Of a DNA stretch of 64,000 nucleotides, positions 1 to 64,000 are shown in pieces; positions within the stretch are counted from its first letter, which is position 1, and every line of letters begins with the position of its first letter. The notes beneath the pieces were generated by a model, which was given only the letters and a program-made list of their open reading frames with translations, ran no database searches and was not told the DNA's origin. Made by a program: the position numbers and the translations under genes. This stretch comes from Viridibacillus arenosi (GTDB lineage Bacteria; Bacillota; Bacilli; Bacillales_A; Planococcaceae), in assembly GCF_001955655.1 (NCBI RefSeq), contig NZ_MSPW01000003.1:186001-250000 (forward strand). Reading direction: 5' to 3'.

Positions 1-307
1 ACCAGAATCTCACTTAGATATTCATAAACAGAAAATAATATTAGAAACTATTCAAAATCTTGTCCGAGAGAAGAATATTTCTTGCATTATAAATACGCAT
101 TATGCTAATCACGCAATCTATTTTGGAGATAAAGTATTATTAGTGGCGAAAAACAAACCTGTTATCACAGGAAATGTAAATGAGTTATTAAATGAAAAGA
201 ACATGTTGACTTACTTTGGTATTGAAGTGAAGAAACTACAAATGACAAATCAAAATTTAACATTTAGTGTACTGGTTCCTGAATATTTTGGAATGAAAAC
301 AATTTAA
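1..307 (+). CDS. ABC transporter ATP-binding protein, iron/siderophore or cobalamin type (3' end only)
   Basis: The gene enters from outside the window; the open frame runs from base 2 to the TAA at 305-307 (101 codons). The first residues, PESHLDIHKQ, are the end of Walker B and the D-loop of an ABC ATPase of the FecE/FhuC/BtuD class, followed by an H-loop histidine in NTHYANHA and a typical C-terminal tail (VLLVAKNKPVITGNV). Such subunits sit on the inner face of the membrane and drive siderophore-iron, haem or corrinoid import. The partner permease and binding protein must lie upstream, so the substrate cannot be told. A strong terminator follows. Confidence 0.8.
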   Translation, partial: PESHLDIHKQKIILETIQNLVREKNISCIINTHYANHAIYFGDKVLLVAKNKPVITGNVNELLNEKNMLTYFGIEVKKLQMTNQNLTFSVLVPEYFGMKTI

Positions 308-329
308 TAGCAAAATGATTGTAAAAGAA

Positions 330-382
330 AAAATCCTCTTTAAGTAGATACTGATACACTCTACCTAAGGGGGATTTTGTTA
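330..382 (+). terminator. Rho-independent terminator after the ABC ATPase gene
   Basis: A stem of about 17 bp with one mismatch (331-347 with 361-377) encloses a 13 nt loop and is followed by a short T-rich run. The rest of 383-790 is AT-rich and I see no gene in it. Confidence 0.75.
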
Positions 383-808
383 TGCCATAAAAACAATAAA
401 TACTTTTACATGTCAATGAATTCAAAAAGCAGTATAGATGGGGAAAAAAAGAAGAAACCATAAAAACATCTAAGTTTTTATTTTTAGAGTAATCGCGTTC
501 ATTTGTTTGATTATTATAGTATTTATTTCCATTTTATTTAAGGCAAATAATGGGCAATATATATGTAAGCAAAAATCAATTGTACGCCTTTTATATTTTC
601 AAATCGCTTTTGATTTATAAAATGATATTAATTATATTTATGAATCTAAATCCAATATGAAGTTAACACATTACCAAGTAATTCAGCTGTAACTTTTACA
701 CGATTGTTGCAAAATATGAGGTTTTTTTAGCAAAGGGAGTACATATTACTTATTCAATAATTGTGTAATACACTCAGGTGAAAATATATTAAAGGGAAGG
801 AGATATTA

Positions 809-1192
809 ATGGTCAAGAAAATATCTATTTTAGTTTTGTTTTTATTCATACTTGTATTAACTGGTTGTGTGAATGATGAAGCAGCAAAAGAAGAGATCAT
901 TTCAGATGAATCATTTGATGTTGAAAATGTTGATTTTTATAAAGGTAAGGCAATGGAGAGCAATCAAGTAATTGTTGAAACAGCAGACATGATGTATAGA
1001 GAGAACGCTACAGTTTTTACATTTCAAAAGGGTGATAGTAGTACGACAAAATTAAAGAAAACTAAAACCAAAGCAGAATATGACAAGATTAAAATTAGAT
1101 ATATACTAGAAATTGGAAAAGAAGATTTAAAAGAAATAAGTACTCGGTATAGTGATGTGATTAAAAATACGTTACCAATAGATGATCATTGA
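809..1192 (+). CDS. Small predicted lipoprotein, unknown function
   Basis: The 127-residue product begins with a type II signal peptide: MVKK, a hydrophobic stretch, then the lipobox LTGC with the lipidated Cys near residue 20. The rest is charged and Lys/Glu-rich with no domain I recognise. A strong ribosome binding site (AAGGGAAGGAGA, about 791-802) precedes the ATG. It should be anchored on the outer face of the cell membrane. It stands alone, closed by a terminator, and I assign no function. Confidence 0.75.
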   Translation: MVKKISILVLFLFILVLTGCVNDEAAKEEIISDESFDVENVDFYKGKAMESNQVIVETADMMYRENATVFTFQKGDSSTTKLKKTKTKAEYDKIKIRYILEIGKEDLKEISTRYSDVIKNTLPIDDH

Positions 1193-1258
1193 AACTGCTG
1201 TATATATAAAATAAAGATTGTTCAAAAGTAATCCGTACATCCCTAAAATAGCGCAATT

Positions 1259-1294
1259 AAAAAGAATTCGTTTATACAGAACGAATTCTTTTTT
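1259..1294 (+). terminator. Rho-independent terminator of the lipoprotein gene
   Basis: A perfect inverted repeat (1259-1272 with 1280-1293) carrying GAATTCGTT/AACGAATTC ends in a T6 run. Confidence 0.85.
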
Positions 1295-1418
1295 GTAGTG
1301 GAGAGCATATCCAAACATACTTCTGACTTATAAACCTTCTGTTATCAGCTAGTATTAAATAATAAAAACGAGGTAACTATTAAATTAAAACGTAAAAAGT
1401 GTATTTATTTAATAATAT

Positions 1419-1434
1419 TTAGTACCAGGTGCTA
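1419..1434 (+). promoter_or_regulatory. FapR-like operator upstream of fabH
   Basis: TTAGTACCAGGTGCTA is an interrupted dyad (TTAGTACC / GGTGCTA) resembling the FapR box of Bacillus fatty-acid genes (TTAGTACC...GGTACTAA). A TATAAT at 1449-1454 would be the -10 element, so the dyad would lie in or just upstream of the promoter. In B. subtilis FapR, antagonised by malonyl-CoA, represses fabHA and fabHB. Assignment here is by motif and position only. Confidence 0.6.
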
Positions 1435-1481
1435 TAAATAAGTGTTAATATAATTATGATAAATAACTTGGAGGTTTTTTT

Positions 1482-2468
1482 ATGTTTCAATCAAAAGCGA
1501 GAATAACAGCTATCGGTTCGTATGTACCTGAACGAACATTAACTAATACAGATTTAGAAATACTTGTTGAGACAAATGATGAATGGATAGTGCAACGTAC
1601 AGGAATAAAAGAGAGAAGAATGGCGCGAGAAGATGAGTTTACAAGTGATTTAGCTTATCAGGCTGTTCTTAATTTAATGGAGCGATTCGATAAATCTGTT
1701 GAAGATGTGGATTTAGTCATCGTTTGTACGATGACTCCTGATTACAAAACGCCAAGTGTCGCTTCTACGCTGCAGGCAAAGTTAGGTATAAAGAATACAG
1801 GCGCTTTTGATTTAAATACTGCATGTTCCGGCTTTACTTACGGATTATATGTAGCTAATGGGATGATCACATCAGGATTAAATAAAAAAGTCTTGGTGGT
1901 TGGGTCTGAGACTTTATCTAGAATTACTGATTATACCGATAGAGCTACATGTATTCTATTTGGAGACGGAGCTGGAGCAGTACTTTTAGAATATGATGAA
2001 CAACAACCAAGTTTCATTTCTTCACATATAGGTTCTGAAGGTGAAGGTGGCAAGAGTTTATATTGTTCAAATTTATCTAACATGATGAATGGTGAAGAAA
2101 TATTAGACAACGGAAAATTTGTTCAAAATGGGCGAGCGGTATATAAGTGGGCTGTCACAACAGTACCAAAAGGGATGAGAACGGTATTGCAAAATGCTTC
2201 AATGGAATTAAAAGATGTAGATTGGTTCGTCCCTCACAGCGCAAATCTAAGAATGATTGAGTCAATATGTGAGAAAAGCGACTTTCCTATTGAGCAAACA
2301 TTATATAGCCTAGTGGATTATGGTAATACTTCAGCAGCAACAATACCACTATCATTAGATCAAGGTGTTCGTGAAGGCAAAGTTAAGAACGGAGATAAAA
2401 TCTTATTATACGGATTTGGCGGTGGTTTGGCACACGCAGGATTACTTATCAATTGGACGGTTGAATAG
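1482..2468 (+). CDS. fabH: 3-oxoacyl-ACP synthase III (KAS III)
   Basis: This enzyme condenses acetyl- or branched-chain acyl-CoA with malonyl-ACP to start type II fatty-acid synthesis in the cytoplasm. The product is 328 residues, a normal FabH length, and the catalytic triad is visible: Cys115 in TACSGF, His252 in VPHSAN and Asn282 in YGNTSAAT. The N-terminal GSYVPE and C-terminal GFGGGLAHAG glycine loops are intact. The ribosome binding site is TTGGAGG at about 1469. It is a lone gene, as with B. subtilis fabHB (yhfB), rather than linked to fabF. A FapR-like box precedes it and a hairpin follows. Confidence 0.95.
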   Translation: MFQSKARITAIGSYVPERTLTNTDLEILVETNDEWIVQRTGIKERRMAREDEFTSDLAYQAVLNLMERFDKSVEDVDLVIVCTMTPDYKTPSVASTLQAKLGIKNTGAFDLNTACSGFTYGLYVANGMITSGLNKKVLVVGSETLSRITDYTDRATCILFGDGAGAVLLEYDEQQPSFISSHIGSEGEGGKSLYCSNLSNMMNGEEILDNGKFVQNGRAVYKWAVTTVPKGMRTVLQNASMELKDVDWFVPHSANLRMIESICEKSDFPIEQTLYSLVDYGNTSAATIPLSLDQGVREGKVKNGDKILLYGFGGGLAHAGLLINWTVE

Positions 2469-2580
2469 AGAAGTTTAAAAGGCCAAATATTTACAAGAAA
2501 ACTAAGTAGATATAGGGCAAATTTGGGTTATGTAATTATAAATTTATATATAAGATTCATAAAATTTGATATGAAGCAAG

Positions 2581-2617
2581 AAAGATGAGTGGCTGTGGTC
2601 ACTCATCTTTTATTTTG
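2581..2617 (+). terminator. Terminator after fabH
   Basis: AAAGATGAGT and ACTCATCTTT (2581-2590 with 2601-2610) form a stem followed by TATTTT. Confidence 0.75.
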
Positions 2618-2763
2618 GATGATTTCAATAGTTTTAGTAGTGAAAATTTATTAATGACAATGCATAAGTTGCATCTATTATCGATAAATATAAAATAGCA
2701 TTCATTTTAGTACATACTTAAAGATTAGCAATATGAGAAGGTAAAGAAAGGTGATTAAAAATC

Positions 2764-3279
2764 ATGATTAAGAAGACGATTATTTTACTTTTTTTTATAA
2801 TGATTATCTTAATGTTACTAACTTTTTCAATAAAGCCTACTATTAATTTTGATAATAATTACTATGCTCAAAAGATTTCAGATGCACTTGATACATATAT
2901 AGAAAGCGATGAGCTAATCGAATCTCTTACAATCAAAAATGGAAAAACCTTTTTTTATTCGGATATATACCGTAAAACAATTCAAATCTTTTACTTTGAA
3001 GATGGAATACTTAGTTATAACGGCAAAATGAACTATGAAGTGTGGAAGAGAAAGGACCACGAAGGCGATCCAGTAGAATGGATATATCATGAGTTAGAAA
3101 ATGGTGAAAGTATTATTTGGGGAGTATCACTTACAGATGATACTATAGAGATAAATAATAAAGTAAAAGTTCAAGATTATATTCAATTAGAAAATGGAGT
3201 TAACGTCTTTTTCTCGAAAAATAAAGCAGAACTTAATTTACCTATTGAAGTGACATTGAAAAACAATCAAACACAATGA
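2764..3279 (+). CDS. Hypothetical membrane-anchored protein
   Basis: The 171-residue product has one strongly hydrophobic N-terminal segment (about residues 5-23) and an outside-facing soluble part rich in Asn, Glu and aromatic residues. I recognise no catalytic motif or family. The ribosome binding site AAAGGTG lies about 10 bases before the ATG. It has no obvious operon partner and is closed by a clean terminator. It is more likely a surface protein of unknown role than an enzyme. Confidence 0.65.
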   Translation: MIKKTIILLFFIMIILMLLTFSIKPTINFDNNYYAQKISDALDTYIESDELIESLTIKNGKTFFYSDIYRKTIQIFYFEDGILSYNGKMNYEVWKRKDHEGDPVEWIYHELENGESIIWGVSLTDDTIEINNKVKVQDYIQLENGVNVFFSKNKAELNLPIEVTLKNNQTQ

Positions 3280-3385
3280 ATGATTGGAAAATAGTATGCA
3301 ATATTCATTCTGCAATTAATACAAATACAAAGGAACCGCTTCTTCTTTATATAAGGTGCAACTAACCTAACTAAGTTATAAATTT

Positions 3386-3422
3386 AAGGTTCAAATCTCA
3401 TATGATTTGAACCTTTTGCTTT
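3386..3422 (+). terminator. Terminator of the 2764-3279 gene
   Basis: A perfect 12 bp stem (AAGGTTCAAATC at 3386-3397, GATTTGAACCTT at 3404-3415) is followed by TTGCTTTTG. Confidence 0.85.
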
Positions 3423-3647
3423 TGTTAATTTAATATGTTTTATTCCAATTTATATATGTAAGTTTATTATTCACCTGTATGTGTGTAAAAGTTAAAACTT
3501 GAAAGGTAACTTACATACAGACTAAAAATTTTATTTGATAAAACTAAACCTGTATTTTAGTTATTTTGACAAGTAGACAATCTGAAAAATCGAATTACTT
3601 AAACTTCCAATTCATGTATAATTAATGATATATAAGGAGTGATAGTG

Positions 3648-4754
3648 TTGAATAAAACAAATACGTTGATTAGCTCATTGTTACTTAGCGGATCGATACT
3701 GACGTTAGGTTTAACAAGCTCAATCGAACCTAATGACATAGTGGATTCAAAACAAAAGATAGATGCTGCTGCCGATAATCATAGCAATATCACGATGGTT
3801 GCTGCGACAGTTAAGTACAAGGTGACCATCAATGGTAAACCTGTATCTCTTCATAATAGCTCTATTAGAATAGGCCCTAATCATATATTACCTGCAAAAA
3901 GCTTTATAAGACTCTTAGGCGGAACTACTACTTTTAATAGCAAAACTAAAGTGTTAACTATTAAAAGTGATGGTACAACTTCTACAATCAAACAAGGATC
4001 TAAAGTAGCTACTGTAAATGGCAAGAAAATAACGCTATCGACAAGTGCTCAAGCAATCAATGATGTATTCATGATCCCACATGATCTAGTGGCCAAAGCT
4101 ACAGGCACAAAAGTTTCTATATCAACAAGTGCAAAGACAATTGAAATCACTCAGGCTTCACCAATAATCCCATCGCGTATCAAGACTAAATATCAAGGCC
4201 ATACATATGGTGCTGATAACCAATACCAGTATGATAAAACAATGGCTTATGTTAATAATTACTTCAAGAACTACAAAAGAAGATTTGTTTTTGGTTTTTG
4301 GCAACACGAACAATATGTGGATTACTTTAAAAACGGGGTAAAAGTACCGCTTGATTATATTAGTGGAGATGATTATTATGAAGGTTTGGATGCCGCTGAG
4401 CGTTGGGGTGAAGATTTAAGAAATAATAAAGTACCTTACTCCCAGATTGTGAAAGTCGCTGAGGTTGAGCTGGAAGCTAGAGATTTTTTACGTGTCGCGC
4501 CATTTTACAGTCGTTATGTAGATGATTACGATGTATATTCTGCATACCACATCTTATACAAACGTAAAGGTGATTCAGACTCTTATGCACATGCACAACA
4601 AATTGTATTTGATATGAACGGTTATAAAACTAGAGTAGTATCTATACCACCTTTTTCATGGCTAGAAGTACAAATAAACGGAAAATGGTATATTCAATAC
4701 GATGAATATTGGGGTGACACATGGAGACTTTCTACTTCATCAGGGATTCAATAG
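3648..4754 (+). CDS. Secreted protein with copper-amine-oxidase N-terminal-like domain and unknown C-terminal domain
   Basis: The product of about 368 residues has an N-terminal signal peptide. From roughly residue 50 to 165 there are two beta-rich repeats of the copper amine oxidase N-terminal-like family (KVTINGKPVS, then VLTIKSDGTT and TIEITQAS), a wall-associated module common in Bacillales. The Tyr- and Trp-rich C-terminal 200 residues match nothing I know; the HIL...HAQQIVFDMNGYKTRVV stretch could be part of a papain-like fold, but that is a guess. The ribosome binding site AAGGAG (3634-3639) overlaps an in-frame GTG at 3639, so the start is more likely TTG 3648 or GTG 3645. Odd: the far C-terminus is short and Ser-rich. 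Confidence 0.75.
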   Translation: MNKTNTLISSLLLSGSILTLGLTSSIEPNDIVDSKQKIDAAADNHSNITMVAATVKYKVTINGKPVSLHNSSIRIGPNHILPAKSFIRLLGGTTTFNSKTKVLTIKSDGTTSTIKQGSKVATVNGKKITLSTSAQAINDVFMIPHDLVAKATGTKVSISTSAKTIEITQASPIIPSRIKTKYQGHTYGADNQYQYDKTMAYVNNYFKNYKRRFVFGFWQHEQYVDYFKNGVKVPLDYISGDDYYEGLDAAERWGEDLRNNKVPYSQIVKVAEVELEARDFLRVAPFYSRYVDDYDVYSAYHILYKRKGDSDSYAHAQQIVFDMNGYKTRVVSIPPFSWLEVQINGKWYIQYDEYWGDTWRLSTSSGIQ

Positions 4755-4990
4755 TTGTTTGCTCCGTGAATTCTATTGCAATTGAAGTTACATTCAGCGA
4801 GACATGATTTTTTTGAGGGTACTTGTTTATTTCCACTAATACTATTAGAGTGGGGTAAATATTCTCATTAGTAAATCAAGGAATAGGAACGATATTAGTT
4901 CAAGCTGTTGTAGAATTTACAAATAAAAGTGAATGCTCGATGCTAAAATTAGTTACAACGTATGATCGTATGATAAGGTGGGGAGTTTAA

Positions 4991-5125
4991 ATGATATTCT
5001 TTATAATTATTCTGCTTCTAGTTTTTTCATATGACTTTACTAAAATGAGAAATCAAATGGATCGGATTATCGAGCAAAATGATGAAATGATTCAGCTAAT
5101 GAAAAAAAGGAAAGAAGAGGAATAG
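4991..5125 (+). CDS. Small membrane protein with charged coiled-coil tail (44 aa)
   Basis: A short frame starts at ATG 4991 behind the ribosome binding site AAGGTGGGGAG (about 4976-4986). The product has a hydrophobic N-terminus (MIFFIIILLLVF) and then a charged amphipathic helix (RIIEQNDEMIQLMKKRKEEE). The layout of one membrane segment plus a short coiled coil matches the small protein at 14640-14783. It lies just before another small membrane-protein frame. I assign no function. Confidence 0.6.
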   Translation: MIFFIIILLLVFSYDFTKMRNQMDRIIEQNDEMIQLMKKRKEEE

Positions 5126-5144
5126 ATGCTATTTAGCTTAGAGA

Positions 5145-5354
5145 GTGAAAACATTGGTATTTGAAACATTATCAAGCCAACTTTCTGTAGTGATCACTCT
5201 AGCTTTTGGCGTATTGTTAATTGTTCTATATCCACTAATACATAAAGAAAACAGATACTTTGCTTGGTTAAGCCTTATCAGAGCATTTAGTAAACAACCG
5301 ATTGAAGAGATATCTATATTTTTGAAACAGGTAGGAATGGATATGGAAGAGTGA
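5145..5354 (+). CDS. Small single-pass membrane protein (69 aa)
   Basis: A GTG-initiated frame starts 20 bases after the preceding small gene, which suggests co-transcription. Residues of about 14-32 form a membrane segment (VVITLAFGVLLIVLYPLI), followed by a basic and then acidic cytosolic tail ending GMDMEE. The ribosome binding site is weak (AGAGAG), and a TTG nine bases downstream is an alternative start. Spacing to the upstream gene and the terminator downstream support it being real. Confidence 0.5.
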   Translation: MKTLVFETLSSQLSVVITLAFGVLLIVLYPLIHKENRYFAWLSLIRAFSKQPIEEISIFLKQVGMDMEE

Positions 5355-5419
5355 TAATAATGCACAGATAATCCCAAAGAATATATTATCAAGACAACAA
5401 TAAAAAAGGCAGATAAATT

Positions 5420-5456
5420 AAAGGACATTATATATATTATATGTAATGTCTTTTCT
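5420..5456. terminator. Bidirectional terminator between convergent genes
   Basis: GACATTATATAT/ATATGTAATGTC (5424-5435 with 5439-5450) forms a 12 bp stem with A-rich and T-rich flanks, serving the small-gene pair on the plus strand and the NUDIX gene on the minus strand. Confidence 0.7.
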
Positions 5457-5485
5457 TCAACTAACGATCCCTATTAGAAGAAATT

Positions 5486-5962
5486 TTAATCTCCAACACG
5501 TAAAAACTTTGGAGGTTTTCTCTGTACAAAATGTTTTTCAATAGACTTAAGAACTTCATCATTTCCGGGTAATGAGACTGTTTCTATCGCATCCTCAAAA
5601 GACAACCATTGATAGTCGCTATGTTCATCATTTAATTTTACATCTTGATGGTCTTCCACAAATCCAATAAATACAGGGGCAACATATATATAATTTTCTT
5701 GAGGTGAATATATTTGGTCAAATTTGTTAGATGCATATAATAATACATTTGTAATCCCTGTTTCTTCATTTATTTCTCTGAAAGCAGCTTCCCAAGCCTT
5801 TTCACCTTCTTCAATACTACCACCAATATAACACCAAACATTCCGAAGAACAGAAGTATTTCTTTTTAAGAGCAACACTTTATATTCATCTTCTATCTTT
5901 TTTAATAAAACGGTCGCAATCCCTGTACATCGTATTGGGACTTCAAAATATTCTTCACTCAA
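5486..5962 (-). CDS. NUDIX hydrolase
   Basis: The 158-residue protein has a complete Nudix box (GGSIEEGE...REINEETGI, about residues 48-69), which binds the divalent metal needed to hydrolyse nucleoside-diphosphate derivatives. The substrate cannot be read from sequence. The start is TTG at 5962, directly after the TGA of the upstream pentapeptide gene (TGATTG). Its ribosome binding site GAGGTG lies inside the end of that gene, so the two are translationally coupled. Confidence 0.85.
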   Translation of the reverse strand: MSEEYFEVPIRCTGIATVLLKKIEDEYKVLLLKRNTSVLRNVWCYIGGSIEEGEKAWEAAFREINEETGITNVLLYASNKFDQIYSPQENYIYVAPVFIGFVEDHQDVKLNDEHSDYQWLSFEDAIETVSLPGNDEVLKSIEKHFVQRKPPKFLRVGD

Positions 5963-6865
5963 TCAAAACACCTCTTTGTTTTTATATCTCTTTTCACTTA
6001 CAGTCCAGTGTGTTGGACGTGAAAGCAAATGCGGTAATTTTGTTTGTTCATCACCTTTTGCAGCATTAACTTGAACTTGTGTGAGAAAGATACTGCCAGT
6101 TAGATTTGCCCATCTTAGATCGGTATCTCGGAAATCAGCTCCAATAAGGTCAGCCATGCGTAAGTCTGCGTCTCGTAAGTCTGCCCCAATAAGATATGCC
6201 CCTCTTAAATTAGCTCCTCTAAAGTCCGCACCTCTAAGCTTTGCCCCCATCAAATCTGCTCCTCGACGGTCAAGTGTTTTTCTTTTTTTAGAGTCCATAT
6301 GCTGAGAGATTACTTTGCTTCTTACAAGTTCACTAGTGTTTAAAAGTAAAGCATTAACTACTACTCGGTGTGATGGTACATCTAGCTTTAAAAGTTCATC
6401 TGAACTAAGTTGGCTAAGTCGTTCCGTTTCATGAAGTGCAGTGCTAAGTTTTCTATGTATTGGACTTGCTTCCTTCAAATTCAGCGCTTCAGTCAGATAC
6501 CAGATCATTTCATGAAGTTGATGCATAGTTGGGAAGACATCAAACATTTTCTGCGCTATTTGTGTATTTTCGCGCCAGTCGATTCCTTTAAATGTAGTTT
6601 GAGAAACTTTTTGTCCTGCACCGAAGCAGTCAAAAACTGTACAACCTTTAAATCCCTCTTGTCTCAGATTATTATGAATGCTACATCGAAAATCCGATTG
6701 CAAATTAGAGCATGGCTTACCCGCCACTTTATCAATTGCAAAATCAACCGAAGCTGCGAAGGGGAGCGCAACACAACATAAACCAAAGCAGTTTTCACAA
6801 TCTGCATGTAAATCACTGCGACTAATATCGAGTTTTGGAATAGGTAAATCACTATTATCAATCAT
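5963..6865 (-). CDS. Cys-rich domain plus pentapeptide-repeat protein
   Basis: The 300-residue protein has two parts. Residues of about 20-85 carry a dense Cys set (CENCFGLCC, then KPC, RCSIH, GCTVFDC) resembling the YkgJ-type zinc/iron-chelate family. Residues of about 205-260 are tandem pentapeptide repeats of the A(D/N)LxG type (GADFRGANLRGAYLIGADLR), which fold as a right-handed beta-helix that can mimic DNA. The middle (110-200) is helical. It is first in a two-gene operon with the NUDIX gene. Role unknown; metal binding and protein or DNA contact are inferences. Confidence 0.8.
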   Translation of the reverse strand: MIDNSDLPIPKLDISRSDLHADCENCFGLCCVALPFAASVDFAIDKVAGKPCSNLQSDFRCSIHNNLRQEGFKGCTVFDCFGAGQKVSQTTFKGIDWRENTQIAQKMFDVFPTMHQLHEMIWYLTEALNLKEASPIHRKLSTALHETERLSQLSSDELLKLDVPSHRVVVNALLLNTSELVRSKVISQHMDSKKRKTLDRRGADLMGAKLRGADFRGANLRGAYLIGADLRDADLRMADLIGADFRDTDLRWANLTGSIFLTQVQVNAAKGDEQTKLPHLLSRPTHWTVSEKRYKNKEVF

Positions 6866-7129
6866 TTAGTGTACTTCCTTTGCTTAGTATTTTAATAAAT
6901 TAATATGTAATTTGAATAAATAGTTAGTTTGATATTAAGATTAGAAAAAAACATTTTCTATTTTTTTTATGTTATCATTGTTCAAATTTACCAGTCAACT
7001 TTTGGATGTATTTACATAAATTTATTTATAGGAAATATCTTATAAATCATACGACTCAATAATATATATGGATAAATTTGCTATAATTATAAAAACGCTA
7101 TAAAAACTATAAGAGAAAGGAGCGACAAC

Positions 7130-7909
7130 ATGAATAAAAATGAACTAATATCACTATTCCATAAAGAACTTAGACAAGAAGCTCAAACACAAAGTTATTT
7201 AAGAGAGGAAACAGAGCATGTAGTACGACACATTTCACAGTTTGGCGAATCAGGATTCATAGTCGCATCTAATGTAAATGAAGATAATGCAAGAACAATC
7301 ATAAAGCAGGAGTTAGACTATTTTAGTAACCTAGGACAAGATTTTGAGTGGAAGGTGTATAGCTATGATAAGCCTGATAGTTTGAAAGATATTCTTGAAC
7401 AAGAAGGCTTTAGAGTAGATACAGCAGAAGCTCTTATGGTGATGAAGCTAGATGATCAGCATCACTTGCTAAAAAACAATCAATATTTCGGTTTAAAGGA
7501 ATTAACGGATGAAAAAGGCATTCAAGATATTGTTGATCTAGAAGATGCAATCTGGAATGAATCACATGCTGAGCTGGGTAAACGGCTTTGGAGAGATAAA
7601 CAAAATAATCCTGAAGCCTTATATCTTTATGGGATATATGAGGAGGCTAAGCTCGTAAGTGCCGCATGGATGTACATAGAGGCCAACTCATCGTTTGCAA
7701 GTTTATGGGGAGGTTCGACGCTACCTATGTATAGAGGAAAAGGATACTATACATCTTTGCTAGCTGTTCGCGCAAAAAAGGCATTTGAAAAAGGGCATCC
7801 TTTCCTTACTGTTGATGCCAGTCCAATGAGTAGACCAATCCTTGAAAAGAGTGGTTTTCTTTGTCTAGCATACTCTTACGGTTGTCAGTCGCCTTCTAGT
7901 AAATTGTAG
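7130..7909 (+). CDS. GNAT-family N-acetyltransferase
   Basis: The 259-residue protein has its acetyl-CoA domain in the C-terminal half: GIYEEAKLVSAAWMYIE, then YRGKGYYTSLL, the motif A pyrophosphate loop, and RPILEKSGF near the end. The N-terminal half (1-115) is a second degenerate GNAT-like or lineage-specific domain. A good ribosome binding site (AAAGGAG, about 7116) precedes ATG 7130. It is a single gene and the acceptor is unknown. Confidence 0.8.
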   Translation: MNKNELISLFHKELRQEAQTQSYLREETEHVVRHISQFGESGFIVASNVNEDNARTIIKQELDYFSNLGQDFEWKVYSYDKPDSLKDILEQEGFRVDTAEALMVMKLDDQHHLLKNNQYFGLKELTDEKGIQDIVDLEDAIWNESHAELGKRLWRDKQNNPEALYLYGIYEEAKLVSAAWMYIEANSSFASLWGGSTLPMYRGKGYYTSLLAVRAKKAFEKGHPFLTVDASPMSRPILEKSGFLCLAYSYGCQSPSSKL

Positions 7910-7958
7910 AACATCCTTTCAAAATTACGAGCATGTTTATTGAATAAGAAATATAAGA

Positions 7959-7992
7959 GTGATACATAATTTATTTAACTCCTATGTATCAC
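7959..7992 (+). terminator. Inverted repeat after the GNAT gene, probable weak terminator
   Basis: GTGATACATA (7959-7968) pairs perfectly with TATGTATCAC (7983-7992). There is no clean T run, so termination is plausible but not certain. I see no gene from 7993 to 8366. Confidence 0.5.
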
Positions 7993-8366
7993 CCTGTATC
8001 ATTTATTACTTTAGGGATATTGATAACATATACTAGGCTAACTTTGAAATGAAGGAATCGTTTTTCTCTTTGCTAAGGAAGCACCTGATGTGCTGAAGCA
8101 GTTCTCTTTAAATAAATGATGAAATTTATTAAATGAGTAAAGCTAGTACTATGGACGGGCAATAAACCGCATCAACAGGTAGTAGTCCAGCATATAATAA
8201 TTGTCATCGTCTTTGATATTCACAGCATTGGAGACAAAGACATTTGACTTCTTAGTTTATCTCCCATACTTTCTTCTGCTGCCTGTCCTTCTCTGAAAAT
8301 GGCTTCGATTATTCGATAAAGACTTGCATGTGTAAATGATTTAAAAATAATCAAAAGGAATTTATG

Positions 8367-8384
8367 TATAATTCGAGAATTATA
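8367..8384. promoter_or_regulatory. Perfect 18 bp palindrome, candidate operator/promoter
   Basis: TATAATTCGAGAATTATA is a perfect palindrome about 25 bases upstream of the ribosome binding site of the next small gene, and each end contains a -10-like TATAAT. The position fits a repressor site over a promoter. I do not recognise the regulator. Confidence 0.4.
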
Positions 8385-8421
8385 AGAATATAAGGTATAG
8401 ATTATTTTGGAGGGGATATTC

Positions 8422-8601
8422 ATCAATAAAAGGGTCAGAGTAATGATTAGTTTAATTAGTTGCCTGATTTTATGTGTTTTTGGGGTGTATAGTTTAATAA
8501 CTGCAAGTGCATCTGTAATTCCAGCTGTCTTATTTACCATTGGTGGTTTTATTGGATTTATAGATGGAATTTATGAAATTAAAAACTTTTATATTGCATG
8601 A
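8422..8601 (+). CDS. Small two-segment membrane protein with probable ATC start
   Basis: The product of about 59 residues has two hydrophobic segments (about 8-25 and 31-47) and a short polar tail. The ribosome binding site GGAGGGG (8409-8415) is followed after six bases by ATC AAT AAA AGG GTC, reading as (M)NKRVRVMISL. A TTG at 8407 overlaps the ribosome binding site and is unlikely, and the first ATG (8443) lies 27 bases beyond it. The most economical reading is that ATC 8422 replaced ATG. Either the gene is weakly translated from a rare codon or its start is mutated. A strong terminator follows. Confidence 0.6.
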   Translation: MNKRVRVMISLISCLILCVFGVYSLITASASVIPAVLFTIGGFIGFIDGIYEIKNFYIA

Positions 8602-8635
8602 CCGTTTGAAGTGAATGTGAATGAACTTTAAAAAG

Positions 8636-8684
8636 AAAACACCGTACCCTGATATTAGCAATATCAAGGTACGGTGTTTTTTAC
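8636..8684 (+). terminator. Strong rho-independent terminator
   Basis: AACACCGTACC...GATATT pairs with AATATCAAGGTACGGTGTT (8637-8656 with 8660-8678), one mismatch, and a T-rich tail follows. Confidence 0.9.
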
Positions 8685-8794
8685 ATATTTTTAAAAAAGC
8701 TCATGATGTCGTAGGGTTAAATGACGGAATTATAAGTATGACAACTGAAAACAAGTAAATAATAGTAAAACATCGGATTATTGGAGGAGGCATC

Positions 8795-10231
8795 ATGGCT
8801 AAAAATTATCAATTTTATATAAATGGAGAATGGCGTGAAAGTCGCTCAAAAGAAAGTATAAGCATTTTATCGCCTTATTTACGTGAGGAAATTGGCCACG
8901 TTCAAGCTATTTCTCAGGATGAAGTAGATGAAGCAATAAACGGCGCAAAACTAGCCCAAAAAGAATGGTCTCAACTTTCTGTACGTGCTCGTGGTGAATA
9001 TTTATATAGATGGGCTAATGAATTACTTGCAATGAAAAACGAAATTGCTCAATCTATCATGGAAGAAGTAGGTAAAACATTTAATGATGCGGTAAAGGAA
9101 GTGGAACGTACTGCAGATTTTATTCAATACACAATAGAAGAAGCAACACATATGCAAGGGGAAAGTATGTTGGGCGAAAATTTCCCAGGGGGAAATCGCT
9201 CTAAAATTGCGGTGACTCATCGTGTCCCACTTGGAGTCATTCTTGCCATTTCACCGTTTAACTATCCCGTGAACTTATCTGCCGCAAAGATTGCGCCATC
9301 TCTAATTGTGGGAAATGCAGTTATTTTCAAACCAGCAACTCAAGGTGCAATTAGTGGTGTGAAAATGATTGAAGCTCTTCACAAAACAGGCTTACCAAAA
9401 GGCGTTCTTAATCTTGTAACTGGACGAGGATCTGTTATTGGTGACTACCTTGTTGAGCATCCTGACATCGATATGATCTCATTCACAGGCGGAACAGAAA
9501 CTGGACAACATATTGCAAAAATTTCGAACATGATTCCACTTGTAATGGAGCTTGGAGGAAAAGACCCAGCTATCGTTCGGGAAGACGCTGATTTAGTGTT
9601 TACTTCGAAACAAATTATTTCAGGAGCATATTCATATTCAGGCCAACGTTGTACAGCAATTAAACGTGTTCTTGTAAACGAAACTGTTGCTGATGAATTA
9701 GTATCATTATTAAAAGAAGAAATAGAATCCTTAACAGTAGGTTCTCCTGAAGAAAATAATATTATTGTGCCGCTAATCGATGATAAATCTGCAGACTTTG
9801 TACAAGGTTTAATTGATGATGCATTAGAAAAAGAAGCTACATTAGTTGTGGGAAACAAACGTGAAGGAAATCTAATATACCCGACCTTACTAGACAATAT
9901 TACAACAGATATGAGAGTTGCTTGGGAAGAACCGTTTGGCCCAGTACTTCCTATTATTCGAGTGAAATCAGATAAAGAAGCCATTACACTAGCAAATGCG
10001 TCGAAATTTGGTTTACAAGCAAGTGTTTTTACTAAAGACATAAATAAGGCATTTACTATAGCACCTCAAATTGAAGCAGGTTCTGTCCAGATAAACGGAA
10101 GAACAGAACGTGGACCTGACCACTTCCCATTCATAGGAATCAAAGGTTCAGGTATGGGAACACAAGGTATAAAACGGAGTATAGAAGCAATGACTCGTGA
10201 AAAAGTTACAATTATTAATATTTATGAATAA
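8795..10231 (+). CDS. gapN: NADP-dependent glyceraldehyde-3-phosphate dehydrogenase (non-phosphorylating)
   Basis: GapN oxidises glyceraldehyde-3-phosphate directly to 3-phosphoglycerate, making NADPH and bypassing the ATP-yielding phosphoglycerate kinase step. The 478-residue product is an aldehyde dehydrogenase with general-base Glu252 (MELGGKDP) and catalytic Cys286. The Cys context SGQRCTAIKRV is the GapN signature rather than that of other ALDHs, and the N-terminal FYINGEWRES and PFNYPVNL also fit. The ribosome binding site GGAGGAGG sits just before ATG 8795. It is monocistronic and shares a bidirectional terminator with ileS. Confidence 0.92.
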   Translation: MAKNYQFYINGEWRESRSKESISILSPYLREEIGHVQAISQDEVDEAINGAKLAQKEWSQLSVRARGEYLYRWANELLAMKNEIAQSIMEEVGKTFNDAVKEVERTADFIQYTIEEATHMQGESMLGENFPGGNRSKIAVTHRVPLGVILAISPFNYPVNLSAAKIAPSLIVGNAVIFKPATQGAISGVKMIEALHKTGLPKGVLNLVTGRGSVIGDYLVEHPDIDMISFTGGTETGQHIAKISNMIPLVMELGGKDPAIVREDADLVFTSKQIISGAYSYSGQRCTAIKRVLVNETVADELVSLLKEEIESLTVGSPEENNIIVPLIDDKSADFVQGLIDDALEKEATLVVGNKREGNLIYPTLLDNITTDMRVAWEEPFGPVLPIIRVKSDKEAITLANASKFGLQASVFTKDINKAFTIAPQIEAGSVQINGRTERGPDHFPFIGIKGSGMGTQGIKRSIEAMTREKVTIINIYE

Positions 10232-10260
10232 TTAACTTTAGAGAATCCTCTCCACTCAAA

Positions 10261-10312
10261 ATAAAAGGGGCGTCCACAAGTCGTTATCGACTTAATGGAC
10301 AGCCCCTTTTCA
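10261..10312. terminator. Bidirectional terminator between gapN and ileS
   Basis: AAAAGGGGC...AAGTCG and CGACTT...GCCCCTTTT form an interrupted stem across 10263-10310, with A-rich and T-rich flanks for both converging genes. Confidence 0.85.
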
Positions 10313-10344
10313 GTGTGCTTAAACTATTGTTATTTAAATCATCA

Positions 10345-13300
10345 TTATTGGTAATTCATTGCAACTTTAACAAGTGTGGTACCTAATTGTACATCAATAG
10401 GTTGCTCATTTTCTGCTAATGTATTAAACGTGATGTCATTTACAAGTAAATTTTCTCTCATTAAATCTTCAAAACGAAGGATCATTTCTTTTACTTCAGT
10501 ACTTGCAACAATGTTAAGAGATACATACATCTCGACTGGTAAATCTAGTTTCTTTCTTGTGTCTTGAATTGTACGAATAAGCTCTCTTATTTGTCCTTCT
10601 TCTATTAATAAAGGCGTTAATTGTACATCTAGCAATACTTTTAATTGCTGATCACCAGCTAGCTCAAAACCAGGTGTTACAGCAGATTCTACAAGAATGT
10701 GCTCAGATTTTAAAGTATAGCTGTTTTCATTTACATTAATTTGTACTTCGCCTTGAGAAAGAATTGTTTGTTTTTCTTCTTCCGGCATATTTTCTACATA
10801 TTGCTTAACGGAATTGACCGCTTTACCAAATGCAGCCCCAGCCGTTTTGAAATTCAGTTTGAAGCTAGCTGATTCATATTTAGTGATATCATTAGCAAAT
10901 GTAACCGTCTTGACGTTTAATTCATCTTTTATGATATTTGTATAAGCATCTAATGAACTAGAGTCTCCATTTTGCCAAACGATGATTTGATGAAGCGGTT
11001 GCTTGGTTTTTAATGAAGTACTATTACGAATACTTCTTCCGAATTCCACTATTTTCAAAATTGTTGCCATATCTTTTTCTAGCTCCGGATTAATGACTGT
11101 TTTATCCGCTTTTGGGTAGTCTTGCAGATGTACACTACTGTTGTGTAGTTTTAAGTGAATATCCTCTGCGATATAAGGTACAAAAGGTGCTAGTAAGCGG
11201 CTAACTGTACTTAATGTCTCAAATAGGGTAGAGTAAGCTGCTTTTTTGTCTTCTGATAGACCTGAAGCCCAGAAACGATTTCTAGAACGTCTTACATACC
11301 AATTACTCACTTCATCAACTAACGCTGCAATCTCTCTTGTAGCAGCTGTAAATTGGAACTCATTCATAAACTCTTCTACAACTTTGACTGTATTATGCAA
11401 ACGAGAAAGCATCCATTGATCTAAGATTGTTTTCTTGCCTGTTTGATTTGAATCATATTCAAAACCATCAATTTTCGCATACATAGCATAAAATTTATAC
11501 GTATTATCTAATGTATCAACTAGTTTTGATTTTGCATCTTGCACGGTCTTTTTCGAGAATCGTTTAGGATTCCAAGGGGAACTATCGATCAAGAATGCCC
11601 AACGTAGAGCATCAGCACCGTATTCTTGAATCAATTCAACTGGATCTAGGGCGTTGCCTTTACTCTTCGACATTTTCTGGCCGTTCTCATCTAATACATG
11701 ACCTAATGATAAAACGTTTTTATATGGTGCCTGCCCAGTAAATAGGGTAGAAACTGCTAATAGGCTATAGAAGAAGCCCCGTGTTTGGTCAATACCTTCT
11801 ATAATTACATCTGCAGGGAATTGTTTTTTAAACTTCTCTTTGTTATCAAATGGATAGTGGTGTTGCGCAAATGGCATTGAACCGCTGTCAAACCAAACGT
11901 CAATAACTTCTGGCGTTCGTTCCATCTGTCCATGACATTTAGGGCAAGCGCACTGGACATCATCAATATAAGGCTTATGAAGCTCTATACCATCATCTAA
12001 ATTAGTTGTAGCGATCTCTTTTAATTCTTCAATGCTACCAGGAGCTACTTCATAGCCACAATCATCACAAATCCATACATTTAATGGGGTACCCCAGTAG
12101 CGGTTTCGGCTAATATTCCAATCCACTAGATTTTCAAGGAAGTTTCCAAAACGCCCGTTTTTGATATGCTCAGGATACCAAGTGACTATTTCGTTATTCG
12201 CAAGCATTTGCTCTTTCAGTGACGACATATTGATAAACCAGCTATCTGTCGCATAGTAAAGAAGCGGTGAATCGCAACGCCAGCAGTGTGGGTAGCTATG
12301 CTCATACTTTTCTTTGCTAAATAGCAGACCTTTTTCAGAAAGCATTTTAATAATATCTACATCACAGTCTTTTACAAATCTGCCCTCAAGATCAACTACC
12401 TCTGCTGTGTAACGACCTTGCAAGTCGACTATATTCACAAAAGATAAGCCATTTTGTTGAATAGTTTTATAGTCATCTTCACCATAGGCCGGTGCAATAT
12501 GAACGATACCGGTACCACTGCTCTCCGTTACGTATTCAGCTAAGACAACGATATGTCCTTTTTCGACAGTTGCATAATTGAATGGAGGCAAATAACGTAT
12601 CCCTTCAAATTCATGTCCTTTATGCTCACTTAGAACTTCAACATCTTCACCTAGCACTTTTTCAACTAATGATTTTGCGACAATGAAGATCTCTGATTCT
12701 TTTTTAACTCTTACATAAGTTAATTCTGAATTCATAGCAAGTGCTACGTTAGCAGGTAAAGTCCAAGGTGTTGTCGTCCAACCTAAGAAGAATTCATTTT
12801 CTTTATCAGCTAATTTGAATTTCACTGTAGCAGATAAATCTTTTACATCTTTATAGCCTTGTGCGACCTCATGTGAACTTAATGATGTTTGGCAGCTAGG
12901 GCAGTAAGGTGAAACACGATGCCCTTTATATAACAAGTTGTCTTTATGCACTTTACTCAAGATGTGCCATACACTTTCGATATAGTCATTGCTTAATGTC
13001 ATATAAGGATCATCCATATCAACCCAATAACCTAATTCTTCGGTAAATGAACGCCATTTCTTCTCGTAAGTGAAGACACTTTCCTTACATTTCTTAATAA
13101 ATGGCTCTATACCATAACGTTCAATCTCTTGTTTACCCGAAATACCTAGTTGCTTTTCAACACCTAGTTCTACAGGAAGACCGTGTGTATCCCAGCCTGC
13201 TTTTCTTTCTACTTGGAATCCTTGCATCGTTTTATAACGTGCCACAACATCTTTAATCGTTCTGCCAAATGCATGGCCTACATGGGGTAGACCGTTTGCA

Positions 13301-13443
13301 GTTGGTGGACCTTCATAAAAAACAAACGGTGTGCTTCCTTCTCTTGCATCAACAGAAGCTTGAAAAGTATCTTGTTCTGTCCAGAGGTTACGAATGCGTT
13401 GTTCACGTTGTACTGTATTTTCTTTACCTTCAATCGAATTCAT
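10345..13443 (-). CDS. ileS: Isoleucyl-tRNA synthetase, long (IleS2-like) type
   Basis: This class I synthetase charges tRNA-Ile. The 1032 residues are longer than the 920-residue housekeeping IleS of B. subtilis and match the eukaryote-like IleS2 type: [10 protein letters not shown] near the N-terminus, an HVGH form of the HIGH motif ([11 protein letters not shown]), a CP1 editing domain, KMSKSKGN, and a C-terminal anticodon-binding region. IleS2 enzymes tolerate mupirocin; in some bacteria they are the only IleRS and in others a second copy. Whether another ileS exists cannot be seen here. ATG 13443 follows the ribosome binding site GGAG by about 8 bases, and the gene is under an Ile T-box. 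Confidence 0.93.
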
Positions 13444-13480
13444 TGATATCGCTCCAATACTAAATTATATAAAAACATAC

Positions 13481-13765
13481 AAAAAACCCCGTCCCAAGTA
13501 AGGGACGGGGTTAACCGCGATACCACCCTAATTCTATTGAAAACCGCTCAATAGCACTCAGCAACGTACAATCATACGTGTTCCTTTTAACGGCGGACAC
13601 CCGGATAGACCTACTGAATCTTCAGACTATCTTCTCAGAGAGGATCTTCACATTACACTTAAACACTGACTTGCACCGATCTGTCAGCTCTCTAGGGAAT
13701 AAGATGTAACGCTACTCTTTCTCATCAACGAATTTGTATGCTTTTATTGAGAATTATCGTAACAG
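13481..13765 (-). promoter_or_regulatory. T-box leader of ileS (Ile, AUC specifier)
   Basis: Read on the minus strand: an AGAGAG bulge, the distal-loop GGTGCAAG, then GAAGATCCTC with the specifier ATC at 13645-13643, followed by the antiterminator AGGGTGGTATCGCGGTT (13530-13513) and a GC-rich terminator (CCCCGTCCC/GGGACGGGG) ending in T6 (13511-13481). Uncharged tRNA-Ile(GAU) would stabilise the antiterminator and allow ileS transcription. Note TATCGCG in place of the usual TACCGCG. Confidence 0.93.
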
Positions 13766-13799
13766 AACAGAAAAAAATTGTCAAATTATTAAAGAAGGT

Positions 13800-14345
13800 A
13801 TCTACACATTAAAGGAAATGAAAGAAGGGGAGGGATGATACTAGTTTATTGTTGTAGAAATCTGGATATTTAGAGTTTAGATAATGTAGATAGAGAATAG
13901 TGAAATTTAATTATACAAAAATGAAAGTTTTGTTAAATGGGATAACTGAAAATAGTGTAATCTAAAAAGTATATTATAAATTCAAAAGAATCTATAAATA
14001 AAATAGCGAATTTAATAGAAAAAGTGGGTTACACTATAACGTTTTAGAACACAGAGATACACAAATCTATTTTTCATGAACGCTCACAGCAACCAAAATA
14101 TGCGAATGAATACTTTTGAACCATTGATACATAAGCGTTTGTGAAGGTTTATTCACCTGTATTTTTATTGCAGAAACTATACATATTAGGACGAATAAAG
14201 GAAAATTAATATAATTTTTGTAAATATTTGTCACTTATTGGAATAAGGTTTGAGTTTTGATATGTTACTATTATTTTTACCAATCTATTTTTTTCCGATA
14301 GGTAAGACAACAAATACTATTTACATTTAGTGATTAACAAAAGTG
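13800..14345. other. Long intergenic stretch without a recognisable gene
   Basis: About 540 bases of AT-rich sequence between the ileS leader and the next gene. I found no frame with a ribosome binding site, no clear hairpin and no repeat. Confidence 0.5.
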
Positions 14346-14360
14346 AAGCGGTGATCAAAA

Positions 14361-14597
14361 ATGAAATTTATTGAAATAGGAATTGGCAACACGTGGATTG
14401 TTAGGACAGAGACAGAATTAGAGGACGGTTCTGAATTTGAGGAACGAGGTATAATAGGACCGATTATTTTAAAATCGGTTTATCTTCGAATTTGGTTATT
14501 TAAAACGGTAGTAATCCTAGATTCAAAGGAAGGTTTAAAGAAGTTGAAAAAGAAGCGAAACTCCCTTAAGTTAGTATTGGGTATTCAAAGTAAATAA
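14361..14597 (+). CDS. DUF3977-like small protein
   Basis: The 78-residue protein opens MKFIEIGIGNTWIVRTETE and contains RGIIGPI and VVILDSKEGLKKLKK, which I recall as the pattern of the DUF3977 family of Bacillus small cytosolic proteins of unknown function. The C-terminus is strongly basic. The ribosome binding site is weak (GAAGCGGTGA). It is a lone gene convergent with the small minus-strand gene that follows. Confidence 0.7.
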   Translation: MKFIEIGIGNTWIVRTETELEDGSEFEERGIIGPIILKSVYLRIWLFKTVVILDSKEGLKKLKKKRNSLKLVLGIQSK

Positions 14598-14639
14598 GAT
14601 AAAGAAGGAAACTTCGCATTTATGTAATTAAAATTTGTG

Positions 14640-14783
14640 CTACAGCCGTTTACGAAGTTCTTTTAGTTCGTCACCTATTTTTTTTATTTCTTCTGTTTGC
14701 TCTAGAACATTATTATTTAATCTTCGTACAGCTTCAAATACAGCAAAAATCGCGCAAATAATTATAATCCCAATAACTCCCAT
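14640..14783 (-). CDS. Small membrane protein with coiled-coil tail (47 aa)
   Basis: ATG at 14783 follows AGAAGGTG by about 6 bases. The product has an N-terminal membrane segment (MGVIGIIIICAIFAVFEAV), then a heptad-like charged helix (NNNVLEQTEEIKKIGDELKE) ending in KRL. It resembles in layout the 44-residue protein at 4991-5125. Small proteins of this build are common in spore-formers, mostly uncharacterised. Confidence 0.65.
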   Translation of the reverse strand: MGVIGIIIICAIFAVFEAVRRLNNNVLEQTEEIKKIGDELKELRKRL

Positions 14784-14912
14784 TTTACACCTTCTTTCTA
14801 ATTACATAATAGTACTTATCATAGATTAATTGGACTATTATGTAAATGCTATGCAGTTTATAGATAGAATAATTAGAGGATAGGTACAAATTATTTAAGA
14901 GGTGATAATGGA

Positions 14913-15008
14913 ATGAAAAGAAATACAGTAATTTGGATAATAATCATATTAATTTTGATAGTAGTTTTGCCCCTATTAAACTGGATTTTATTAGACATTC
15001 AACCATGA
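14913..15008 (+). CDS. Very small hydrophobic peptide (31 aa)
   Basis: ATG 14913 follows AAGAGGTG by about 9 bases. The peptide is MKRNTVIW, then a single continuous membrane helix (IIIILILIVVLPLLNWILL), then DIQP. A basic start and hydrophobic core are typical of small single-pass membrane peptides. No partner or function can be named. Confidence 0.5.
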   Translation: MKRNTVIWIIIILILIVVLPLLNWILLDIQP

Positions 15009-15127
15009 GTAGCATGTTTACATAAAAGAAACTAAGGTGCATCATTTGAATTAGTTTTATAGATTCGTCTTGCTAATCAAGTCGAATGTTTCTCAACTTC
15101 TCTATTGTAGATAGACACTTAAGCATC

Positions 15128-15154
15128 CTGTATTGTTTATAAGCAGCAATACAG
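15128..15154 (-). terminator. Inverted repeat after the S16 protease gene
   Basis: CTGTATTG (15128-15135) pairs with CAATACAG (15147-15154), just past the stop at 15161 on the minus strand. It lacks a T run, so it is a possible rather than certain terminator. Confidence 0.45.
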
Positions 15155-15160
15155 AATTCC

Positions 15161-16072
15161 TTATTTATTTTGTTCATTACTTGTATCGTTCAATTCATTA
15201 ATCAGTCGAACTGCTTCTTCTACATGTGCCACATCAAGAATTTGTATGTTTAAATTTTGTTTCTGCTGAATTTCCAAAGCTTCTTTTCTATTTGCACTTG
15301 GAACGATCATCAATGAAAAACCGGATTTTTCAGCAATTTGCATTTTTTCTTTTAAAATCCCTATGGCTAATACGTCTCCCGTTTCGCTAATTGCCCCTGT
15401 AACAGCAATCTTTAAGTCATTTTGCAAATCGCCCCTCACAATAAGTCCTGTTAACGCTAAACCTAACCCAGCGCTACTTCCATCAATATGATCGTTATTT
15501 AAAAATTTGTTAATCCTTCCATGCTCTTGTCCTAAAAAATGATTCACGTTTTCTCTCATTTGTTCTACGCTATCTTTCCCAAGATGGAACCACTTCAATA
15601 ATTGTCGGTTCTTACTTCCGTACCGGTCCGAATTGGTGATTTTAGTAATATCCAGATAGTCTATTTGTTGTTCTTTTAAAAGGTCTATAACAGCGTTTTT
15701 GTTTTCAGTAAATTGGAAATCAACTCGATTTACCCCTATTAAATAGATTCCTGAACCTTCGTATACTTCTAAAGGATCTGTATATCTGTATGCAGCGTGT
15801 GTGTATGCATCATAAAATATCAGAGGTATTTCGTAACAAAATAGTAGGGCCATCAACAATGTAATTAACACGACTTTTCGTTTGATAGCACATTTTTTCC
15901 GATACACAATAAGCGCAATCGATAAAATGATTAAGCTAAGCAATAAAATAACGACAAAAGAAACTCCACTGATCACATCTTGAAGATACAATAACAGTAA
16001 TAAGAAATAATAGATCATCGTAAAAAACACATTCACTATATAAGGTAAACTTCTTTTGAGTTTAATGATAAT
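15161..16072 (-). CDS. Membrane-anchored Lon-type (S16) serine protease, probable ATT start
   Basis: The product of about 303 residues has three or four N-terminal membrane helices (to about residue 90), then an extracytoplasmic part ending in a Lon proteolytic domain. Catalytic Ser200 lies in DGSSAGL and Lys241 in ILKEKMQIA, the Ser-Lys dyad of peptidase family S16. There is no AAA+ ATPase domain and no PDZ domain, unlike YlbL. The only ATG/GTG/TTG start is GTG 16087, which overlaps the ribosome binding site AGGAG (16084-16080). ATT 16072 lies 7 bases beyond that site and gives (M)IIKLKRSLPYI. Substrate unknown. A terminator-like hairpin lies upstream. Confidence 0.8.
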   Translation of the reverse strand: MIIKLKRSLPYIVNVFFTMIYYFLLLLLYLQDVISGVSFVVILLLSLIILSIALIVYRKKCAIKRKVVLITLLMALLFCYEIPLIFYDAYTHAAYRYTDPLEVYEGSGIYLIGVNRVDFQFTENKNAVIDLLKEQQIDYLDITKITNSDRYGSKNRQLLKWFHLGKDSVEQMRENVNHFLGQEHGRINKFLNNDHIDGSSAGLGLALTGLIVRGDLQNDLKIAVTGAISETGDVLAIGILKEKMQIAEKSGFSLMIVPSANRKEALEIQQKQNLNIQILDVAHVEEAVRLINELNDTSNEQNK

Positions 16073-16171
16073 ACCTTCACTCCTCACTTTAGTGCAAGTA
16101 TATTTTTAATTTCTAGAAAAATGCAGATAATCCCTTTGTTTTGGAAATTATCATTTTTTTCAATTTCACAT

Positions 16172-16230
16172 AAAAAAACCGTTTGTACGTTTGTACAGCG
16201 TAGATTAACGCTTTATAAACGTTTTTTTTT
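16172..16230. terminator. Hairpin with T tracts facing both ways
   Basis: ACGTTTGTACAGCGT (16187-16201) pairs imperfectly with ACGCTTTATAAACGT (16208-16222), followed by T9 on plus and GGTTTTTTT on minus. It lies between two divergent genes, so it ends no visible gene; it may be a leader attenuator or a transcription insulator. Confidence 0.6.
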
Positions 16231-16283
16231 GCCTATTGAACCATTATGGAGCATTGTTTCAATCTTAAAAGAAGGAACTTTTT

Positions 16284-16335
16284 ATACCTTACTTTAATTT
16301 ATACATTGCTTTATAAGGTATGAATGTTTTATAAT
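16284..16335 (+). promoter_or_regulatory. Promoter and candidate PadR operator
   Basis: TTGCTT (16306-16311) and TATAAT (16330-16335) are separated by 18 bases. ATACCTTA (16284-16291) and TAAGGTAT (16314-16321) form an inverted repeat with the second half inside the spacer. That fits autorepression by the PadR protein encoded just downstream. Confidence 0.55.
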
Positions 16336-16381
16336 CTGTTTGTACCTAACAAAGCAAGGTATTGTTGAAGGAGAGAATTAC

Positions 16382-16714
16382 GTGGAAATTGATAAGGAGA
16401 TATTACGAGGTTATATAGACACAATCATTTTAAGCTTGCTTTACCATGACGATATGTATGGTTATGATCTGAGTAAAGAAGTTAAAAAACAAAGCAAGAA
16501 TTCATTCGAAATAAAAGAAGGAACTTTGTATTTATCTTTTAAACGTTTAGAGAAAAATGGCTATGTAACGAGTTATTGGCAAGAAGGAAGTGCAGCGGCT
16601 AGAAGAAAGTACTATCATCTCTCGAATACAGGAAAAGAGTATTTAACCCATAAAAAAGCGGAATGGCTTTTCATGAAACAATTAATGGATCAATTTTTGG
16701 AAGGAGTCGAGTAA
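16382..16714 (+). CDS. PadR-family transcriptional regulator
   Basis: The 110-residue protein has a winged-helix DNA-binding domain: GYIDTIILSLLYHDDMYGYDLSK, EGTLYLSFKRLEKNGYVTSYW and RRKYYHLSNTGKEYL, the classic PadR order. It should act as a dimeric repressor. GTG 16382 is 8 bases from AAGGAG (16368-16373), a better start than the in-frame ATG at 16340. The next gene starts one base after its stop, the usual PadR plus membrane-partner operon. Confidence 0.88.
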   Translation: MEIDKEILRGYIDTIILSLLYHDDMYGYDLSKEVKKQSKNSFEIKEGTLYLSFKRLEKNGYVTSYWQEGSAAARRKYYHLSNTGKEYLTHKKAEWLFMKQLMDQFLEGVE

Positions 16715-16715
16715 C

Positions 16716-17282
16716 ATGACACTAAGTAAAGAAACGAAAAACAAAATCAATCAATTCGTGAAGCAGAATACCAAGCTAAGTGTAAGTGATAGTAAAGAGC
16801 TTACATACTTTGAAGAACTTGCGATTCAAGCGAATCAAAAATTAGGGGAGGCGAAGAAGACTGCTGCTAAATTTAAATGGTCTTCACAAAAGAATAATGA
16901 AGCACAAGAAGAGTTAATGAGTTATATGGACGATTATATTCAAGATTTAATGATAGAAGAAGGCATTTCTGAAGCAGATGCATTTGAAAAAGCTAAGGCA
17001 TCGTTTGCAGTTGAAAATCCAGACAATCCTATGCTAGATAGAAATGCTAAATGGATGCAATATCTCGAACCAAATATTGAGGAAGCAATAGGGCTATATT
17101 ACGCAGCATTTATGTTCATCGGTTTAACATTAGGTGCGTTAGTAGGGGTTATTTTACAAATGGTCGTTCTAAAAGAGAGTATTGGATTATTATTCTTTAT
17201 TATCACGGGTATTGGTTTAATGATGGGGCTAGCTTTCGGGATGCTAAAAAATGCGAAAATCCGATTAAATAGCACAAATTAA
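16716..17282 (+). CDS. PadR-linked membrane protein
   Basis: The 188-residue protein has a soluble helical N-terminal part (about 1-125, with acidic DDYIQDLMIEEGISEADAFE) and two C-terminal membrane helices (about 128-150 and 155-175). It resembles DUF1700/DUF1129-type proteins found downstream of padR genes, which often bind regulators or sense envelope state. It is translationally linked to padR. A terminator follows. No enzyme motif is visible. Confidence 0.75.
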   Translation: MTLSKETKNKINQFVKQNTKLSVSDSKELTYFEELAIQANQKLGEAKKTAAKFKWSSQKNNEAQEELMSYMDDYIQDLMIEEGISEADAFEKAKASFAVENPDNPMLDRNAKWMQYLEPNIEEAIGLYYAAFMFIGLTLGALVGVILQMVVLKESIGLLFFIITGIGLMMGLAFGMLKNAKIRLNSTN

Positions 17283-17294
17283 AATAAAAATAAG

Positions 17295-17336
17295 AAAGAG
17301 CCTGTTTTGTTAGTCTTATCAAAACGAGGCTCTTTC
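17295..17336 (+). terminator. Terminator of the padR operon
   Basis: AAAGAGCCT..TTTTG pairs with CAAAA..AGGCTCTTT (17295-17309 with 17320-17335). Confidence 0.8.
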
Positions 17337-17517
17337 ACTTATTAATATATGTTGATATAGTTATAGAAGTAAGAAGAGGATTACGAAGCATAAACTTGTG
17401 TAATCCATTCGAGTAGAGCTTGATAGACAACATTTATAGTCAGGACAATAAATTATTACAATTAGAAATACAGGTCTTATGAATTTCTTGTTGAAAATGG
17501 AAGGTTGGACATAGAAA

Positions 17518-18810
17518 TTGGCAATATTAGCGTCTTTGATTTTTTTAGTAACACTTGTACTAGTCATTTGGCAGCCAAAAGGATTGTCTATAGGGTGGTC
17601 TGCATGTGGTGGAGCCATCATTGCATTAATTTTAGGAGTAGTGGATTTTACTGATGTATTAGATGTTACATCGATCGTTTGGAATGCGACGTTAACTTTT
17701 ATAGCAATTATCATTATTTCACTCATATTAGATGAAATAGGTTTCTTTGAATGGTCTGCACTTCATATGGCTAGGGCAGCAAAAGGAAATGGTCTTAGAA
17801 TGTTTATCTATGTCACTGTTCTAGGAGCATTAGTAGCAGCATTTTTTGCAAATGATGGTGCAGCCCTTATTCTAACTCCCATTGTATTGGCTATGGTTCG
17901 AAACCTACAGTTTGACGGTAAAAAAGTATTTCCGTTTATAATAGCAAGTGGATTTATTGCTGATACGACCTCTTTGCCCTTAGTCGTAAGTAATTTGGTA
18001 AATATAGTATCGGCGGACTTTTTCAATATTAGTTTCTCTGAGTATGCATCACGAATGATTATCCCCAATTTCTTTGCACTTATTGCAAGTGTTATAGTAT
18101 TGATTTTATTATTCCGTAAAGTTATTCCGAAGAATTATAACCCAACAGTATTAAAGAAACCTGTTGATGCAATTCGTGATGTCACAATGTTTCGTTTATC
18201 GTGGTACGTATTAGGAATACTGCTAATTGGTTACTTTTCAAGTGAAGCTATTGGTATTCCTGTATCATTTATTGCAATCCTTGTTGCATTGTTCTTTCTA
18301 ATAATGGCTAGAAGAAGTAAAGCCGTTAATACCGGAACAGTTATTAAAGGGGCACCATGGAACATCGTTTTCTTCTCAATTGGTATGTACGTAGTTGTTT
18401 ACGGTTTAAAAAATGTTGGTTTAACAAATGTTGTGTCTGATGTTATTCAATGGACAGCAAACCAAGGATTATTTGCTGCGACAATGGGTATGGGTTTCTT
18501 AGCTGCTATTCTGTCATCGGTAATGAATAATTTACCTACAGTTATGATTGACGCACTAGCTATTTCAGAGACTACTACAGACGGAGTTATACGTGAAGCA
18601 TTGATTTATGCCAATGTTATTGGTTCTGATTTAGGACCAAAAATTACACCAATTGGCTCTTTAGCCACGTTACTTTGGTTACATGTTTTATCCTTAAATG
18701 AAGTCAGAATTTCATGGGGTACATATTTTAAGACAGGTATAATATTAACGATTCCCACGTTATTTCTTACATTGCTTGGTCTTTATTTATGGTTAGTAAT
18801 TATTCATTAA
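17518..18810 (+). CDS. ArsB-like ion transporter (arsenite efflux/citrate-transporter superfamily)
   Basis: The 430-residue protein has about 11-12 membrane helices. It matches the ArsB branch of the ion-transporter superfamily: [29 protein letters not shown], the internally repeated [13 protein letters not shown], and [19 protein letters not shown]. ArsB exports arsenite or antimonite, with or without an ArsA ATPase. No arsR, arsC or arsA gene is adjacent, so resistance is inferred only. The TTG start at 17518 is the only one before the upstream stop; the ribosome binding site GGAAGG is 13 bases away, longer than usual. Confidence 0.85.
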
Positions 18811-18823
18811 AATGAAATTTTCA

Positions 18824-18887
18824 AATTAAAATACCTTCTTGCACAGTATAAACATCAAATTTACTGAGCTTGAAGGTATTTTAATTA
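18824..18887 (+). terminator. Terminator after the ArsB-like gene
   Basis: AATTAAAATACCTTC..GC and GC..GAAGGTATTTTAATT form a long stem around an AT-rich loop. Confidence 0.75.
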
Positions 18888-18944
18888 TTACGTAGTAATT
18901 AAAAGATTGACTAATCTATTTCAGTACTTTTTACTAAACTAATG

Positions 18945-19430
18945 TTAATACAATCGACGCATTGATTCAATCTCCACAATTCGCTCACGTCTGTCTAAAG
19001 AGTCCTCTCGGTCAATCATTTGTTCATCATGGTGAATGGGCTCGTCTATCATTGCACCTTTCTTATCAATTATTTTATCTGATTGCCCTAAATCATTAAA
19101 TGGATCTTGACCAGTGACTAATATGGTTCCGCCAGCTTCTAAAATTCGTGTGTAATGTGCATTTTCTTCATCCGTTAATTTCAATTTCTTTAAACCTTCT
19201 TCAATAGCGGAGTCATCAGAAAACCATGACTTAAACTGGTCAACCCAATTGCCTGTAGGATGTCTTTTAATGTCCGAATCCCATTTTAAATTCGCAAATT
19301 TACTACTATCCTTAGTGAAAATGTGAATATTGTTGCTTATAATACCTCCTGAGCGTAATTCTTCAATTTTAGTTAATACCGCCTGAGTACCATAGACAAC
19401 TACAATCTTTTGACTTAAGTTGTTTTGCAT
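18945..19430 (-). CDS. General stress protein of the YflT (GSP17M) type
   Basis: The 161-residue protein has an N-terminal alpha/beta domain (KIVVVYGTQAVLTKIEELRS, then HIFTKD) like the YflT/GSP17M fold found in SigB-controlled Bacillus proteins. Its C-terminal tail is highly charged and disordered (DREDSLDRRERIVEIESMRR). The ribosome binding site AAGGAGG precedes ATG 19430. A SigB-like promoter lies just upstream. Cytosolic; the molecular role of the family is unknown. Confidence 0.85.
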   Translation of the reverse strand: MQNNLSQKIVVVYGTQAVLTKIEELRSGGIISNNIHIFTKDSSKFANLKWDSDIKRHPTGNWVDQFKSWFSDDSAIEEGLKKLKLTDEENAHYTRILEAGGTILVTGQDPFNDLGQSDKIIDKKGAMIDEPIHHDEQMIDREDSLDRRERIVEIESMRRLY

Positions 19431-19467
19431 GTCAATTCCTCCTTAAATAATTATGCTCCTTAGTTCT

Positions 19468-19493
19468 TTACCCTTAATGGAAAAAGTATAAAC
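19468..19493 (-). promoter_or_regulatory. SigB-type promoter
   Basis: On the minus strand, GTTTAT (19493-19488), 14 bases, then GGGTAA (19473-19468). This closely matches the SigB consensus GTTTAA-N12-15-GGGTAT and lies about 40 bases before the YflT-like start. Confidence 0.75.
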
Positions 19494-19588
19494 GCAACCC
19501 AACTACTGTCATTTATGTACATTCTTTGTTTGAATTCTAGGTGTGCAGCCTTCAGTTAAGTACCTACTTCCTTCATTTTGTAAACATT

Positions 19589-19621
19589 AGAAAAGACAGG
19601 TTAAAAAAACCTGTCTTTTCT
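19589..19621 (-). terminator. Terminator of the yjcZ-like gene
   Basis: AGAAAAGACAGGTT and AACCTGTCTTTTCT form a perfect 14 bp stem with a 5-base loop. Confidence 0.85.
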
Positions 19622-19664
19622 GGTGGATTATGATTTTTATCCAACAGTGTCCATAATAGCTACC

Positions 19665-19814
19665 TTAACAGTAGCCACCGCCACCGCCACCGTAACCACC
19701 GCAGTTCATGAAACTTGCGCCAATGATAATTAAAAGAATAAATAGAACGATAAGTAACGCGAAGCCTGATCCATTATTACGACCACCTTCGTACCCGCCA
19801 TTGTCATTTCCCAT
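19665..19814 (-). CDS. YjcZ-family sporulation peptide
   Basis: The 49-residue peptide is MGNDNGGYEGG..., then one hydrophobic helix (GFALLIVLFILLIIIGASF), then a Cys/Gly/Tyr tail (CGGYGGGGGGYC). This is the hallmark of the YjcZ family, small spore-coat-associated or forespore membrane proteins of Bacillales. ATG 19814 follows AGGAGGTG. The GCC-rich repeat at 19678-19700 is simply the Gly codons of this tail read backwards. Confidence 0.88.
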   Translation of the reverse strand: MGNDNGGYEGGRNNGSGFALLIVLFILLIIIGASFMNCGGYGGGGGGYC

Positions 19815-20184
19815 ATTGTACACCTCCTATACATCTGATAGTTCATTCTATGTCAAGATTGAAAGAGTGTTTGGGTTCATTGATTTAGTTTTATGAAATT
19901 ATTTTAAAATTACCGAAAATAAAACCCGCAAGGTATTACACGTCTCTTTAATTATTAACTTCTTTCAGGTTGCTTACAGTAAATAGAAACGTTTATGCTA
20001 TTGAATGTTTTATAGAAGGTGGACGACTAGTGGGCTTGTATCTTTTGAAATAGAGCATGTATTGACATAGAAATTAATAAGAAATTGCTTCATCAATAGT
20101 TGTCTATATAAAACTAATTACCAATACTTTTATTGGAAAATCAGCCCTAAATGTTATAATTATCTAAAAAACGGTGGGGATTTC

Positions 20185-21588
20185 ATGATAAATGCTTTAA
20201 AAGCGCGTTTAATTCAAAAGAGCAATTATCTTACACAAAGTGAAATAGAGCTATTAGAAAAAGCTATTATTTTTGCTGAGAAAGCACATCATGGACAAAA
20301 GAGGGCTACGGGAGAGCCGTACATCACTCATCCCTTAGCTGTTTGCGAAATACTGTTAGAGTATAAGGCGGATATAACCTCTTTAATTTCAGCATTACTA
20401 CATGATGTAGTGGAAGATACGGATATTTCTATTCATGAAATTCAACTTAACTTTGGTAAACAAGTTTCTACAATCGTAGAAGGATTGACCAAAGTTGAGA
20501 AAGGTCTACTTGAAAAAGAAGAGTACAGTGCAGTCAATACAGAAAAACTGCTAACTGCTTCTATTATTGATATTAGAGTAGCAGTTATTAAAATTGCAGA
20601 TCGATTGCATAACATGAGGACTCTTTCAATAAAAAAAGTTGAAAAGAAAATCCCTTATGCAAATGAAACAATAATCTTTTTTGCGCCACTTGCTGAGCGA
20701 CTAGGGTTATACAAAATTCAAGACGAGTTAGAGGCATTATCATTCAGTTATTTGAACCCACCCAAGTCTAATACAGTTCAAAAGTTAATAAACAACTACG
20801 CTAAAAAATTTAATGATATTTTTTTAATATGCTCTGATAAATTACAAAAGGAAGGTAATTCTCTAGTTATTGATTTGGATTGGGGTAAAGAACCGTTATA
20901 TAGATCTTATTGTCTTTTACTAGAAGAACATGCCATATCTGATTTATTCTCCATAAAAGTAATTACAAATTTACCGCTGCATTGTTATACTGCACTTGGT
21001 ATAATACATAATCTATATACACCAATAGAGGATCAATTAATGGATAATATTGCAATAGTGAAAAGTCCATTTTTAAAACATTTAAAGACCAAAGTACTTG
21101 TCGACAATATCGAAGTAAACTTCATCATTCAGAGTGAGTATGATAAAAATCTAAATGATACTGGGGTATTTGCCTTATTAAAGAGTGGTTTATCAAGTAG
21201 TGAAATAACGAATTTAAGTAGAAATTTGTTAGGGGACTCTATACACACAGTAAAATCTATCTCAAATTCGCCAATCGAATTTTATGATTTAATAGCTTTC
21301 GAATTGCTTCAAAGGGTAATTACAGTGTATACACCAAAAATGGATGTGATCTCTTTACCAAAAGGCTCAACTATTATTGATTTCGCTTTTTCATTAAATT
21401 CACAATTAGCTAGGTGTATGTCTGCTGCAATAGTAAATGGTAAGCGTCGCCCCGTTTATAAAGTACTAAATGATATGGATATTGTAGAAATAGTTACGAC
21501 AAACAAAGAGATGGTCAAATCTGATTGGTTAATTCATGCTCAAACTTCGAAAGCTATTAAAGAAATAAATGAATTCCTGAAAATGTAA
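20185..21588 (+). CDS. SpoT/RelA-like protein: intact HD hydrolase, degenerate synthetase, TGS domain
   Basis: The 467-residue protein begins with an HD-type (p)ppGpp hydrolase: HHGQKRATGEPYITHP, LLHDVVEDT and ADRLHNMRT. It should remove pyrophosphate from (p)ppGpp using Mn2+. The following synthetase-like region (about 225-330) keeps CYTALGIIHNLYTPI but lacks key features: the usual (D/E)xxAxR reads DLFSIKV and the GYQSLH loop is gone. A TGS domain (about 383-440, VISLPKGSTIIDFAFSLN) follows. The C-terminal ACT/RRM part of full-length Rel is absent. I infer a hydrolase-only alarmone enzyme separate from the main rel gene. Confidence 0.88.
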   Translation: MINALKARLIQKSNYLTQSEIELLEKAIIFAEKAHHGQKRATGEPYITHPLAVCEILLEYKADITSLISALLHDVVEDTDISIHEIQLNFGKQVSTIVEGLTKVEKGLLEKEEYSAVNTEKLLTASIIDIRVAVIKIADRLHNMRTLSIKKVEKKIPYANETIIFFAPLAERLGLYKIQDELEALSFSYLNPPKSNTVQKLINNYAKKFNDIFLICSDKLQKEGNSLVIDLDWGKEPLYRSYCLLLEEHAISDLFSIKVITNLPLHCYTALGIIHNLYTPIEDQLMDNIAIVKSPFLKHLKTKVLVDNIEVNFIIQSEYDKNLNDTGVFALLKSGLSSSEITNLSRNLLGDSIHTVKSISNSPIEFYDLIAFELLQRVITVYTPKMDVISLPKGSTIIDFAFSLNSQLARCMSAAIVNGKRRPVYKVLNDMDIVEIVTTNKEMVKSDWLIHAQTSKAIKEINEFLKM

Positions 21589-21609
21589 TTATTTAATGAT
21601 TTTAATATT

Positions 21610-21633
21610 GAGTTGCTGGAGCAGCTCTTTTTT
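21610..21633 (+). terminator. Terminator of the SpoT-like gene
   Basis: GAGTTGC/GCAGCTC with a short loop and T6. Confidence 0.8.
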
Positions 21634-21797
21634 ATTGACGTTTCAAGAAAAATTTTTATAATATTCCTTGGCAACCATTTAAACAATTCTTTCGTTATAA
21701 GTATTAGATTTTACGCTTTTTATAAAAATTATGAAATCTAACGGTGATTCCAACAATAAAGTAGTTACTATATATCAGAAAGATTAGGTGAATGATT

Positions 21798-22721
21798 ATG
21801 GAAGAGAAAAAGTGGTATAAACAGAAGAAATATCAAATTATACTTGGTATTGTACTGTTATTAGTATTAGGGGTAGGTGGCTACGCATTTAGCTTATATA
21901 ATTCTTTCAATTCCGCTCTTGATAATATGCATCATCCTGTAGATAAAACAGATAAGAGAGAAAATGATATATCTATAAAAAAACAAGATCCTTTCTCTGT
22001 ATTATTGTTAGGTGTAGATGAGAGAGCTAACGATTCAGGTAGATCAGATACAATGATCGTATTATCAGTCAATCCAAAAGAAGAATCTGTGAAAATGTTA
22101 AGTATTCCTCGAGATACAAAGACTGAAATTGTAGGGAACGGAACAGTAGAAAAAATTAATCATGCTTATGCTCGTGGCGGAGCAGAAATGGCCATTGCAA
22201 CAGTCGAAAACTTCTTAGATATACCAATTGATTATTATGTGAAAGTAAACATGGAAGGCTTTAAAGATATAATTGATACGCTGAATGGTGTCACAGTTGT
22301 AAATGATATGGATTTGACCTACAAAAACTATCACTTCCCAAAAGGCGAGATAGAGCTGAATGGTAAAGAAGCGCTAATATTCTCTCGTATCCGATATGAG
22401 GATCCTCGTGGAGACTTTGGTCGTCAAATTAGACAAAAACAACTTATTCAAGCAGTTTTAGATAAAGGAACAAATCTATCATCGCTATTAAAAATAGATG
22501 ATATTCTTGGTAATTTAGGAGATAATATTAAAACGAATTTCACATTGAAAGAAATGTTAAATATTCAGAAACAATATAAATCATTGAATAAAAATATAGA
22601 GCAAATTCAATTTGAAAAAGGTAGTGGAGGAAAAGAAGCAGGGGTATGGTACTATTACCCTGATGCAAATGAGCTAAGCGAAATTAAACAAACGTTTAAA
22701 GGTCATCTTTTATTAAAATAG
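21798..22721 (+). CDS. LytR-CpsA-Psr (LCP) family wall-polymer ligase
   Basis: LCP proteins transfer undecaprenyl-linked teichoic acids or other polymers onto peptidoglycan outside the membrane. The 307-residue product has a short basic cytosolic start, one membrane helix (about 11-31), then the LCP domain: FSVLLLGVDER, SDTMIVLSVNP, MLSIPRDT, KINHAYARGG and FSRIRYEDPRGDFGRQIRQ, carrying the conserved Asp and Arg residues. ATG 21798 is 7 bases from AGGTG and is preferred over ATG 21792. Single gene with its own terminator. Confidence 0.9.
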   Translation: MEEKKWYKQKKYQIILGIVLLLVLGVGGYAFSLYNSFNSALDNMHHPVDKTDKRENDISIKKQDPFSVLLLGVDERANDSGRSDTMIVLSVNPKEESVKMLSIPRDTKTEIVGNGTVEKINHAYARGGAEMAIATVENFLDIPIDYYVKVNMEGFKDIIDTLNGVTVVNDMDLTYKNYHFPKGEIELNGKEALIFSRIRYEDPRGDFGRQIRQKQLIQAVLDKGTNLSSLLKIDDILGNLGDNIKTNFTLKEMLNIQKQYKSLNKNIEQIQFEKGSGGKEAGVWYYYPDANELSEIKQTFKGHLLLK

Positions 22722-22733
22722 AACCTATGTATT

Positions 22734-22768
22734 AAAATCCCGTATCCTTTGTGGAATACGGGATTTTT
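22734..22768 (+). terminator. Terminator after the LCP gene
   Basis: AAATCCCGTAT and ATACGGGATTT around a short loop, with a T run. Confidence 0.85.
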
Positions 22769-22921
22769 ATATTTTATTCCATAACGAATAAATTCTAAAG
22801 ATACATAAGTACTTGTAGAAAAAGGTCATATCGCCATTAAAAAAACTGTATAAATTAACAAGCACATTTTTCTTTAAGACGTTGAAGATTCTCAAATTGT
22901 AAAAAAAGAGGGGGAAATCAC

Positions 22922-23455
22922 ATAGATTTTGTTAGAGACTACGCAATGTACATGGCGATTTTCGGTGTGTTTGGATCAAGCTGGTTTGGCTGGGCACAGG
23001 AAAAACCGAGAGAAAGCTGGAGAAAGTTTTTAGGAATTGCTTCTGTATTCTCGCTTTTAGTTGGATTAGGAGGCATATTTTTAAGCGTGACAAATTGGCA
23101 TCAACCAAGCGCATTGTCGGAAGCGGGAGCATACAAGAGTTACTTAATCTTCTTGTATGCCGAATTCTTCGTAGCAGGGTTCGGCGCTTTCTTATTGATT
23201 AAAAATAAAAGAAAAGACTACGTGGCTCCTTGGGTTGCCTTTATCGTCGGCATACATTTTATCGGGTTAAAAAGTATCTTCGAAGACGCCAGTTTATATC
23301 TCTTAGCAACTTTACTCATAGCAATCTCAATCATCTCAATATTTCTCTCTAAAAAGCTTAAAGTAGCCAATAGCGCTATAACCGGCATCGGAGCGGGTAT
23401 AGTACTGTTTTGCTATGCAATATTAGGATTAATCCGTTTTATACTTGCTAACTAA
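22922..23455 (+). CDS. Multi-pass membrane protein, probable ATA start
   Basis: The product of about 177 residues has five or six membrane helices and no motif I recognise. The first ATG (22946) has no ribosome binding site. A strong one, GAGGGGG (22908-22914), is followed after 7 bases by ATA GAT TTT GTT AGA GAC TAC, reading (M)DFVRDYAMYMAIFG in the same frame. I infer that ATA 22922 is the true start position, mutated from ATG or used as a rare start. It is unlinked to its neighbours. Confidence 0.7.
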   Translation: MDFVRDYAMYMAIFGVFGSSWFGWAQEKPRESWRKFLGIASVFSLLVGLGGIFLSVTNWHQPSALSEAGAYKSYLIFLYAEFFVAGFGAFLLIKNKRKDYVAPWVAFIVGIHFIGLKSIFEDASLYLLATLLIAISIISIFLSKKLKVANSAITGIGAGIVLFCYAILGLIRFILAN

Positions 23456-23607
23456 ATAGAAAACCTATCAGTTTCGGCTGGACGACATTTTTTTAAAAAA
23501 ACAAAACCAAAAGGAAATATTCAAACAACCTCTGAAATATAGATGTATAGATAATAAAAAATATATCTGTTTTCAACAGACGAAAAACACCCTAGGAGAT
23601 GATGAAA

Positions 23608-24297
23608 TTGGAAATACAGGTGAATCAAATTGAATTAAATGGACTTACTTTTCAATATCGTGAGAGTGGGGAACCTTCTGCACCGCCGCTTGTAGCACTT
23701 CATGCGCTGGGAAAAAGTTCAGAATCTTGGGATCAAGTTGCTGCAGTATTAGGAGAGAATTACCGCATTTTAGCTTTAGATCAACGTGGGCACGGTGGGA
23801 GTGCGAGAACGAGTACATACACTTTTGAACTGATGTGCGAGGACTTGCTTCATTTTGCGAATGCTTTGAATTTAGAACGTTTTACGCTACTAGGTCATTC
23901 CATGGGGGGAACAGTATCCTATCTTTTCTCAGAGAATTTCCCAACAAGAATAGAAAAGTTGATTGTTGAAGATACTCCTCCTCCTTTTCCGGATAAGCAG
24001 ATCGAGATTCCCTCTAACCCAACTAAGCACCTACCGTTTGATTGGCTAGTTGTGCCTTCTATTCTAAAACAACTTAATGAACCAAACCCCGAATGGTGGG
24101 CGCGCCTTGCGGATATTAACCAACATACTCTTATAATAGGCGGTGGATCCAGCCATATTCCTCAAAACAAATTACTCGAAGTTTCTAAATTAATCCCGAA
24201 TTGCGAATTGGTGACGATAGAAGATGCCGGTCACTTTGTCCATGATGATAATTTACCAGTCTACTTAGCTAAGGTAAAAACTTTTCTTAATGCATGA
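23608..24297 (+). CDS. Alpha/beta-fold hydrolase
   Basis: The 229-residue protein has the alpha/beta hydrolase core: the oxyanion strand LVALHALGKS, DQRGHGGS, the nucleophile elbow GHSMGG (Ser near 101), and the catalytic His in DAGHFVHDD. The acid residue lies in the region after HTLIIGGG, where the usual Asp is not obvious. Substrate unknown. AGGAG (23594-23598) is 9 bases before TTG 23608, while the upstream ATGs (23599, 23602) are too close to it, so TTG is preferred. Confidence 0.82.
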   Translation: MEIQVNQIELNGLTFQYRESGEPSAPPLVALHALGKSSESWDQVAAVLGENYRILALDQRGHGGSARTSTYTFELMCEDLLHFANALNLERFTLLGHSMGGTVSYLFSENFPTRIEKLIVEDTPPPFPDKQIEIPSNPTKHLPFDWLVVPSILKQLNEPNPEWWARLADINQHTLIIGGGSSHIPQNKLLEVSKLIPNCELVTIEDAGHFVHDDNLPVYLAKVKTFLNA

Positions 24298-24418
24298 TTT
24301 TCTGATTGCTTTCACTGTTACCCCTGACTCTTTTTTAACAAATGGGCATGAAATTTTAACGAAATTATTATTATATTTAAGTGCAGTGAAGTAATTACCT
24401 CAAAAATTAAATAGTTTA

Positions 24419-24456
24419 AAATAACCCCGTACTTTAATTAGGACGGGGGTTATTTG
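24419..24456 (+). terminator. Terminator after the hydrolase gene
   Basis: AATAACCCCGT and ACGGGGGTTATT form a stem with an AT-rich loop. Confidence 0.8.
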
Positions 24457-25225
24457 TGTTTGAGTTTATATTAGTACTAACACTTTGCATTTGAAGGTCC
24501 AAAAAGGTTAATTATCCAACGCCTTATATTGTCAAAAGGTTCTGATTCACAGCCTTTTTAGAAAGACCAAAACAATGACAAAAAAACATTGTAATTTAGA
24601 AAAGTTAGTGACTTTACTATCCATTGAGTCGCAAAAAGACCAGATTAATTTATCAAATGCCAAAAAAGGCTTTATGAGCGTTTTTAAAGGGGTTTAATTA
24701 AAAGGGTAGGGAAGTGCTGTGTTTTAAAATTTAACATGGTTATGAATGTCCTAGCGGGCCTTAAAAGTACAGAGATATAGATAATGAGATGTTTTATCCT
24801 ATTTAAAATAAATAATATTATTGTTAGGTGTTGTTAATCTTTATTAGAAATAACTTTACCTTGTGGTGTACTTATAGAATATTTTAAAAGTATTAGTTGG
24901 ATAAAACTTTCTGAAAAATCTTAAGTAGATTAGAAAGGAGCATATTGGAAATCTAATGATGTTCTGGATATTCTTGCTGATAGAACTAAAGTGATCCAGA
25001 ATGCCTCAGTATGTTAAATGCTTGTGAATGAGTTACTTGATCAACCGAATGCGTAAAATGTATAACTGGATAGTTTAAATGGATCTATGTATGAATTTAA
25101 TGAACATCAACAAAACGCCATTTCACCATAAATTTCAAAAATATCTCACTGTTTCAAGTATACTTATGAACTGAAACGCAACTTCCTATAATGTATATTA
25201 TGTTCGGGGCGTTCTGTGATTAAGA
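24457..25225. other. Eroded stretch without an intact gene
   Basis: About 770 bases. A 40-codon frame at 24575-24697 (MTKKHCNLEKLV...) has no ribosome binding site. At about 24948-25130 protein-like pieces (SNDVLDILADRTKVIQNAS, LVNELLDQPNA, GSMYEFNEHQQNAI) are separated by in-frame stops, as in a decayed gene. I cannot name the parent. Confidence 0.4.
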
Positions 25226-25242
25226 GTAAAAGTGGATTTTCA

Positions 25243-25614
25243 TCACTCTACTCTATGTTTGTAACTCGTGTTTTTCACATCTTTTAGATCTATGTATTGT
25301 ACGCTATATTCAATGACATCGTTTATATATACTTGATGTTGTTTCGCAAAAACCTTCAAAGCTTCTAAAAGATCAGCATCGTATGTTGTCTTATACTGTA
25401 CTCGATCTGTCGGACGGGTTGCTTTATCATAGACGATTGTATTTTGATTTAATACTGCTTGTACACCTGATTCCAACAAGTAATTGATATGAGTATCATA
25501 ATCATCAGCCATTACTTTTAGTTTTTCCAAAACCGCAGCACTTATATTCGTGCGAAATTTAACTCGGGCTATATCTGTTGCTTGAATCAATTTCCCATTT
25601 GATATTTTCCACAT
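25243..25614 (-). CDS. Small protein with two tandem ribbon-helix-helix-like repeats
   Basis: The 123-residue protein contains an internal duplication: ARVKFRTNISAAVLEKLKV (about 17-35) and DRVQYKTTYDADLLEALKV (about 74-92), each followed by a helix ending in an I-N-x-x-(L/I)-E pattern. A strand plus two helices suggests a ribbon-helix-helix DNA-binding fold as a covalent dimer. Related Bacillus proteins are, I believe, often mislabelled rRNA methyltransferase, but no methyltransferase motif is present. Start: AGGAG (25631-25627) is followed by TTG, GTG and ATG 25614 in frame; I prefer the ATG. Confidence 0.65.
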   Translation of the reverse strand: MWKISNGKLIQATDIARVKFRTNISAAVLEKLKVMADDYDTHINYLLESGVQAVLNQNTIVYDKATRPTDRVQYKTTYDADLLEALKVFAKQHQVYINDVIEYSVQYIDLKDVKNTSYKHRVE

Positions 25615-25802
25615 AAAAAACACCAACTCCTAGCTTATTTTTAATAAAAAGTGCCCTTTCCCCTAGTATACAAACGAGTGTTCTTATATGCAATAGTCAG
25701 GTTCTTATTACTACACGGAGATTTATTCAAAAAAATGGATGATACTCTGTATAGATAATGTATTTTTACACTATATAAGGTTAAATTACATTGTTTTAAT
25801 GA

Positions 25803-25865
25803 GAAAAATGCCCTTTTTACGTGTGTAGAACATTTGTTCTTAGTAGCCAAAAAGGGCATTTTTTC
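25803..25865. terminator. Orphan terminator-like hairpin
   Basis: AAAAATGCCCTTTTT and AAAAAGGGCATTTTTT form a 15 bp stem; inside it GAAC/GTTC makes a second small hairpin. It lies in 570 bases between divergent genes and ends no visible gene. It could terminate an unannotated RNA or act as a leader element for 25243-25614. Nothing else is seen in 25866-26160. Confidence 0.65.
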
Positions 25866-26190
25866 TGAAAGAAATAAATGCTGAAAGATAAATTCATTAC
25901 AAAAAAGCGTCTAGAAATTATATATTACCAAGTGAGTCCCTGCCCTAAATATACACCAAAGAGATTAGATGGTTTCTTTTTATCTATAAATTATTGGTAC
26001 TAATTCGTTACCTCTGTTTTCTAACACTTATGACGACGTTACATATGTGCGGAGAGAAAAAGTATTTATTTTGAGTTAACCGCAAGATTCATAGATTAAC
26101 AAGGGTTTAACTTATGTATTCATAAACTTTAAAGGAAAAGCTTTTAGTGAGAGAGAATATTAAAATAACGCTTAATTTGGAGGGAAGTTT

Positions 26191-26613
26191 ATGTTTATCG
26201 TAAATGTTGAAGGTGCAATTTACAAAAATGAAAAATGGCTTTTAATAAGACGCAGCAAAAAGGAAGAACATGCTGGCGGCTTACTTTCTCTAGTTGGTGG
26301 TAAAGTTGAACTAGATAATACATCAACTGATGTATTAGAGAAAACATTAAAAAGAGAAATCTTTGAAGAAGTTGGTATTGAGGTTTCAAATCTTAGATAT
26401 GTGAATAGTTCTTTTTTTGTTACGGAATCAGGATTAAACGTAATAGACATTGTTTTTCAATGCGATCACGAGTCTGGAGAAGCATATGCTAAGTGTATAG
26501 ATGAGGTAGACGATGTTTATTGGATGTCGACAGAGGAGATTTTACATAACTCAGAAATACCAATTTATCTAAAGGAAAACATAAAGTTAGCTAAAAAGTT
26601 AATAGCTGTTTAA
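26191..26613 (+). CDS. NUDIX hydrolase
   Basis: The 140-residue protein has a Nudix box in GGKVELDNTSTDV...LKREIFEEVGIEV (about 29-58). The stretch between the Gly pair and REIFEE is several residues longer than the standard GX5EX7REUXEEXGU spacing, so the loop is atypical. The catalytic REIFEEVG helix is intact. The ribosome binding site GGAGGG precedes ATG 26191. Substrate unknown; possibly nucleotide-pool cleaning. Monocistronic. Confidence 0.82.
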   Translation: MFIVNVEGAIYKNEKWLLIRRSKKEEHAGGLLSLVGGKVELDNTSTDVLEKTLKREIFEEVGIEVSNLRYVNSSFFVTESGLNVIDIVFQCDHESGEAYAKCIDEVDDVYWMSTEEILHNSEIPIYLKENIKLAKKLIAV

Positions 26614-26667
26614 GTGACTTTATTGGTGAAAAACAGTTAGACAATGATATAAATGGCCGTCTAAGAT

Positions 26668-26712
26668 AAAAAGTCGCTTTCCCCTTGTTGCGGTGAAAGC
26701 GACTTTAATTTA
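26668..26712. terminator. Bidirectional terminator between convergent NUDIX and ABC genes
   Basis: AAAGTCGCTTTC and GAAAGCGACTTT form a 12 bp stem. Confidence 0.85.
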
Positions 26713-26789
26713 TATAGACGCCCATAGAACGTTAAATTCGTATTATAGGCGGGAATCGTTGCAATTAAAACAAATCAGGCACGAGTAAA

Positions 26790-27893
26790 TCAGTATTCGC
26801 CAAGGATTTTGACGGCTTTTTCTGTGAGTGAAGTGTCAATTGCTTTGTCGAAGTCGAACTCCCCTTGTGTTGCACCATTTGCTTTATACATATCATATTG
26901 CGCATGAATGTCATCAATACGCATTTTACCATCTGGATCAAGGCCAGTTACAAATACTTTTTCCCATAGCTTCGCATCTTTTAATGCTGTATGTTTTGTC
27001 ATGATGTCGATGATTTGCTCTTTGCCCTCACCTTTGATGAACGCATCATTATAGTCACGTACCCCTTTTAAATAAGCCAACATAAAGCGAAGCGAAACGT
27101 CTTGCTCTTCTGTCATAAATTTAGGAGATGCTAATACTAATGCGATTTGAGAATCTGGCGCAAAATCTGTTGTATCTCCAAAACGTGTTAGTATGCCTTT
27201 TTCGATGCCTTGAGCGATTAATGGTTCAATACTAAGTGCAGCATCAATTGAGCCGTTGTCGAGGGCACCAAGCATGCTACCGAAGTCATTCATTAGTGTG
27301 AATTTAACATCCTTATCAGTCAATCCTGCATGTTCTAGCATTCTTTGATAGATATAGCCATCAATCGCGTTCTTTGCAGAGACGGCAATCTTTTTTCCTT
27401 TGAAATCTGAGTAGTCATTAATTTTACCTTTCATATGGTTACCAATTACAAATGAGAAATAGGATTTCCCTTGTACGTTATGCCCTTTATCTGCAATAAT
27501 TTTAACGTCAATTCCCTGTGCAATTGCATTAAAGAAAGAGGCTGTTGATATTCCTCCTGCAATATCTACTTCACCCGCTGCAAGTGCAGGTAACATGTCA
27601 TCACTATTTGCAAATTGAGCAAATTCTACCTCAATATTATAATCCTCGAAGTAACCTTTCTCTTTAGCGATATAAAAACCTGCCCCTGATGCCGCTCCGT
27701 CCTCGGCAATAACAACTTTCGTTTTTTTACTTAAAGCAGCCAAATCGCCTGACGGATTGTCTTTACTTATTTCGTTATTGTCTTTCGTTCCTGTAGTTCC
27801 CTTATTTCCTGTTTGTTTATCCGAACACCCCGCAACGAACATTGCAAGGATTAGGAATGGTATAAATAAACCTAACTTTAACCATTTTCGCAT
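26790..27893 (-). CDS. ABC transporter substrate-binding lipoprotein (NMT1/THI5-like)
   Basis: The 367-residue protein has a signal peptide with lipobox MFVAGCSDK (Cys near 23), a short Gly/Asn-rich linker, and a periplasmic-binding type II fold of the SsuA/TauA/THI5 kind: GAGFYIAKEKGYFEDYNI, ALAAGEVDIAGG, KGKKIAVSAKNAIDGY and GSIDAALSIEPLI. It captures a small organic solute at the cell surface for the permease and ATPase encoded just upstream. The family covers sulfonates, nitrate, pyrimidine precursors and others, so I do not name the substrate. Confidence 0.88.
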   Translation of the reverse strand: MRKWLKLGLFIPFLILAMFVAGCSDKQTGNKGTTGTKDNNEISKDNPSGDLAALSKKTKVVIAEDGAASGAGFYIAKEKGYFEDYNIEVEFAQFANSDDMLPALAAGEVDIAGGISTASFFNAIAQGIDVKIIADKGHNVQGKSYFSFVIGNHMKGKINDYSDFKGKKIAVSAKNAIDGYIYQRMLEHAGLTDKDVKFTLMNDFGSMLGALDNGSIDAALSIEPLIAQGIEKGILTRFGDTTDFAPDSQIALVLASPKFMTEEQDVSLRFMLAYLKGVRDYNDAFIKGEGKEQIIDIMTKHTALKDAKLWEKVFVTGLDPDGKMRIDDIHAQYDMYKANGATQGEFDFDKAIDTSLTEKAVKILGEY

Positions 27894-27913
27894 GTCATGC
27901 CCCCTTTTACTAA

Positions 27914-28693
27914 CTACTTTCTTGATTTTTGCACTTCATCTTGCAGATGCTTCCAAATGTCTAAAAAATGACCTGCTGTACGTTGGTCCGCTCTTATTTG
28001 CTCTATATTTCTAGGCCTTGGTAAATCATTTTTAATCTCTTTCACAATTCTACCAGGTTGCGAACTCATTAAAAGAATTCGATCGCTTAGTAGCAACGCT
28101 TCATCAATACTATGCGTTATAAATAGCACTGTTTTCTTTGTTTCTTCCCAAATAGATAAGAGTTCTTCTTGTAATATAAATTTATTTTGCTCATCAAGTG
28201 CTGCAAATGGTTCATCCATCAGTAAGATTTCAGGATCATTGGCAAATGCACGTGCAATACTTACACGTTGCTTCATACCTCCAGAAAGTTCCTTTGGATA
28301 AAGTGTTGAAAACTTTTCTAGGCCAACTTTTTCTAAATAGTAAGATGTACGCTCTTTGATCAATTCAGCTGGTAGATGTCTCATTTTCAGACCGAATGCA
28401 ACATTATCTTCCACGGAGAGCCAAGGAATAACGCCTCTTTCTTGGAAAACCATCGATTGCAGAGGTCGATTTTCTTCACTCTCCACAATCTTAAATTCAC
28501 CAACACTCGTTGTTTCGAGACCGGCTAAAATACGTAGCAACGTTGTTTTACCGCAACCACTTGGACCAACGAGACATACAAATTCACCTTCTGAAATATT
28601 GAGAGAAATATGATCCAAAGCAGTGACACTACTATTTTTCTTGTAAAATACTTTCGTCATATCTTGAATTGAAATTTTAGTGTTGTCTTCCAC
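27914..28693 (-). CDS. ABC transporter ATP-binding protein (SsuB/TauB-like)
   Basis: The 259-residue ATPase has Walker A GPSGCGKTTLL (about 40-50), a Q-loop in MVFQERGVIPW, signature LSGGMKQRVSIARAF, Walker B EILLMDEPFAALDE and an H-loop FITHSIDEA. It starts with GTG 28693, 6 bases from AGGTG, four bases after the permease stop. It energises import with the neighbouring permease and binding protein. Confidence 0.92.
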   Translation of the reverse strand: MEDNTKISIQDMTKVFYKKNSSVTALDHISLNISEGEFVCLVGPSGCGKTTLLRILAGLETTSVGEFKIVESEENRPLQSMVFQERGVIPWLSVEDNVAFGLKMRHLPAELIKERTSYYLEKVGLEKFSTLYPKELSGGMKQRVSIARAFANDPEILLMDEPFAALDEQNKFILQEELLSIWEETKKTVLFITHSIDEALLLSDRILLMSSQPGRIVKEIKNDLPRPRNIEQIRADQRTAGHFLDIWKHLQDEVQKSRK

Positions 28694-28697
28694 TGCT

Positions 28698-29519
28698 TCA
28701 CCTCCAAGATAAAATCTTATTCTGTATCGCCCTTAGCAAAAGTGAAAATAAGTAGCCGAAAAATGAAATGAGTATAAGCCCAACGAACATCTCTTTTAGC
28801 ATAAAGGCTTTATAAGAGGTCCAAATTAAATAGCCTATACCTGATGTAGCGCCCATCATTTCAGCTGCCACGATCGTTAAGAGAGCAATTGCCTGACCCA
28901 TTTGAATCCCTTCCATCATGACCGGTAGCGCCCCAGGGAATGCAATTTTCAAGAAAAAGTCCTTAGAGCTAGCTCCGTAATTTTTGGCGACATCTAAATA
29001 GATGGAGTCAATATTAATGACTCCTGCCGTTGTATTGATGACAACTGGGAAAAATACACTACCAGCAATCGTTACAACTTTAGAGAAGTCTCCGATTCCA
29101 AATAGGATAATGATAATGGGTAACAAGGCGAGAGTAGGAATTGGCATAAGCGCCATTACAATAGGTGAGATGAAGTGCCTAATTGGTGAATACAGACCCA
29201 TCAATAGACCAATGACAACGCCTGGTATAACCCCAAGTAGGAAACCCACAATAATGCGGTAAAGGGATATGCCAATATGGTTAGCTAGCTCACCACTCAT
29301 TGCCATGGAATAAAATGTACTTACGATTTCAGATGGCGGTGGAAAGAAACGTGCATCAAGCAAGTTGGTTTGGGAAAGGAACTCCCATAACAGCAAGAGA
29401 AAAATAGGTGAAGCGATTGTAAGCATCTGCTTCATACGTTCTTTCAATTGTCTTTTCTTCCATTCCTGTTGTTCGACTTCGACAGGATTGTGATTTTTAT
29501 TCATTTTATCGTCCCTCAT
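28698..29519 (-). CDS. ABC transporter permease (SsuC/TauC-like)
   Basis: The 273-residue protein has six predicted membrane helices and the EAA-type cytosolic loop (VAKNYGASSKDFFLKIAFPGALPVMMEG) that docks onto the ATPase. It is first in the operon permease-ATPase-binding protein. AGGTGG lies 6 bases before ATG 29519; a second good start is the ATG five codons in (MNKNHN). No riboswitch or S-box is visible upstream, which argues weakly against sulfur-controlled sulfonate uptake. Confidence 0.9.
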   Translation of the reverse strand: MRDDKMNKNHNPVEVEQQEWKKRQLKERMKQMLTIASPIFLLLLWEFLSQTNLLDARFFPPPSEIVSTFYSMAMSGELANHIGISLYRIIVGFLLGVIPGVVIGLLMGLYSPIRHFISPIVMALMPIPTLALLPIIIILFGIGDFSKVVTIAGSVFFPVVINTTAGVINIDSIYLDVAKNYGASSKDFFLKIAFPGALPVMMEGIQMGQAIALLTIVAAEMMGATSGIGYLIWTSYKAFMLKEMFVGLILISFFGYLFSLLLRAIQNKILSWR

Positions 29520-29654
29520 TCTTCACCACCTCTTCATACAAATGATATGTACTTTGCCCTCGAAGTGTGTCACTGGCCTATAAGAAAAGGAATAACGCCT
29601 AGTTGCTATTAGCTTGATTAAACCGCTGGAAAAGAATAAATCACATATAAACAC

Positions 29655-29683
29655 AAAAAACCCGGAAATTAAATTCCGGGTTT
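29655..29683 (-). terminator. Terminator of the small gene 29709-29867
   Basis: AAACCCGGAA and TTCCGGGTTT around a short AT loop; on the minus strand a T7 run follows. Confidence 0.85.
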
Positions 29684-29708
29684 GATTGCACTTATACCTT
29701 CATGATCG

Positions 29709-29867
29709 TTATAACTGTGACTGTCGTGATTTCGCTGAAGTTCTCAAAAGTTTGTTATGCAGAGTTACCTCTGTTTGTCCATTCACTTGAGATTTTTGAC
29801 GCTTATCCCTTGCCCAGTTGTGGTGGATTTGTTGAGATTTTGGATCTAAGTGTTCCGGCCTACTCAT
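29709..29867 (-). CDS. Small basic, Gln-rich protein (52 aa), unknown
   Basis: ATG 29867 sits 9 bases after a near-perfect AGGAGG. The product starts MSRPEHLDPKSQQIHHNW and is hydrophilic, rich in Gln, Ser, Lys and Arg, with no membrane segment. Its own terminator follows 25 bases after the stop. Composition recalls small spore or nucleic-acid-binding proteins, but I match no family. Confidence 0.65.
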   Translation of the reverse strand: MSRPEHLDPKSQQIHHNWARDKRQKSQVNGQTEVTLHNKLLRTSAKSRQSQL

Positions 29868-30015
29868 CGTGTTCCGCCTCCTAGTCATGGTGGATTTATA
29901 AGTGAAATCGTAAATAGTATAGCTTACTTACTAATAATAATACGTATCGTTAATTGGTAATTTTTTATTCTATTTTAGTGAATACAAAGGATTATTAAAA
30001 TGAAATTTGCTCATC

Positions 30016-30837
30016 CTATAACGTCTGAATCCATTTATCTCCGTAAAGAAAAATGATAATCATCAAAACGAGAGAAAAATTCAGAATAATATTTGCTTCT
30101 TTCTTTATAAAATCACCTATGCAAAGAATTAGGAGTAATATAGCTGTTAACCAACCAATATTATATGCACCATATACGGCTGGTGCAAAAGCGATAGATG
30201 AAACTGCAGCAACATTCATCAATATGTCTACAAGTGTATTCTTGTCTTTTGACTTAGTTTCCTCCCTTTTAGTAAATTTACGTACTAGATAATAAATAGC
30301 AAGAGTAGCTGACAAAAATATAGTCGGAAAAATGATAAAACGCCAAATATTAAATTCATTATTCATATCAATAAATAGAGTATTTAATTTTTCAAAGGAA
30401 TCTAAATCTATATCATATGTATTTCCTGACTTTGGATCATAAAGTGCAGTCATATAGCCACCATAGTTAACGTTTAAATATATATTTTCACCATTCGATA
30501 GCTGTATATCAATAACCCTTATACCTGCCAATGGTTCTATATAGTCAATAGGTTTTGTTTTTGAAATTTTGCTAAGAACTTTTTGGAGTTTTTCAGTATC
30601 TTTAATTTTCGTACGTTCAACAAATACCATTGATGAAATATTATAATAGCGTTCTGGCTTTAAGCTACTTTCCCTCAAGTTCCATGCTTCGGTAATCTTT
30701 TGCCCATGATACTCTTCTAAAGCAATTGTTTTTTGCTGCTGACGTTCATTACCAACAATCAGTAATACCCCTATCGCTACTACACAGAAAATACTCAGTA
30801 CAAATGAGCTCCAGTAATTTTTAAATATTTTTTTAAT
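30016..30837 (-). CDS. Multi-pass membrane protein with probable ATT start
   Basis: The product of about 273 residues has one N-terminal membrane anchor (about 11-31), an outside domain of about 130 residues, then three or four C-terminal helices. The first ATG/GTG/TTG in frame (TTG 30678) falls mid-protein, but the frame stays open and protein-like upstream: KKIFKNYWSS, a hydrophobic helix, then NERQQQKTIALEE. A ribosome binding site AGGGG (30850-30846) is 8 bases before ATT 30837, where ATG is expected. Function unknown. Calling TTG 30678 would lose the first 53 residues. Confidence 0.7.
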   Translation of the reverse strand: MKKIFKNYWSSFVLSIFCVVAIGVLLIVGNERQQQKTIALEEYHGQKITEAWNLRESSLKPERYYNISSMVFVERTKIKDTEKLQKVLSKISKTKPIDYIEPLAGIRVIDIQLSNGENIYLNVNYGGYMTALYDPKSGNTYDIDLDSFEKLNTLFIDMNNEFNIWRFIIFPTIFLSATLAIYYLVRKFTKREETKSKDKNTLVDILMNVAAVSSIAFAPAVYGAYNIGWLTAILLLILCIGDFIKKEANIILNFSLVLMIIIFLYGDKWIQTL

Positions 30838-30998
30838 ATCACATTCCCCTGTCTTTTAAAGTTCCCCATTAATTTTTATATTATTAATTATTCTACACAA
30901 TTTATTACCAAAATTAAACAAGCCGATTATTTACATAACACATTATTGAGTACACGCATATTATAAAGGGTTAAATATAGTTAAACAGAGGTGACACA

Positions 30999-32261
30999 TT
31001 GTTTATATATGTTGTGAAAGCGGGAGATTCTTTATTTTCCATTGCATCAAAATATCAAGTAAATATGGATAGTATAAGAATTACAAATGGTTTGCAAATA
31101 CCAAATATAGTCCCGGGGCAAGATTTGCTAATTCCTACAAATGTGTATATTGTTCAGCCTGGAGATTCCTTATATAAAATTGGTCAAATGGCTTTAGTGC
31201 CAGTTGAAACGATTAAGCTATATAATGGTTTACACACGAATAATTTATCATTGGGAATGCGTTTATATTTGCCACCTAGAACCAAATATAGAGCAGCCAA
31301 TTTCAGCTATTTAACTCCTACTACACCAGCAAGAGATATAGAGTTGATAAATCAATTTGCAGATAGCAATTCTTATTATGGTGTTTTTGAATATCATATT
31401 TCAAATGACGGTACACTAAGTCCATTGTATCTACACAGCATTAATACATTAAGTCGGCAAAAACAAGTAGCGCCAATTGCTGTCATATCAAATTTAACTG
31501 AAACAGGTTTTAGTTCAGAAGTAGCAAGAAGTATTATTAGTAATCCGACTATAAGACAGCAAGCAGTAAATAATATTTATAACGTAGTAAAAGACAATAA
31601 TTTTGCTGGGGTCAATATTGATTTTGAATTGCTTAAAGATTACGATGCAGCTGATTATGTGATTTTTATCCGCATGGTGAGAAATCGTTTAAGTCCAGAA
31701 GGTTATACTACGTCTGTTGCATTACCTGCTAAGACAGATGATACTACGCCATGGACAAAAGGTTATGACTATAAAGGGATTGGTGCTGCAGCTGATTTCG
31801 TCTTTCTGATGGCCTATGATTTTCATCATGGAGGTGGTGAACCAGGACCGGTGGCACCAGTAAATGAGGTACGACAAACAATTCAATATGCTAAAAATCA
31901 TATGAATGCCAATAGAATCATTTTAGGTGTTCCAAATTACGGATATGATTGGACAATGGCTGAAGATGGTTCTGTCATAAGTGCTCGAGCCATTGCAGTA
32001 GGTGATGCTGTAAATACCGCAATGTCTTATCAAGTACCGATTCAATACTCCACTCAATATCAGCAAGCTCACTTTGAGTATTGGGACGCATTAGGTAATC
32101 GACATATTGTTTGGTTTGAGGATTCAAGATCTCGTGCACGTAAACTTCAAATGGTTGTAGATTACAAAATTAAAGGTATAGGCATCTGGCAACTAGGATT
32201 ATCATTCCCTCAATCAGTTCATTTAGTGAGGCATTTTTTGAGTAAAAGAATTGTTATATAA
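30999..32261 (+). CDS. LysM-GH18 spore peptidoglycan hydrolase (SleL/YaaH-like)
   Basis: The 420-residue protein has two LysM domains (about 2-47 and 50-94: YVVKAGDSLFSIASKYQV, YIVQPGDSLYKIGQM) and a family 18 glycosyl hydrolase domain (about 105-415) with the catalytic strand GVNIDFELL and the later MAYDFHHGG. There is no signal peptide, as in SleL and YaaH, N-acetylglucosaminidases that act on cortex fragments during germination. The usual leading Asp of DGVNIDFE is Ala here, but the acidic pair D-F-E remains. TTG 30999 follows GAGGTG. Terminator follows. Confidence 0.9.
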   Translation: MFIYVVKAGDSLFSIASKYQVNMDSIRITNGLQIPNIVPGQDLLIPTNVYIVQPGDSLYKIGQMALVPVETIKLYNGLHTNNLSLGMRLYLPPRTKYRAANFSYLTPTTPARDIELINQFADSNSYYGVFEYHISNDGTLSPLYLHSINTLSRQKQVAPIAVISNLTETGFSSEVARSIISNPTIRQQAVNNIYNVVKDNNFAGVNIDFELLKDYDAADYVIFIRMVRNRLSPEGYTTSVALPAKTDDTTPWTKGYDYKGIGAAADFVFLMAYDFHHGGGEPGPVAPVNEVRQTIQYAKNHMNANRIILGVPNYGYDWTMAEDGSVISARAIAVGDAVNTAMSYQVPIQYSTQYQQAHFEYWDALGNRHIVWFEDSRSRARKLQMVVDYKIKGIGIWQLGLSFPQSVHLVRHFLSKRIVI

Positions 32262-32317
32262 GTTGACTAGAAAAAAAGTAAAAATAATAGTTCTTAATAC
32301 ATTCCTATGAAAATATA

Positions 32318-32360
32318 AACCGCAATTTTCTAATGCAAATAGAAAATTGTGGTTTTTTGT
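32318..32360 (+). terminator. Terminator after the GH18 gene
   Basis: AACCGCAATTTTCT and AGAAAATTGTGGTT with T6. Confidence 0.85.
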
Positions 32361-32440
32361 ATTATAAGTACTTGAAGGGAATGTAGCTATATCTATTGAA
32401 TTATTAATAAAGTATTAGTCACTAAAGGTGGTGGATTCAT

Positions 32441-32809
32441 ATGATGCCGGTAACAATTATTGAATTGACTTTTATCTTTGTAATTATTTCAGTTATTGGA
32501 TTATTAGCTCTTTTATTACCTAAGTGGTGGAGGAGATTTACTTGGGGTTTAGCTTGTTTGATTCTTATAATTACAATTGGTTTTTATGTATCGCGACCTT
32601 TTATTGTTCAACATCAAACAGAAAAAGCTATTGAGAATTTAAACATATATTTAAAAGTAAAATATGTAGGAGAGTCTTGGGAAATTACTGATACCGATGC
32701 GTACCGCATAAAACCAGATGCGTATCTACATGTTAGATTTGATAATGAGCGCTTCGTAACTTATAAATATCAAATTACTAAAAATCAAATAAAACAAACT
32801 GGATCCTAG
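32441..32809 (+). CDS. Small membrane protein, unknown
   Basis: The 122-residue protein has two N-terminal membrane helices (about 5-27 and 34-53) around a basic PKWWRRF turn, then a 65-residue extracytoplasmic domain with several Tyr. AAAGGTGGTGG lies before tandem ATGs (32441, 32444). No family recognised; no operon partner. Confidence 0.7.
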   Translation: MMPVTIIELTFIFVIISVIGLLALLLPKWWRRFTWGLACLILIITIGFYVSRPFIVQHQTEKAIENLNIYLKVKYVGESWEITDTDAYRIKPDAYLHVRFDNERFVTYKYQITKNQIKQTGS

Positions 32810-32880
32810 ATTTCTACTACTGGTTTAACACCCGAAGAAGAAGGAGTATCCCCTATTCATGCTGAAAAATAGTATAATTA

Positions 32881-32916
32881 AAAATAAGAAGCACATTAAT
32901 CTGTGCTTCTTATTTT
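32881..32916. terminator. Bidirectional terminator
   Basis: AATAAGAAGCACA and TGTGCTTCTTATT form a 13 bp stem between convergent genes. Confidence 0.85.
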
Positions 32917-32923
32917 CTTAACT

Positions 32924-33742
32924 TTACCTACTTCCTTCCACAAAACCCTTAACAATATGAATGGCAGACCATTCACCTTCAGATGTTTCAACTATTGGAT
33001 AAACTCTTGGGAATAGTTGAGCAGTTATTTCCTCTACAGACATACCTTTCTTATGCAAATTAATAATTTGCGACTGTAACACTTCTAAATGGTCAATCTT
33101 GTTTTTTATTTCCTTATGGCCATCTTCTATATATCCTGCGTGGCAGCAATACATATCTTTAAAATCATAGGTTAATAATTTCCGTAAGGATTGTAGAGTA
33201 TCGACGATATTTTCTTCTGCTAAAATTACTTTCGTTTTTTCCTGAATAAACAAATCACCAGTAAACAATGCACCAGTTTCCTTGTTTAGGAACGCTAAAT
33301 GATCTTGAGTATGACCAGGTGTATTAATTACATCCCAAGTCGCATTTTTTGATTGGAACGTCTCTCCGATTGCTTGGGCTTGAAATGGCTCGCTTTGTCC
33401 CCAAAAGTACTGACGATACTTTGGATAGATATATTCTTTACTACAGCGCTCGACAGAGTCTTTATGAATATAGAAAGGGATATCTCTCTGTTCTTTTATC
33501 CAAGCTGCACAACCAATATGATCCTCATGGAAATGCGTAAGCATCACTTGTTCAAAATCAGCTTGCTCGAAAAAAGAACGAAATGATGGAAGCAAAGATT
33601 GTGCTCCTGTATCAATCAATATGCCATCTACTGCAAAACTAAACACATTCATCTTCACCGGTCCAAGTGCAATTGTACTATTCGCTAGTTGTACATCATT
33701 ATGTTTTGAAACATCTATCGATTGTTCTAGTTTCACCATCAT
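32924..33742 (-). CDS. MBL-fold metallo-hydrolase
   Basis: The 272-residue protein has the metallo-beta-lactamase signature THFHEDHIG (about 69-77) plus downstream metal ligands in NTPGHTQDH, FTGDLFI and CCHAGY, typical of a dinuclear zinc site. The C-terminal helix-turn-helix-like tail (MSVEEITAQLFP) is common in YqjP-type relatives. AAAGGAGA precedes the double ATG at 33742/33739. Cytosolic; substrate unknown (thioester or lactone hydrolysis is common in the family). Confidence 0.88.
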   Translation of the reverse strand: MMVKLEQSIDVSKHNDVQLANSTIALGPVKMNVFSFAVDGILIDTGAQSLLPSFRSFFEQADFEQVMLTHFHEDHIGCAAWIKEQRDIPFYIHKDSVERCSKEYIYPKYRQYFWGQSEPFQAQAIGETFQSKNATWDVINTPGHTQDHLAFLNKETGALFTGDLFIQEKTKVILAEENIVDTLQSLRKLLTYDFKDMYCCHAGYIEDGHKEIKNKIDHLEVLQSQIINLHKKGMSVEEITAQLFPRVYPIVETSEGEWSAIHIVKGFVEGSR

Positions 33743-33829
33743 ATTCTCTCCTTTATGTACTATCCCTTATACTTTATCAGAAAATTAAAACTATTAAAAT
33801 ATAAATAGATTAATCCATTTAAGAAAAAT

Positions 33830-33858
33830 AAAAAAGCAGGGCGGCTACCCCTGCTTCA
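33830..33858 (-). terminator. Terminator of the 33881-34522 gene
   Basis: AAGCAGGG and CCCCTGCTT; T6 on the minus strand. Confidence 0.85.
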
Positions 33859-33880
33859 TTAAAATTCAATTGTACAAATA

Positions 33881-34522
33881 TTATTTTTTTCCGCCGACAT
33901 TAAATGCTTTTAGCTCTTTTTCAAATGTTGCTTGATTTAATACAAGCTGCATTCCCTTTGATTCATCTATTGCTAATTGCATATGCTTTTTATAATTTTC
34001 TAGATTTTTCAATTGCAGTGCAATTTCTGCTTCTACAGCATGTGTCATCCATGCTTGGTCAAAACTATAAGTGCGTGCTTTCTTATAATTTTTTTGTAAA
34101 ACGTCAGCAAGTGCTAAATGGTAGCTTCTATTAGGTTCTCTTTTAATTTCCTTAGCAAACTTAATCGCATTTTCATATTGCCCTAGTCGATAGCTACGTA
34201 AAAATTCAAAGCTATTACGGAGATCTGGCTGCTTATATTTCGCAATGATACGATCTATCTCTTTCATTTCATCCTCTAACGTGCCTTCTTTTACTGCAAG
34301 AACATGTGCGAAAAGTGGATTTCTACGTTGATTACGCATCGCTCGTTCAATTTTCTTCGCATCTTTAGATAAGTACATAACAAGTACATTATTATAAATC
34401 ACGGCAGCCACAGCAATTATAAAGACGACAACTATGACCCATGTAGGAGCATTAAACCATGCAAGTACGAAACCAATTACCGCTAAAAACAAATACAGTA
34501 AAACTAACCTTAAATAATACAA
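33881..34522 (-). CDS. Membrane protein with TPR-like cytosolic domain
   Basis: The product of about 213 residues has two N-terminal membrane helices and then about 155 charged helical residues (NSFEFLRSYRLGQYENAIKFA, SYHLALADVLQKNYKKA), suggestive of tetratricopeptide-like repeats. GAGGTG is 6 bases from TTG 34522, giving MYYLRLVLLYL; the ATG at 34549 has no site. Function unknown. Confidence 0.75.
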   Translation of the reverse strand: MYYLRLVLLYLFLAVIGFVLAWFNAPTWVIVVVFIIAVAAVIYNNVLVMYLSKDAKKIERAMRNQRRNPLFAHVLAVKEGTLEDEMKEIDRIIAKYKQPDLRNSFEFLRSYRLGQYENAIKFAKEIKREPNRSYHLALADVLQKNYKKARTYSFDQAWMTHAVEAEIALQLKNLENYKKHMQLAIDESKGMQLVLNQATFEKELKAFNVGGKK

Positions 34523-34592
34523 ACTCTTCACCTCGAGCTTATTGTACATTAATTTTATAAATAAAGCTTTTGATATATATACGAAATCAATT

Positions 34593-34622
34593 AAAAAAGC
34601 GTAGAGTATAATACTCTACGCC
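34593..34622 (-). terminator. Terminator of the GyrI-like gene
   Basis: GCGTAGAGTAT/ATACTCTACGC, near-perfect, with T6 on the minus strand. Confidence 0.88.
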
Positions 34623-34628
34623 GGACTT

Positions 34629-35042
34629 TTAAACGATTGGCACCCAAACTTCTATATCGTGTAAATCTTGGCCGATATATTTCTCAAAACTCATAGATGG
34701 ACGATGTGTAACTTCCTGATTACTGAATAATTTTCGGAATGTATCTTGAATCTGGCCGATTCCACCAGCAACTTTACCGACTAAGTATCGACCTTCAGGA
34801 ATCTTAACAGTCACTGCTGTAATTTCATCTGGTAGAAGATGATCGTCAATACCAGCGACGTAATCTAAACCGTCTTCATTCATTTGAATACAAACACCAT
34901 ATGATACGTCCTGCGATACGCTATAGCCTTCAAGGACATTCGCAAGTTCCTCCCACTTCTCGGGAATATCTGACGTTTTTCCTTGATGAATACTCAAACC
35001 TTTCACAACAAGCCCATCAATTTCTTCGATACGTGTCTGCAT
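34629..35042 (-). CDS. GyrI-like / AraC effector-binding-domain protein
   Basis: The 137-residue single-domain protein matches the SOUL/GyrI-like effector-binding fold: RIEEIDGLVVKGLSIHQGK, YVAGIDDH and GRYLVGKVAGGIGQIQDTF. It has no DNA-binding domain. Stand-alone versions bind hydrophobic ligands or act on xenobiotics. It starts 14 bases after the DUF1801 gene, so the two are likely co-transcribed. Confidence 0.82.
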   Translation of the reverse strand: MQTRIEEIDGLVVKGLSIHQGKTSDIPEKWEELANVLEGYSVSQDVSYGVCIQMNEDGLDYVAGIDDHLLPDEITAVTVKIPEGRYLVGKVAGGIGQIQDTFRKLFSNQEVTHRPSMSFEKYIGQDLHDIEVWVPIV

Positions 35043-35056
35043 TCAAAACACCCCTT

Positions 35057-35500
35057 CTATGCTTTTTTAAGTTGCTTCTCGTACAATTCTATCCATTCAT
35101 CTACTGTCATTTTACTGACGAGCTCAGCAATTAACGCATATGGTATATTCTTGGCATTCGAAAACCGTATGCAACTCTTACCCATATTGAGCTTAGTAGT
35201 CATATGTTTCGGGTATTCAGTAACAAACCAGTCAAGTAACTCCGGTTTAGAATAGATCCCCATATGATACAGAGAAAGGTGTTGCTTTTGAGCTGCTACA
35301 CCTATGAATGGTAGCGGTTCATCAGGACTGCAGTGATAGCCATTCGGATATATTGACTTCGGTACTACGAAGTTCGGCATCGAATACTGCATGACCAATT
35401 CAAAACCTGGTGGTAAATTTTCTTGCACCGTTTCGAAGAGTTTTCGAAACGCCTCACGCCTGTTTTCATCAACATTTTCAATATATTCTGAGATTTCCAA
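35057..35500 (-). CDS. DUF1801-domain protein
   Basis: The 147-residue protein MEISEYIENVDENRREAF matches the DUF1801/YdhG-like fold, with GFELVMQYSMPNFVV, YHMGIYSKPELLDWF and GKSCIRFSNAKNIP. AAGGAGGG (35513-35506) is 6 bases before TTG 35500; upstream starts would place that site inside the gene. Function of the family unknown, with an iron-chaperone-like fold. First in a two-gene operon with the GyrI-like gene. Confidence 0.82.
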   Translation of the reverse strand: MEISEYIENVDENRREAFRKLFETVQENLPPGFELVMQYSMPNFVVPKSIYPNGYHCSPDEPLPFIGVAAQKQHLSLYHMGIYSKPELLDWFVTEYPKHMTTKLNMGKSCIRFSNAKNIPYALIAELVSKMTVDEWIELYEKQLKKA

Positions 35501-35702
35501 CTCCAGCCCTCCTTTTCCAATTATTATACGCAATAATATTGAAAATACAAACAACTAATTACTTTTTATTGGATATAGCATTATTTTAAAAAAAGAATTA
35601 TCCAGTAAAAAGGATAGCTTAATCGATATCGCACTGCTGAAGGTTGAATAATAACAAATATAATATTTTTTTATTACCAACTTTCTAGGGATTTTTGTCT
35701 GT

Positions 35703-36143
35703 TTAAAATAGATTTTCAATGTATTTATAAATAGATTTATCTTTAAATTCGTAAAGGTTAGCATTATTTTCACTACCCTCATAATTAAAAACAGAAAAAA
35801 CCTGATTATTTTCAATTCGTAATCCAAATTTTCTATCCCCAGCTATCCATATAGTAATCCAGTAAGATTCATCTATTTTGATAGAACTTTCTTTTACTTT
35901 TTTTATTTCTGCTTCGGAAATGGTAGATACAAATACATTTATGTCTTGTTCTTTAGTATAGAGTATTTGCTTACTATCCGATCCTCTAATAAGTTCTATT
36001 TGACTTATAACTCCAACATCTGCTTCTTCCCAAAATTCATTTTTGAAAGAAGCTTTACCTACTCCACTAAAGAAGATATAACAAAAAACGAATCCAATAA
36101 TAATAACTAGAGATATAACAAAAACGCTCTTATTTCCTTTCAT
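35703..36143 (-). CDS. Hypothetical membrane-anchored protein
   Basis: The 146-residue protein has an N-terminal signal anchor (FVISLVIIIGFVFCYIFF, about 8-25) and an extracytoplasmic domain of about 115 residues that looks beta-rich (YWITIWIAGDRKFGLRIENNQVF). GGGGGG lies 5 bases before ATG 36143. No family recognised. Between it and the DUF1801 gene (35501-35702) I see nothing. Confidence 0.7.
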   Translation of the reverse strand: MKGNKSVFVISLVIIIGFVFCYIFFSGVGKASFKNEFWEEADVGVISQIELIRGSDSKQILYTKEQDINVFVSTISEAEIKKVKESSIKIDESYWITIWIAGDRKFGLRIENNQVFSVFNYEGSENNANLYEFKDKSIYKYIENLF

Positions 36144-36259
36144 CAAATCCCCCCATCTCATCACTTTATTCCAACTTTTAGGTATTTATAAATTTTTTAT
36201 GTCATTTGGTGAAATAAAAATTGAAGGTTTCGATTCAAAGAATACAAAAAGAAAGAAAT

Positions 36260-36308
36260 GAAAGCCCAATCCTCTCAGTATTATTAATAAGAGAATTGGG
36301 CTTATTTT
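36260..36308 (-). terminator. Terminator of the trpEG operon
   Basis: AAGCCCAAT.CTCT and AGAG.ATTGGGCTT form a stem; the minus-strand tail is GGGCTTTCATTT. Confidence 0.7.
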
Positions 36309-36316
36309 ATGATTAG

Positions 36317-36904
36317 TTAATCATAATAAACGGTACAATAGGATTCAATAAACGAATGGATCATACTATCCCCTTCAGGCGTACCGATGGATTCGGGATG
36401 AAATTGCAGGCCAAAGACTGGATATATTTTGTGTTGAATAGCCATTATCTCGTTATCATCAGTAGCTGTCGCAGTTACTTTAAAGGCTTGTGATAACGTT
36501 TTAGGCTCGATCACTAGTGAATGATACCTCATAACAGAGAGCGGACCATTAAGCGCTGAGAATAGGCCAGCTTGCTCGTAATCAACTAAAGATAATTTAC
36601 CATGCATGATATTTTGTGCCTGCACGATCTTTGCACCAAAGGCTTCTGCAATCGATTGGTGACCTAGGCAAATACCGAGAATGGGAAACTCTTTATAAAG
36701 CTCTTGTACAATCTGTACAGAAATACCCGCTTCAGATGGCGTACCAGGTCCAGGTGAAATGATAATAGCCTCTGGTCGCATATGACGGATATCGTCTATA
36801 GTCAGCGCATCATTTCGCACGACTTGAACATCTTTCCCTAATGCACTCACTTGTTGATAAAGATTGTATGTGAATGAGTCATAATTATCGATTAATAGGA
36901 TCAT
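36317..36904 (-). CDS. trpG: Anthranilate synthase component II (glutamine amidotransferase)
   Basis: TrpG hydrolyses glutamine and passes ammonia to TrpE. The 195-residue class I amidotransferase has the nucleophile Cys in GICLGHQSIAEAFG and the His-Glu pair in FHPESIGTPEG. In B. subtilis one protein (PabA) serves both folate and tryptophan; here the gene overlaps trpE by 4 bases (ATGA) under a Trp T-box, so I call it trpG, while use in folate synthesis is possible. Confidence 0.88.
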   Translation of the reverse strand: MILLIDNYDSFTYNLYQQVSALGKDVQVVRNDALTIDDIRHMRPEAIIISPGPGTPSEAGISVQIVQELYKEFPILGICLGHQSIAEAFGAKIVQAQNIMHGKLSLVDYEQAGLFSALNGPLSVMRYHSLVIEPKTLSQAFKVTATATDDNEIMAIQHKIYPVFGLQFHPESIGTPEGDSMIHSFIESYCTVYYD

Positions 36905-38289
36905 TTTCGCACCTCCAAAAGCGCTTTTGCTTTATTAAGTGTCTCCTCGTATTCGCTATCTGCAATTGAGTTATAGACAATACCAGCACCTGCTTGCACA
37001 TGTGCTTGACCGTTTCGAACAACCATTGTACGAATAGCTAGGGCCATATCCATATCACCGGAAATTGAGATATAGCCTACTGCCCCGGCATATACACCAC
37101 GTTTTGTCGTTTCTAACTCATTGATAATTTGCATTGCACGAATTTTAGGTGCACCTGACACAGTGCCTGCGGGCAAGCAGGTTGCTAGTACATCTAACAC
37201 ATGAATATCGTCTTTTAACTCGCCAGTCACTTCAGAAACAATGTGCATGACATATTTGTAGTATTCAATATCCATATATTTTGGTAGCTTCACTGAGCCA
37301 ATTTTGGATAGTTTACCGATATCATTGCGTCCGAGATCGACTAACATACGATGTTCAGCAATTTCCTTTTCATCTTCAAGTAAACTTTTGGCAAGTTCAG
37401 TGTCTTCTATAGCCGTTTTACCACGAGGACGCGTTCCGGCAATCGGATTTGTGGTAACAAGTCTATTTTTAACCTTTACTAGACTTTCAGGTGAAGTACC
37501 TAAAATGATATAGTCTTCAAAATCCATATAAAACATATAAGGTGAAGGGTTAGATGTACGTAATTTTCTATATAAAGAAAATGGATTTCCTGAAAATGGC
37601 GATGAAAAACGTTGTGAAAGTACGACTTGGAATATATCACCTTGCTTTATATGTTCCTGAGCGGTTTTGACCATATCACAAAACGACACTTCATCCATTG
37701 ATGATTTAAATTCTAAAGTATCTCCTTCCACTTCAGGTTGTGACACAGTTGTCATTTGTAGGCTTGTCACAATCTCTTGAATACTTGCCTTCATTTCTTC
37801 AGGACTACGACCACTATTAAACAAATCAATCGCAACAATTGATACAGTTTGTTGTAAATGATCATAAATAATAAATGAATCGTAAAAAAGCATATGCATA
37901 TTCGGCATGTCTAGCTCATCTGGCAAAGAATTACCGATTTTTTCAAAATAAAAGGCAGTTTCATAACCGATATAGCCTATTGCTCCACCAAAGAAGGCAA
38001 ACGGATAGTCTTCCTGATTTAATGGTAGCATTTCTTTTAAAACATCAATTGGAGAACGTTGTAATTCACTCTGCTGCCCTTTTTTCAAAATTATCGTACC
38101 ATTTTCCGTACTTTTTAACTCTGCAATTGGATTCAAGGCGATAAATGAATATCGACCACTTTCTTGGTGCTTAGCAGACGATTCAAAAAGCATTTTCTTT
38201 CGACCTCTTACTGCTTGATAAATGGATATCGGTGTCATCATATCCCCTTGAAGTGTTACCATCTCATACTCTCTCGTCTTAACTGTCAT
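36901..38289 (-). CDS. trpE: Anthranilate synthase component I
   Basis: TrpE makes anthranilate from chorismate with ammonia from TrpG, the first step of tryptophan synthesis. The 462-residue protein has an N-terminal domain with the LLES-like feedback motif (KMLFESSA, about 33-40) and a C-terminal chorismate-binding domain (GDIFQVVLSQRF, TNPIAGTRPRG, LVDLGRNDIGK, PAGTVSGAPKIRAM). ATG 38289 follows AAAAGGAG. The tryptophan T-box upstream supports trpE over pabB. The remaining trp genes are not adjacent. Confidence 0.92.
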   Translation of the reverse strand: MTVKTREYEMVTLQGDMMTPISIYQAVRGRKKMLFESSAKHQESGRYSFIALNPIAELKSTENGTIILKKGQQSELQRSPIDVLKEMLPLNQEDYPFAFFGGAIGYIGYETAFYFEKIGNSLPDELDMPNMHMLFYDSFIIYDHLQQTVSIVAIDLFNSGRSPEEMKASIQEIVTSLQMTTVSQPEVEGDTLEFKSSMDEVSFCDMVKTAQEHIKQGDIFQVVLSQRFSSPFSGNPFSLYRKLRTSNPSPYMFYMDFEDYIILGTSPESLVKVKNRLVTTNPIAGTRPRGKTAIEDTELAKSLLEDEKEIAEHRMLVDLGRNDIGKLSKIGSVKLPKYMDIEYYKYVMHIVSEVTGELKDDIHVLDVLATCLPAGTVSGAPKIRAMQIINELETTKRGVYAGAVGYISISGDMDMALAIRTMVVRNGQAHVQAGAGIVYNSIADSEYEETLNKAKALLEVRK

Positions 38290-38328
38290 TTGCTCAAACT
38301 CCTTTTCTCAGCTCATCTCAAGTAACAC

Positions 38329-38585
38329 AAAAAGCCCCCCATAGAGACTATTCTCTATGGAGGGCGGAAATTCCGCGGTACCACCTCAATTGCAGCAAAA
38401 AACGCTACCACTATAAGCGATATAACGATTCGCCAATCGAACTGCCATACTCAACTTTCAAGCAGTCACTCAAAGGTCCATTCCATCAGTTGCTACGTAT
38501 CGGTTTCCACCTAACCCGACTCTCTATCCGCGCATTCCTTAAGTACTAATCCTTATCTACGAGTTCTGTTATACAATTGTGGTAA
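38329..38585 (-). promoter_or_regulatory. T-box leader of trpEG (Trp, UGG specifier)
   Basis: On the minus strand: AGAGAG, distal loop GGTGGAAACC, GGAATGGACC with specifier TGG at 38480-38478, the antiterminator GAGGTGGTACCGCGG (38391-38377), and a terminator (GCCCTCCATAGAGA/TCTCTATGGGGGGC) followed by T5 (38366-38329). Uncharged tRNA-Trp would switch the operon on. Confidence 0.95.
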
Positions 38586-38778
38586 AATGTTACTTGCATT
38601 TATTATAAAGAGAAGTGTCTTAAAATTCAATCATTAATTTATGGAGACTTCTTATTGAAGTAAAACAACACTTAGGCAACTTATAAAATGCTATGGTAAC
38701 AAAACTATTTCAAATTACTACATATGCTATACTTTGAACTATTAAAATATTAATAGTTCAGTATAAAGGAAGTGTCTT

Positions 38779-39735
38779 ATGAAAAAATTCAGTATTATTT
38801 CTTCAGTAATTATCGTTATATTAGTCATTGCTTATGGCTTAGTAGGAAATTATTTTTACAATTTTGCTTTAAATGCTAATACGGAAAAAGAATTTTTAAC
38901 AGGTAATCCACATTTAGCTAAATCAAAAGCTGTTTCAGCAGAAGTAGCAAAAACAAGTGAATTAGCGGATGTTGCCTTTTCCAAAGAACATCCACCTATT
39001 ACAACAAGTATTGTTTCTTCAGATAAATTAACATTAAAAGGTCATTTATATGAAAACAACAATACAGATCATAAATGGGTCATTATCGATCATGGATATA
39101 CTTCGAATAACACGCTGATGGTTCGATGGATACGTAATTTTTATGAAAAAGGATACAATGTGATAGCACCAGATCTTCGTGGACACGGAGAAAGCGATGG
39201 AGATTACATCGGCATGGGATGGGATGATCGAAAAGACATGCTTTTATGGATCAAGACAATTACTGATAAAGATCCAAAAGCTGAAATTGTCTTATTCGGA
39301 ATTTCCATGGGAGGGGCCACTGTCATGATGACCTCTGGCGAAAAATTACCTTCAAATGTCAAAGTAATTGTTGAAGATTGTGGTTATTCATCTGTTATAG
39401 ATGTATTTACATACCAGCTTGATGACTTGTTTAATTTACCTAAGTTCCCTGTTATGAACGCGGCTAACACTATAACGAAAATTCGTGCAGGGTATGATTT
39501 AACTGAAGCCTCTGCAGTCAAACAAGTGGCGAAGAGTAAAACACCTATGCTATTTATCCATGGCGATAAAGATACATTTGTCCCTTACGAAATGCTAGAT
39601 GAAGTATATAACGCAGCTAATGTTGAAAAAGGAAAATTAATTATTCCAGGGGCAGGTCATGGAGAAGCTGAAAAAGTAGATCCTGAGAAGTATTGGAATA
39701 CAGTCTGGGGATTTGTGAATAAATATATTGATTAA
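38779..39735 (+). CDS. Membrane-anchored alpha/beta hydrolase (YqkD-like)
   Basis: The 318-residue protein has an N-terminal signal anchor (about 5-25) and an outside-facing hydrolase domain: the oxyanion region IIDHGYTSNN, DLRGHGES, nucleophile in GISMGGATV, the acid in HGDKDTFVP and His in GAGHGEA. It resembles the BEM46/YqkD group of serine hydrolases. Substrate unknown. AAGGAAG precedes ATG 38779. Single gene. Confidence 0.87.
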   Translation: MKKFSIISSVIIVILVIAYGLVGNYFYNFALNANTEKEFLTGNPHLAKSKAVSAEVAKTSELADVAFSKEHPPITTSIVSSDKLTLKGHLYENNNTDHKWVIIDHGYTSNNTLMVRWIRNFYEKGYNVIAPDLRGHGESDGDYIGMGWDDRKDMLLWIKTITDKDPKAEIVLFGISMGGATVMMTSGEKLPSNVKVIVEDCGYSSVIDVFTYQLDDLFNLPKFPVMNAANTITKIRAGYDLTEASAVKQVAKSKTPMLFIHGDKDTFVPYEMLDEVYNAANVEKGKLIIPGAGHGEAEKVDPEKYWNTVWGFVNKYID

Positions 39736-39749
39736 TATAGAGAAACATT

Positions 39750-39782
39750 GATCTGGGAGTAGGTGCTCCCAGATCTTTTTAA
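39750..39782 (+). terminator. Terminator of the YqkD-like gene
   Basis: GATCTGGGAG/CTCCCAGATC with T5. Confidence 0.9.
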
Positions 39783-39908
39783 ATTGTTGAATTTATTATA
39801 AAATGAGTAACTTGATTGTATAAGCATAAACTCATAAAATCGCACATCATATGGAAATTACCATATTAAGGAAATATGGTTATAGCCAAAAAGCGCGGTT
39901 ATATCTTT

Positions 39909-40322
39909 TTATTTAATTTCTAACTCTTGCGGAGGCTCACCTTTTTTATTTAGAAGTGTAATTCGTTCAGGATCAATTTTCAAAATGACCATTTCTTCAG
40001 GTTTATCAAATATTAATCCTGATAGCTTACTTAGAATCTTCGTTTTCTTACTTTCATCATCAAATTGAGTGACTTTTCCTTCATACTCTACATAGGCATC
40101 GCCAAAACCGTTACCGTCATAGCCAAGTAATATGTGTGTAAAAGGATTTTCGTGCAGAGTATCATATTTAGTTGTCTCTTTACTTGTTGCTGTGTAGAGA
40201 GTCAAATCATCATTAAAAAAGGTCATGTAGCATGAATACGGTTTGTTATTATGCACTGTAGCCATTGTCCCAACTTTACTATCTTTTAAAATAGACAGAA
40301 TATTATCGTTTAAATCATTCAT
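39909..40322 (-). CDS. Pyridoxamine 5'-phosphate oxidase-family (general stress 26-like) protein
   Basis: The 137-residue protein has the split-barrel flavin-binding fold: KVGTMATVHNNKPYSCYMTF, LYTATSKETTKYD, then VILKIDPERITLLN. It is like YdaG-type stress proteins, which bind FMN or F420-like cofactors. No active-site assignment is possible. AAGGAGTTG precedes ATG 40322. Confidence 0.83.
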   Translation of the reverse strand: MNDLNDNILSILKDSKVGTMATVHNNKPYSCYMTFFNDDLTLYTATSKETTKYDTLHENPFTHILLGYDGNGFGDAYVEYEGKVTQFDDESKKTKILSKLSGLIFDKPEEMVILKIDPERITLLNKKGEPPQELEIK

Positions 40323-40393
40323 AAAGAAAACAACTCCTTATATATTATACGTTCTAGTGTATATTTCCCTATAAGGAGATATATAAACATTAT

Positions 40394-41140
40394 CTATTCC
40401 GATTTGTTTTGAAAAAATGCAAGCATATATCGTAAGTAATGTCGAGTCGTTGTTATTCTATCTTCTAATGATTTAGCAATGACATCATAAAATGCCGTCC
40501 CAGCGTCTGTTCCTTTTAATTTCCGTATAGTACGTCTTTCATCAGGCCAGTAACCTACGAGTAAATTCGTTTCTTCCATTTCACGTGCGATTTGATATAA
40601 ATAACCGTTTGAAGGAGTCCACCCAAACACATCTTCTAGTTGTTGACCTACTTCTGCCATATAAAAGGATGATCTTGTTTGACTTAGTTTAAGTGCCAAA
40701 TAGCGTACGATATCCTTTACTGATATAAGTTTTGAGAAATAAGCACGAAATTCTTCAGGAAGCGGATGGTTAGGTGCTTCTGGTTTTTCCCCATTTTTTG
40801 TTAAGGCGTAATAAAAACGATCCAATACGAGTACGATTTCATGGAATTGCTGGAAATAAAGTTTTTCATATCTGCGGAGTCGTTCAATACCTAGATCAGT
40901 AGCATGATAAAATAGACGTTTTTGTTCTTGTCTCACTTTTAAAGCCCCATCTGCTTCTAGTTGTTTAGCAATGCGTGCAACATATTCATAGCCAACTGGG
41001 CGTCCGGGGAAGTTATTTTGAAAGGTTTTATGTATTTCAACAGAATAACATTCCGTTTGTTGTGTTTTGAATAGCCAATATAGTGCTACAGTGTCCCTAA
41101 TGCTAAAGCCAACAGTTTGTTGAAACGTTTTTTCTTTCAT
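40394..41140 (-). CDS. Regulator with two PadR-like winged-helix halves
   Basis: The 248-residue protein appears to carry two winged-helix domains. The first (about 8-90: DTVALYWLFKTQQ, VGYEYVARIAKQLEADGALK, FYHATDLGIERLRRYE) and second (about 140-220: IVRYLALKLSQTR, NGYLYQIAREMEETNLLVGYW, RTIRKLKGTDAGTAFYDVI) follow the same PadR order. A fused pair could bind DNA as a monomer. GGAAGG is 8 bases before ATG 41140. The target is unknown; the neighbouring PNPOx gene is co-directional. Confidence 0.7.
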   Translation of the reverse strand: MKEKTFQQTVGFSIRDTVALYWLFKTQQTECYSVEIHKTFQNNFPGRPVGYEYVARIAKQLEADGALKVRQEQKRLFYHATDLGIERLRRYEKLYFQQFHEIVLVLDRFYYALTKNGEKPEAPNHPLPEEFRAYFSKLISVKDIVRYLALKLSQTRSSFYMAEVGQQLEDVFGWTPSNGYLYQIAREMEETNLLVGYWPDERRTIRKLKGTDAGTAFYDVIAKSLEDRITTTRHYLRYMLAFFQNKSE

Positions 41141-41308
41141 ATACAACACCTTCCATTTAATAGTTTTATTTACATTTATTATAAACCTCGTTAGTCCATA
41201 TGTTCAACAAAAAATATACCCCCATACATACTCCCCTCCCCTTTTATTATCAACCACTTAGATTAAGCGGTTTAAGAGGATAAGAGACCTATATGGAGGC
41301 GACTTTTT

Positions 41309-43537
41309 CTATGATTGCACATTAACTAAAGTACTTTTACTACGATTATGTGCTTGATCAATAGCATAAAAAGAAACAGTTGAATTTCTCTTTAACTTTT
41401 TAATTTTCAAAGTGAATTTACCTGAAGATTTCACTTCGGTTTTAGCCAATATCGTTTTCCCTTTTTTCATTTCAATTATTGAAAACGGTTCAGCAGTACC
41501 CGTTATGATTGTTGAGTGACTTGTTACCTTATTTACTTTTGGCTTAGCTGGTGCCGTTTTATCTATAACTGTCAATCTTTTTACTGGGCTCGAATTGCCT
41601 TGTTTATCTGTAATATAGACGGTTAATTGACTATTAGCCTCTTGTTTTTTAATAGCAGCAATATAGCTACCATTTGATTGGACAGTAGCTTGAGCTATTT
41701 TTTTATTGCCTTTATAAATTAAAAAAGTCGTATTTGCTTCGGCAGTACCGCTTACATTTATACTCCGATCAGATACCTTTTTTACTGAAGGTGAATGTAA
41801 AACTTTCTTCAGAGGTGTTTGAATGATGATTGCTACACCTTTCGATATATTTTTAGATTCGTCTTCTGTTTTCACTTCGATTTTATACGTTTGACTAGGG
41901 TTCAGATTACGTATTGTATATGTAGATTCTTTCGTCGTAGCCACTTTTTTATTATTTACGTATATTTTAGACTGTTTAAAGTCTTCGCTTGACGGCTTTC
42001 TCCAATTAATCGTTGCAGCATTAATTTTAATTGATGAAGCTATTAATTTTGTCACCTCAGCAGGGGGGCTGATGTCCTTTAACGTATGCAATTGCAGGTC
42101 TGTACCATTGGATGATCTTCCGTCTCGACTTACAACTTTCAAAGTAATCTTATAGTCTTTTGAAGCCTGTAATTTTTTCATTGTATATTTATTTGAAGTA
42201 GTGGTTGTTACTAGTTTATCATCTAAAAAAATGGCTACTTTTTTAACGTTCGTATCATTTGGTAATGAAAAACTAACAGTCGCTGTATGATCGGTTACTT
42301 TTTCAATTTGAGGATCAACCAAATCTTCAATGACTGAGTCTTCGGCTTGTGGGTATTGAACTAGACCATGCCCATATAAATTGTCAATACCTGTTATACC
42401 AAGGTCAATTGCCTGTTCATCTAATTTTGCACGTAATTCTTTCGCTGATAAAAATGGATATTGTTGTTTTAATAGTGCGAGAATCCCTGTAACATGAGGA
42501 GCTGCATAGGAAGTACCGCTAGCATAAATCAATTTGCCATCCTTATTTATCGTTGGTACAGCTTCACCTGGAGCAGTAAGATTCATTGATGACCCTGTAT
42601 TTGAGAACGAACTAATCTTTTGTTTAGCACTAACAGATGAAACGGCAATAACTTGACTATATCTTGCAGGATACGTAACATTTCTGTCATTGCCATCATT
42701 TCCAGCTGATGCAACAATTAAAATACCGGCGTTATAAGCTTTTTGAATAGCATTTCGTAGTGCAGGTACATCAATATATAATCCAGATGAAATATTAATA
42801 ATGTCCATTTTGTTTGCAATTGCCCAGTCAATTGATTTGACGATTTCTGTTGTAGTCCCACTCGTTGTGCCATCCGCATATTTCAAGGAATACAATTGAA
42901 CATTTGGTGCAACCCCAATAACATCACTTGTTTTTTGGTCTTTTAAATAGCCACCAACTCTCGCTCCAATGACTGCAGCTACTGATGTACCGTGACCATT
43001 ATTTCTTATACCTCCACGATCCACATTGTCTGATTCTTTAATGGTTGTTTCTGGCAGATCCCTTACAAAGGATACTCTTCTCGCAACATTTGGCAAATCA
43101 TCAATGAGGTTAATCCCTGTATCAATAATTGCTACTTTTACTTTATTGCCAAAAATACCGCTATCCCATGCTACAGGTGTATTAATTAAACTTAGATTCC
43201 AAGTAGGTACTAACAAAGGTTGAACCGGTGTATCCAAATCAGCTAAAGTCATAGGTGCTTCTTTTGTATCAACAAATTCAATGTTCGGATCTTTTTTTAG
43301 TTCAGATAATTGCTGTTCAGTTAAAGTTACCTCAACCATTTCCACGTTATGCAGTACTTCATTGACATCTTCCACGTCACCTAACACCTTCTGCTTACCT
43401 TCTTCATTCTTATATGAGATCAACGCATTGATTGTATCTTCTTCAGCGTAAGCGGATTGATGGTTATCGGATAAGGTCCATAAAGCTGTTAAAGCAAGAC
43501 ATGAAATACTAATATTTTTCCATAATTTCTTCTTCAC
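41309..43537 (-). CDS. Cell-surface subtilisin-like serine protease with FN3 and Ig-like repeats
   Basis: The product of about 742 residues has a signal peptide, an I9-type propeptide (about 35-95), a subtilase S8 catalytic domain (Asp in VAIIDTGIN, His in GHGTSVAAVIG, Asn in ASAGNDGN, Ser in ASGTSYAAPHVTG), two fibronectin III-like domains and two C-terminal Big_6-type Ig repeats (GTAEANTTFLIYKGNKKIAQ; GTAEPFSIIEMKKGKTILAK). It has no LPXTG; the basic repeats may hold it to the wall. GTG 43537 lies 10 bases from GGGGG. Its repeats resemble those of the barrel protein at 48184-49755. Confidence 0.9.
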   Translation of the reverse strand: MKKKLWKNISISCLALTALWTLSDNHQSAYAEEDTINALISYKNEEGKQKVLGDVEDVNEVLHNVEMVEVTLTEQQLSELKKDPNIEFVDTKEAPMTLADLDTPVQPLLVPTWNLSLINTPVAWDSGIFGNKVKVAIIDTGINLIDDLPNVARRVSFVRDLPETTIKESDNVDRGGIRNNGHGTSVAAVIGARVGGYLKDQKTSDVIGVAPNVQLYSLKYADGTTSGTTTEIVKSIDWAIANKMDIINISSGLYIDVPALRNAIQKAYNAGILIVASAGNDGNDRNVTYPARYSQVIAVSSVSAKQKISSFSNTGSSMNLTAPGEAVPTINKDGKLIYASGTSYAAPHVTGILALLKQQYPFLSAKELRAKLDEQAIDLGITGIDNLYGHGLVQYPQAEDSVIEDLVDPQIEKVTDHTATVSFSLPNDTNVKKVAIFLDDKLVTTTTSNKYTMKKLQASKDYKITLKVVSRDGRSSNGTDLQLHTLKDISPPAEVTKLIASSIKINAATINWRKPSSEDFKQSKIYVNNKKVATTKESTYTIRNLNPSQTYKIEVKTEDESKNISKGVAIIIQTPLKKVLHSPSVKKVSDRSINVSGTAEANTTFLIYKGNKKIAQATVQSNGSYIAAIKKQEANSQLTVYITDKQGNSSPVKRLTVIDKTAPAKPKVNKVTSHSTIITGTAEPFSIIEMKKGKTILAKTEVKSSGKFTLKIKKLKRNSTVSFYAIDQAHNRSKSTLVNVQS

Positions 43538-43860
43538 TGTTATGAGACCCCCTTTCTTCATTTTTTTAGCATAAAGTCTAATATTATGTATATTTTATTC
43601 TACTTAATAGACTTTCACAAATTTAATATATTTTTAGCTCTATGAAGATTACGTGTTTCATAAGTAAAGAATACGTGTAACCCTCCTTACTGGAAGAATT
43701 GCAATTTCAACATAATTCCGGCAATGTTTATCTTATCCTTTTTATAAGCAAAAAAGATCTTCGAGTCCGGATGTTCGATTGTTCATTAAGTCTGTCATTG
43801 ATATCGAAACAGACATAGAAAACGAAGAATGCTGATTGAAATTGAAAGCAAGCTGTATCA

Positions 43861-43919
43861 AAAAAAGAACTGTTTTAAAAGTCTAGATTTACGACTTTCG
43901 AAACAGTTCTTGTTCTTTT
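43861..43919 (-). terminator. Terminator of the corrinoid-uptake operon
   Basis: AAGAACTGTTT..AAAGTC and GACTTT..AAACAGTTCTT form a long stem just past the S-component stop; T-rich on the minus strand. In 43600-43860 I see no gene. Confidence 0.85.
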
Positions 43920-44648
43920 CTAGTTGTTCAACATCCCGTATTTCACTTTTATTCGTTCTAATTTTTCACCAATCGGTTTGGCTAAAACGAGTAAAAAAAC
44001 GACATTTGATACTACATAGACAATCGTAAACGGAATAGCTGTTGACATTGCAATTAAATACCTTTTCCAAGAAAACAATCCATCATAAGAAATGACCGTC
44101 CAAATGTCCATACAGAAGGAATACATTATTCCAGCAAAAACCCCATAAATAATAAGTGCTATTTTACTTTTCATCCAACCTTTTTGTCCTAATAGACCAG
44201 CGATAAAACCAAGGATTCCCCATGTAAACATTTGAAATGGCGTCCAAGGACCTTGTCCGAAAAAGATGTTCGATGCTATGGCAGATGTCGCTCCTGTAAG
44301 AAAACCTGCTTCCGCTCCGAAAGCAAATCCGGTAATGGCTGTAATGGCCGTCACTGGCTTGAAAGCTGGAATCCAAATGAATGCTGCACGACCTGCAACG
44401 GAAATAGCCGACATAACAGCTATCGTTAAAATTTCTCGTGCTTGTGGTTTTCTTCTTTCAAATGAAACAAAGAATGGCACACATGCTAATAATACGATAA
44501 TCATAGATATAAGATTGTATTTACGATCATTTAAGATAGTCACTCCAATAAGCATGACGATTGGAATAACTACAAAAATGATGATACTGGAGAAAATTAG
44601 ACGTTTACGGGAGTAGTTGTCTGCTCGAGCTGTTGATTGTGCTTGCAT
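43920..44648 (-). CDS. ECF transporter S component, probable cobalamin type
   Basis: The 242-residue integral membrane protein has about 7 helices. It matches the ECF S-component group that includes CbrT: REILTIAVMSAISVAGRAAF, FKPVTAITAITGFAFGAEAGF, GQGPWTPFQMFTWGILGFIAG. The S component binds the vitamin from outside and delivers it through EcfT/EcfA. It overlaps the ATPase gene by 52 bases, so it is translated as part of the same message. A cobalamin riboswitch controls the operon, which supports a corrinoid substrate. Confidence 0.87.
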   Translation of the reverse strand: MQAQSTARADNYSRKRLIFSSIIIFVVIPIVMLIGVTILNDRKYNLISMIIVLLACVPFFVSFERRKPQAREILTIAVMSAISVAGRAAFIWIPAFKPVTAITAITGFAFGAEAGFLTGATSAIASNIFFGQGPWTPFQMFTWGILGFIAGLLGQKGWMKSKIALIIYGVFAGIMYSFCMDIWTVISYDGLFSWKRYLIAMSTAIPFTIVYVVSNVVFLLVLAKPIGEKLERIKVKYGMLNN

Positions 44649-46303
44649 AACGAAATCACGTCCTCACTTGTCACTGCAAAATCATATAAATGACGCGACA
44701 TTCGATGCGCTGCAGTTGTATAAAAATTATTTCCACTGTAAAACAGTTTTGGTTCATCCTCAGAAACAATATTGCCATCAAAGAACATTGCACAACGGTC
44801 AGAATATTGCGCTGAAAACTCAATATCATGTGTAACCATTACAACGGCCACACGACGCTTTTTAAGCGCTTGTAGTACTTCGGCGAATATTTCCTTAGAA
44901 TATGCATCAATGCCCTTTGTAGGTTCGTCTAGAAGGATTATTTTAGGGTTTAGTAACAAGACTTTTGCTAAAGCAACTTTTTGTTGTTCTCCCCCGCTCA
45001 AATCATATGGATGACTATCTAATAAATGTCCGATATTAAGTGTTGTGATAATTTCATTCAACTGTACATTGGCTGCCTCTTTTGAGATGCCTAAGACGTC
45101 TATTATACTATCGAATTCAAGTTGTACTTTCTTTTCAACGAGTAGTGTTAATGGGTCCTGTGGTAAAACAGCTAAATTATTTCGATACAATTCGCCATTT
45201 GAAAACTTTTTAATGGATTTACCATTGATGAAGACTTTTCCTCGATACGGTTTATATAAACCTGACATTACACCTAGTGCAGTTGTTTTCCCTGTACCGT
45301 TCCCCCCTAAAATACTAACAATCTCCCCAGCACGTACTTGCATGGAGAAACCTCTTAATACATCTTGAGCATTCTTTTCATAACGGAACCATGCTTCTTT
45401 AACTTCCAAGACAATGTCATCAGGTGGAATCTCTGAACTCAATTTACTTTCTAAAGCTCGTAATTCATTAGTAAAGTGCTTTGTTAGCCAATTTCGACCA
45501 TCTCTTATGGTTAGTGGAACAATGTCATTGATTTGCAATGCATTATTAATACGCACTGGTGTTGGTAAGCCTAGCATCATTGGATGAGAGGCATCGAATG
45601 CTTTTAATTGCTGTGCAACATCCTGCGGGGAATCATTACAAATAATGCGCCCTTTTTCCATGACCACAACGCGATCTGCTATTGGGAAAACCTCTTCTAA
45701 GCGATGTTCTACAAGAATAATTGTTAATCCAAGTTCTTTATTTAACTTTTGCAAAGTACCGATGAATTCCGTAGCCGCAATTGGATCAAGCTGAGATGTC
45801 GGTTCATCTAAAATCAATAATTTGGGTTGCATTGCCATAATCGCTGCAAGATTTAGCAGTTGCTTTTGGCCGCCTGATAATTCCATCGTACTTTTTCTAA
45901 ACCACTGCTGAATACCGAAGAAATTCGCCATTTCAGCCACTCTACGTCGAATTGTCATCGTGTCCAATCCTAAATTTTCTAGACCGAAAGACAATTCATG
46001 CCACACTTTATCAGTGACAATTTGATTTTCTGGATTTTGCATAACAAAACCTATTTCAGAAGCTGCCACGCGATCAGGTAAATCGGCCAATGCAGTACCC
46101 GCATAAAGGATAGTCCCTGATTTATCTCCATGAGGAGCTATCTCTCTTTTTAAATGTTTTAATAACGTACTTTTACCGCAGCCAGATGTACCACAAAGAA
46201 CAGCAAATTCACCTTCTTCAATTATTAAATTGATATCATCTAATACTCGCTCGTGTTTGTCTGGATATTGGAAATTTACATGTTGTATTTCAATGAGCGC
46301 CAT
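44597..46303 (-). CDS. ECF transporter double ATP-binding protein
   Basis: The 568-residue protein fuses two ABC ATPases. Domain one: Walker A GTSGCGKSTLL, signature LSGGQKQLLNLAA, Walker B LLILDEPTSQLD. Domain two (from about 300): GGNGTGKTTALG, LSGGEQQKVALAK, IILLDEPTKGID. Most ECF systems have separate EcfA and EcfA'; here both lie in one chain, as in the CbrU/YkoD type. It powers import with EcfT and the S component, and overlaps EcfT by 28 bases. Confidence 0.92.
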   Translation of the reverse strand: MALIEIQHVNFQYPDKHERVLDDINLIIEEGEFAVLCGTSGCGKSTLLKHLKREIAPHGDKSGTILYAGTALADLPDRVAASEIGFVMQNPENQIVTDKVWHELSFGLENLGLDTMTIRRRVAEMANFFGIQQWFRKSTMELSGGQKQLLNLAAIMAMQPKLLILDEPTSQLDPIAATEFIGTLQKLNKELGLTIILVEHRLEEVFPIADRVVVMEKGRIICNDSPQDVAQQLKAFDASHPMMLGLPTPVRINNALQINDIVPLTIRDGRNWLTKHFTNELRALESKLSSEIPPDDIVLEVKEAWFRYEKNAQDVLRGFSMQVRAGEIVSILGGNGTGKTTALGVMSGLYKPYRGKVFINGKSIKKFSNGELYRNNLAVLPQDPLTLLVEKKVQLEFDSIIDVLGISKEAANVQLNEIITTLNIGHLLDSHPYDLSGGEQQKVALAKVLLLNPKIILLDEPTKGIDAYSKEIFAEVLQALKKRRVAVVMVTHDIEFSAQYSDRCAMFFDGNIVSEDEPKLFYSGNNFYTTAAHRMSRHLYDFAVTSEDVISLCKHNQQLEQTTTPVNV

Positions 46304-47157
46304 TTAATTGCCTCCCGAATTTCAATCACAATAGGTATTACTAGTAAACTAGCATAAGAAATATAAAGTCCTATGCTAATTGGAGTTAAAGCTAATTCAG
46401 TAAACGTTGGATAAAAATAATACGTCGTCATACCAAAGTAACTGCCAATAATATTCGTTAAAAGAAGTGTTAATATGATCCCGAGCAAAAAACCATCTCT
46501 TTTTTCAAAAACGAATAATGAAAATGTGGAACGGTTTTTCAAGCCATAACCACGTGCTTTCATCGAATCAGCCGTCTCAATTGCATTTTCAAGCGCCCAA
46601 GTTATAAGAATGGAGATAATGCGAATCCCGCTTTTTACTCTTTGCCATGGGTTGCCGGCTGAAATATCCATGCCTATTGTTTTTTGTGCATGTGAAATAA
46701 TAGTAATTTGATGTTTAAAACGCGGGACAAGACGTAATGTTAATGAAATGACCAGCGCTAGTGCGGGAGATACCTTACCGAATAAATAAAGAAATTTATC
46801 GGATGTCATTACAACGTTATAACAACCAAACCAAAAAATGACTGAACAGATCATAATCGACATCGCAAATCCATAAACAATAGCCTCTAATGTTATAGCA
46901 TTATAATCTATGTAAAATAGAATGATTTCCCCATCATGACTAATAAGTGGATTAATAATTGCAGCGATAAAAAACATCGGCACGAAAAATTTTAAGCCGC
47001 TAACAAATGATTTTCTATTCAGTAATAGACTTAATGTAATTGCTCCAATACATGTAATGAGTAAATAAACTGGATGCATATAGAACATGGAAAGTCCGAT
47101 GACAGATGCAAAATATGCGAAAAGGACAATGGGGTGATACGTTTCAAATGCTTTCAT
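46276..47157 (-). CDS. ECF transporter transmembrane component (EcfT)
   Basis: The 293-residue protein has about 5-6 membrane helices and the long cytosolic coupling helices of EcfT, with the second signature SMKARGYG (about 208-215) and a first-helix region around SHAQKTIGMDI. It transmits ATPase movement to the S component. AGAGGAG lies 12 bases before ATG 47157. It starts 26 bases after the lipoprotein gene. Confidence 0.9.
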   Translation of the reverse strand: MKAFETYHPIVLFAYFASVIGLSMFYMHPVYLLITCIGAITLSLLLNRKSFVSGLKFFVPMFFIAAIINPLISHDGEIILFYIDYNAITLEAIVYGFAMSIMICSVIFWFGCYNVVMTSDKFLYLFGKVSPALALVISLTLRLVPRFKHQITIISHAQKTIGMDISAGNPWQRVKSGIRIISILITWALENAIETADSMKARGYGLKNRSTFSLFVFEKRDGFLLGIILTLLLTNIIGSYFGMTTYYFYPTFTELALTPISIGLYISYASLLVIPIVIEIREAIKWRSLKYNM

Positions 47158-47182
47158 GATGCATAGTACTCCTCTTTAATCA

Positions 47183-48109
47183 TTATTTACCTATGTCGCG
47201 ACCTAGATCAACAGTGTATTGGAATTGAATATTGTCTCCATTTTTCACAGTAACTGCGCTAACCCCATAACTAGGGAACTGACCGTTTACAGAATACATC
47301 CAGCCACTTAGATCACCTGCATCAAATTCATATAAATGATTCATGCCTTCAATATAGACCGACCCATATTGATTTTCACCCGCTCCTTCATACTCAAGAT
47401 GAATACCATGTTCATTTGTCGCACGTCTTAAAATAGACCAAACCGTTTCATCTTCGTTTAAGATTTCATATTTAGTTGACTTTAAAATAACGCCGTTTTT
47501 TGGGACGTATTTTTCACTTTGTAATGCAGGTTTTAACATATCCCAATGTGTCAGCAATGTTGTAGCACTAATGGAGATGGTCACATATTCTTTTTTCTTT
47601 TCATCTTCTTTATTAGGCTTACTTGGCTTTTGAGCGACGTTATTATTTTCGGGTTTTTTATCTTTGTCTGGCTTTTGATCTTTTGACGGTGATTTATCCT
47701 TAGATGGAGCTGGACTTTTATCTGGCTTCTCTTTATTTGAACTAGTCGAAGTATCGTTACTAGGTGTTTTCGAAGTTGGTGTTGATTCAGTTTTAGATGT
47801 GCTAGTTGGTTGATCTTTTTTTGGCGTTACCTCTGCTTCATTTTTTTGTTCCTTTTGCTTTGTTTCTGTCTTTTTCTCTTCTTCTTTATTTGGCTTTTCA
47901 GCATCTATTGTTGAATCCTTTTCTATTTCTTCCTTTGTTGATTCTTCACCTTTATCTCCTTTAACGATTACCTTAGTCTCACTTGCTCCATAAACACTTT
48001 GTTCTTGCTCAGTTTGATTATTATATTCTTCAACTGATTGAATCTTACAGCCAGTGATAATGATCAATGAGAGAATCATCATTAGCCATAATGGTATTAA
48101 TTTTTTCAT
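47183..48109 (-). CDS. DUF4430 (transcobalamin beta-domain-like) lipoprotein
   Basis: The 308-residue protein has a lipobox IITGC (Cys near 20), then about 150 residues of disordered Lys/Glu/Ser/Thr/Pro linker (KDKSPSKDQKPDKDKKPE) and a C-terminal DUF4430 domain (about 175-308) with ETVWSILRRATNEHGIHLEY, DLSGWMYSVNGQFPSYGV and VKNGDNIQFQYTVD. DUF4430 is the fold of the C-terminal domain of transcobalamin and intrinsic factor. The long linker would let it reach through the wall. It lies between the barrel protein and EcfT. ATG 48109 is 6 bases from GAGGTG. I infer corrinoid capture at the membrane. Confidence 0.88.
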   Translation of the reverse strand: MKKLIPLWLMMILSLIIITGCKIQSVEEYNNQTEQEQSVYGASETKVIVKGDKGEESTKEEIEKDSTIDAEKPNKEEEKKTETKQKEQKNEAEVTPKKDQPTSTSKTESTPTSKTPSNDTSTSSNKEKPDKSPAPSKDKSPSKDQKPDKDKKPENNNVAQKPSKPNKEDEKKKEYVTISISATTLLTHWDMLKPALQSEKYVPKNGVILKSTKYEILNEDETVWSILRRATNEHGIHLEYEGAGENQYGSVYIEGMNHLYEFDAGDLSGWMYSVNGQFPSYGVSAVTVKNGDNIQFQYTVDLGRDIGK

Positions 48110-48138
48110 ATATCGCACCTCTTCTTATAGATGGGAAT

Positions 48139-48168
48139 AGGGTGCTGGAGATAAACTCCAACACCCTT
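48139..48168 (-). other. Intercistronic hairpin between barrel and DUF4430 genes
   Basis: AGGGTGCTGGAG (48139-48150) pairs with CTCCAACACCCT (48156-48167), one bulge, without a T run. It could stabilise the upstream message or act as a partial terminator or processing site that sets unequal levels of the two exported proteins. Confidence 0.55.
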
Positions 48169-48183
48169 CCTATATATTTCAAG

Positions 48184-49755
48184 TTATTTCGTTTTAACCG
48201 TTACTTTTGTCACGTTACTTTTGTTACCAGCCTTGTCTTTGGCATAGACTGTTAATTTAGTATTAGCCTTTTGATTTTTAATTTTAACAGTAAATTGCCC
48301 CTTACTATTTACAGTACCTTTACCGATAGACGTTTTACCTTTTAGTACATACACTTTTGCACCTTTTTCAGCTGTACCAGTCACTTTATTAGTCGACTTT
48401 GTTACTTTTTTAACTGATGGTGCTTTAGGAGCCGTTTTATCAGCTACTTTTAATGTGAATGCTTTGCTCTTATTTTTAGATGCATCTGTAACATAAATTT
48501 TCAATGTTGAATTAGCTTTTTGCTTTTTGATTGTTAAAGAGTATGTGCCTTTTGTAGATGCAGTAGTTGATGCTAGTAGCTTAGAGCCGTTATAAATCGT
48601 AACTTTCGCTCCTGCTTCAGCTTTGCCTTTAACAATTGTTGTTTGATCACTAACTTTATTAGCTGTTGCTACTTCAGGTGCTGTAATGTCAAATTTAAGT
48701 GACTCTGCAGCATCAGACATATCATAAATACGGTTTTTGCCTTTTACAAAGCGGTCATATGCAGCAAGTGCACGTAATCCTTGATCTGAAGACATTAAGT
48801 TTGGAATTTTAAGTGATAAACCGCTTTTTAATCCACCTGTAGCACTATCTACAAAACTTACTAGGTTAGAAACAGCCCAGTTACCATTACCTTTGACGAA
48901 ACGTGGATCCGTCTTTGGATTTGTTTGATTAGACGTTAAATTGATGATGAATTGAGATACCGTTTCAGGGCTGTCACCTTTTGCCCACTCTGAGTAGAAA
49001 CCACCTTGTTCACCTAGTTCTTTACCTAAATAATCATTTGCTTTTTCAACTGCTGCTTTTACCTTGTCATCCTTTGTATAAGGTGCTAAAGCCGTAGCCG
49101 TCATTGATGTTGAATCTTTATCAGATCCATAATCTAGAGCCCACGCAAATGATCCATCTTCAAATTGATCTTTTACTAAATCATTTACTAATTTAGTTCT
49201 TGTAATCTCTGCATATTTCGATTCCGTTGATAAATCATAATTTTTCGTATCAATAGCATTTAAGAAATGAAATTTATTCCCATTAGTTAATTTTTCTGCT
49301 TTTTCTGTAGCTAAATATGTATCATACATAGACTTAACTAAATCATATCCCCCAATATTACGTGGATCTTTGTTGATTGCTGTTAGTGCAATAATGACTT
49401 TTGAATATTTACCAACGTCTTCAGAGATTTTGCCATCTTTACTTTTAACCTCTTTGACTAGATTATTGTAATAAGTTTCATAGTATTTAGATGGAACTGG
49501 TACGCTAGCACGAGCGAAATCAGTTACGTAGTCTTCATCACCAAATGATGGATTCGGCACTTGTTGTAGTAAAAATGCCGCTGTTGAATTTAGAACGTTT
49601 TTATAACTGACATCTTTCGCTGGTACTTGAACTGTCGCTGACGTATTTTCTGCAGCGTTTACTGTCGACAATTGTCCTGGTAGTTGTGAAAACGCTAATA
49701 AACTTGCCATACCGATTGGTGCTGCCCATTTTCTTACCCATTTACTTTTGTACAT
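48184..49755 (-). CDS. Secreted alpha/alpha-barrel (intrinsic-factor alpha-domain-like) protein with Ig-like repeats
   Basis: The 523-residue protein has a signal peptide cut near VNAAEN. Residues of about 45-360 form an alpha/alpha toroid of the prenyltransferase/terpenoid-cyclase type: YSKVIIALTAINKDPRNIGG, FEDGSFAWALDYGSDKDSTS, SPETVSQFIINLTS, SSDQGLRALAAYDRF. Two very basic Big_6-type repeats (about 365-520) follow. The toroid is the same fold as the cobalamin-binding alpha domain of intrinsic factor. It is the first gene behind the B12 riboswitch. ATG 49755 follows ATGGGGG by 7 bases. Binding of corrinoid is inferred from fold and context; I cannot verify contact residues. Confidence 0.85.
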   Translation of the reverse strand: MYKSKWVRKWAAPIGMASLLAFSQLPGQLSTVNAAENTSATVQVPAKDVSYKNVLNSTAAFLLQQVPNPSFGDEDYVTDFARASVPVPSKYYETYYNNLVKEVKSKDGKISEDVGKYSKVIIALTAINKDPRNIGGYDLVKSMYDTYLATEKAEKLTNGNKFHFLNAIDTKNYDLSTESKYAEITRTKLVNDLVKDQFEDGSFAWALDYGSDKDSTSMTATALAPYTKDDKVKAAVEKANDYLGKELGEQGGFYSEWAKGDSPETVSQFIINLTSNQTNPKTDPRFVKGNGNWAVSNLVSFVDSATGGLKSGLSLKIPNLMSSDQGLRALAAYDRFVKGKNRIYDMSDAAESLKFDITAPEVATANKVSDQTTIVKGKAEAGAKVTIYNGSKLLASTTASTKGTYSLTIKKQKANSTLKIYVTDASKNKSKAFTLKVADKTAPKAPSVKKVTKSTNKVTGTAEKGAKVYVLKGKTSIGKGTVNSKGQFTVKIKNQKANTKLTVYAKDKAGNKSNVTKVTVKTK

Positions 49756-49812
49756 GTTGAAATCCCCCATATCTTTTTGTGAATTATTAGTAGTTTTCAC
49801 TTCAAAAGGATA

Positions 49813-49851
49813 CAAAAAAATGTAAAAGGGCAAAAAAATATCCCTTTACAC
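49813..49851 (-). terminator. Riboswitch-controlled terminator
   Basis: On the minus strand TGTAAAGGG and CCCTTTTACA form a stem followed by T7, between the B12 riboswitch and the first operon gene. It is the expected expression platform. Confidence 0.8.
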
Positions 49852-49957
49852 AATGCAAAGAGATTTTGGACGGCGAAATGCCAGAAAAATGTACAGTTAT
49901 ATACAAAAAGGCCTTCGATGCTCCAAATCTCCCCCTCGAAGATTGAAACTACATTAT

Positions 49958-50118
49958 AAAAGCAGGTCTCCTGGCTTGTGTATCTATTTACTCTTGTTCC
50001 TTCCCAGCGCATTATACATGCACCAGTGGTTTGCAACAATTTCATCCACACTTACAGTAGCGGGGCTGCATCGGATTTACACCGATTTCCCTTTTAGCTT
50101 ATGATCAACATAAGCACT
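49958..50118 (-). promoter_or_regulatory. Cobalamin (B12) riboswitch
   Basis: On the minus strand: GGGAAATCGGTGTAAATCC, then GCAGCCCCGCTACTGT, and the B12 box GCCAGGAGACC (49975-49965). These are the conserved blocks of the adenosylcobalamin riboswitch. With a terminator downstream, bound cobalamin should turn the operon off. Confidence 0.95.
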
Positions 50119-50242
50119 CTTATAAGAACTATTTAATTGTCTATTAATCTAAAGTATTTCATAAAAGTTTTAGAATGTAAATTAATATTTTTTATTGTAT
50201 TAAAATTCAGACTTTTTCGTATTAAAACAATAAAAACATAAT

Positions 50243-50281
50243 AAAACCCTACCTGTTTTTAGCAAAGGGTAGGGTTTTTAT
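50243..50281 (-). terminator. Terminator of the 50297-50455 gene
   Basis: AAAACCCTACC and GGTAGGGTTTT; functional in either direction. Confidence 0.85.
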
Positions 50282-50296
50282 AAAATTACTATGGCA

Positions 50297-50455
50297 TCAG
50301 ACTTCGTAATCATCGCTTCCCTTCGTATGTTGATTGAATGCGTTTAACTGCTCTACTGTTAAGTTTCTCACGTAAAGATAAAAATTCATCGACTCCATAC
50401 CATAATTTTCACAAGCTAGACAATACGTTTCATAACCTTCTCTATACATTTCCAT
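50297..50455 (-). CDS. Small soluble protein (52 aa), unknown
   Basis: ATG 50455 follows AGGAGGG by 8 bases. The product begins MEMYREGYETYCLACENYGM, has a C-x-x-C pair (Cys12, Cys15) and many Tyr, and no membrane segment. It has its own terminator. Small Tyr/Cys-containing proteins of this size occur widely in Bacillales, but I match no named family. Confidence 0.65.
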   Translation of the reverse strand: MEMYREGYETYCLACENYGMESMNFYLYVRNLTVEQLNAFNQHTKGSDDYEV

Positions 50456-50605
50456 GTGGATACCCTCCTGTTATATAACAAATTAATTATTTTTTATTAC
50501 TATATAACAGCCAGAGTTATCTGTCAATTGATTCATCAAAAAATATTTACCGTTTTTTCAACATAAAAACACCAAACTTTTTAATTGAAAGTTTGGTGTT
50601 TTATA

Positions 50606-52054
50606 TTAAATAATCGATGTCCCAGTCTTAACTTTGTCCTTCGTAACAAGACTTACTACAACAAATGCTACTAAAGATAAGATAATCGGCAACGTAACCG
50701 TATGCATACCTAATACACTTGGCATTATTTGATCAATGTAGATATAAGATGAAATCCCGATAATCATCGATGCAATTGCACCGTATTTGTTTCCTGTTTT
50801 CCAGTAGAGACCAAATACAACCGGCCATAAGAATACAGATTCCAATCCACCGAAAGCAAATAAGTTCAGCCAAATAAGTAAATCTGGTGGACGTAGAGCT
50901 ACTAGTACCACTGCTATCCCAATAACTGTAGTCACATAGAAACTTGCTTTTTTAATCTGTGCATCTGATGCAGTTGGTTTTATATAGTTTAAGTAAATAT
51001 CCTTTACCACAGTTGAACTTACTAAAATAAGTAAAGCATTGACGGTAGACATAATGGCCGCCATTGGAGCAGCTAGAACAATTCCTGCTAAATAAGGGGG
51101 TAATACTTTTAGCGTTAGTAAAGGCATCACTTTATCGCCTATTTCTACGCCTGGTAATACTGGACGTGCTAGTACACCGATTAAATGCATGCCAAACATA
51201 ACTGTAGCAAGTGCAATTGTGCCAATGATAATGGCTGTATGCATGCCTTTTGAGTTTTTATATGACATGGCACGAACGGCAATTTGAGGTAAGCCAATAA
51301 CACCTATCCCAATTAAAATCCAAAATGTCGAAACATATAATGGCGTTAAACTACGATCTGCCCCATAAGGAGATACAAGGTTTGGATTTTCAGCTACTAA
51401 ATCACTCATGATATTCGATATTCCACCACCAGCAATAACCGTAGCGACAAGTAAAATAACTGTCCCAATGACCATTACAGAACCTTGTACTGCATCTGTT
51501 AATGCTACTGCACGGAAACCGCCAATAATCACATAAATTAATACAGCACCTGCAAAGATAAACAATGCAGTAGAATAGTTTAAGCCTGTTAATGACTCAA
51601 TTAATCGCGCTCCACCAATCCACTGAGCTGCCATAGAAGCAAATAAAAATAAAATAATACTGATTGCAGATACAATGACAACTATTTTGCTTTGATATCG
51701 TTCTCGTAAAAAATCAATTAGTGTTATTGCTTGATATTTACGTGCAATAATTGCAAATTTTTTACCGAGAATCATTAGAACGAAGTAACCTGCTGGTAAC
51801 TGTGCCATGGCCAAAAGTACCCAACCGAGGCCTGTATTATAGGCAACACCTGGTCCACCAATAAAACTACCAGCACTTCCGTAAGTGGCCATCATTGTCA
51901 TCGCAAGTAAGAAGCCACCCATTTCACGTCCGCCAAGGAAATATTCTTGCAAGAACGAATTTGATTGCATGACTTGGCGATTCGCCCATATCCCAATTCC
52001 AAAAATAACTACTAGAAAAACAACTAATGGAATAATCACTTGCCAATGTATCAT
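50606..52054 (-). CDS. panF: Sodium/pantothenate symporter
   Basis: PanF imports pantothenate (vitamin B5) with Na+. The 482-residue SSS-family protein has about 13 membrane helices and the PanF pattern EYFLGGREMGGFLLAMTMMATYGSAGSFIGGPG and GGFRAVALTDAVQGSVM. The preceding gene is yhdT, its usual partner, overlapping by four bases (ATGA). Alternative SSS substrates (proline, acetate) are less likely given the YhdT link. Confidence 0.9.
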   Translation of the reverse strand: MIHWQVIIPLVVFLVVIFGIGIWANRQVMQSNSFLQEYFLGGREMGGFLLAMTMMATYGSAGSFIGGPGVAYNTGLGWVLLAMAQLPAGYFVLMILGKKFAIIARKYQAITLIDFLRERYQSKIVVIVSAISIILFLFASMAAQWIGGARLIESLTGLNYSTALFIFAGAVLIYVIIGGFRAVALTDAVQGSVMVIGTVILLVATVIAGGGISNIMSDLVAENPNLVSPYGADRSLTPLYVSTFWILIGIGVIGLPQIAVRAMSYKNSKGMHTAIIIGTIALATVMFGMHLIGVLARPVLPGVEIGDKVMPLLTLKVLPPYLAGIVLAAPMAAIMSTVNALLILVSSTVVKDIYLNYIKPTASDAQIKKASFYVTTVIGIAVVLVALRPPDLLIWLNLFAFGGLESVFLWPVVFGLYWKTGNKYGAIASMIIGISSYIYIDQIMPSVLGMHTVTLPIILSLVAFVVVSLVTKDKVKTGTSII

Positions 52055-52317
52055 TTGTGTTCACCCTCCTCATCGTCAAATGGCACATCTTTGAAGAGGA
52101 ATTTAATGACGAAAATTATAAGGATGACCATGAAAATAGTACCTGCAATACAGCTATAGAAAAACCACGCTGGAAAACCAAGTACATATGTATAAGAAGA
52201 CGGATCTCCTGATCCCATCCCATAAGCAAAGCCAAACCAAATACTAAAATTGATGATTACAAGAATCACCCCAATGATGGCTTCACGATGCGCAATCTTA
52301 AATCGCTTATCATTCAT
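52051..52317 (-). CDS. yhdT: YhdT family (DUF997) membrane protein
   Basis: The 88-residue protein has two membrane helices (about 12-34 and 45-70) with GFPAWFFYSCIAG between, the YhdT/DUF997 pattern found beside panF. AAAGGAG is 8 bases before ATG 52317. Its role with PanF is unproven, probably a small accessory subunit. First gene of the operon. Confidence 0.88.
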   Translation of the reverse strand: MNDKRFKIAHREAIIGVILVIINFSIWFGFAYGMGSGDPSSYTYVLGFPAWFFYSCIAGTIFMVILIIFVIKFLFKDVPFDDEEGEHK

Positions 52318-52559
52318 ATAACAATCTCCTTTGTGAAGAATCACAACATATTAAAAATAAGTTGCTTTTATAATAATACGTTCTCATTTAAAAAATTGAA
52401 AGTATAGAGTTTAGATTACATAATATTATTATGTAAACTAAAGAAATAAGTATTATTTTTGTATAAAAACATTAAATTATAATAAATGGTAATTAATGCT
52501 ATGATGGTTTATTTCCGAAGTAGCTAAGAGGAACCCTATTTACTCATTTAGGTTGAGGG

Positions 52560-52745
52560 GTAAAAGAAGGAATACCTTTAAAAACAACAAACTGGCAACT
52601 ACAAGATGTAATTCAACGTTATCTAGAACAAGTTAGAGGTGGCATCCCATTTGGCGCTGAGCAAGCTAATTTCAAGTATAAAGTGGTTCACCACTTTATA
52701 CTTGAAATATTGGACATAGATTGTGGATTTAGTGGCATAAAATAA
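52560..52745 (+). pseudogene. Short protein fragment ending in a perfect hairpin
   Basis: A 61-codon frame follows an in-frame TGA with no start codon. WQLQDVIQRYLEQVRGGIPFGAEQ resembles the N-terminal helix of some class I SAM-dependent methyltransferases, though this is from memory. After GAEQ the frame runs into an 18 bp perfect inverted repeat (52669-52686 with 52691-52708). It looks like a gene remnant cut off at the repeat. Confidence 0.4.
52669..52708. repeat. Perfect 18 bp inverted repeat with 4-base loop
   Basis: ATTTCAAGTATAAAGTGG, loop TTCA, then the exact complement. No T run follows. A separate terminator for the ycsI operon lies at 52761-52803. Confidence 0.85.
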
Positions 52746-52760
52746 GCTAAAGATATATAA

Positions 52761-52803
52761 AAAAGCGCCCTTAAGTTATGTTTCTAACTTGAGGGCGCTA
52801 TAA
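52761..52803 (-). terminator. Terminator of the pxpA-ycsG-ycsI operon
   Basis: AGCGCCCTTAAGTTA and TAACTTGAGGGCGCT form a near-perfect 15 bp stem. Confidence 0.88.
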
Positions 52804-52806
52804 AAC

Positions 52807-53598
52807 TTAAAGTACGCTTAAATTATCATCTTTTAAATCACTAATGAACATGCAGCCTGGTCCGTGCGTAATCATTATAGCTGGTTTACTTTCCATCGCT
52901 ACAGCTTGAGGCGTAACACCACAAGCCCAAAATACCGGAACCTCATCTTCTTTGATCGTTACAGCATCTCCAAAATCAGGAGTATTTACATCTGTAATCC
53001 CAATTCGGCTTGGATCTCCGATATGAATCGGTGCGCCATGAACATCTGGAAAGCGAGAAGTAATTTGTACAGCTCGGATTGCATCGGCATGTTTCATAGG
53101 ACGCATACTAACAACCATTGGGCCTTCGAAAATACCTGCTTTTTCACATGGGATATTCGTTTTATACATAGGTACATTACAGCCTTCTTCTATATGTCTT
53201 ACTGGAATACCACTTGCAAGAAGTGGTGTTTCAAAAGTGAAGCTACATCCTAGTAGGAAACATACCATATCATCTTCCCAATAATCTGTAACATCGGTTA
53301 CTTCTTCAGTAAAAACACCATCACGATATATTCGATATCTCGGAATATCTTTGCGAATATCTGCATCAGATGCAATAGAGTTAGGTGTATATGACCCAAT
53401 ATCGGATACATCTACTAGTGGACAAGATTTTGGATTGCGTTGACAGAATAATAAGAAATCATAAGCATACTCTTTCTTTAAAATCACTAAGTTTGCTTGC
53501 GTATAGCCTTTAGCCATACCTGCTGTTGGTCCAGTCAATTCACCATTTCGAATTAATGCTCGAATAGCATCTGGAGTCATCGTATCGTATTGTGTCAT
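52807..53598 (-). CDS. ycsI: YcsI family putative hydro-lyase (DUF1445)
   Basis: The 263-residue protein matches the DUF1445/D-glutamate-cyclase-like family: RNGELTGPTAGMAKGYTQANLVIL, CQRNPKSCPLVD, LLGCSFTFETPLL, VSMRPMK, FWACGVTPQAV and ITHGPGCMFISD. The relative DgcA-type enzymes convert D-glutamate to 5-oxoproline, which fits the adjoining oxoprolinase genes. AAAGGGG is about 7 bases before ATG 53598. Last gene of the operon. Confidence 0.88.
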   Translation of the reverse strand: MTQYDTMTPDAIRALIRNGELTGPTAGMAKGYTQANLVILKKEYAYDFLLFCQRNPKSCPLVDVSDIGSYTPNSIASDADIRKDIPRYRIYRDGVFTEEVTDVTDYWEDDMVCFLLGCSFTFETPLLASGIPVRHIEEGCNVPMYKTNIPCEKAGIFEGPMVVSMRPMKHADAIRAVQITSRFPDVHGAPIHIGDPSRIGITDVNTPDFGDAVTIKEDEVPVFWACGVTPQAVAMESKPAIMITHGPGCMFISDLKDDNLSVL

Positions 53599-53620
53599 CA
53601 CAATTCCCCTTTCTTTTTCA

Positions 53621-54841
53621 CTAGCTAAATAGTTTTGGTAATTCGATAATAAGTGTACGAACGCTAAGTACAGCCATAACAACTACAACAAAAATACCAG
53701 GGATGGTTAACCACATCGGATGCTTATAATTACCAACAACATCTTTTTTATATGCTGCGATCAATAACGTACCAAGTGCAAGCGGTAAGATTATTGCATT
53801 GATTGCTCCTACTAAAACTAGAATTTTCACAGGTTTACCAACGAATGCAAATGTGATAGTTGATACAACGATAAAGGCGATAATTACCCAGTTATGATAT
53901 TTTTCAATTAATGGATGGAATGAACGAATAAATGATACTGATGTATATGCAGCACCTACTACAGAAGTAATAGCTGCAGCCCACATAATAACACCAAACA
54001 TACGATAACCGATTTCACCTGCAGCTAATTTAAAGACAGAAGCCGGTGGGTTAGCAGGGTCAATTGCTAAACCTTGGTGTACAACACCTAATACTGCTAA
54101 AAACAGAGCTACACGCATAATACCTGTAGCAGCAATACCCGTTACAGAACTCTTTGTTACATCTGGTAAAGATTCTATACCTTTAACACCTGCATCAAGT
54201 AAGCGGTGGCCACCGGCGAATACAATGTAACCACCAACTGTTCCTCCAACTAAAGTTACGATTGATAAAATATCCAGTTTTTCAGGTGTAAATGTATTAG
54301 CTAATGCATCACCAACTGGAGGCGATGTTGTAAAAGCAACGTACATCATTAGTAAAATCATGATAAAGCCAGCTGCTTGTGCAACCTTATCCATCGCTTT
54401 ACCTGCCTCTTTTACAAGGAAAATGAAAATTGCAAAAATTGCACTTATTACTGCACCCGTAATCGGATCTAAGCCGAGCATAGCATTTAATCCTAGACCA
54501 GCTCCTGCAACGTTACCAATATTAAATGCTAGACCACCAATAACAATCATGATGGCTAATACAATACCTAAACCAGGAAGTACTTTGTTGGCAATCTCTT
54601 GACCACGCATACCTGATACTGCGATGATACGCCAAACATTCATTTGAGCAAAGACATCTAAAATAAGTGAAACTAAAATAACAAAGGCAAAACTAGCACC
54701 TAATTGTTGTGTAAAGACCGTCGTTTGTGTTAAAAACCCTGGTCCAATCGCTGATGTTGCCATAAGGAAAGCAGCTCCTAATAAGACGCTGCGTCCTACT
54801 TTCTTTCTCCCTTGCCCTTGATCTAAGTTAACCTTTGTCAT
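53621..54841 (-). CDS. ycsG: NRAMP-family transporter (YcsG)
   Basis: The 406-residue protein has about 11 membrane helices and is a member of the Nramp/MntH superfamily by its GPGFLTQTTVFTQQLGASFAF start. The metal-binding DPG of true Nramps is altered (GPG), so it may carry something other than metal. Its fixed place between pxpA and ycsI in Bacillales suggests a role in 5-oxoproline or glutamate-related uptake. AAAAAGGGG precedes ATG 54841. Confidence 0.85.
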   Translation of the reverse strand: MTKVNLDQGQGRKKVGRSVLLGAAFLMATSAIGPGFLTQTTVFTQQLGASFAFVILVSLILDVFAQMNVWRIIAVSGMRGQEIANKVLPGLGIVLAIMIVIGGLAFNIGNVAGAGLGLNAMLGLDPITGAVISAIFAIFIFLVKEAGKAMDKVAQAAGFIMILLMMYVAFTTSPPVGDALANTFTPEKLDILSIVTLVGGTVGGYIVFAGGHRLLDAGVKGIESLPDVTKSSVTGIAATGIMRVALFLAVLGVVHQGLAIDPANPPASVFKLAAGEIGYRMFGVIMWAAAITSVVGAAYTSVSFIRSFHPLIEKYHNWVIIAFIVVSTITFAFVGKPVKILVLVGAINAIILPLALGTLLIAAYKKDVVGNYKHPMWLTIPGIFVVVVMAVLSVRTLIIELPKLFS

Positions 54842-54855
54842 ATGAAAACCCCTTT

Positions 54856-55617
54856 TTATACGTGAAATGCTTGAACGTTGATGTTGTTTTTCTCCAATGT
54901 GTTTCGAATATATTTTGCAAATGCAAGAGCATGTACTCCATCCCCATGGATACAAACAGTGTCCGCTCGCAATAATACTTTCGTTTGTTGTTGAGACTCA
55001 ATATAGCCTTCTTTGACCATCGTTACGACTTGATTTACAGATTGTTCTTCGTCTGTTACTAAAGCATCTGATTGTGTACGTGAAGTAAGTGATCCATCCG
55101 CTTGATATGTACGATCAGAAAATACTTCATGAACTGTTTGGAGACCAAGTTTTTCTCCTGCCTTCGTTAACTCACTTCCAGCTAATCCAAATAACACAAG
55201 TTCAGGTGAGACATCATAGACAGCTTGTGCTATAGCCTCAGATAATGCCTGGTCTTTCGCAGCCATATTATATAAAGCTCCGTGAGGTTTTACGTGCTGC
55301 ATTTTCTCTCCACAAGTAGATAAAAACCCTTGTAGTGCACCAATTTGATATACGACCATGTCATAGCCTTCTTGAGGAGTAATTTGCATTGGGCGACGTC
55401 CAAAGCCATTTAAATCTGGTAATCCAGGATGAGCACCAATTTTTACCCCTTTTGCAATAGCCATTTTAACAGTTTCCCTCATCACTGTTGGGTCTCCGGC
55501 ATGGAAACCACATGCTACATTAGCTGAAGTAATATAATTTAAAATCTCTTCTTGTTCCCCTAGTTTGTATTGACCAAAACTTTCTCCTAAATCGCAATTC
55601 AAGTCTACACGAAACAT
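54856..55617 (-). CDS. pxpA: 5-oxoprolinase subunit A
   Basis: PxpA with PxpB and PxpC opens 5-oxoproline to glutamate using ATP. The 253-residue LamB/YcsF-type protein has [34 protein letters not shown] and [10 protein letters not shown]. It is the first gene of the leftward operon. PxpB and PxpC start about 200 bases away on the other strand, so the divergent gap 55618-55827 likely holds both promoters. The ribosome binding site (GGGGCTGAGA) is weak. Confidence 0.93.
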
Positions 55618-55827
55618 TTTCTCAGCCCCTTACTAATTGAAAATCAATTTAATGTCAGTTTTTCTAACACAAAATTTATATTATCACTAAATCATTATTC
55701 TGAAAACATTTATTTTTGAACTTTCTCACTATAGTGAATTATCAAATGTAAATATCTTACTTGTCATTTACCTTTATGTATCTATATGATTATAATGTTT
55801 AAAACGCAAAATGAGGGGTTGTACACT

Positions 55828-56553
55828 ATGGGAGAAGAATTTAAACATGTGAAATTTAAACCTTTAGGAGATTCAGCAGTGATGGTTCAAATCGGAAATA
55901 CGATTGATCCATCGAACTGTACTATCTTACAAAATTTAGCATCATTGCTTGAGGAACAGCCATTTGAAGGTTTTATTGAAGCTGTTCCAGCATATACAAA
56001 TATTACAATCTACTACAATCCTTACACTCTTTTTAAGGTTAATGGAAATGTAACATCATATAGCTTTGTATGTCAGTATGTGCAACAACTGATCACTCAA
56101 ATGACAACAGTTAAACAACACACGCAAAGAGTAGTTGACATTCCCGTTGTCTATGGTGGTGAATACGGCCCAGATTTAGAATATGTAGCCAAAATCAATG
56201 GCTTAACGACTGATGAAGTCATTCAATTACATAGTGCGAATGAGTGTCTTGTTTATATGCTTGGTTTTGCACCTGGCTTTGCTTTTATGGGAGGCATGAA
56301 TGAAGCTATAGCAACACCTCGAAAAGAAACACCTAGACTTGCCATTCCCGCACTTTCGGTTGGGATTGCAGGTAAACAAACGGGAATTTATCCATTTGAA
56401 ACACCTGGTGGCTGGCAAATTATCGGTCGTACACCACTCGATTTATTTTTACCAAATGAAACACCTCCTTCTCTTTTACAAGCAGGTGATTGTATTCGCT
56501 TTAAACCAATATCAGAAAAAGAATACAAACAATTGAAGGAGACAAGATCATGA
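55828..56553 (+). CDS. pxpB: 5-oxoprolinase subunit B (KipI)
   Basis: The 241-residue protein is the carboxyltransferase-like subunit (KipI/DUR1 N-terminal type): KPLGDSAVMVQIG, IEAVPAYTNITIYY, VYGGEYGPDLE, LYMLGFAPGFAFMGGM and GKQTGIYPFETPGGW. In B. subtilis KipI also inhibits the sporulation kinase KinA. GAGGGG precedes ATG 55828; the ATG at 55795 lacks a site. It overlaps pxpC by 4 bases. Confidence 0.92.
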   Translation: MGEEFKHVKFKPLGDSAVMVQIGNTIDPSNCTILQNLASLLEEQPFEGFIEAVPAYTNITIYYNPYTLFKVNGNVTSYSFVCQYVQQLITQMTTVKQHTQRVVDIPVVYGGEYGPDLEYVAKINGLTTDEVIQLHSANECLVYMLGFAPGFAFMGGMNEAIATPRKETPRLAIPALSVGIAGKQTGIYPFETPGGWQIIGRTPLDLFLPNETPPSLLQAGDCIRFKPISEKEYKQLKETRS

Positions 56554-57545
56554 CAGTTACAATCGTTAAACCTGGTTTATTAACTACCATCCAAGATTTA
56601 GGGAGATTCGGGTCACAAAAATATGGAGTCATCGTTAGTGGAGCTATGGATGCTTATTCATTAAGAATTGCGAATATTCTTGTAGGTAACCTAGAAAGTG
56701 AAGCCGTAATTGAGGTTTCATTATTTGGGACTGTATTACAATTTAATGATGACCACCTAATTGCACTTACAGGTGGAGATTTAACTGCAACGATTAATAA
56801 CGAACCAACACCACTTTGGCGTCCATTTATTGTGAAAAAAGGAGACGTATTAAAGTTTAAAAGAGCCCACAAAGGTTGTCGTGCTTATGTAAGCTTTGCT
56901 GGCGGTATTCAAGTTCCTACTGTAATGAATAGTAAAAGTACATATTTAAAGGCGGGCATGGGCGGATTTGAAGGCAGAGCATTACAAAAGCAGGATGAAG
57001 TAATTATCGGACCTTATACTAAAAAAAATAAAGAAATACATCAATATGCAATACAACTAGTAGGTCCTGCTTCGTGGTCTGTAAATTACAACGAATTAAT
57101 CTCATTAAATCAACAACAAACAATACGAGTGATGCCTAGTACTGAGTGGGATAGTTTTACCACTGAAAGTCAGCAGTGCTTAACAAACAACTCCTACACG
57201 CTTTCTACAGAGGCTGATCGTATGGGGTACCGCTTTGAGGGACCAGCATTATCTTTGACAGAGAAATTCGAATTATTATCAGAGGCTGTTACGTTTGGTA
57301 CCGTTCAAATCCCACCTAGTGGTAAACCGATTATTTTAATGGCTGATCGCCAAACAACTGGTGGTTACCCGAAAATGGTTCAAGTCATTACTGCTGATTT
57401 AGCTAGCCTTGCACAGTTACAAACAGGTGCTAAAATTCATTTCGAACTAGTAACATTAGAAGAAGCTCAACAAGCATTAATAGCAAATGAGCAAAAAATA
57501 AAAACCATTGCTGCTGCTATTCGCTGTTCTGCAAAGCTTTCTTAA
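56550..57545 (+). CDS. pxpC: 5-oxoprolinase subunit C (KipA)
   Basis: The 331-residue protein is the biotin-dependent-carboxylase-like subunit: KPGLLTTIQDLGRFGSQKYGV, GAMDAYSLRIAN, ALTGGDLTATIN, ADRMGYRFEGPAL and LMADRQTTGGYPKM. It pairs with PxpB. In Bacillus the pair is followed by kipR (IclR family); here no kipR is present and the operon ends in a terminator. Confidence 0.92.
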   Translation: MTVTIVKPGLLTTIQDLGRFGSQKYGVIVSGAMDAYSLRIANILVGNLESEAVIEVSLFGTVLQFNDDHLIALTGGDLTATINNEPTPLWRPFIVKKGDVLKFKRAHKGCRAYVSFAGGIQVPTVMNSKSTYLKAGMGGFEGRALQKQDEVIIGPYTKKNKEIHQYAIQLVGPASWSVNYNELISLNQQQTIRVMPSTEWDSFTTESQQCLTNNSYTLSTEADRMGYRFEGPALSLTEKFELLSEAVTFGTVQIPPSGKPIILMADRQTTGGYPKMVQVITADLASLAQLQTGAKIHFELVTLEEAQQALIANEQKIKTIAAAIRCSAKLS

Positions 57546-57597
57546 TATTAAAAAGAGTGCCTTGTATTGTCCAACTAAAATATAGAAGAACAAAAAG

Positions 57598-57650
57598 AAA
57601 AAGCATGTTTTGAATGAAGATTATTCAAAACATGCTCTTATTGTTTTTTA
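57598..57650 (+). terminator. Terminator of pxpBC
   Basis: AAGCATGTTTTGAAT and ATTCAAAACATGCT form a 14 bp stem, then TTATTGTTTTTT. Confidence 0.88.
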
Positions 57651-57688
57651 TTTAATCTTTTTGTTAATAGAATGATTAATCAATATAC

Positions 57689-58144
57689 TTATAACTCTAA
57701 TGTCATAAATACACTATTCGGCTCCTCAATGTAATTAGAAAATGGCCTACAATATTGAAACCCATTTTTCAAATACAGCTTCTTTGCGGGTTCAAAAGCC
57801 TCCATTGAACCTGTTTCTAAACTTAAACGCTTATAATTGCGGTGCCTAGCCTCTTCAATAATATGCTCAAGCATACGCCCTGCAACGCCTCTCCGTAAGT
57901 ATAATGAAGAAGTACGCATGGATTTTATTTCACCATGGTGTGCATCCAGTTCTTTTAGTGCTCCGCAACCAATTAATGCACCGCCTTCCCATGCACTCCA
58001 GAAAGTAATTTCTGTTTTTTTCAATTCCTCGATAGTTAACGCATGTATACTTTCTGGTGGAGAATTTAGTGCCATACCTTGAAGATGCTCCTCCAACAAC
58101 GCTTTAACTTCATCTCTTGATAAATCATCAATTTTAATATCCAA
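57689..58144 (-). CDS. GNAT-family N-acetyltransferase
   Basis: The 151-residue protein has FWSAWEGGALIGCGALKEL, SLYLRRGVAGRMLEHIIEEA (acetyl-CoA loop) and KLYLKNGFQYCRPF. AAGGTG is 6 bases before TTG 58144 (MDIKIDDLSR), preferred over ATG 58165. It begins 54 bases after the cyclase-family gene on the same strand with no terminator between, so it probably shares the SAM riboswitch. Acceptor unknown. Confidence 0.85.
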   Translation of the reverse strand: MDIKIDDLSRDEVKALLEEHLQGMALNSPPESIHALTIEELKKTEITFWSAWEGGALIGCGALKELDAHHGEIKSMRTSSLYLRRGVAGRMLEHIIEEARHRNYKRLSLETGSMEAFEPAKKLYLKNGFQYCRPFSNYIEEPNSVFMTLEL

Positions 58145-58198
58145 AGAGTTCACCTTCAGTTTCAATTATTCATTTGCTAGTATTTTTTAGATGAATAT

Positions 58199-58936
58199 TT
58201 AAGGCAGAATAGCAAATGATCGAACTGGGAAGCCAGAAGCCTTCTCAGGTTTAGGAACGATGTTAAAGATGACAGCCCCTTTTGCAGGTAGCTGGTCTAG
58301 ATTAGTAAGCAACTCTACTTGATATGTATCTTGTTCCAATACATATAGTTCACCTAGTAATGCATTGTTTTGACGGTATAAAATGCTAGAATCCGTATCA
58401 AAAGTTTCATGCCCTACTGCTTTGATATGACGCTCTTCAAACAAGAACTTAAGTGCATCTACTGACCATCCTGGTGCATGTGGATTTCCATCTGCATCAA
58501 AGTTATTAAATGCTTCAACATCAGGCCAACGTTTGCTCCAATCCGTACGAAGAGCAACAAATGTACCTGCCTCAATTTCTCCATGTTCGGCCTCAAATTT
58601 CAAAATATCTTCAACTGCAATGGTGAAATCATGATTTTCTGCTGCATCTTTAGAATGATCTATTACAACAAGGGGCAATGCAAGCTCTTTTAAATCTAAT
58701 TCTTCTAAATAACGAGCATCACGAACAAAGTGAATAGGTGCATCTAAATGTGTTCCATACTGTCCAGCAAATGCAAAATTCTGAGCAAAAAAGCCATCAT
58801 CATGTGAAAATAGAGTTGTTTTTTCTAACCCTTTAAATGCGTTGAAACGTGGTGTTTCTGCTCCAAAAGTATGTGTTAAATCAATCCATTTCTTTTCCTT
58901 TAACGTTTGTAGTGCATTGATTAATTCTGTTGACAT
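58199..58936 (-). CDS. Cyclase-family metal hydrolase (KynB-like) under a SAM riboswitch
   Basis: The 245-residue protein has the family metal motif QYGTHLDAPIHF (about 55-66), with WIDLTHTFGAETPRF before it and WSVDALKFL, VGHETFDTDS later. The fold hydrolyses amides or lactones such as N-formylkynurenine or isatin. Control by a SAM-I riboswitch suggests instead a role linked to sulfur or methionine metabolism. GAGGTG is 6 bases before ATG 58936. The GNAT gene follows. Confidence 0.87.
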   Translation of the reverse strand: MSTELINALQTLKEKKWIDLTHTFGAETPRFNAFKGLEKTTLFSHDDGFFAQNFAFAGQYGTHLDAPIHFVRDARYLEELDLKELALPLVVIDHSKDAAENHDFTIAVEDILKFEAEHGEIEAGTFVALRTDWSKRWPDVEAFNNFDADGNPHAPGWSVDALKFLFEERHIKAVGHETFDTDSSILYRQNNALLGELYVLEQDTYQVELLTNLDQLPAKGAVIFNIVPKPEKASGFPVRSFAILP

Positions 58937-58963
58937 ATCCATCACCTCATCATTTTTTTAAAA

Positions 58964-59112
58964 CAAAAAAACCTCTCCTTGATAAGAAGAGGTTGGCGAT
59001 ATGTCCATGCACTCTTCTTATCTTCAAGCATACGCTTCTGGAATTAGCACGGTACATCGTCCGTTGCTGAGATTTCATAGGGCCAGTCCCTCCACCTCTC
59101 TGGATAAGAAAA
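58964..59112 (-). promoter_or_regulatory. SAM-I (S-box) riboswitch with terminator
   Basis: On the minus strand: CTTATCCAGAGAGGTGGAGG, GACTGGCCC, ATGAAATCTCAGCAACGG, then the anti-element and terminator (AACCTCTTCTT..AGAGGTTTTTTTG, ending near 58964). These are the conserved SAM-I blocks. SAM binding should stop transcription of the cyclase-GNAT operon. Confidence 0.95.
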
Positions 59113-59251
59113 AAGTTATTTTGTTGATTCTTAATTTACAACTTTAGAAATCTATTGTCAATGAAAATTTTAGAAAATTCTTTATAATATATGACTCTTA
59201 TAATCAATTATGATAACTTTTCCTTCTAAATTAAAGGCATCAGATACGATT

Positions 59252-59509
59252 CTAGCCTCGTTTGATACCAAATACTATCCATCTAGCATCTATATCTTCA
59301 TTCACATATTCTTTATTGTTGTATTCTATATTACTTAATGAACGAACTATCTTTACATCGGAGTTAATGAATTCCTCTTGCAAATCTTCATGGTTGTTTG
59401 TGATCAAGTATGCATGGGTCCATAACCAATCTCCAATCTTTTGTCTAACCAGGTTGACAATTTTAATCCAACAATCCCTCTTCTGAATAGCATAAAAACT
59501 CATTTGCAA
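59252..59509 (-). pseudogene. Possible gene remnant downstream of the UvrA-like gene
   Basis: An 85-codon frame contains RDCWIKIVNLVRQKIGDWLW and YVNEDIDARWIVFGIKRG, which look protein-like. It opens within the terminator hairpin of the upstream gene and has no ribosome binding site of its own, so a real start is unlikely. Probably a C-terminal fragment of a lost gene. Confidence 0.35.
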
Positions 59510-59532
59510 TTTTTTATTGCAAATGAGTTTTC
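59494..59532 (-). terminator. Terminator of the UvrA-like gene
   Basis: AAAACTCATTTGCAAT and ATTGCAAATGAGTTTT, a 16 bp perfect stem. Confidence 0.9.
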
Positions 59533-59585
59533 TTCATTGCGTGACAGCTAATCTTTACTTAAATATCACATTTTTTATATTTAAT

Positions 59586-62500
59586 TTAATTATTTTGCTC
59601 AAGGAATTGATATATCCCCATCATCTCTCGCTTATTCAACTCACGAATACGATTGAAAATTGGAATATGAGCTACAGCCTCAAGATTTGGACTTTCAGCA
59701 ACAACATCACTTACTTTGCCAGTTAACCATGTTTGCACGTCTATGCCATCTACGATTTCCTTACGCCCTTCATCATTGATGCCACTTTCATAACAACTAA
59801 CACATGGTACTGATAATTTATACACACCATCATGTAGTCCATCTTCAGAAATTACTTTCTTCCCTTTACAGAAAGGACATTGATGACTTTTTTTAATCTT
59901 ATTAATTTGAGTGACAATTTTTTTGTAACCAAACGCTTCATAGACATAGGTAAGCTTTTTATATTTACCATTGGTGAAATACTTATCAATGATCGTTTCT
60001 CTCGTTTCGGTAATATTGTCAAAATCACAGATGGTGATCCGATTATTCATGCTGATGGATTCGATATTGCCGCTAATACTGCCCCAAAAAGGTAGTACAT
60101 TTTGTAAAACCATTTCATAATGGGCAAAGCTTCCCTGCTCCAGTTCAAACATTTTCAAAGCAACCTGTGTTCCCCTAGGTAATAAGGAGACATCTTCAGT
60201 CAAAGTCATATCACCACCGACGATAGCTTTTAGTTTTTCTAGTATCTGTAACTTACCAACTGTTTTCAACACTTGATTAATAGGCTGCTGAATAATCTTT
60301 CGAATATCCGTGTCGTCAAATTTTAGCTTTTTATGATGGTTTAGCACGGTTCCTTCACAGATTGGACAGGTAATCAACTCTTTAGATGCTTTTATTTGCT
60401 CTTTAATAATCGATTTAGATACAAATATATAGCGGCCAATGATTAAATTAAAGCCTTCCCAAATCCTCGAAGCTTTGCCTGCTTTATCATAGAATGACCT
60501 TTCCCAATACCCATATAAAAAGGTGTGTTTTTCTGCTTCCGTCATGTCATTAAAACTTTTACTTAAATCCTGACCGAGCTCATTCTTAATCTCATCAAAG
60601 AGGAATTGCAATTTTGGATATTGATAGAATTTTAAAACCTTCATTACTTCTGGATGGAATAGGCCATCCCAGAATGACACGGTTTTGTCCTGAATAACAA
60701 TATCTATATCAAATTTTTCAATTAGTTGGCGCCCAGAGCAGGATGGACAATGGTTTTCTTGATTATAGAAATCAAAGCTATTCGTATTTTTATTGGTCGG
60801 ATGAGCTGCCACAATATGGTTGATCAAGCCTCCCATTTCATAAAGAAAACTATATTGACTATACAAATGCCGTTCTAAATCAATAGCGATGACGGGTGCA
60901 ATTGTTTCCGATTCGTATTCACCATAAATCAAACGTGCCATTGATGATAAGCTTTTTAGGATGCCACCCTTATAGACGTTTTCTGCATTTTTAAAATAGG
61001 CAATATGATTTTCTTTTAAGTAGTTAACCCCATTTTGTTGATTGAGTGTTGAAGAGATTCGTAACGGAACAACTCTGTCTTCACTGTTTTTTTGACGATA
61101 ATAGTCTTCATGTCTGACAACATCTAGATGCTCTACAGGTGCAAGCTGTCTTTTACCAAAATCAACGATAAAATCAGAGTTTTCTAGCATATACGCATTA
61201 TGTTCAATCATTATTATTGAGACAGTTTCATCTTGCAAAATGCTTCTCAGACTATCGATGAATTGATTTAAGATATTTTGTGATAAACCTTTTGAAGGCT
61301 CGTCAAAAATAAAAAGAGTATGTGGGTTTCTAGAGTTGGCAAACAGCTCCGAAACTAAATGGACACATTGAAATTCACCAGTCGATAAGGACTGTGTTTT
61401 TCTTTCCAACGTCAAATAACCAAGTCCAAGTTTGATCAATAAACTCAAGCGTTTATGAGCGATATCTCCTTCTGGGAGTTCATCAATAATATCTTCAATC
61501 GAGCGCTGAAAAATATCATTAATATCTTCACTATATTTTGTGAGTTTCCTTTTTATATCAAGAAACGTCGCAACTGTTGACCGACTCGTAATCGATTGGT
61601 TTCGTTCTTGCCCGACCATAACAATTTTATCTTTTGGATATCGCTTCAGAAAGTCTTTGGCCATACATTCATTAACAAGTGTCGATTTACCACATCCTGA
61701 TTCACCCGTAAACGTTACAAGTCTATTTTGAGGAATCTGAATTTCTGCCATTTGAATATTACGACAGTAAAGCTCTTTGAATTGATAGTAACCTGTTGGC
61801 AATGCTTCATTTTGTTCCCAAATGATTGGTTTTGGACGTGGTGATTCTTCAACAATTTTCCCGCCGTATTTACCACTACCTGGACCAAAAAACAATTGCT
61901 CATCCGTTGCGTCAAGCACCGTGTCAGAATGATCAATGAGCCAAATTTGATTCTTATAGCCCAATTGTTTAATCTGTTCTAAAATTTTCAATAGCGTTTG
62001 GTGATCTAGACCCACAGATATTTCATCAATAATAATAACGGTATTTTCACTTGATGCCATAAATTCTGCCAAGTACAGGCGTGTTAATTCTCCGCCTGAC
62101 AATGTACCCATAATGCGATTTAATGTTAAGTAACCAATATTCATATTGATCATATTTTTGAGAATATGTTGTTTACCTTCACTAATATTTAAAACTTCTG
62201 CAAGTGAAATAATAGATTCAATGCTTAAGTCGTTAATATCGGCAATATTATGTGGTTTATCAAATAATTCCATCATATATTGCTCAACTTCTTGATTATA
62301 GCGCTTCCCCTGACACTTAGGACATTCGACATTTTTAGTTGTTCCACGACCTTTACAACTTGGACACCACCCTAACTCATTATTAAATGAAAAAACTTCT
62401 GGAGACAGGTTGAATTTTTCAGCAAGAGTAACACGAATGTCTTTAAATACGCCTGTATGTGTACCAATTGTAGAACGCGGATTAGAAGAGATTGATGATT

Positions 62501-62756
62501 TTCCAAGGAAAAGGACTAAAGGCATTTCTTCCATCTTGATGGCACTAAAATTTGTATCCATAATTGTTGGAAATAAATACTGATATTCAGCTTTTGGCAA
62601 TAAAGAAACGAGACGCTTCTTGGATTCTTCACCAATTGTTTGACAGAAAGTCGTTTTACCAGATCCAGACAAACCAGCAATTCCTAACGATTTATCTACT
62701 GGTAGTACGGCATCTAAATTGTTAATATTATTTGCAATTAATTGATTGATTTTCAT
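59586..62756 (-). CDS. UvrA-like double ABC ATPase (not the main UvrA)
   Basis: The 1056-residue protein has two UvrA-type ABC domains: Walker A GLSGSGKTTF and GESGCGKSTLV, signatures LSGGELTRLYL and LSTGEFQCVHL, Walker B VIIIDEISVGLD and LFIFDEPSKGLS. Zinc-type pairs follow the UvrA pattern (CPSCKGRG...CPKCQGKR). A further 500-residue C-terminal part has more CxxC pairs (CPSCSGRQ, CPICEGTV, CPFCKGKK, CVSC) and no family I know. No uvrB or uvrC is nearby. Drug-resistance UvrA relatives (DrrC type) exist; function here unknown. GAGGG precedes ATG 62756. Confidence 0.85.
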   Translation of the reverse strand: MKINQLIANNINNLDAVLPVDKSLGIAGLSGSGKTTFCQTIGEESKKRLVSLLPKAEYQYLFPTIMDTNFSAIKMEEMPLVLFLGKSSISSNPRSTIGTHTGVFKDIRVTLAEKFNLSPEVFSFNNELGWCPSCKGRGTTKNVECPKCQGKRYNQEVEQYMMELFDKPHNIADINDLSIESIISLAEVLNISEGKQHILKNMINMNIGYLTLNRIMGTLSGGELTRLYLAEFMASSENTVIIIDEISVGLDHQTLLKILEQIKQLGYKNQIWLIDHSDTVLDATDEQLFFGPGSGKYGGKIVEESPRPKPIIWEQNEALPTGYYQFKELYCRNIQMAEIQIPQNRLVTFTGESGCGKSTLVNECMAKDFLKRYPKDKIVMVGQERNQSITSRSTVATFLDIKRKLTKYSEDINDIFQRSIEDIIDELPEGDIAHKRLSLLIKLGLGYLTLERKTQSLSTGEFQCVHLVSELFANSRNPHTLFIFDEPSKGLSQNILNQFIDSLRSILQDETVSIIMIEHNAYMLENSDFIVDFGKRQLAPVEHLDVVRHEDYYRQKNSEDRVVPLRISSTLNQQNGVNYLKENHIAYFKNAENVYKGGILKSLSSMARLIYGEYESETIAPVIAIDLERHLYSQYSFLYEMGGLINHIVAAHPTNKNTNSFDFYNQENHCPSCSGRQLIEKFDIDIVIQDKTVSFWDGLFHPEVMKVLKFYQYPKLQFLFDEIKNELGQDLSKSFNDMTEAEKHTFLYGYWERSFYDKAGKASRIWEGFNLIIGRYIFVSKSIIKEQIKASKELITCPICEGTVLNHHKKLKFDDTDIRKIIQQPINQVLKTVGKLQILEKLKAIVGGDMTLTEDVSLLPRGTQVALKMFELEQGSFAHYEMVLQNVLPFWGSISGNIESISMNNRITICDFDNITETRETIIDKYFTNGKYKKLTYVYEAFGYKKIVTQINKIKKSHQCPFCKGKKVISEDGLHDGVYKLSVPCVSCYESGINDEGRKEIVDGIDVQTWLTGKVSDVVAESPNLEAVAHIPIFNRIRELNKREMMGIYQFLEQNN

Positions 62757-62908
62757 AATGATGCCCTCTCGATTCTGTAAATTTAATATTGCCATAATTG
62801 TAAAACTTCAATTGAATTTGTTGTTTTTTTCGAATCGACAATCTTATACTAACTTGAGAGGAAGATTTCTAAAACCGTTTTGAAGAAACAATTTAATGGC
62901 ACAATTCC

Positions 62909-62958
62909 AGCAATTAGTCTGCACTTATATATCAGATAATTGCTCGCTTTTTTTATAT
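62909..62958 (+). terminator. Terminator-like hairpin
   Basis: AGCAATTA and TAATTGCT around a 20-base loop, followed by CGC and T7. No plus-strand gene precedes it, so its client is unclear. Confidence 0.5.
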
Positions 62959-63021
62959 TTTTTTCCATTAAGTGCGAAATAAAAAGGGCTTCCTTCTTGC
63001 TTCAGAATTACCTCATATCAT

Positions 63022-63058
63022 AAGAAAGAGCACAATTCTTGCTACGGAATTGCGCCCT
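63022..63058 (-). terminator. Hairpin downstream of the ArsR-AHSA1 gene
   Basis: GAGCACAATTC and GAATTGCGCCC form a stem with a TTGCTACG loop; on the minus strand a TCTTTCTTA tail follows. Plausible terminator about 130 bases after the stop; nothing else is seen in 62960-63180. Confidence 0.55.
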
Positions 63059-63190
63059 GTTAAAGAATGGTTTATTAGTATAAACGGTTAATATTAATCC
63101 TCATCGTTTCTATTTGATTTATATATTCAAATACCTACTCAAAAGGTTGGTCCTGAACATCAGGCATCAATGAGAAAGAAGATATCATTT

Positions 63191-63931
63191 TTACTGTTCT
63201 GCTAGTACTTTTCCAAGCTGGGCACCCATATTGGTCCAAGCATATTTAGCTCCTTCGATAGCTCCTTGGCGTGCTTTTGTTTCTTCACTAAATCCAGTTT
63301 GATCTAGATGTAGATGGATAGTTCCATCTGAACCTTTTTTCAAAGTCCATGTAATAGTAGTGCTTTCTCCAGCACTTAACCATGTGTAAGATAATGTATG
63401 AGGCTCGTCCACTTCGAGTACCTCGCAATCTACAATTCCATCCCACCACTCATTTGGCTCAGCTCTAAATTGAAATTTATGTCCTACGATCGGTTTAAAG
63501 TCATTTTTCCATATCCATTTCGCTAGTGTATCCGGATCTGTTAAAGCGTTCCACACCTGCTCGATTGAATTTGTAAATTGAAAATCTAATGATACATCTG
63601 GTTTCATTTTTTGTTCCTCCAAAATAAGATTTAATTTGATAATTCTCTCTTTCCAGAATCCTTCGTAAAAAGATACCCAATCTTTTATTTCTTTCAACGG
63701 AGTTGCATTCAACCGATACCTTGTCTCTCTACCAACTTTTCGGGCAATTACAAGATCCGCATCTTTAAGGATAGCCAAATGCTTAGAAACTGCTGTACGC
63801 CCCATTTGAAAATGAACCGTTATCTCATGTAGGGGTAATTCTTCAACATCTGATAACATTCGAAGTAATTTTCGTCTTGTTGGATCGGCAACAGCGTCAT
63901 AAACATCCCTCACTTGACCCTTTTCGTTCAA
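63191..63931 (-). CDS. ArsR-family regulator fused to an AHSA1/SRPBCC domain
   Basis: The 246-residue protein has an ArsR-type winged helix (about 4-95: DAVADPTRRKLLRMLSD, GRTAVSKHLAILKDADLV, GRETRYRLNATPLKEI) joined to an AHSA1/SRPBCC ligand-binding domain (about 105-245: VWNALTDPDTLAKWI, TLSYTWLSAGESTTITWTL). Such fusions couple hydrophobic-ligand binding to DNA release. AGGTGG is 8 bases before TTG 63931. Bases 63932-64000 hold only upstream sequence. Confidence 0.88.
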   Translation of the reverse strand: MNEKGQVRDVYDAVADPTRRKLLRMLSDVEELPLHEITVHFQMGRTAVSKHLAILKDADLVIARKVGRETRYRLNATPLKEIKDWVSFYEGFWKERIIKLNLILEEQKMKPDVSLDFQFTNSIEQVWNALTDPDTLAKWIWKNDFKPIVGHKFQFRAEPNEWWDGIVDCEVLEVDEPHTLSYTWLSAGESTTITWTLKKGSDGTIHLHLDQTGFSEETKARQGAIEGAKYAWTNMGAQLGKVLAEQ

Positions 63932-64000
63932 AATCACCCCCACCTTTTCATTATTATTTCCTGTAATGTCAACGATTAAACTTTAATTACCTAATAGGAC

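Follow-up and report, generated by a model that had tools for sequence, protein, structure and literature searches.

Bacterial proteins that combine an α/α toroid with an SLBB domain were predicted by Burroughs et al. (2007; PMC1796856) to scavenge vitamin B12, and it was proposed there that animals gained their B12 carriers from Gram-positive bacteria. In that account, SLBB proteins of the transcobalamin clade (taken here as DUF4430) and toroids share a surface location and a proposed joint role in B12 binding, and their operons encode a CbiO-like ATPase and a CbiQ-like protein. The α and β domains of human transcobalamin, when expressed apart, assemble only if cobalamin is added (PMC5599065). 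At the membrane, the ECF-CbrT complex of Lactobacillus delbrueckii (6FNP) provides a close counterpart: CbrT transports cobalamin and cobinamide, its gene adjoins cbrS, and the S component of an ECF transporter is described as being itself the substrate-binding protein (PMC5997447). Extracellular capture of cobamides in Firmicutes is described as less well known (PMC8941943). Among open-licence papers judged by title and the start of the abstract, we found no published test of B12 binding by a bacterial toroid/DUF4430 protein.

Different proteins, BtuG and BtuH, act in the outer-membrane setting of Bacteroides. The likeness is that these lipoproteins, too, lie at the surface and bind B12 before a transporter takes over (PMC6143338; PMC8941943).

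The window analyzed here is a 64,000-nt stretch of contig NZ_MSPW01000003.1 of Viridibacillus arenosi; coordinates are those of the whole stretch, counted from 1, in which the first-pass annotation placed an operon at 43920-50118. This operon encodes an exported SLBB protein and an exported toroid protein together with CbiO/CbiQ-type genes, the combination that characterizes the class predicted in 2007. The idea of a toroid/DUF4430 scavenging system is thus not new in kind, having been proposed from other genomes. The present analysis adds the split layout, the link to CbrT, the riboswitch control, and the existence of three toroid-free minimal versions. Burroughs et al. describe fusions and paralogous SLBB proteins, whereas the window has a separate toroid protein; moreover, their description of the operons names no S component and the main text does not use the word riboswitch, while the window has both (PMC1796856). 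In our opinion, the operon quite probably serves the scavenging of a corrinoid (vitamin B12 or a precursor), the exported pair likely binding one corrinoid and passing it to the CbrT-like importer. Corrinoid uptake by the operon is well supported, and closing of the toroid and DUF4430 around the ligand is likely.

Operon organization and riboswitch control

Judged from open reading frames, Pfam, and Rfam, all operon parts listed by the first-pass annotation are present in the order it gave. On the minus strand, a riboswitch and a hairpin precede the genes for the toroid protein, the DUF4430 lipoprotein, EcfT, a double EcfA, and the S component. The cobalamin riboswitch aptamer (RF00174; 49944..50136, ending 18 bases beyond the earlier end coordinate) matches at full length (1-189/189; 123.4 bits, gathering score 31.5), which bears out the claim of corrinoid regulation. 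The 71-base stretch from the aptamer to the first gene contains a 10-pair stem followed by a U7 run (49814..49851, minus strand; −13.2 kcal/mol), a terminator-like hairpin that is the likely expression platform; its stability has a z of −2.5 and was equaled by 4 of 200 shuffles. A consensus terminator scan gives another, overlapping stem at 49840-49864. Plain scans of the region gave counts not clearly above chance for either terminators (6 found, 4.1 expected) or promoters (27 found, 27.6 expected). Riboswitches of this class sense forms of cobalamin and, in line with their usual behavior, scarcity of corrinoid would let transcription read through the terminator.

Riboswitch control is conserved within the family. 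Of 63 same-family loci supplied, 6 without a detected EcfT were left out; a B12 box with at most one mismatch lies on the operon strand near the first gene in 51 of the remaining 57, and a full Rfam cobalamin riboswitch was present on the operon strand in all eight same-family loci that were examined, namely seven operon-bearing ones and locus L122, which lacks the toroid. Outside the family the riboswitch was often not found: among loci picked by their S component (S-picked loci), a B12 box accompanies 17 of the 72 with a detected EcfT, and an Rfam match was obtained in 1 of 7 lacking a close box. Presence of the riboswitch per genome is useless as a marker, all 250 genomes being positive.

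The ECF importer and its probable ligand

The membrane part of the operon, all on the minus strand, consists of EcfT (46276..47157), a CbiQ-type transmembrane coupling protein (PF02361, 35.9 bits, cut-off 25); a fused double ATPase EcfA-A′ (44597..46303) with two ABC_tran stretches and a TIGR04520 score of 367.4 bits; and an S component of 242 aa (43920..44648) that matches PF07155 and PF12822. The ECF importer recognized in the first pass is therefore real. The S-component profile matches CbrT (6fnp_A, E 8.2e-20), the next best structure being 4hzu_S at 0.061. By this profile comparison, the protein is related to an experimentally shown B12 S component, and cobalamin transport is the predicted function. 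The window system shares with ECF-CbrT the S-component family and the ECF principle, but in L. delbrueckii one ECF module serves CbrT and further S components alike (PMC5997447), whereas the window encodes the S, T, and two A components together, in the layout of ECF group I; in addition, its S component is longer at the N-terminus than 6fnp chain A, by roughly 50 residues. Of the 57 same-family loci with EcfT, 52 yielded an S component, the profile missing it in L108, L111, L114, L126, and L127.

That EcfT falls in the CbiQ family, and that a CbiQ-type cobalt set elsewhere in the host genome also adjoins a cobalamin riboswitch, could suggest an importer of cobalt or nickel rather than of a corrinoid. 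We regard this as very improbable, given the CbrT-like S component and the presence in the host of both a separate CbiQ (TIGR02454, with neighbors that by eye resemble CbiM, CbiN, and CbiO) and a NikA-type binding protein, each with its own riboswitch nearby. CbiMNQO systems are not known to include two large exported binding proteins.

Corrinoid uptake thus being the preferred reading, the identity of the corrinoid deserves comment. Genes for corrin-ring synthesis are present in the host, as is a BtuF/BtuC-like importer located next to cbiB and cobS, so a plain need for B12 looks weak. Whereas Burroughs et al. describe carriers as usually devoid of key B12 synthesis enzymes (PMC1796856), CbiD, which alone does not stand for the whole pathway, occurs in 20 of 56 toroid-positive genomes and in 61 of 194 others (p 0.63); genomes without CbiD are not overrepresented among the carriers, and an association with loss of B12 synthesis was rejected. 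Together, these observations indicate that B12 need alone does not explain the system. The ligand might instead be a precursor or a non-B12 cobamide, such as cobinamide, cobyric acid, or a form with a different lower ligand. This is a minor prospect, to be taken seriously but rather unlikely: none of the sequence features examined separates these ligands, and the riboswitch class responds to cobalamin itself in its various forms. On the other side stand the weak B12 need of the host and the transport of cobinamide by CbrT (PMC5997447).

The exported toroid protein

The first gene of the operon encodes a secreted barrel protein of 523 aa (48184..49755, minus strand). Its reading frame is open over 48184-49833, translation likely starting from the ATG at 49755, which follows a GGGGG stretch, and the N-terminus looks by eye like a signal peptide. 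AlphaFold2 predicts a twelve-helix α/α toroid at 48640..49650 (minus strand; pLDDT 94.1, pTM 0.92), as the first-pass annotation had proposed and as fold matches agree. The last part of this segment runs into the first of two Ig-like Big_6 repeats (48193..48690, minus strand, limits approximate; PF17936, two stretches, E 9.2e-38). These repeats, termed wall-type in the first pass, form the C-terminus and match the biofilm-associated surface protein 7dm0; they may attach the protein to the cell wall. No Pfam family fits the N-terminal part, and a phmmer search with the whole protein matched the Ig repeats alone.

The toroid model resembles intrinsic factor (3kq4; Z 19.5, rmsd 3.4, 260 aligned). 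Terpene cyclases, however, score somewhat higher (Z 22.9), so the toroid, a fold common to many enzymes, does not on its own single out intrinsic factor. Likewise, the sequence profile of the barrel reaches squalene-hopene cyclases, its best PDB relatives (E 2.8e-17), and not the animal carriers. The Cobalamin_bind family PF01122 scored above cut-off in 0 of 22 genomes; at E up to 0.1, it appears in 4 of the 22 (best E 0.0018, a stand-alone toroid paralogue) and in 4 of 34 barrels (best E 0.002). These cyclase similarities, together with the alignment of Asp179 (model numbering; an invariant residue) to DVDD in squalene-hopene cyclase, raise the possibility that the barrel works as a class II terpene cyclase. 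The catalytic motif of that family is DXDD. Since two sets of 63 and 34 barrels, each including the window protein, contain no instance of the motif, we set the enzymatic reading aside as extremely unlikely; it also sits poorly with a barrel that is exported, controlled by a B12 riboswitch, and tied to DUF4430.

Conservation was considered as a guide to one mouth of the barrel and rejected. With inner and outer helices assigned by alternation, without coordinates, conservation at inner-helix N-ends is 2.37 bits compared with 1.67 for outer ones, but inner C-ends are equally high (2.43 bits) and random placements attain the inner N-end value 394 times in 10000; conservation thus singles out no mouth. 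Strongly conserved polar residues are D177, D179, T181, E229, Q233, and Q290 at helix N-ends and D248 elsewhere.

The DUF4430 lipoprotein and one-chain relatives

The second protein (47183..48118, minus strand; 311 residues) has the features of the tethered lipoprotein described in the first pass: a lipobox-like ITGC (Cys24), about 150 low-complexity residues, and a DUF4430 domain of the SLBB/transcobalamin β type (PF14478, 57.8 bits; residues 224-302, 47213..47449, minus strand) that carries a conserved SGWMY-VNG motif. Neither a profile search against solved structures (best E 0.58, not credible) nor phmmer with the window protein, which found nothing, yielded a match. Among the searches made, the fold search with a relative alone connected DUF4430 to solved structures.

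Such relatives exist as single proteins, toroid first and DUF4430 second. When one natural fusion was modeled, PDB matches 1-15 were all transcobalamin, haptocorrin, and intrinsic factor (E 6.3e-12 to 7.3e-8), a terpene cyclase following at E 1.3e-5. Its DUF4430 part has the fold of the transcobalamin β domain (5no0, TMt 0.81, rmsd 2.6), a likeness that applies to the window protein through its PF14478 assignment only. It should be noted that the model, with a pTM of 0.69, predicts each domain well but not their mutual placement, and adopts no closed arrangement. Thus, of the earlier suggestion that the barrel and DUF4430 are the halves of intrinsic factor and transcobalamin, the folds and the α-then-β order in the fused relative stand, whereas the toroid alone fits terpene cyclases somewhat better; the superposition on holo-transcobalamin held domain by domain but not for the whole chain, where rmsd is about 24 Å for this ligand-free model. 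The bacterial domains share 12-15% identity with the animal carriers in fold alignments. They also differ in setting: in the window, toroid and DUF4430 are two genes rather than one chain, and the two exported proteins bear surface anchors and adjoin an ECF importer, where animal carriers use a receptor.

Coupling of toroid and DUF4430 across genomes

Among 250 genomes, all 56 that are toroid-positive are also DUF4430-positive, and 56 of the 59 DUF4430-positive genomes have the toroid. The first-pass annotation had suggested surveying gene neighborhoods for barrel, DUF4430, and ECF genes. Among 80 S-picked loci, EcfT was detected in 72, and 65 of these offer 2.5 kb or more of sequence upstream; toroid and DUF4430 both lie upstream of EcfT in 57 of the 65, and DUF4430 in 60. 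The independence of this count is not complete: toroid-linked loci supplied the S query, and species already represented in the family set account for 7 of the 80 loci. On the toroid tree, 18 changes between one-chain and two-chain forms are needed, or 11 when weakly supported branches are disregarded. Repeated fusion and fission, together with co-occurrence in genomes and loci, upholds the proposed coupling.

The same arrangement recurs in many S-picked loci that, by their record titles, come from Clostridia of the gut and rumen.

In some loci the toroid can be dispensed with. Three genomes with DUF4430 and the S component, in which no toroid was found, contain the minimal loci L122-L124 (L122 with a lipobox and a cobalamin riboswitch matched in full; B12 boxes with one mismatch in L123 and two in L124), and the S-picked loci L195, L199, and L211 have neither protein despite more than 5 kb upstream of EcfT. 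The minimal loci could mean that corrinoid is donated to the S component by the DUF4430 lipoprotein alone, the toroid being an independent wall store or other binder, with no joint closing. In our reading of the listings, split loci have DUF4430 nearer EcfT than the toroid; the host encodes another toroid protein, downstream of a cobalamin riboswitch and with no DUF4430 alongside; and AlphaFold2 leaves the two domains of the fused relative unclosed. We nevertheless consider donation by DUF4430 alone improbable in view of the repeated fusion and fission, the 56/56 co-occurrence, and the transcobalamin folds and domain order of the one-chain relatives.

Proposed mechanism and implications

We favor capture of a corrinoid by both exported proteins. 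The toroid and DUF4430 most likely hold one corrinoid between them, its binding driving their assembly. The long linker of the lipoprotein would allow it to swing between wall and membrane, the pair would deliver its ligand to the CbrT-like S component, and the dedicated EcfT/EcfAA′ module would power its passage through the membrane. A more specific version, which we advance tentatively and hold to be nearly evenly balanced, is that the separate surface toroid and DUF4430 join only around a corrinoid, and that the lipoprotein then shuttles and docks on the CbrT-like S component. The second riboswitch-controlled toroid protein of the host, encoded elsewhere, could use the same DUF4430 shuttle.

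If true, a delivery pair ahead of a CbrT-type importer would add a step to the ECF scheme, and a docking lipoprotein shuttle would give ECF importers a substrate-delivery protein like that of classical ABC importers. Present-day bacteria would then offer relatives of intrinsic factor whose two halves are separate proteins, and the 2007 proposal on animal acquisition of B12 carriers would become directly testable.

Organization of the operon and its importer

The first-pass annotation listed an operon with a cobalamin riboswitch, two exported proteins and an ECF importer, and this content and order are indeed present on the minus strand. From 5' to 3', the strand carries the riboswitch (49944–50136, 123.4 bits), a terminator-like hairpin followed by a U7 run between it and the first gene, and the genes of a secreted toroid (alpha/alpha-barrel) protein and a DUF4430 lipoprotein; next come those of EcfT, of a double EcfA fused into one protein, and of an S component. 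The toroid protein likely starts at ATG 49755, where a signal peptide is recognized by eye, and two Big_6 repeats occupy approximately residues 382–547 of its 549-codon frame. These repeats also match further proteins of the 4.43 Mb host genome, including the subtilase encoded directly downstream of the operon (41309–43561, minus strand), which combines fibronectin III with two Big_6 repeats and shares the Ig repeat type of the barrel protein. In the DUF4430 protein, a lipobox-like ITGC motif is followed by a linker of about 150 residues rich in lysine, glutamate and proline, and then by the C-terminal domain. Among the matches listed, the nearest named relative with the operon is Viridibacillus soli (L144), whose S component is 91% identical. 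Two T-box leaders and one SAM riboswitch lie elsewhere on the minus strand of the window, at 13498–13737, 38357–38568 and 59015–59110.

A profile of 29 S-component sequences gave a single clear match among solved structures, 6fnp chain A (E 8.2e-20); the second-best structure is a different S component (E 0.061). The 6FNP transporter, ECF-CbrT of Lactobacillus delbrueckii, carries cobalamin and cobinamide (PMC5997447). Because the S component matches CbrT and a riboswitch precedes the genes, corrinoid import is the best reading of the ECF part of the operon.

Association of the exported proteins with ECF genes

In a sample of 250 genomes from the larger group of the host's family, the toroid occurs in 56 and DUF4430 in 59, and all 56 toroid genomes carry DUF4430 (hypergeometric probability 1e-52, with genomes treated as unrelated). 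EcfT was detected in 57 of 63 same-family loci, window included, and both proteins lie upstream of it in 57/57. Since these loci were chosen for holding a toroid or DUF4430, the latter figure bears on linkage to the ECF genes and says nothing of co-occurrence. Six loci were left out: L086 and L125 are truncated or cropped, L107 is an additional toroid/DUF4430 locus in genome G133, and L122–L124 are the toroid-free loci. A profile detected the S component in 52 of the 57.

Loci were also picked without regard to the exported proteins, by searching 84,980 species genomes with an S-component alignment. At least 596 stretches matched, 586 of these encode a relative, and the best 80, mostly Clostridia according to record titles, were kept. 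It should be noted that the query alignment was built from toroid-linked loci, and that 7 of the 80 represent species already in the family set. EcfT was detected in 72 of these best 80 loci, of which 65 have 2.5 kb or more of sequence upstream of EcfT; DUF4430 is upstream in 60/65. The neighborhood survey for barrel, DUF4430 and ECF genes that had been proposed from the sequence finds both proteins upstream of EcfT in 57/65. Of the eight exceptions, L185 and L209 have DUF4430 without a toroid (at L209, the sequence stops 2 kb past the DUF4430 gene), and L193 carries DUF4430 upstream of EcfT with toroids on the downstream side. At L208, toroid and DUF4430 are fused in a protein encoded downstream, and at L164 DUF4430 is downstream; neither protein was found at L195, L199 and L211.

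The toroid-free loci L122 (7097–8155), L123 and L124 encode a DUF4430 protein and a CbrT-like S component; neither toroid nor EcfT was found in the 16 kb examined at each. A lipobox and an Rfam cobalamin riboswitch (8370–8543) were seen for L122 only. Judging by these minimal loci, DUF4430 seems to be the partner that stands closer to the importer. At L095, L096, L100 and L101, genes for very large DUF4430-toroid-DUF4430 surface proteins of about 2000 codons precede the split pair.

Predicted folds

AlphaFold2 predicts an alpha/alpha toroid for the window protein aligned with 62 relatives (pLDDT 94.1, pTM 0.92). The top structural matches are terpene cyclases (2sqc, Z 22.9, rmsd 3.3, 266 aligned), above the animal carriers, for which Z is 19.5 with intrinsic factor (3kq4, rmsd 3.4, 260 aligned), 19.3 with transcobalamin (8ixt) and 19.1 with haptocorrin (4kki); the toroid fold alone therefore cannot decide function. 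The sequence profile likewise matched squalene-hopene cyclases first. Despite these matches a terpene cyclase is very unlikely, as the DXDD motif is found in 0/63 and 0/34 barrels of two alignments.

A natural one-chain protein of Bacillus ndiopicus (L147), with toroid, short linker and then DUF4430, is in our opinion more telling as a model than the toroid alone. For its model (pLDDT 89.3, pTM 0.69), the best 15 Foldseek matches are transcobalamin, haptocorrin and intrinsic factor (E 6.3e-12 to 7.3e-8), terpene cyclases appearing only thereafter, from E 1.3e-5. In the VIA-align list the best rows are terpene cyclases, aligned to the toroid alone (Z 23.3), and transcobalamin aligns over both domains with Z 19.0. 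The DUF4430 part taken alone resembles a protein of Ruminococcus gnavus (3u7z, TMt 0.74) and, more closely, the beta domain of human transcobalamin solved in isolation (5no0, TMt 0.81, rmsd 2.6). The anticipated match to the two halves of transcobalamin is seen fold by fold, and the model places the two domains differently from the holo carrier (rmsd about 24 Å over both domains). Such a placement might be expected of an apo, flexibly linked protein, the closed form being hypothetical.

One chain, two chains and the membrane

In a FastTree of 180 toroid domains (89 from frames without DUF4430 and 91 with, fused in either order), at least 18 changes between one-chain and two-chain states are needed, or 11 when branches without good support are disregarded. 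The tree leaves out matches shorter than 270 or longer than 430 residues or below 150 bits, includes seven species twice and has long branches. Shuffled labels need about 60 changes, so the states are also clustered. Repeated joining and splitting is expected of partners that work together.

Among 100 stand-alone DUF4430 proteins encoded beside EcfT in both sets, 96 have a hydrophobic stretch near the N-terminus and 60 a lipobox-like motif, counts that rest on uncurated start codons; a membrane tether thus looks general, while its kind varies. Alignment by eye reveals two hydrophobic segments separating toroid and DUF4430 in one-chain proteins, mostly of Clostridia (L174, L184, L186, L192, L204, L208, L210, L219, L222 and others), several of them ECF-linked. 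These segments probably cross the membrane, as if both domains faced outward from a membrane hairpin.

Riboswitches and B12 genes

A B12 box (at most one mismatch, operon strand, from 900 bases upstream to 60 inside the first toroid or DUF4430 gene) is present in 51/57 same-family loci and in 17 of the 72 EcfT-containing loci from the best 80. The full Rfam riboswitch was found in 8/8 same-family loci examined (seven operon loci and L122), including L095 and L113, which the box rule missed, and in 1/7 S-component-picked loci examined, all seven without a close box. Thus, the riboswitch is typical of the window's family and also occurs in some others, but it does not extend to the full set.

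The host genome has nine cobalamin riboswitches. Beside others of these (L233–L237) lies a B12 regulon, comprising a portion of a cbi synthesis cluster in which CbiD and CbiH exceed their cut-offs, a cobalt importer set of CbiQ type, metE, a class I ribonucleotide reductase, a NikA-type binding protein, and cbiB and cobS together with genes resembling BtuF and BtuC that stay below curated cut-offs. Elsewhere in the genome, another exported protein combines a toroid with Ig repeats (603 aa; L051:6502–8313, contig C11, minus strand). This protein, about 30% identical to the window barrel over a stretch, has a cobalamin riboswitch 230 bases upstream and is a candidate further corrinoid catcher; DUF4430 and EcfT were not found within the 16 kb examined around it. 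CbiD occurs in 20/56 toroid-positive and 61/194 toroid-negative same-family genomes; the system therefore also occurs in organisms that have genes for corrin synthesis.

Proposed mechanism and relation to earlier work

Human transcobalamin holds its alpha and beta domains in one carrier, whereas the window encodes two separate exported proteins. When produced separately, the human domains assemble only with cobalamin present (PMC5599065), which makes a two-protein catcher plausible. In the scheme we prefer, a corrinoid would drive assembly of toroid and DUF4430 proteins at the wall/membrane interface, and the tethered DUF4430 protein would deliver it to the S component. The closing of the two halves and the delivery are the weakest steps.

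Burroughs, Balaji, Iyer and Aravind (2007; PMC1796856) defined the SLBB superfamily, which contains the transcobalamin beta domain, and described bacterial toroid-SLBB fusions in both orders, located in operons with CbiO-like and CbiQ-like genes. They proposed that toroid and SLBB jointly bind B12 and that such proteins scavenge it, and suggested that the animal carrier was acquired from Gram-positive bacteria. The core idea of the first-pass annotation had thus already been published as a prediction; no experimental test of B12 binding by a bacterial toroid/DUF4430 pair was found among the open-licence papers searched. Relative to the portions of the 2007 text considered, the locus adds a layout divided between two anchored proteins, the link of the S component to CbrT, and the riboswitch. 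Also added are the toroid-free minimal versions, in which DUF4430 accompanies an S component and, at L122, is a lipoprotein behind a cobalamin riboswitch.
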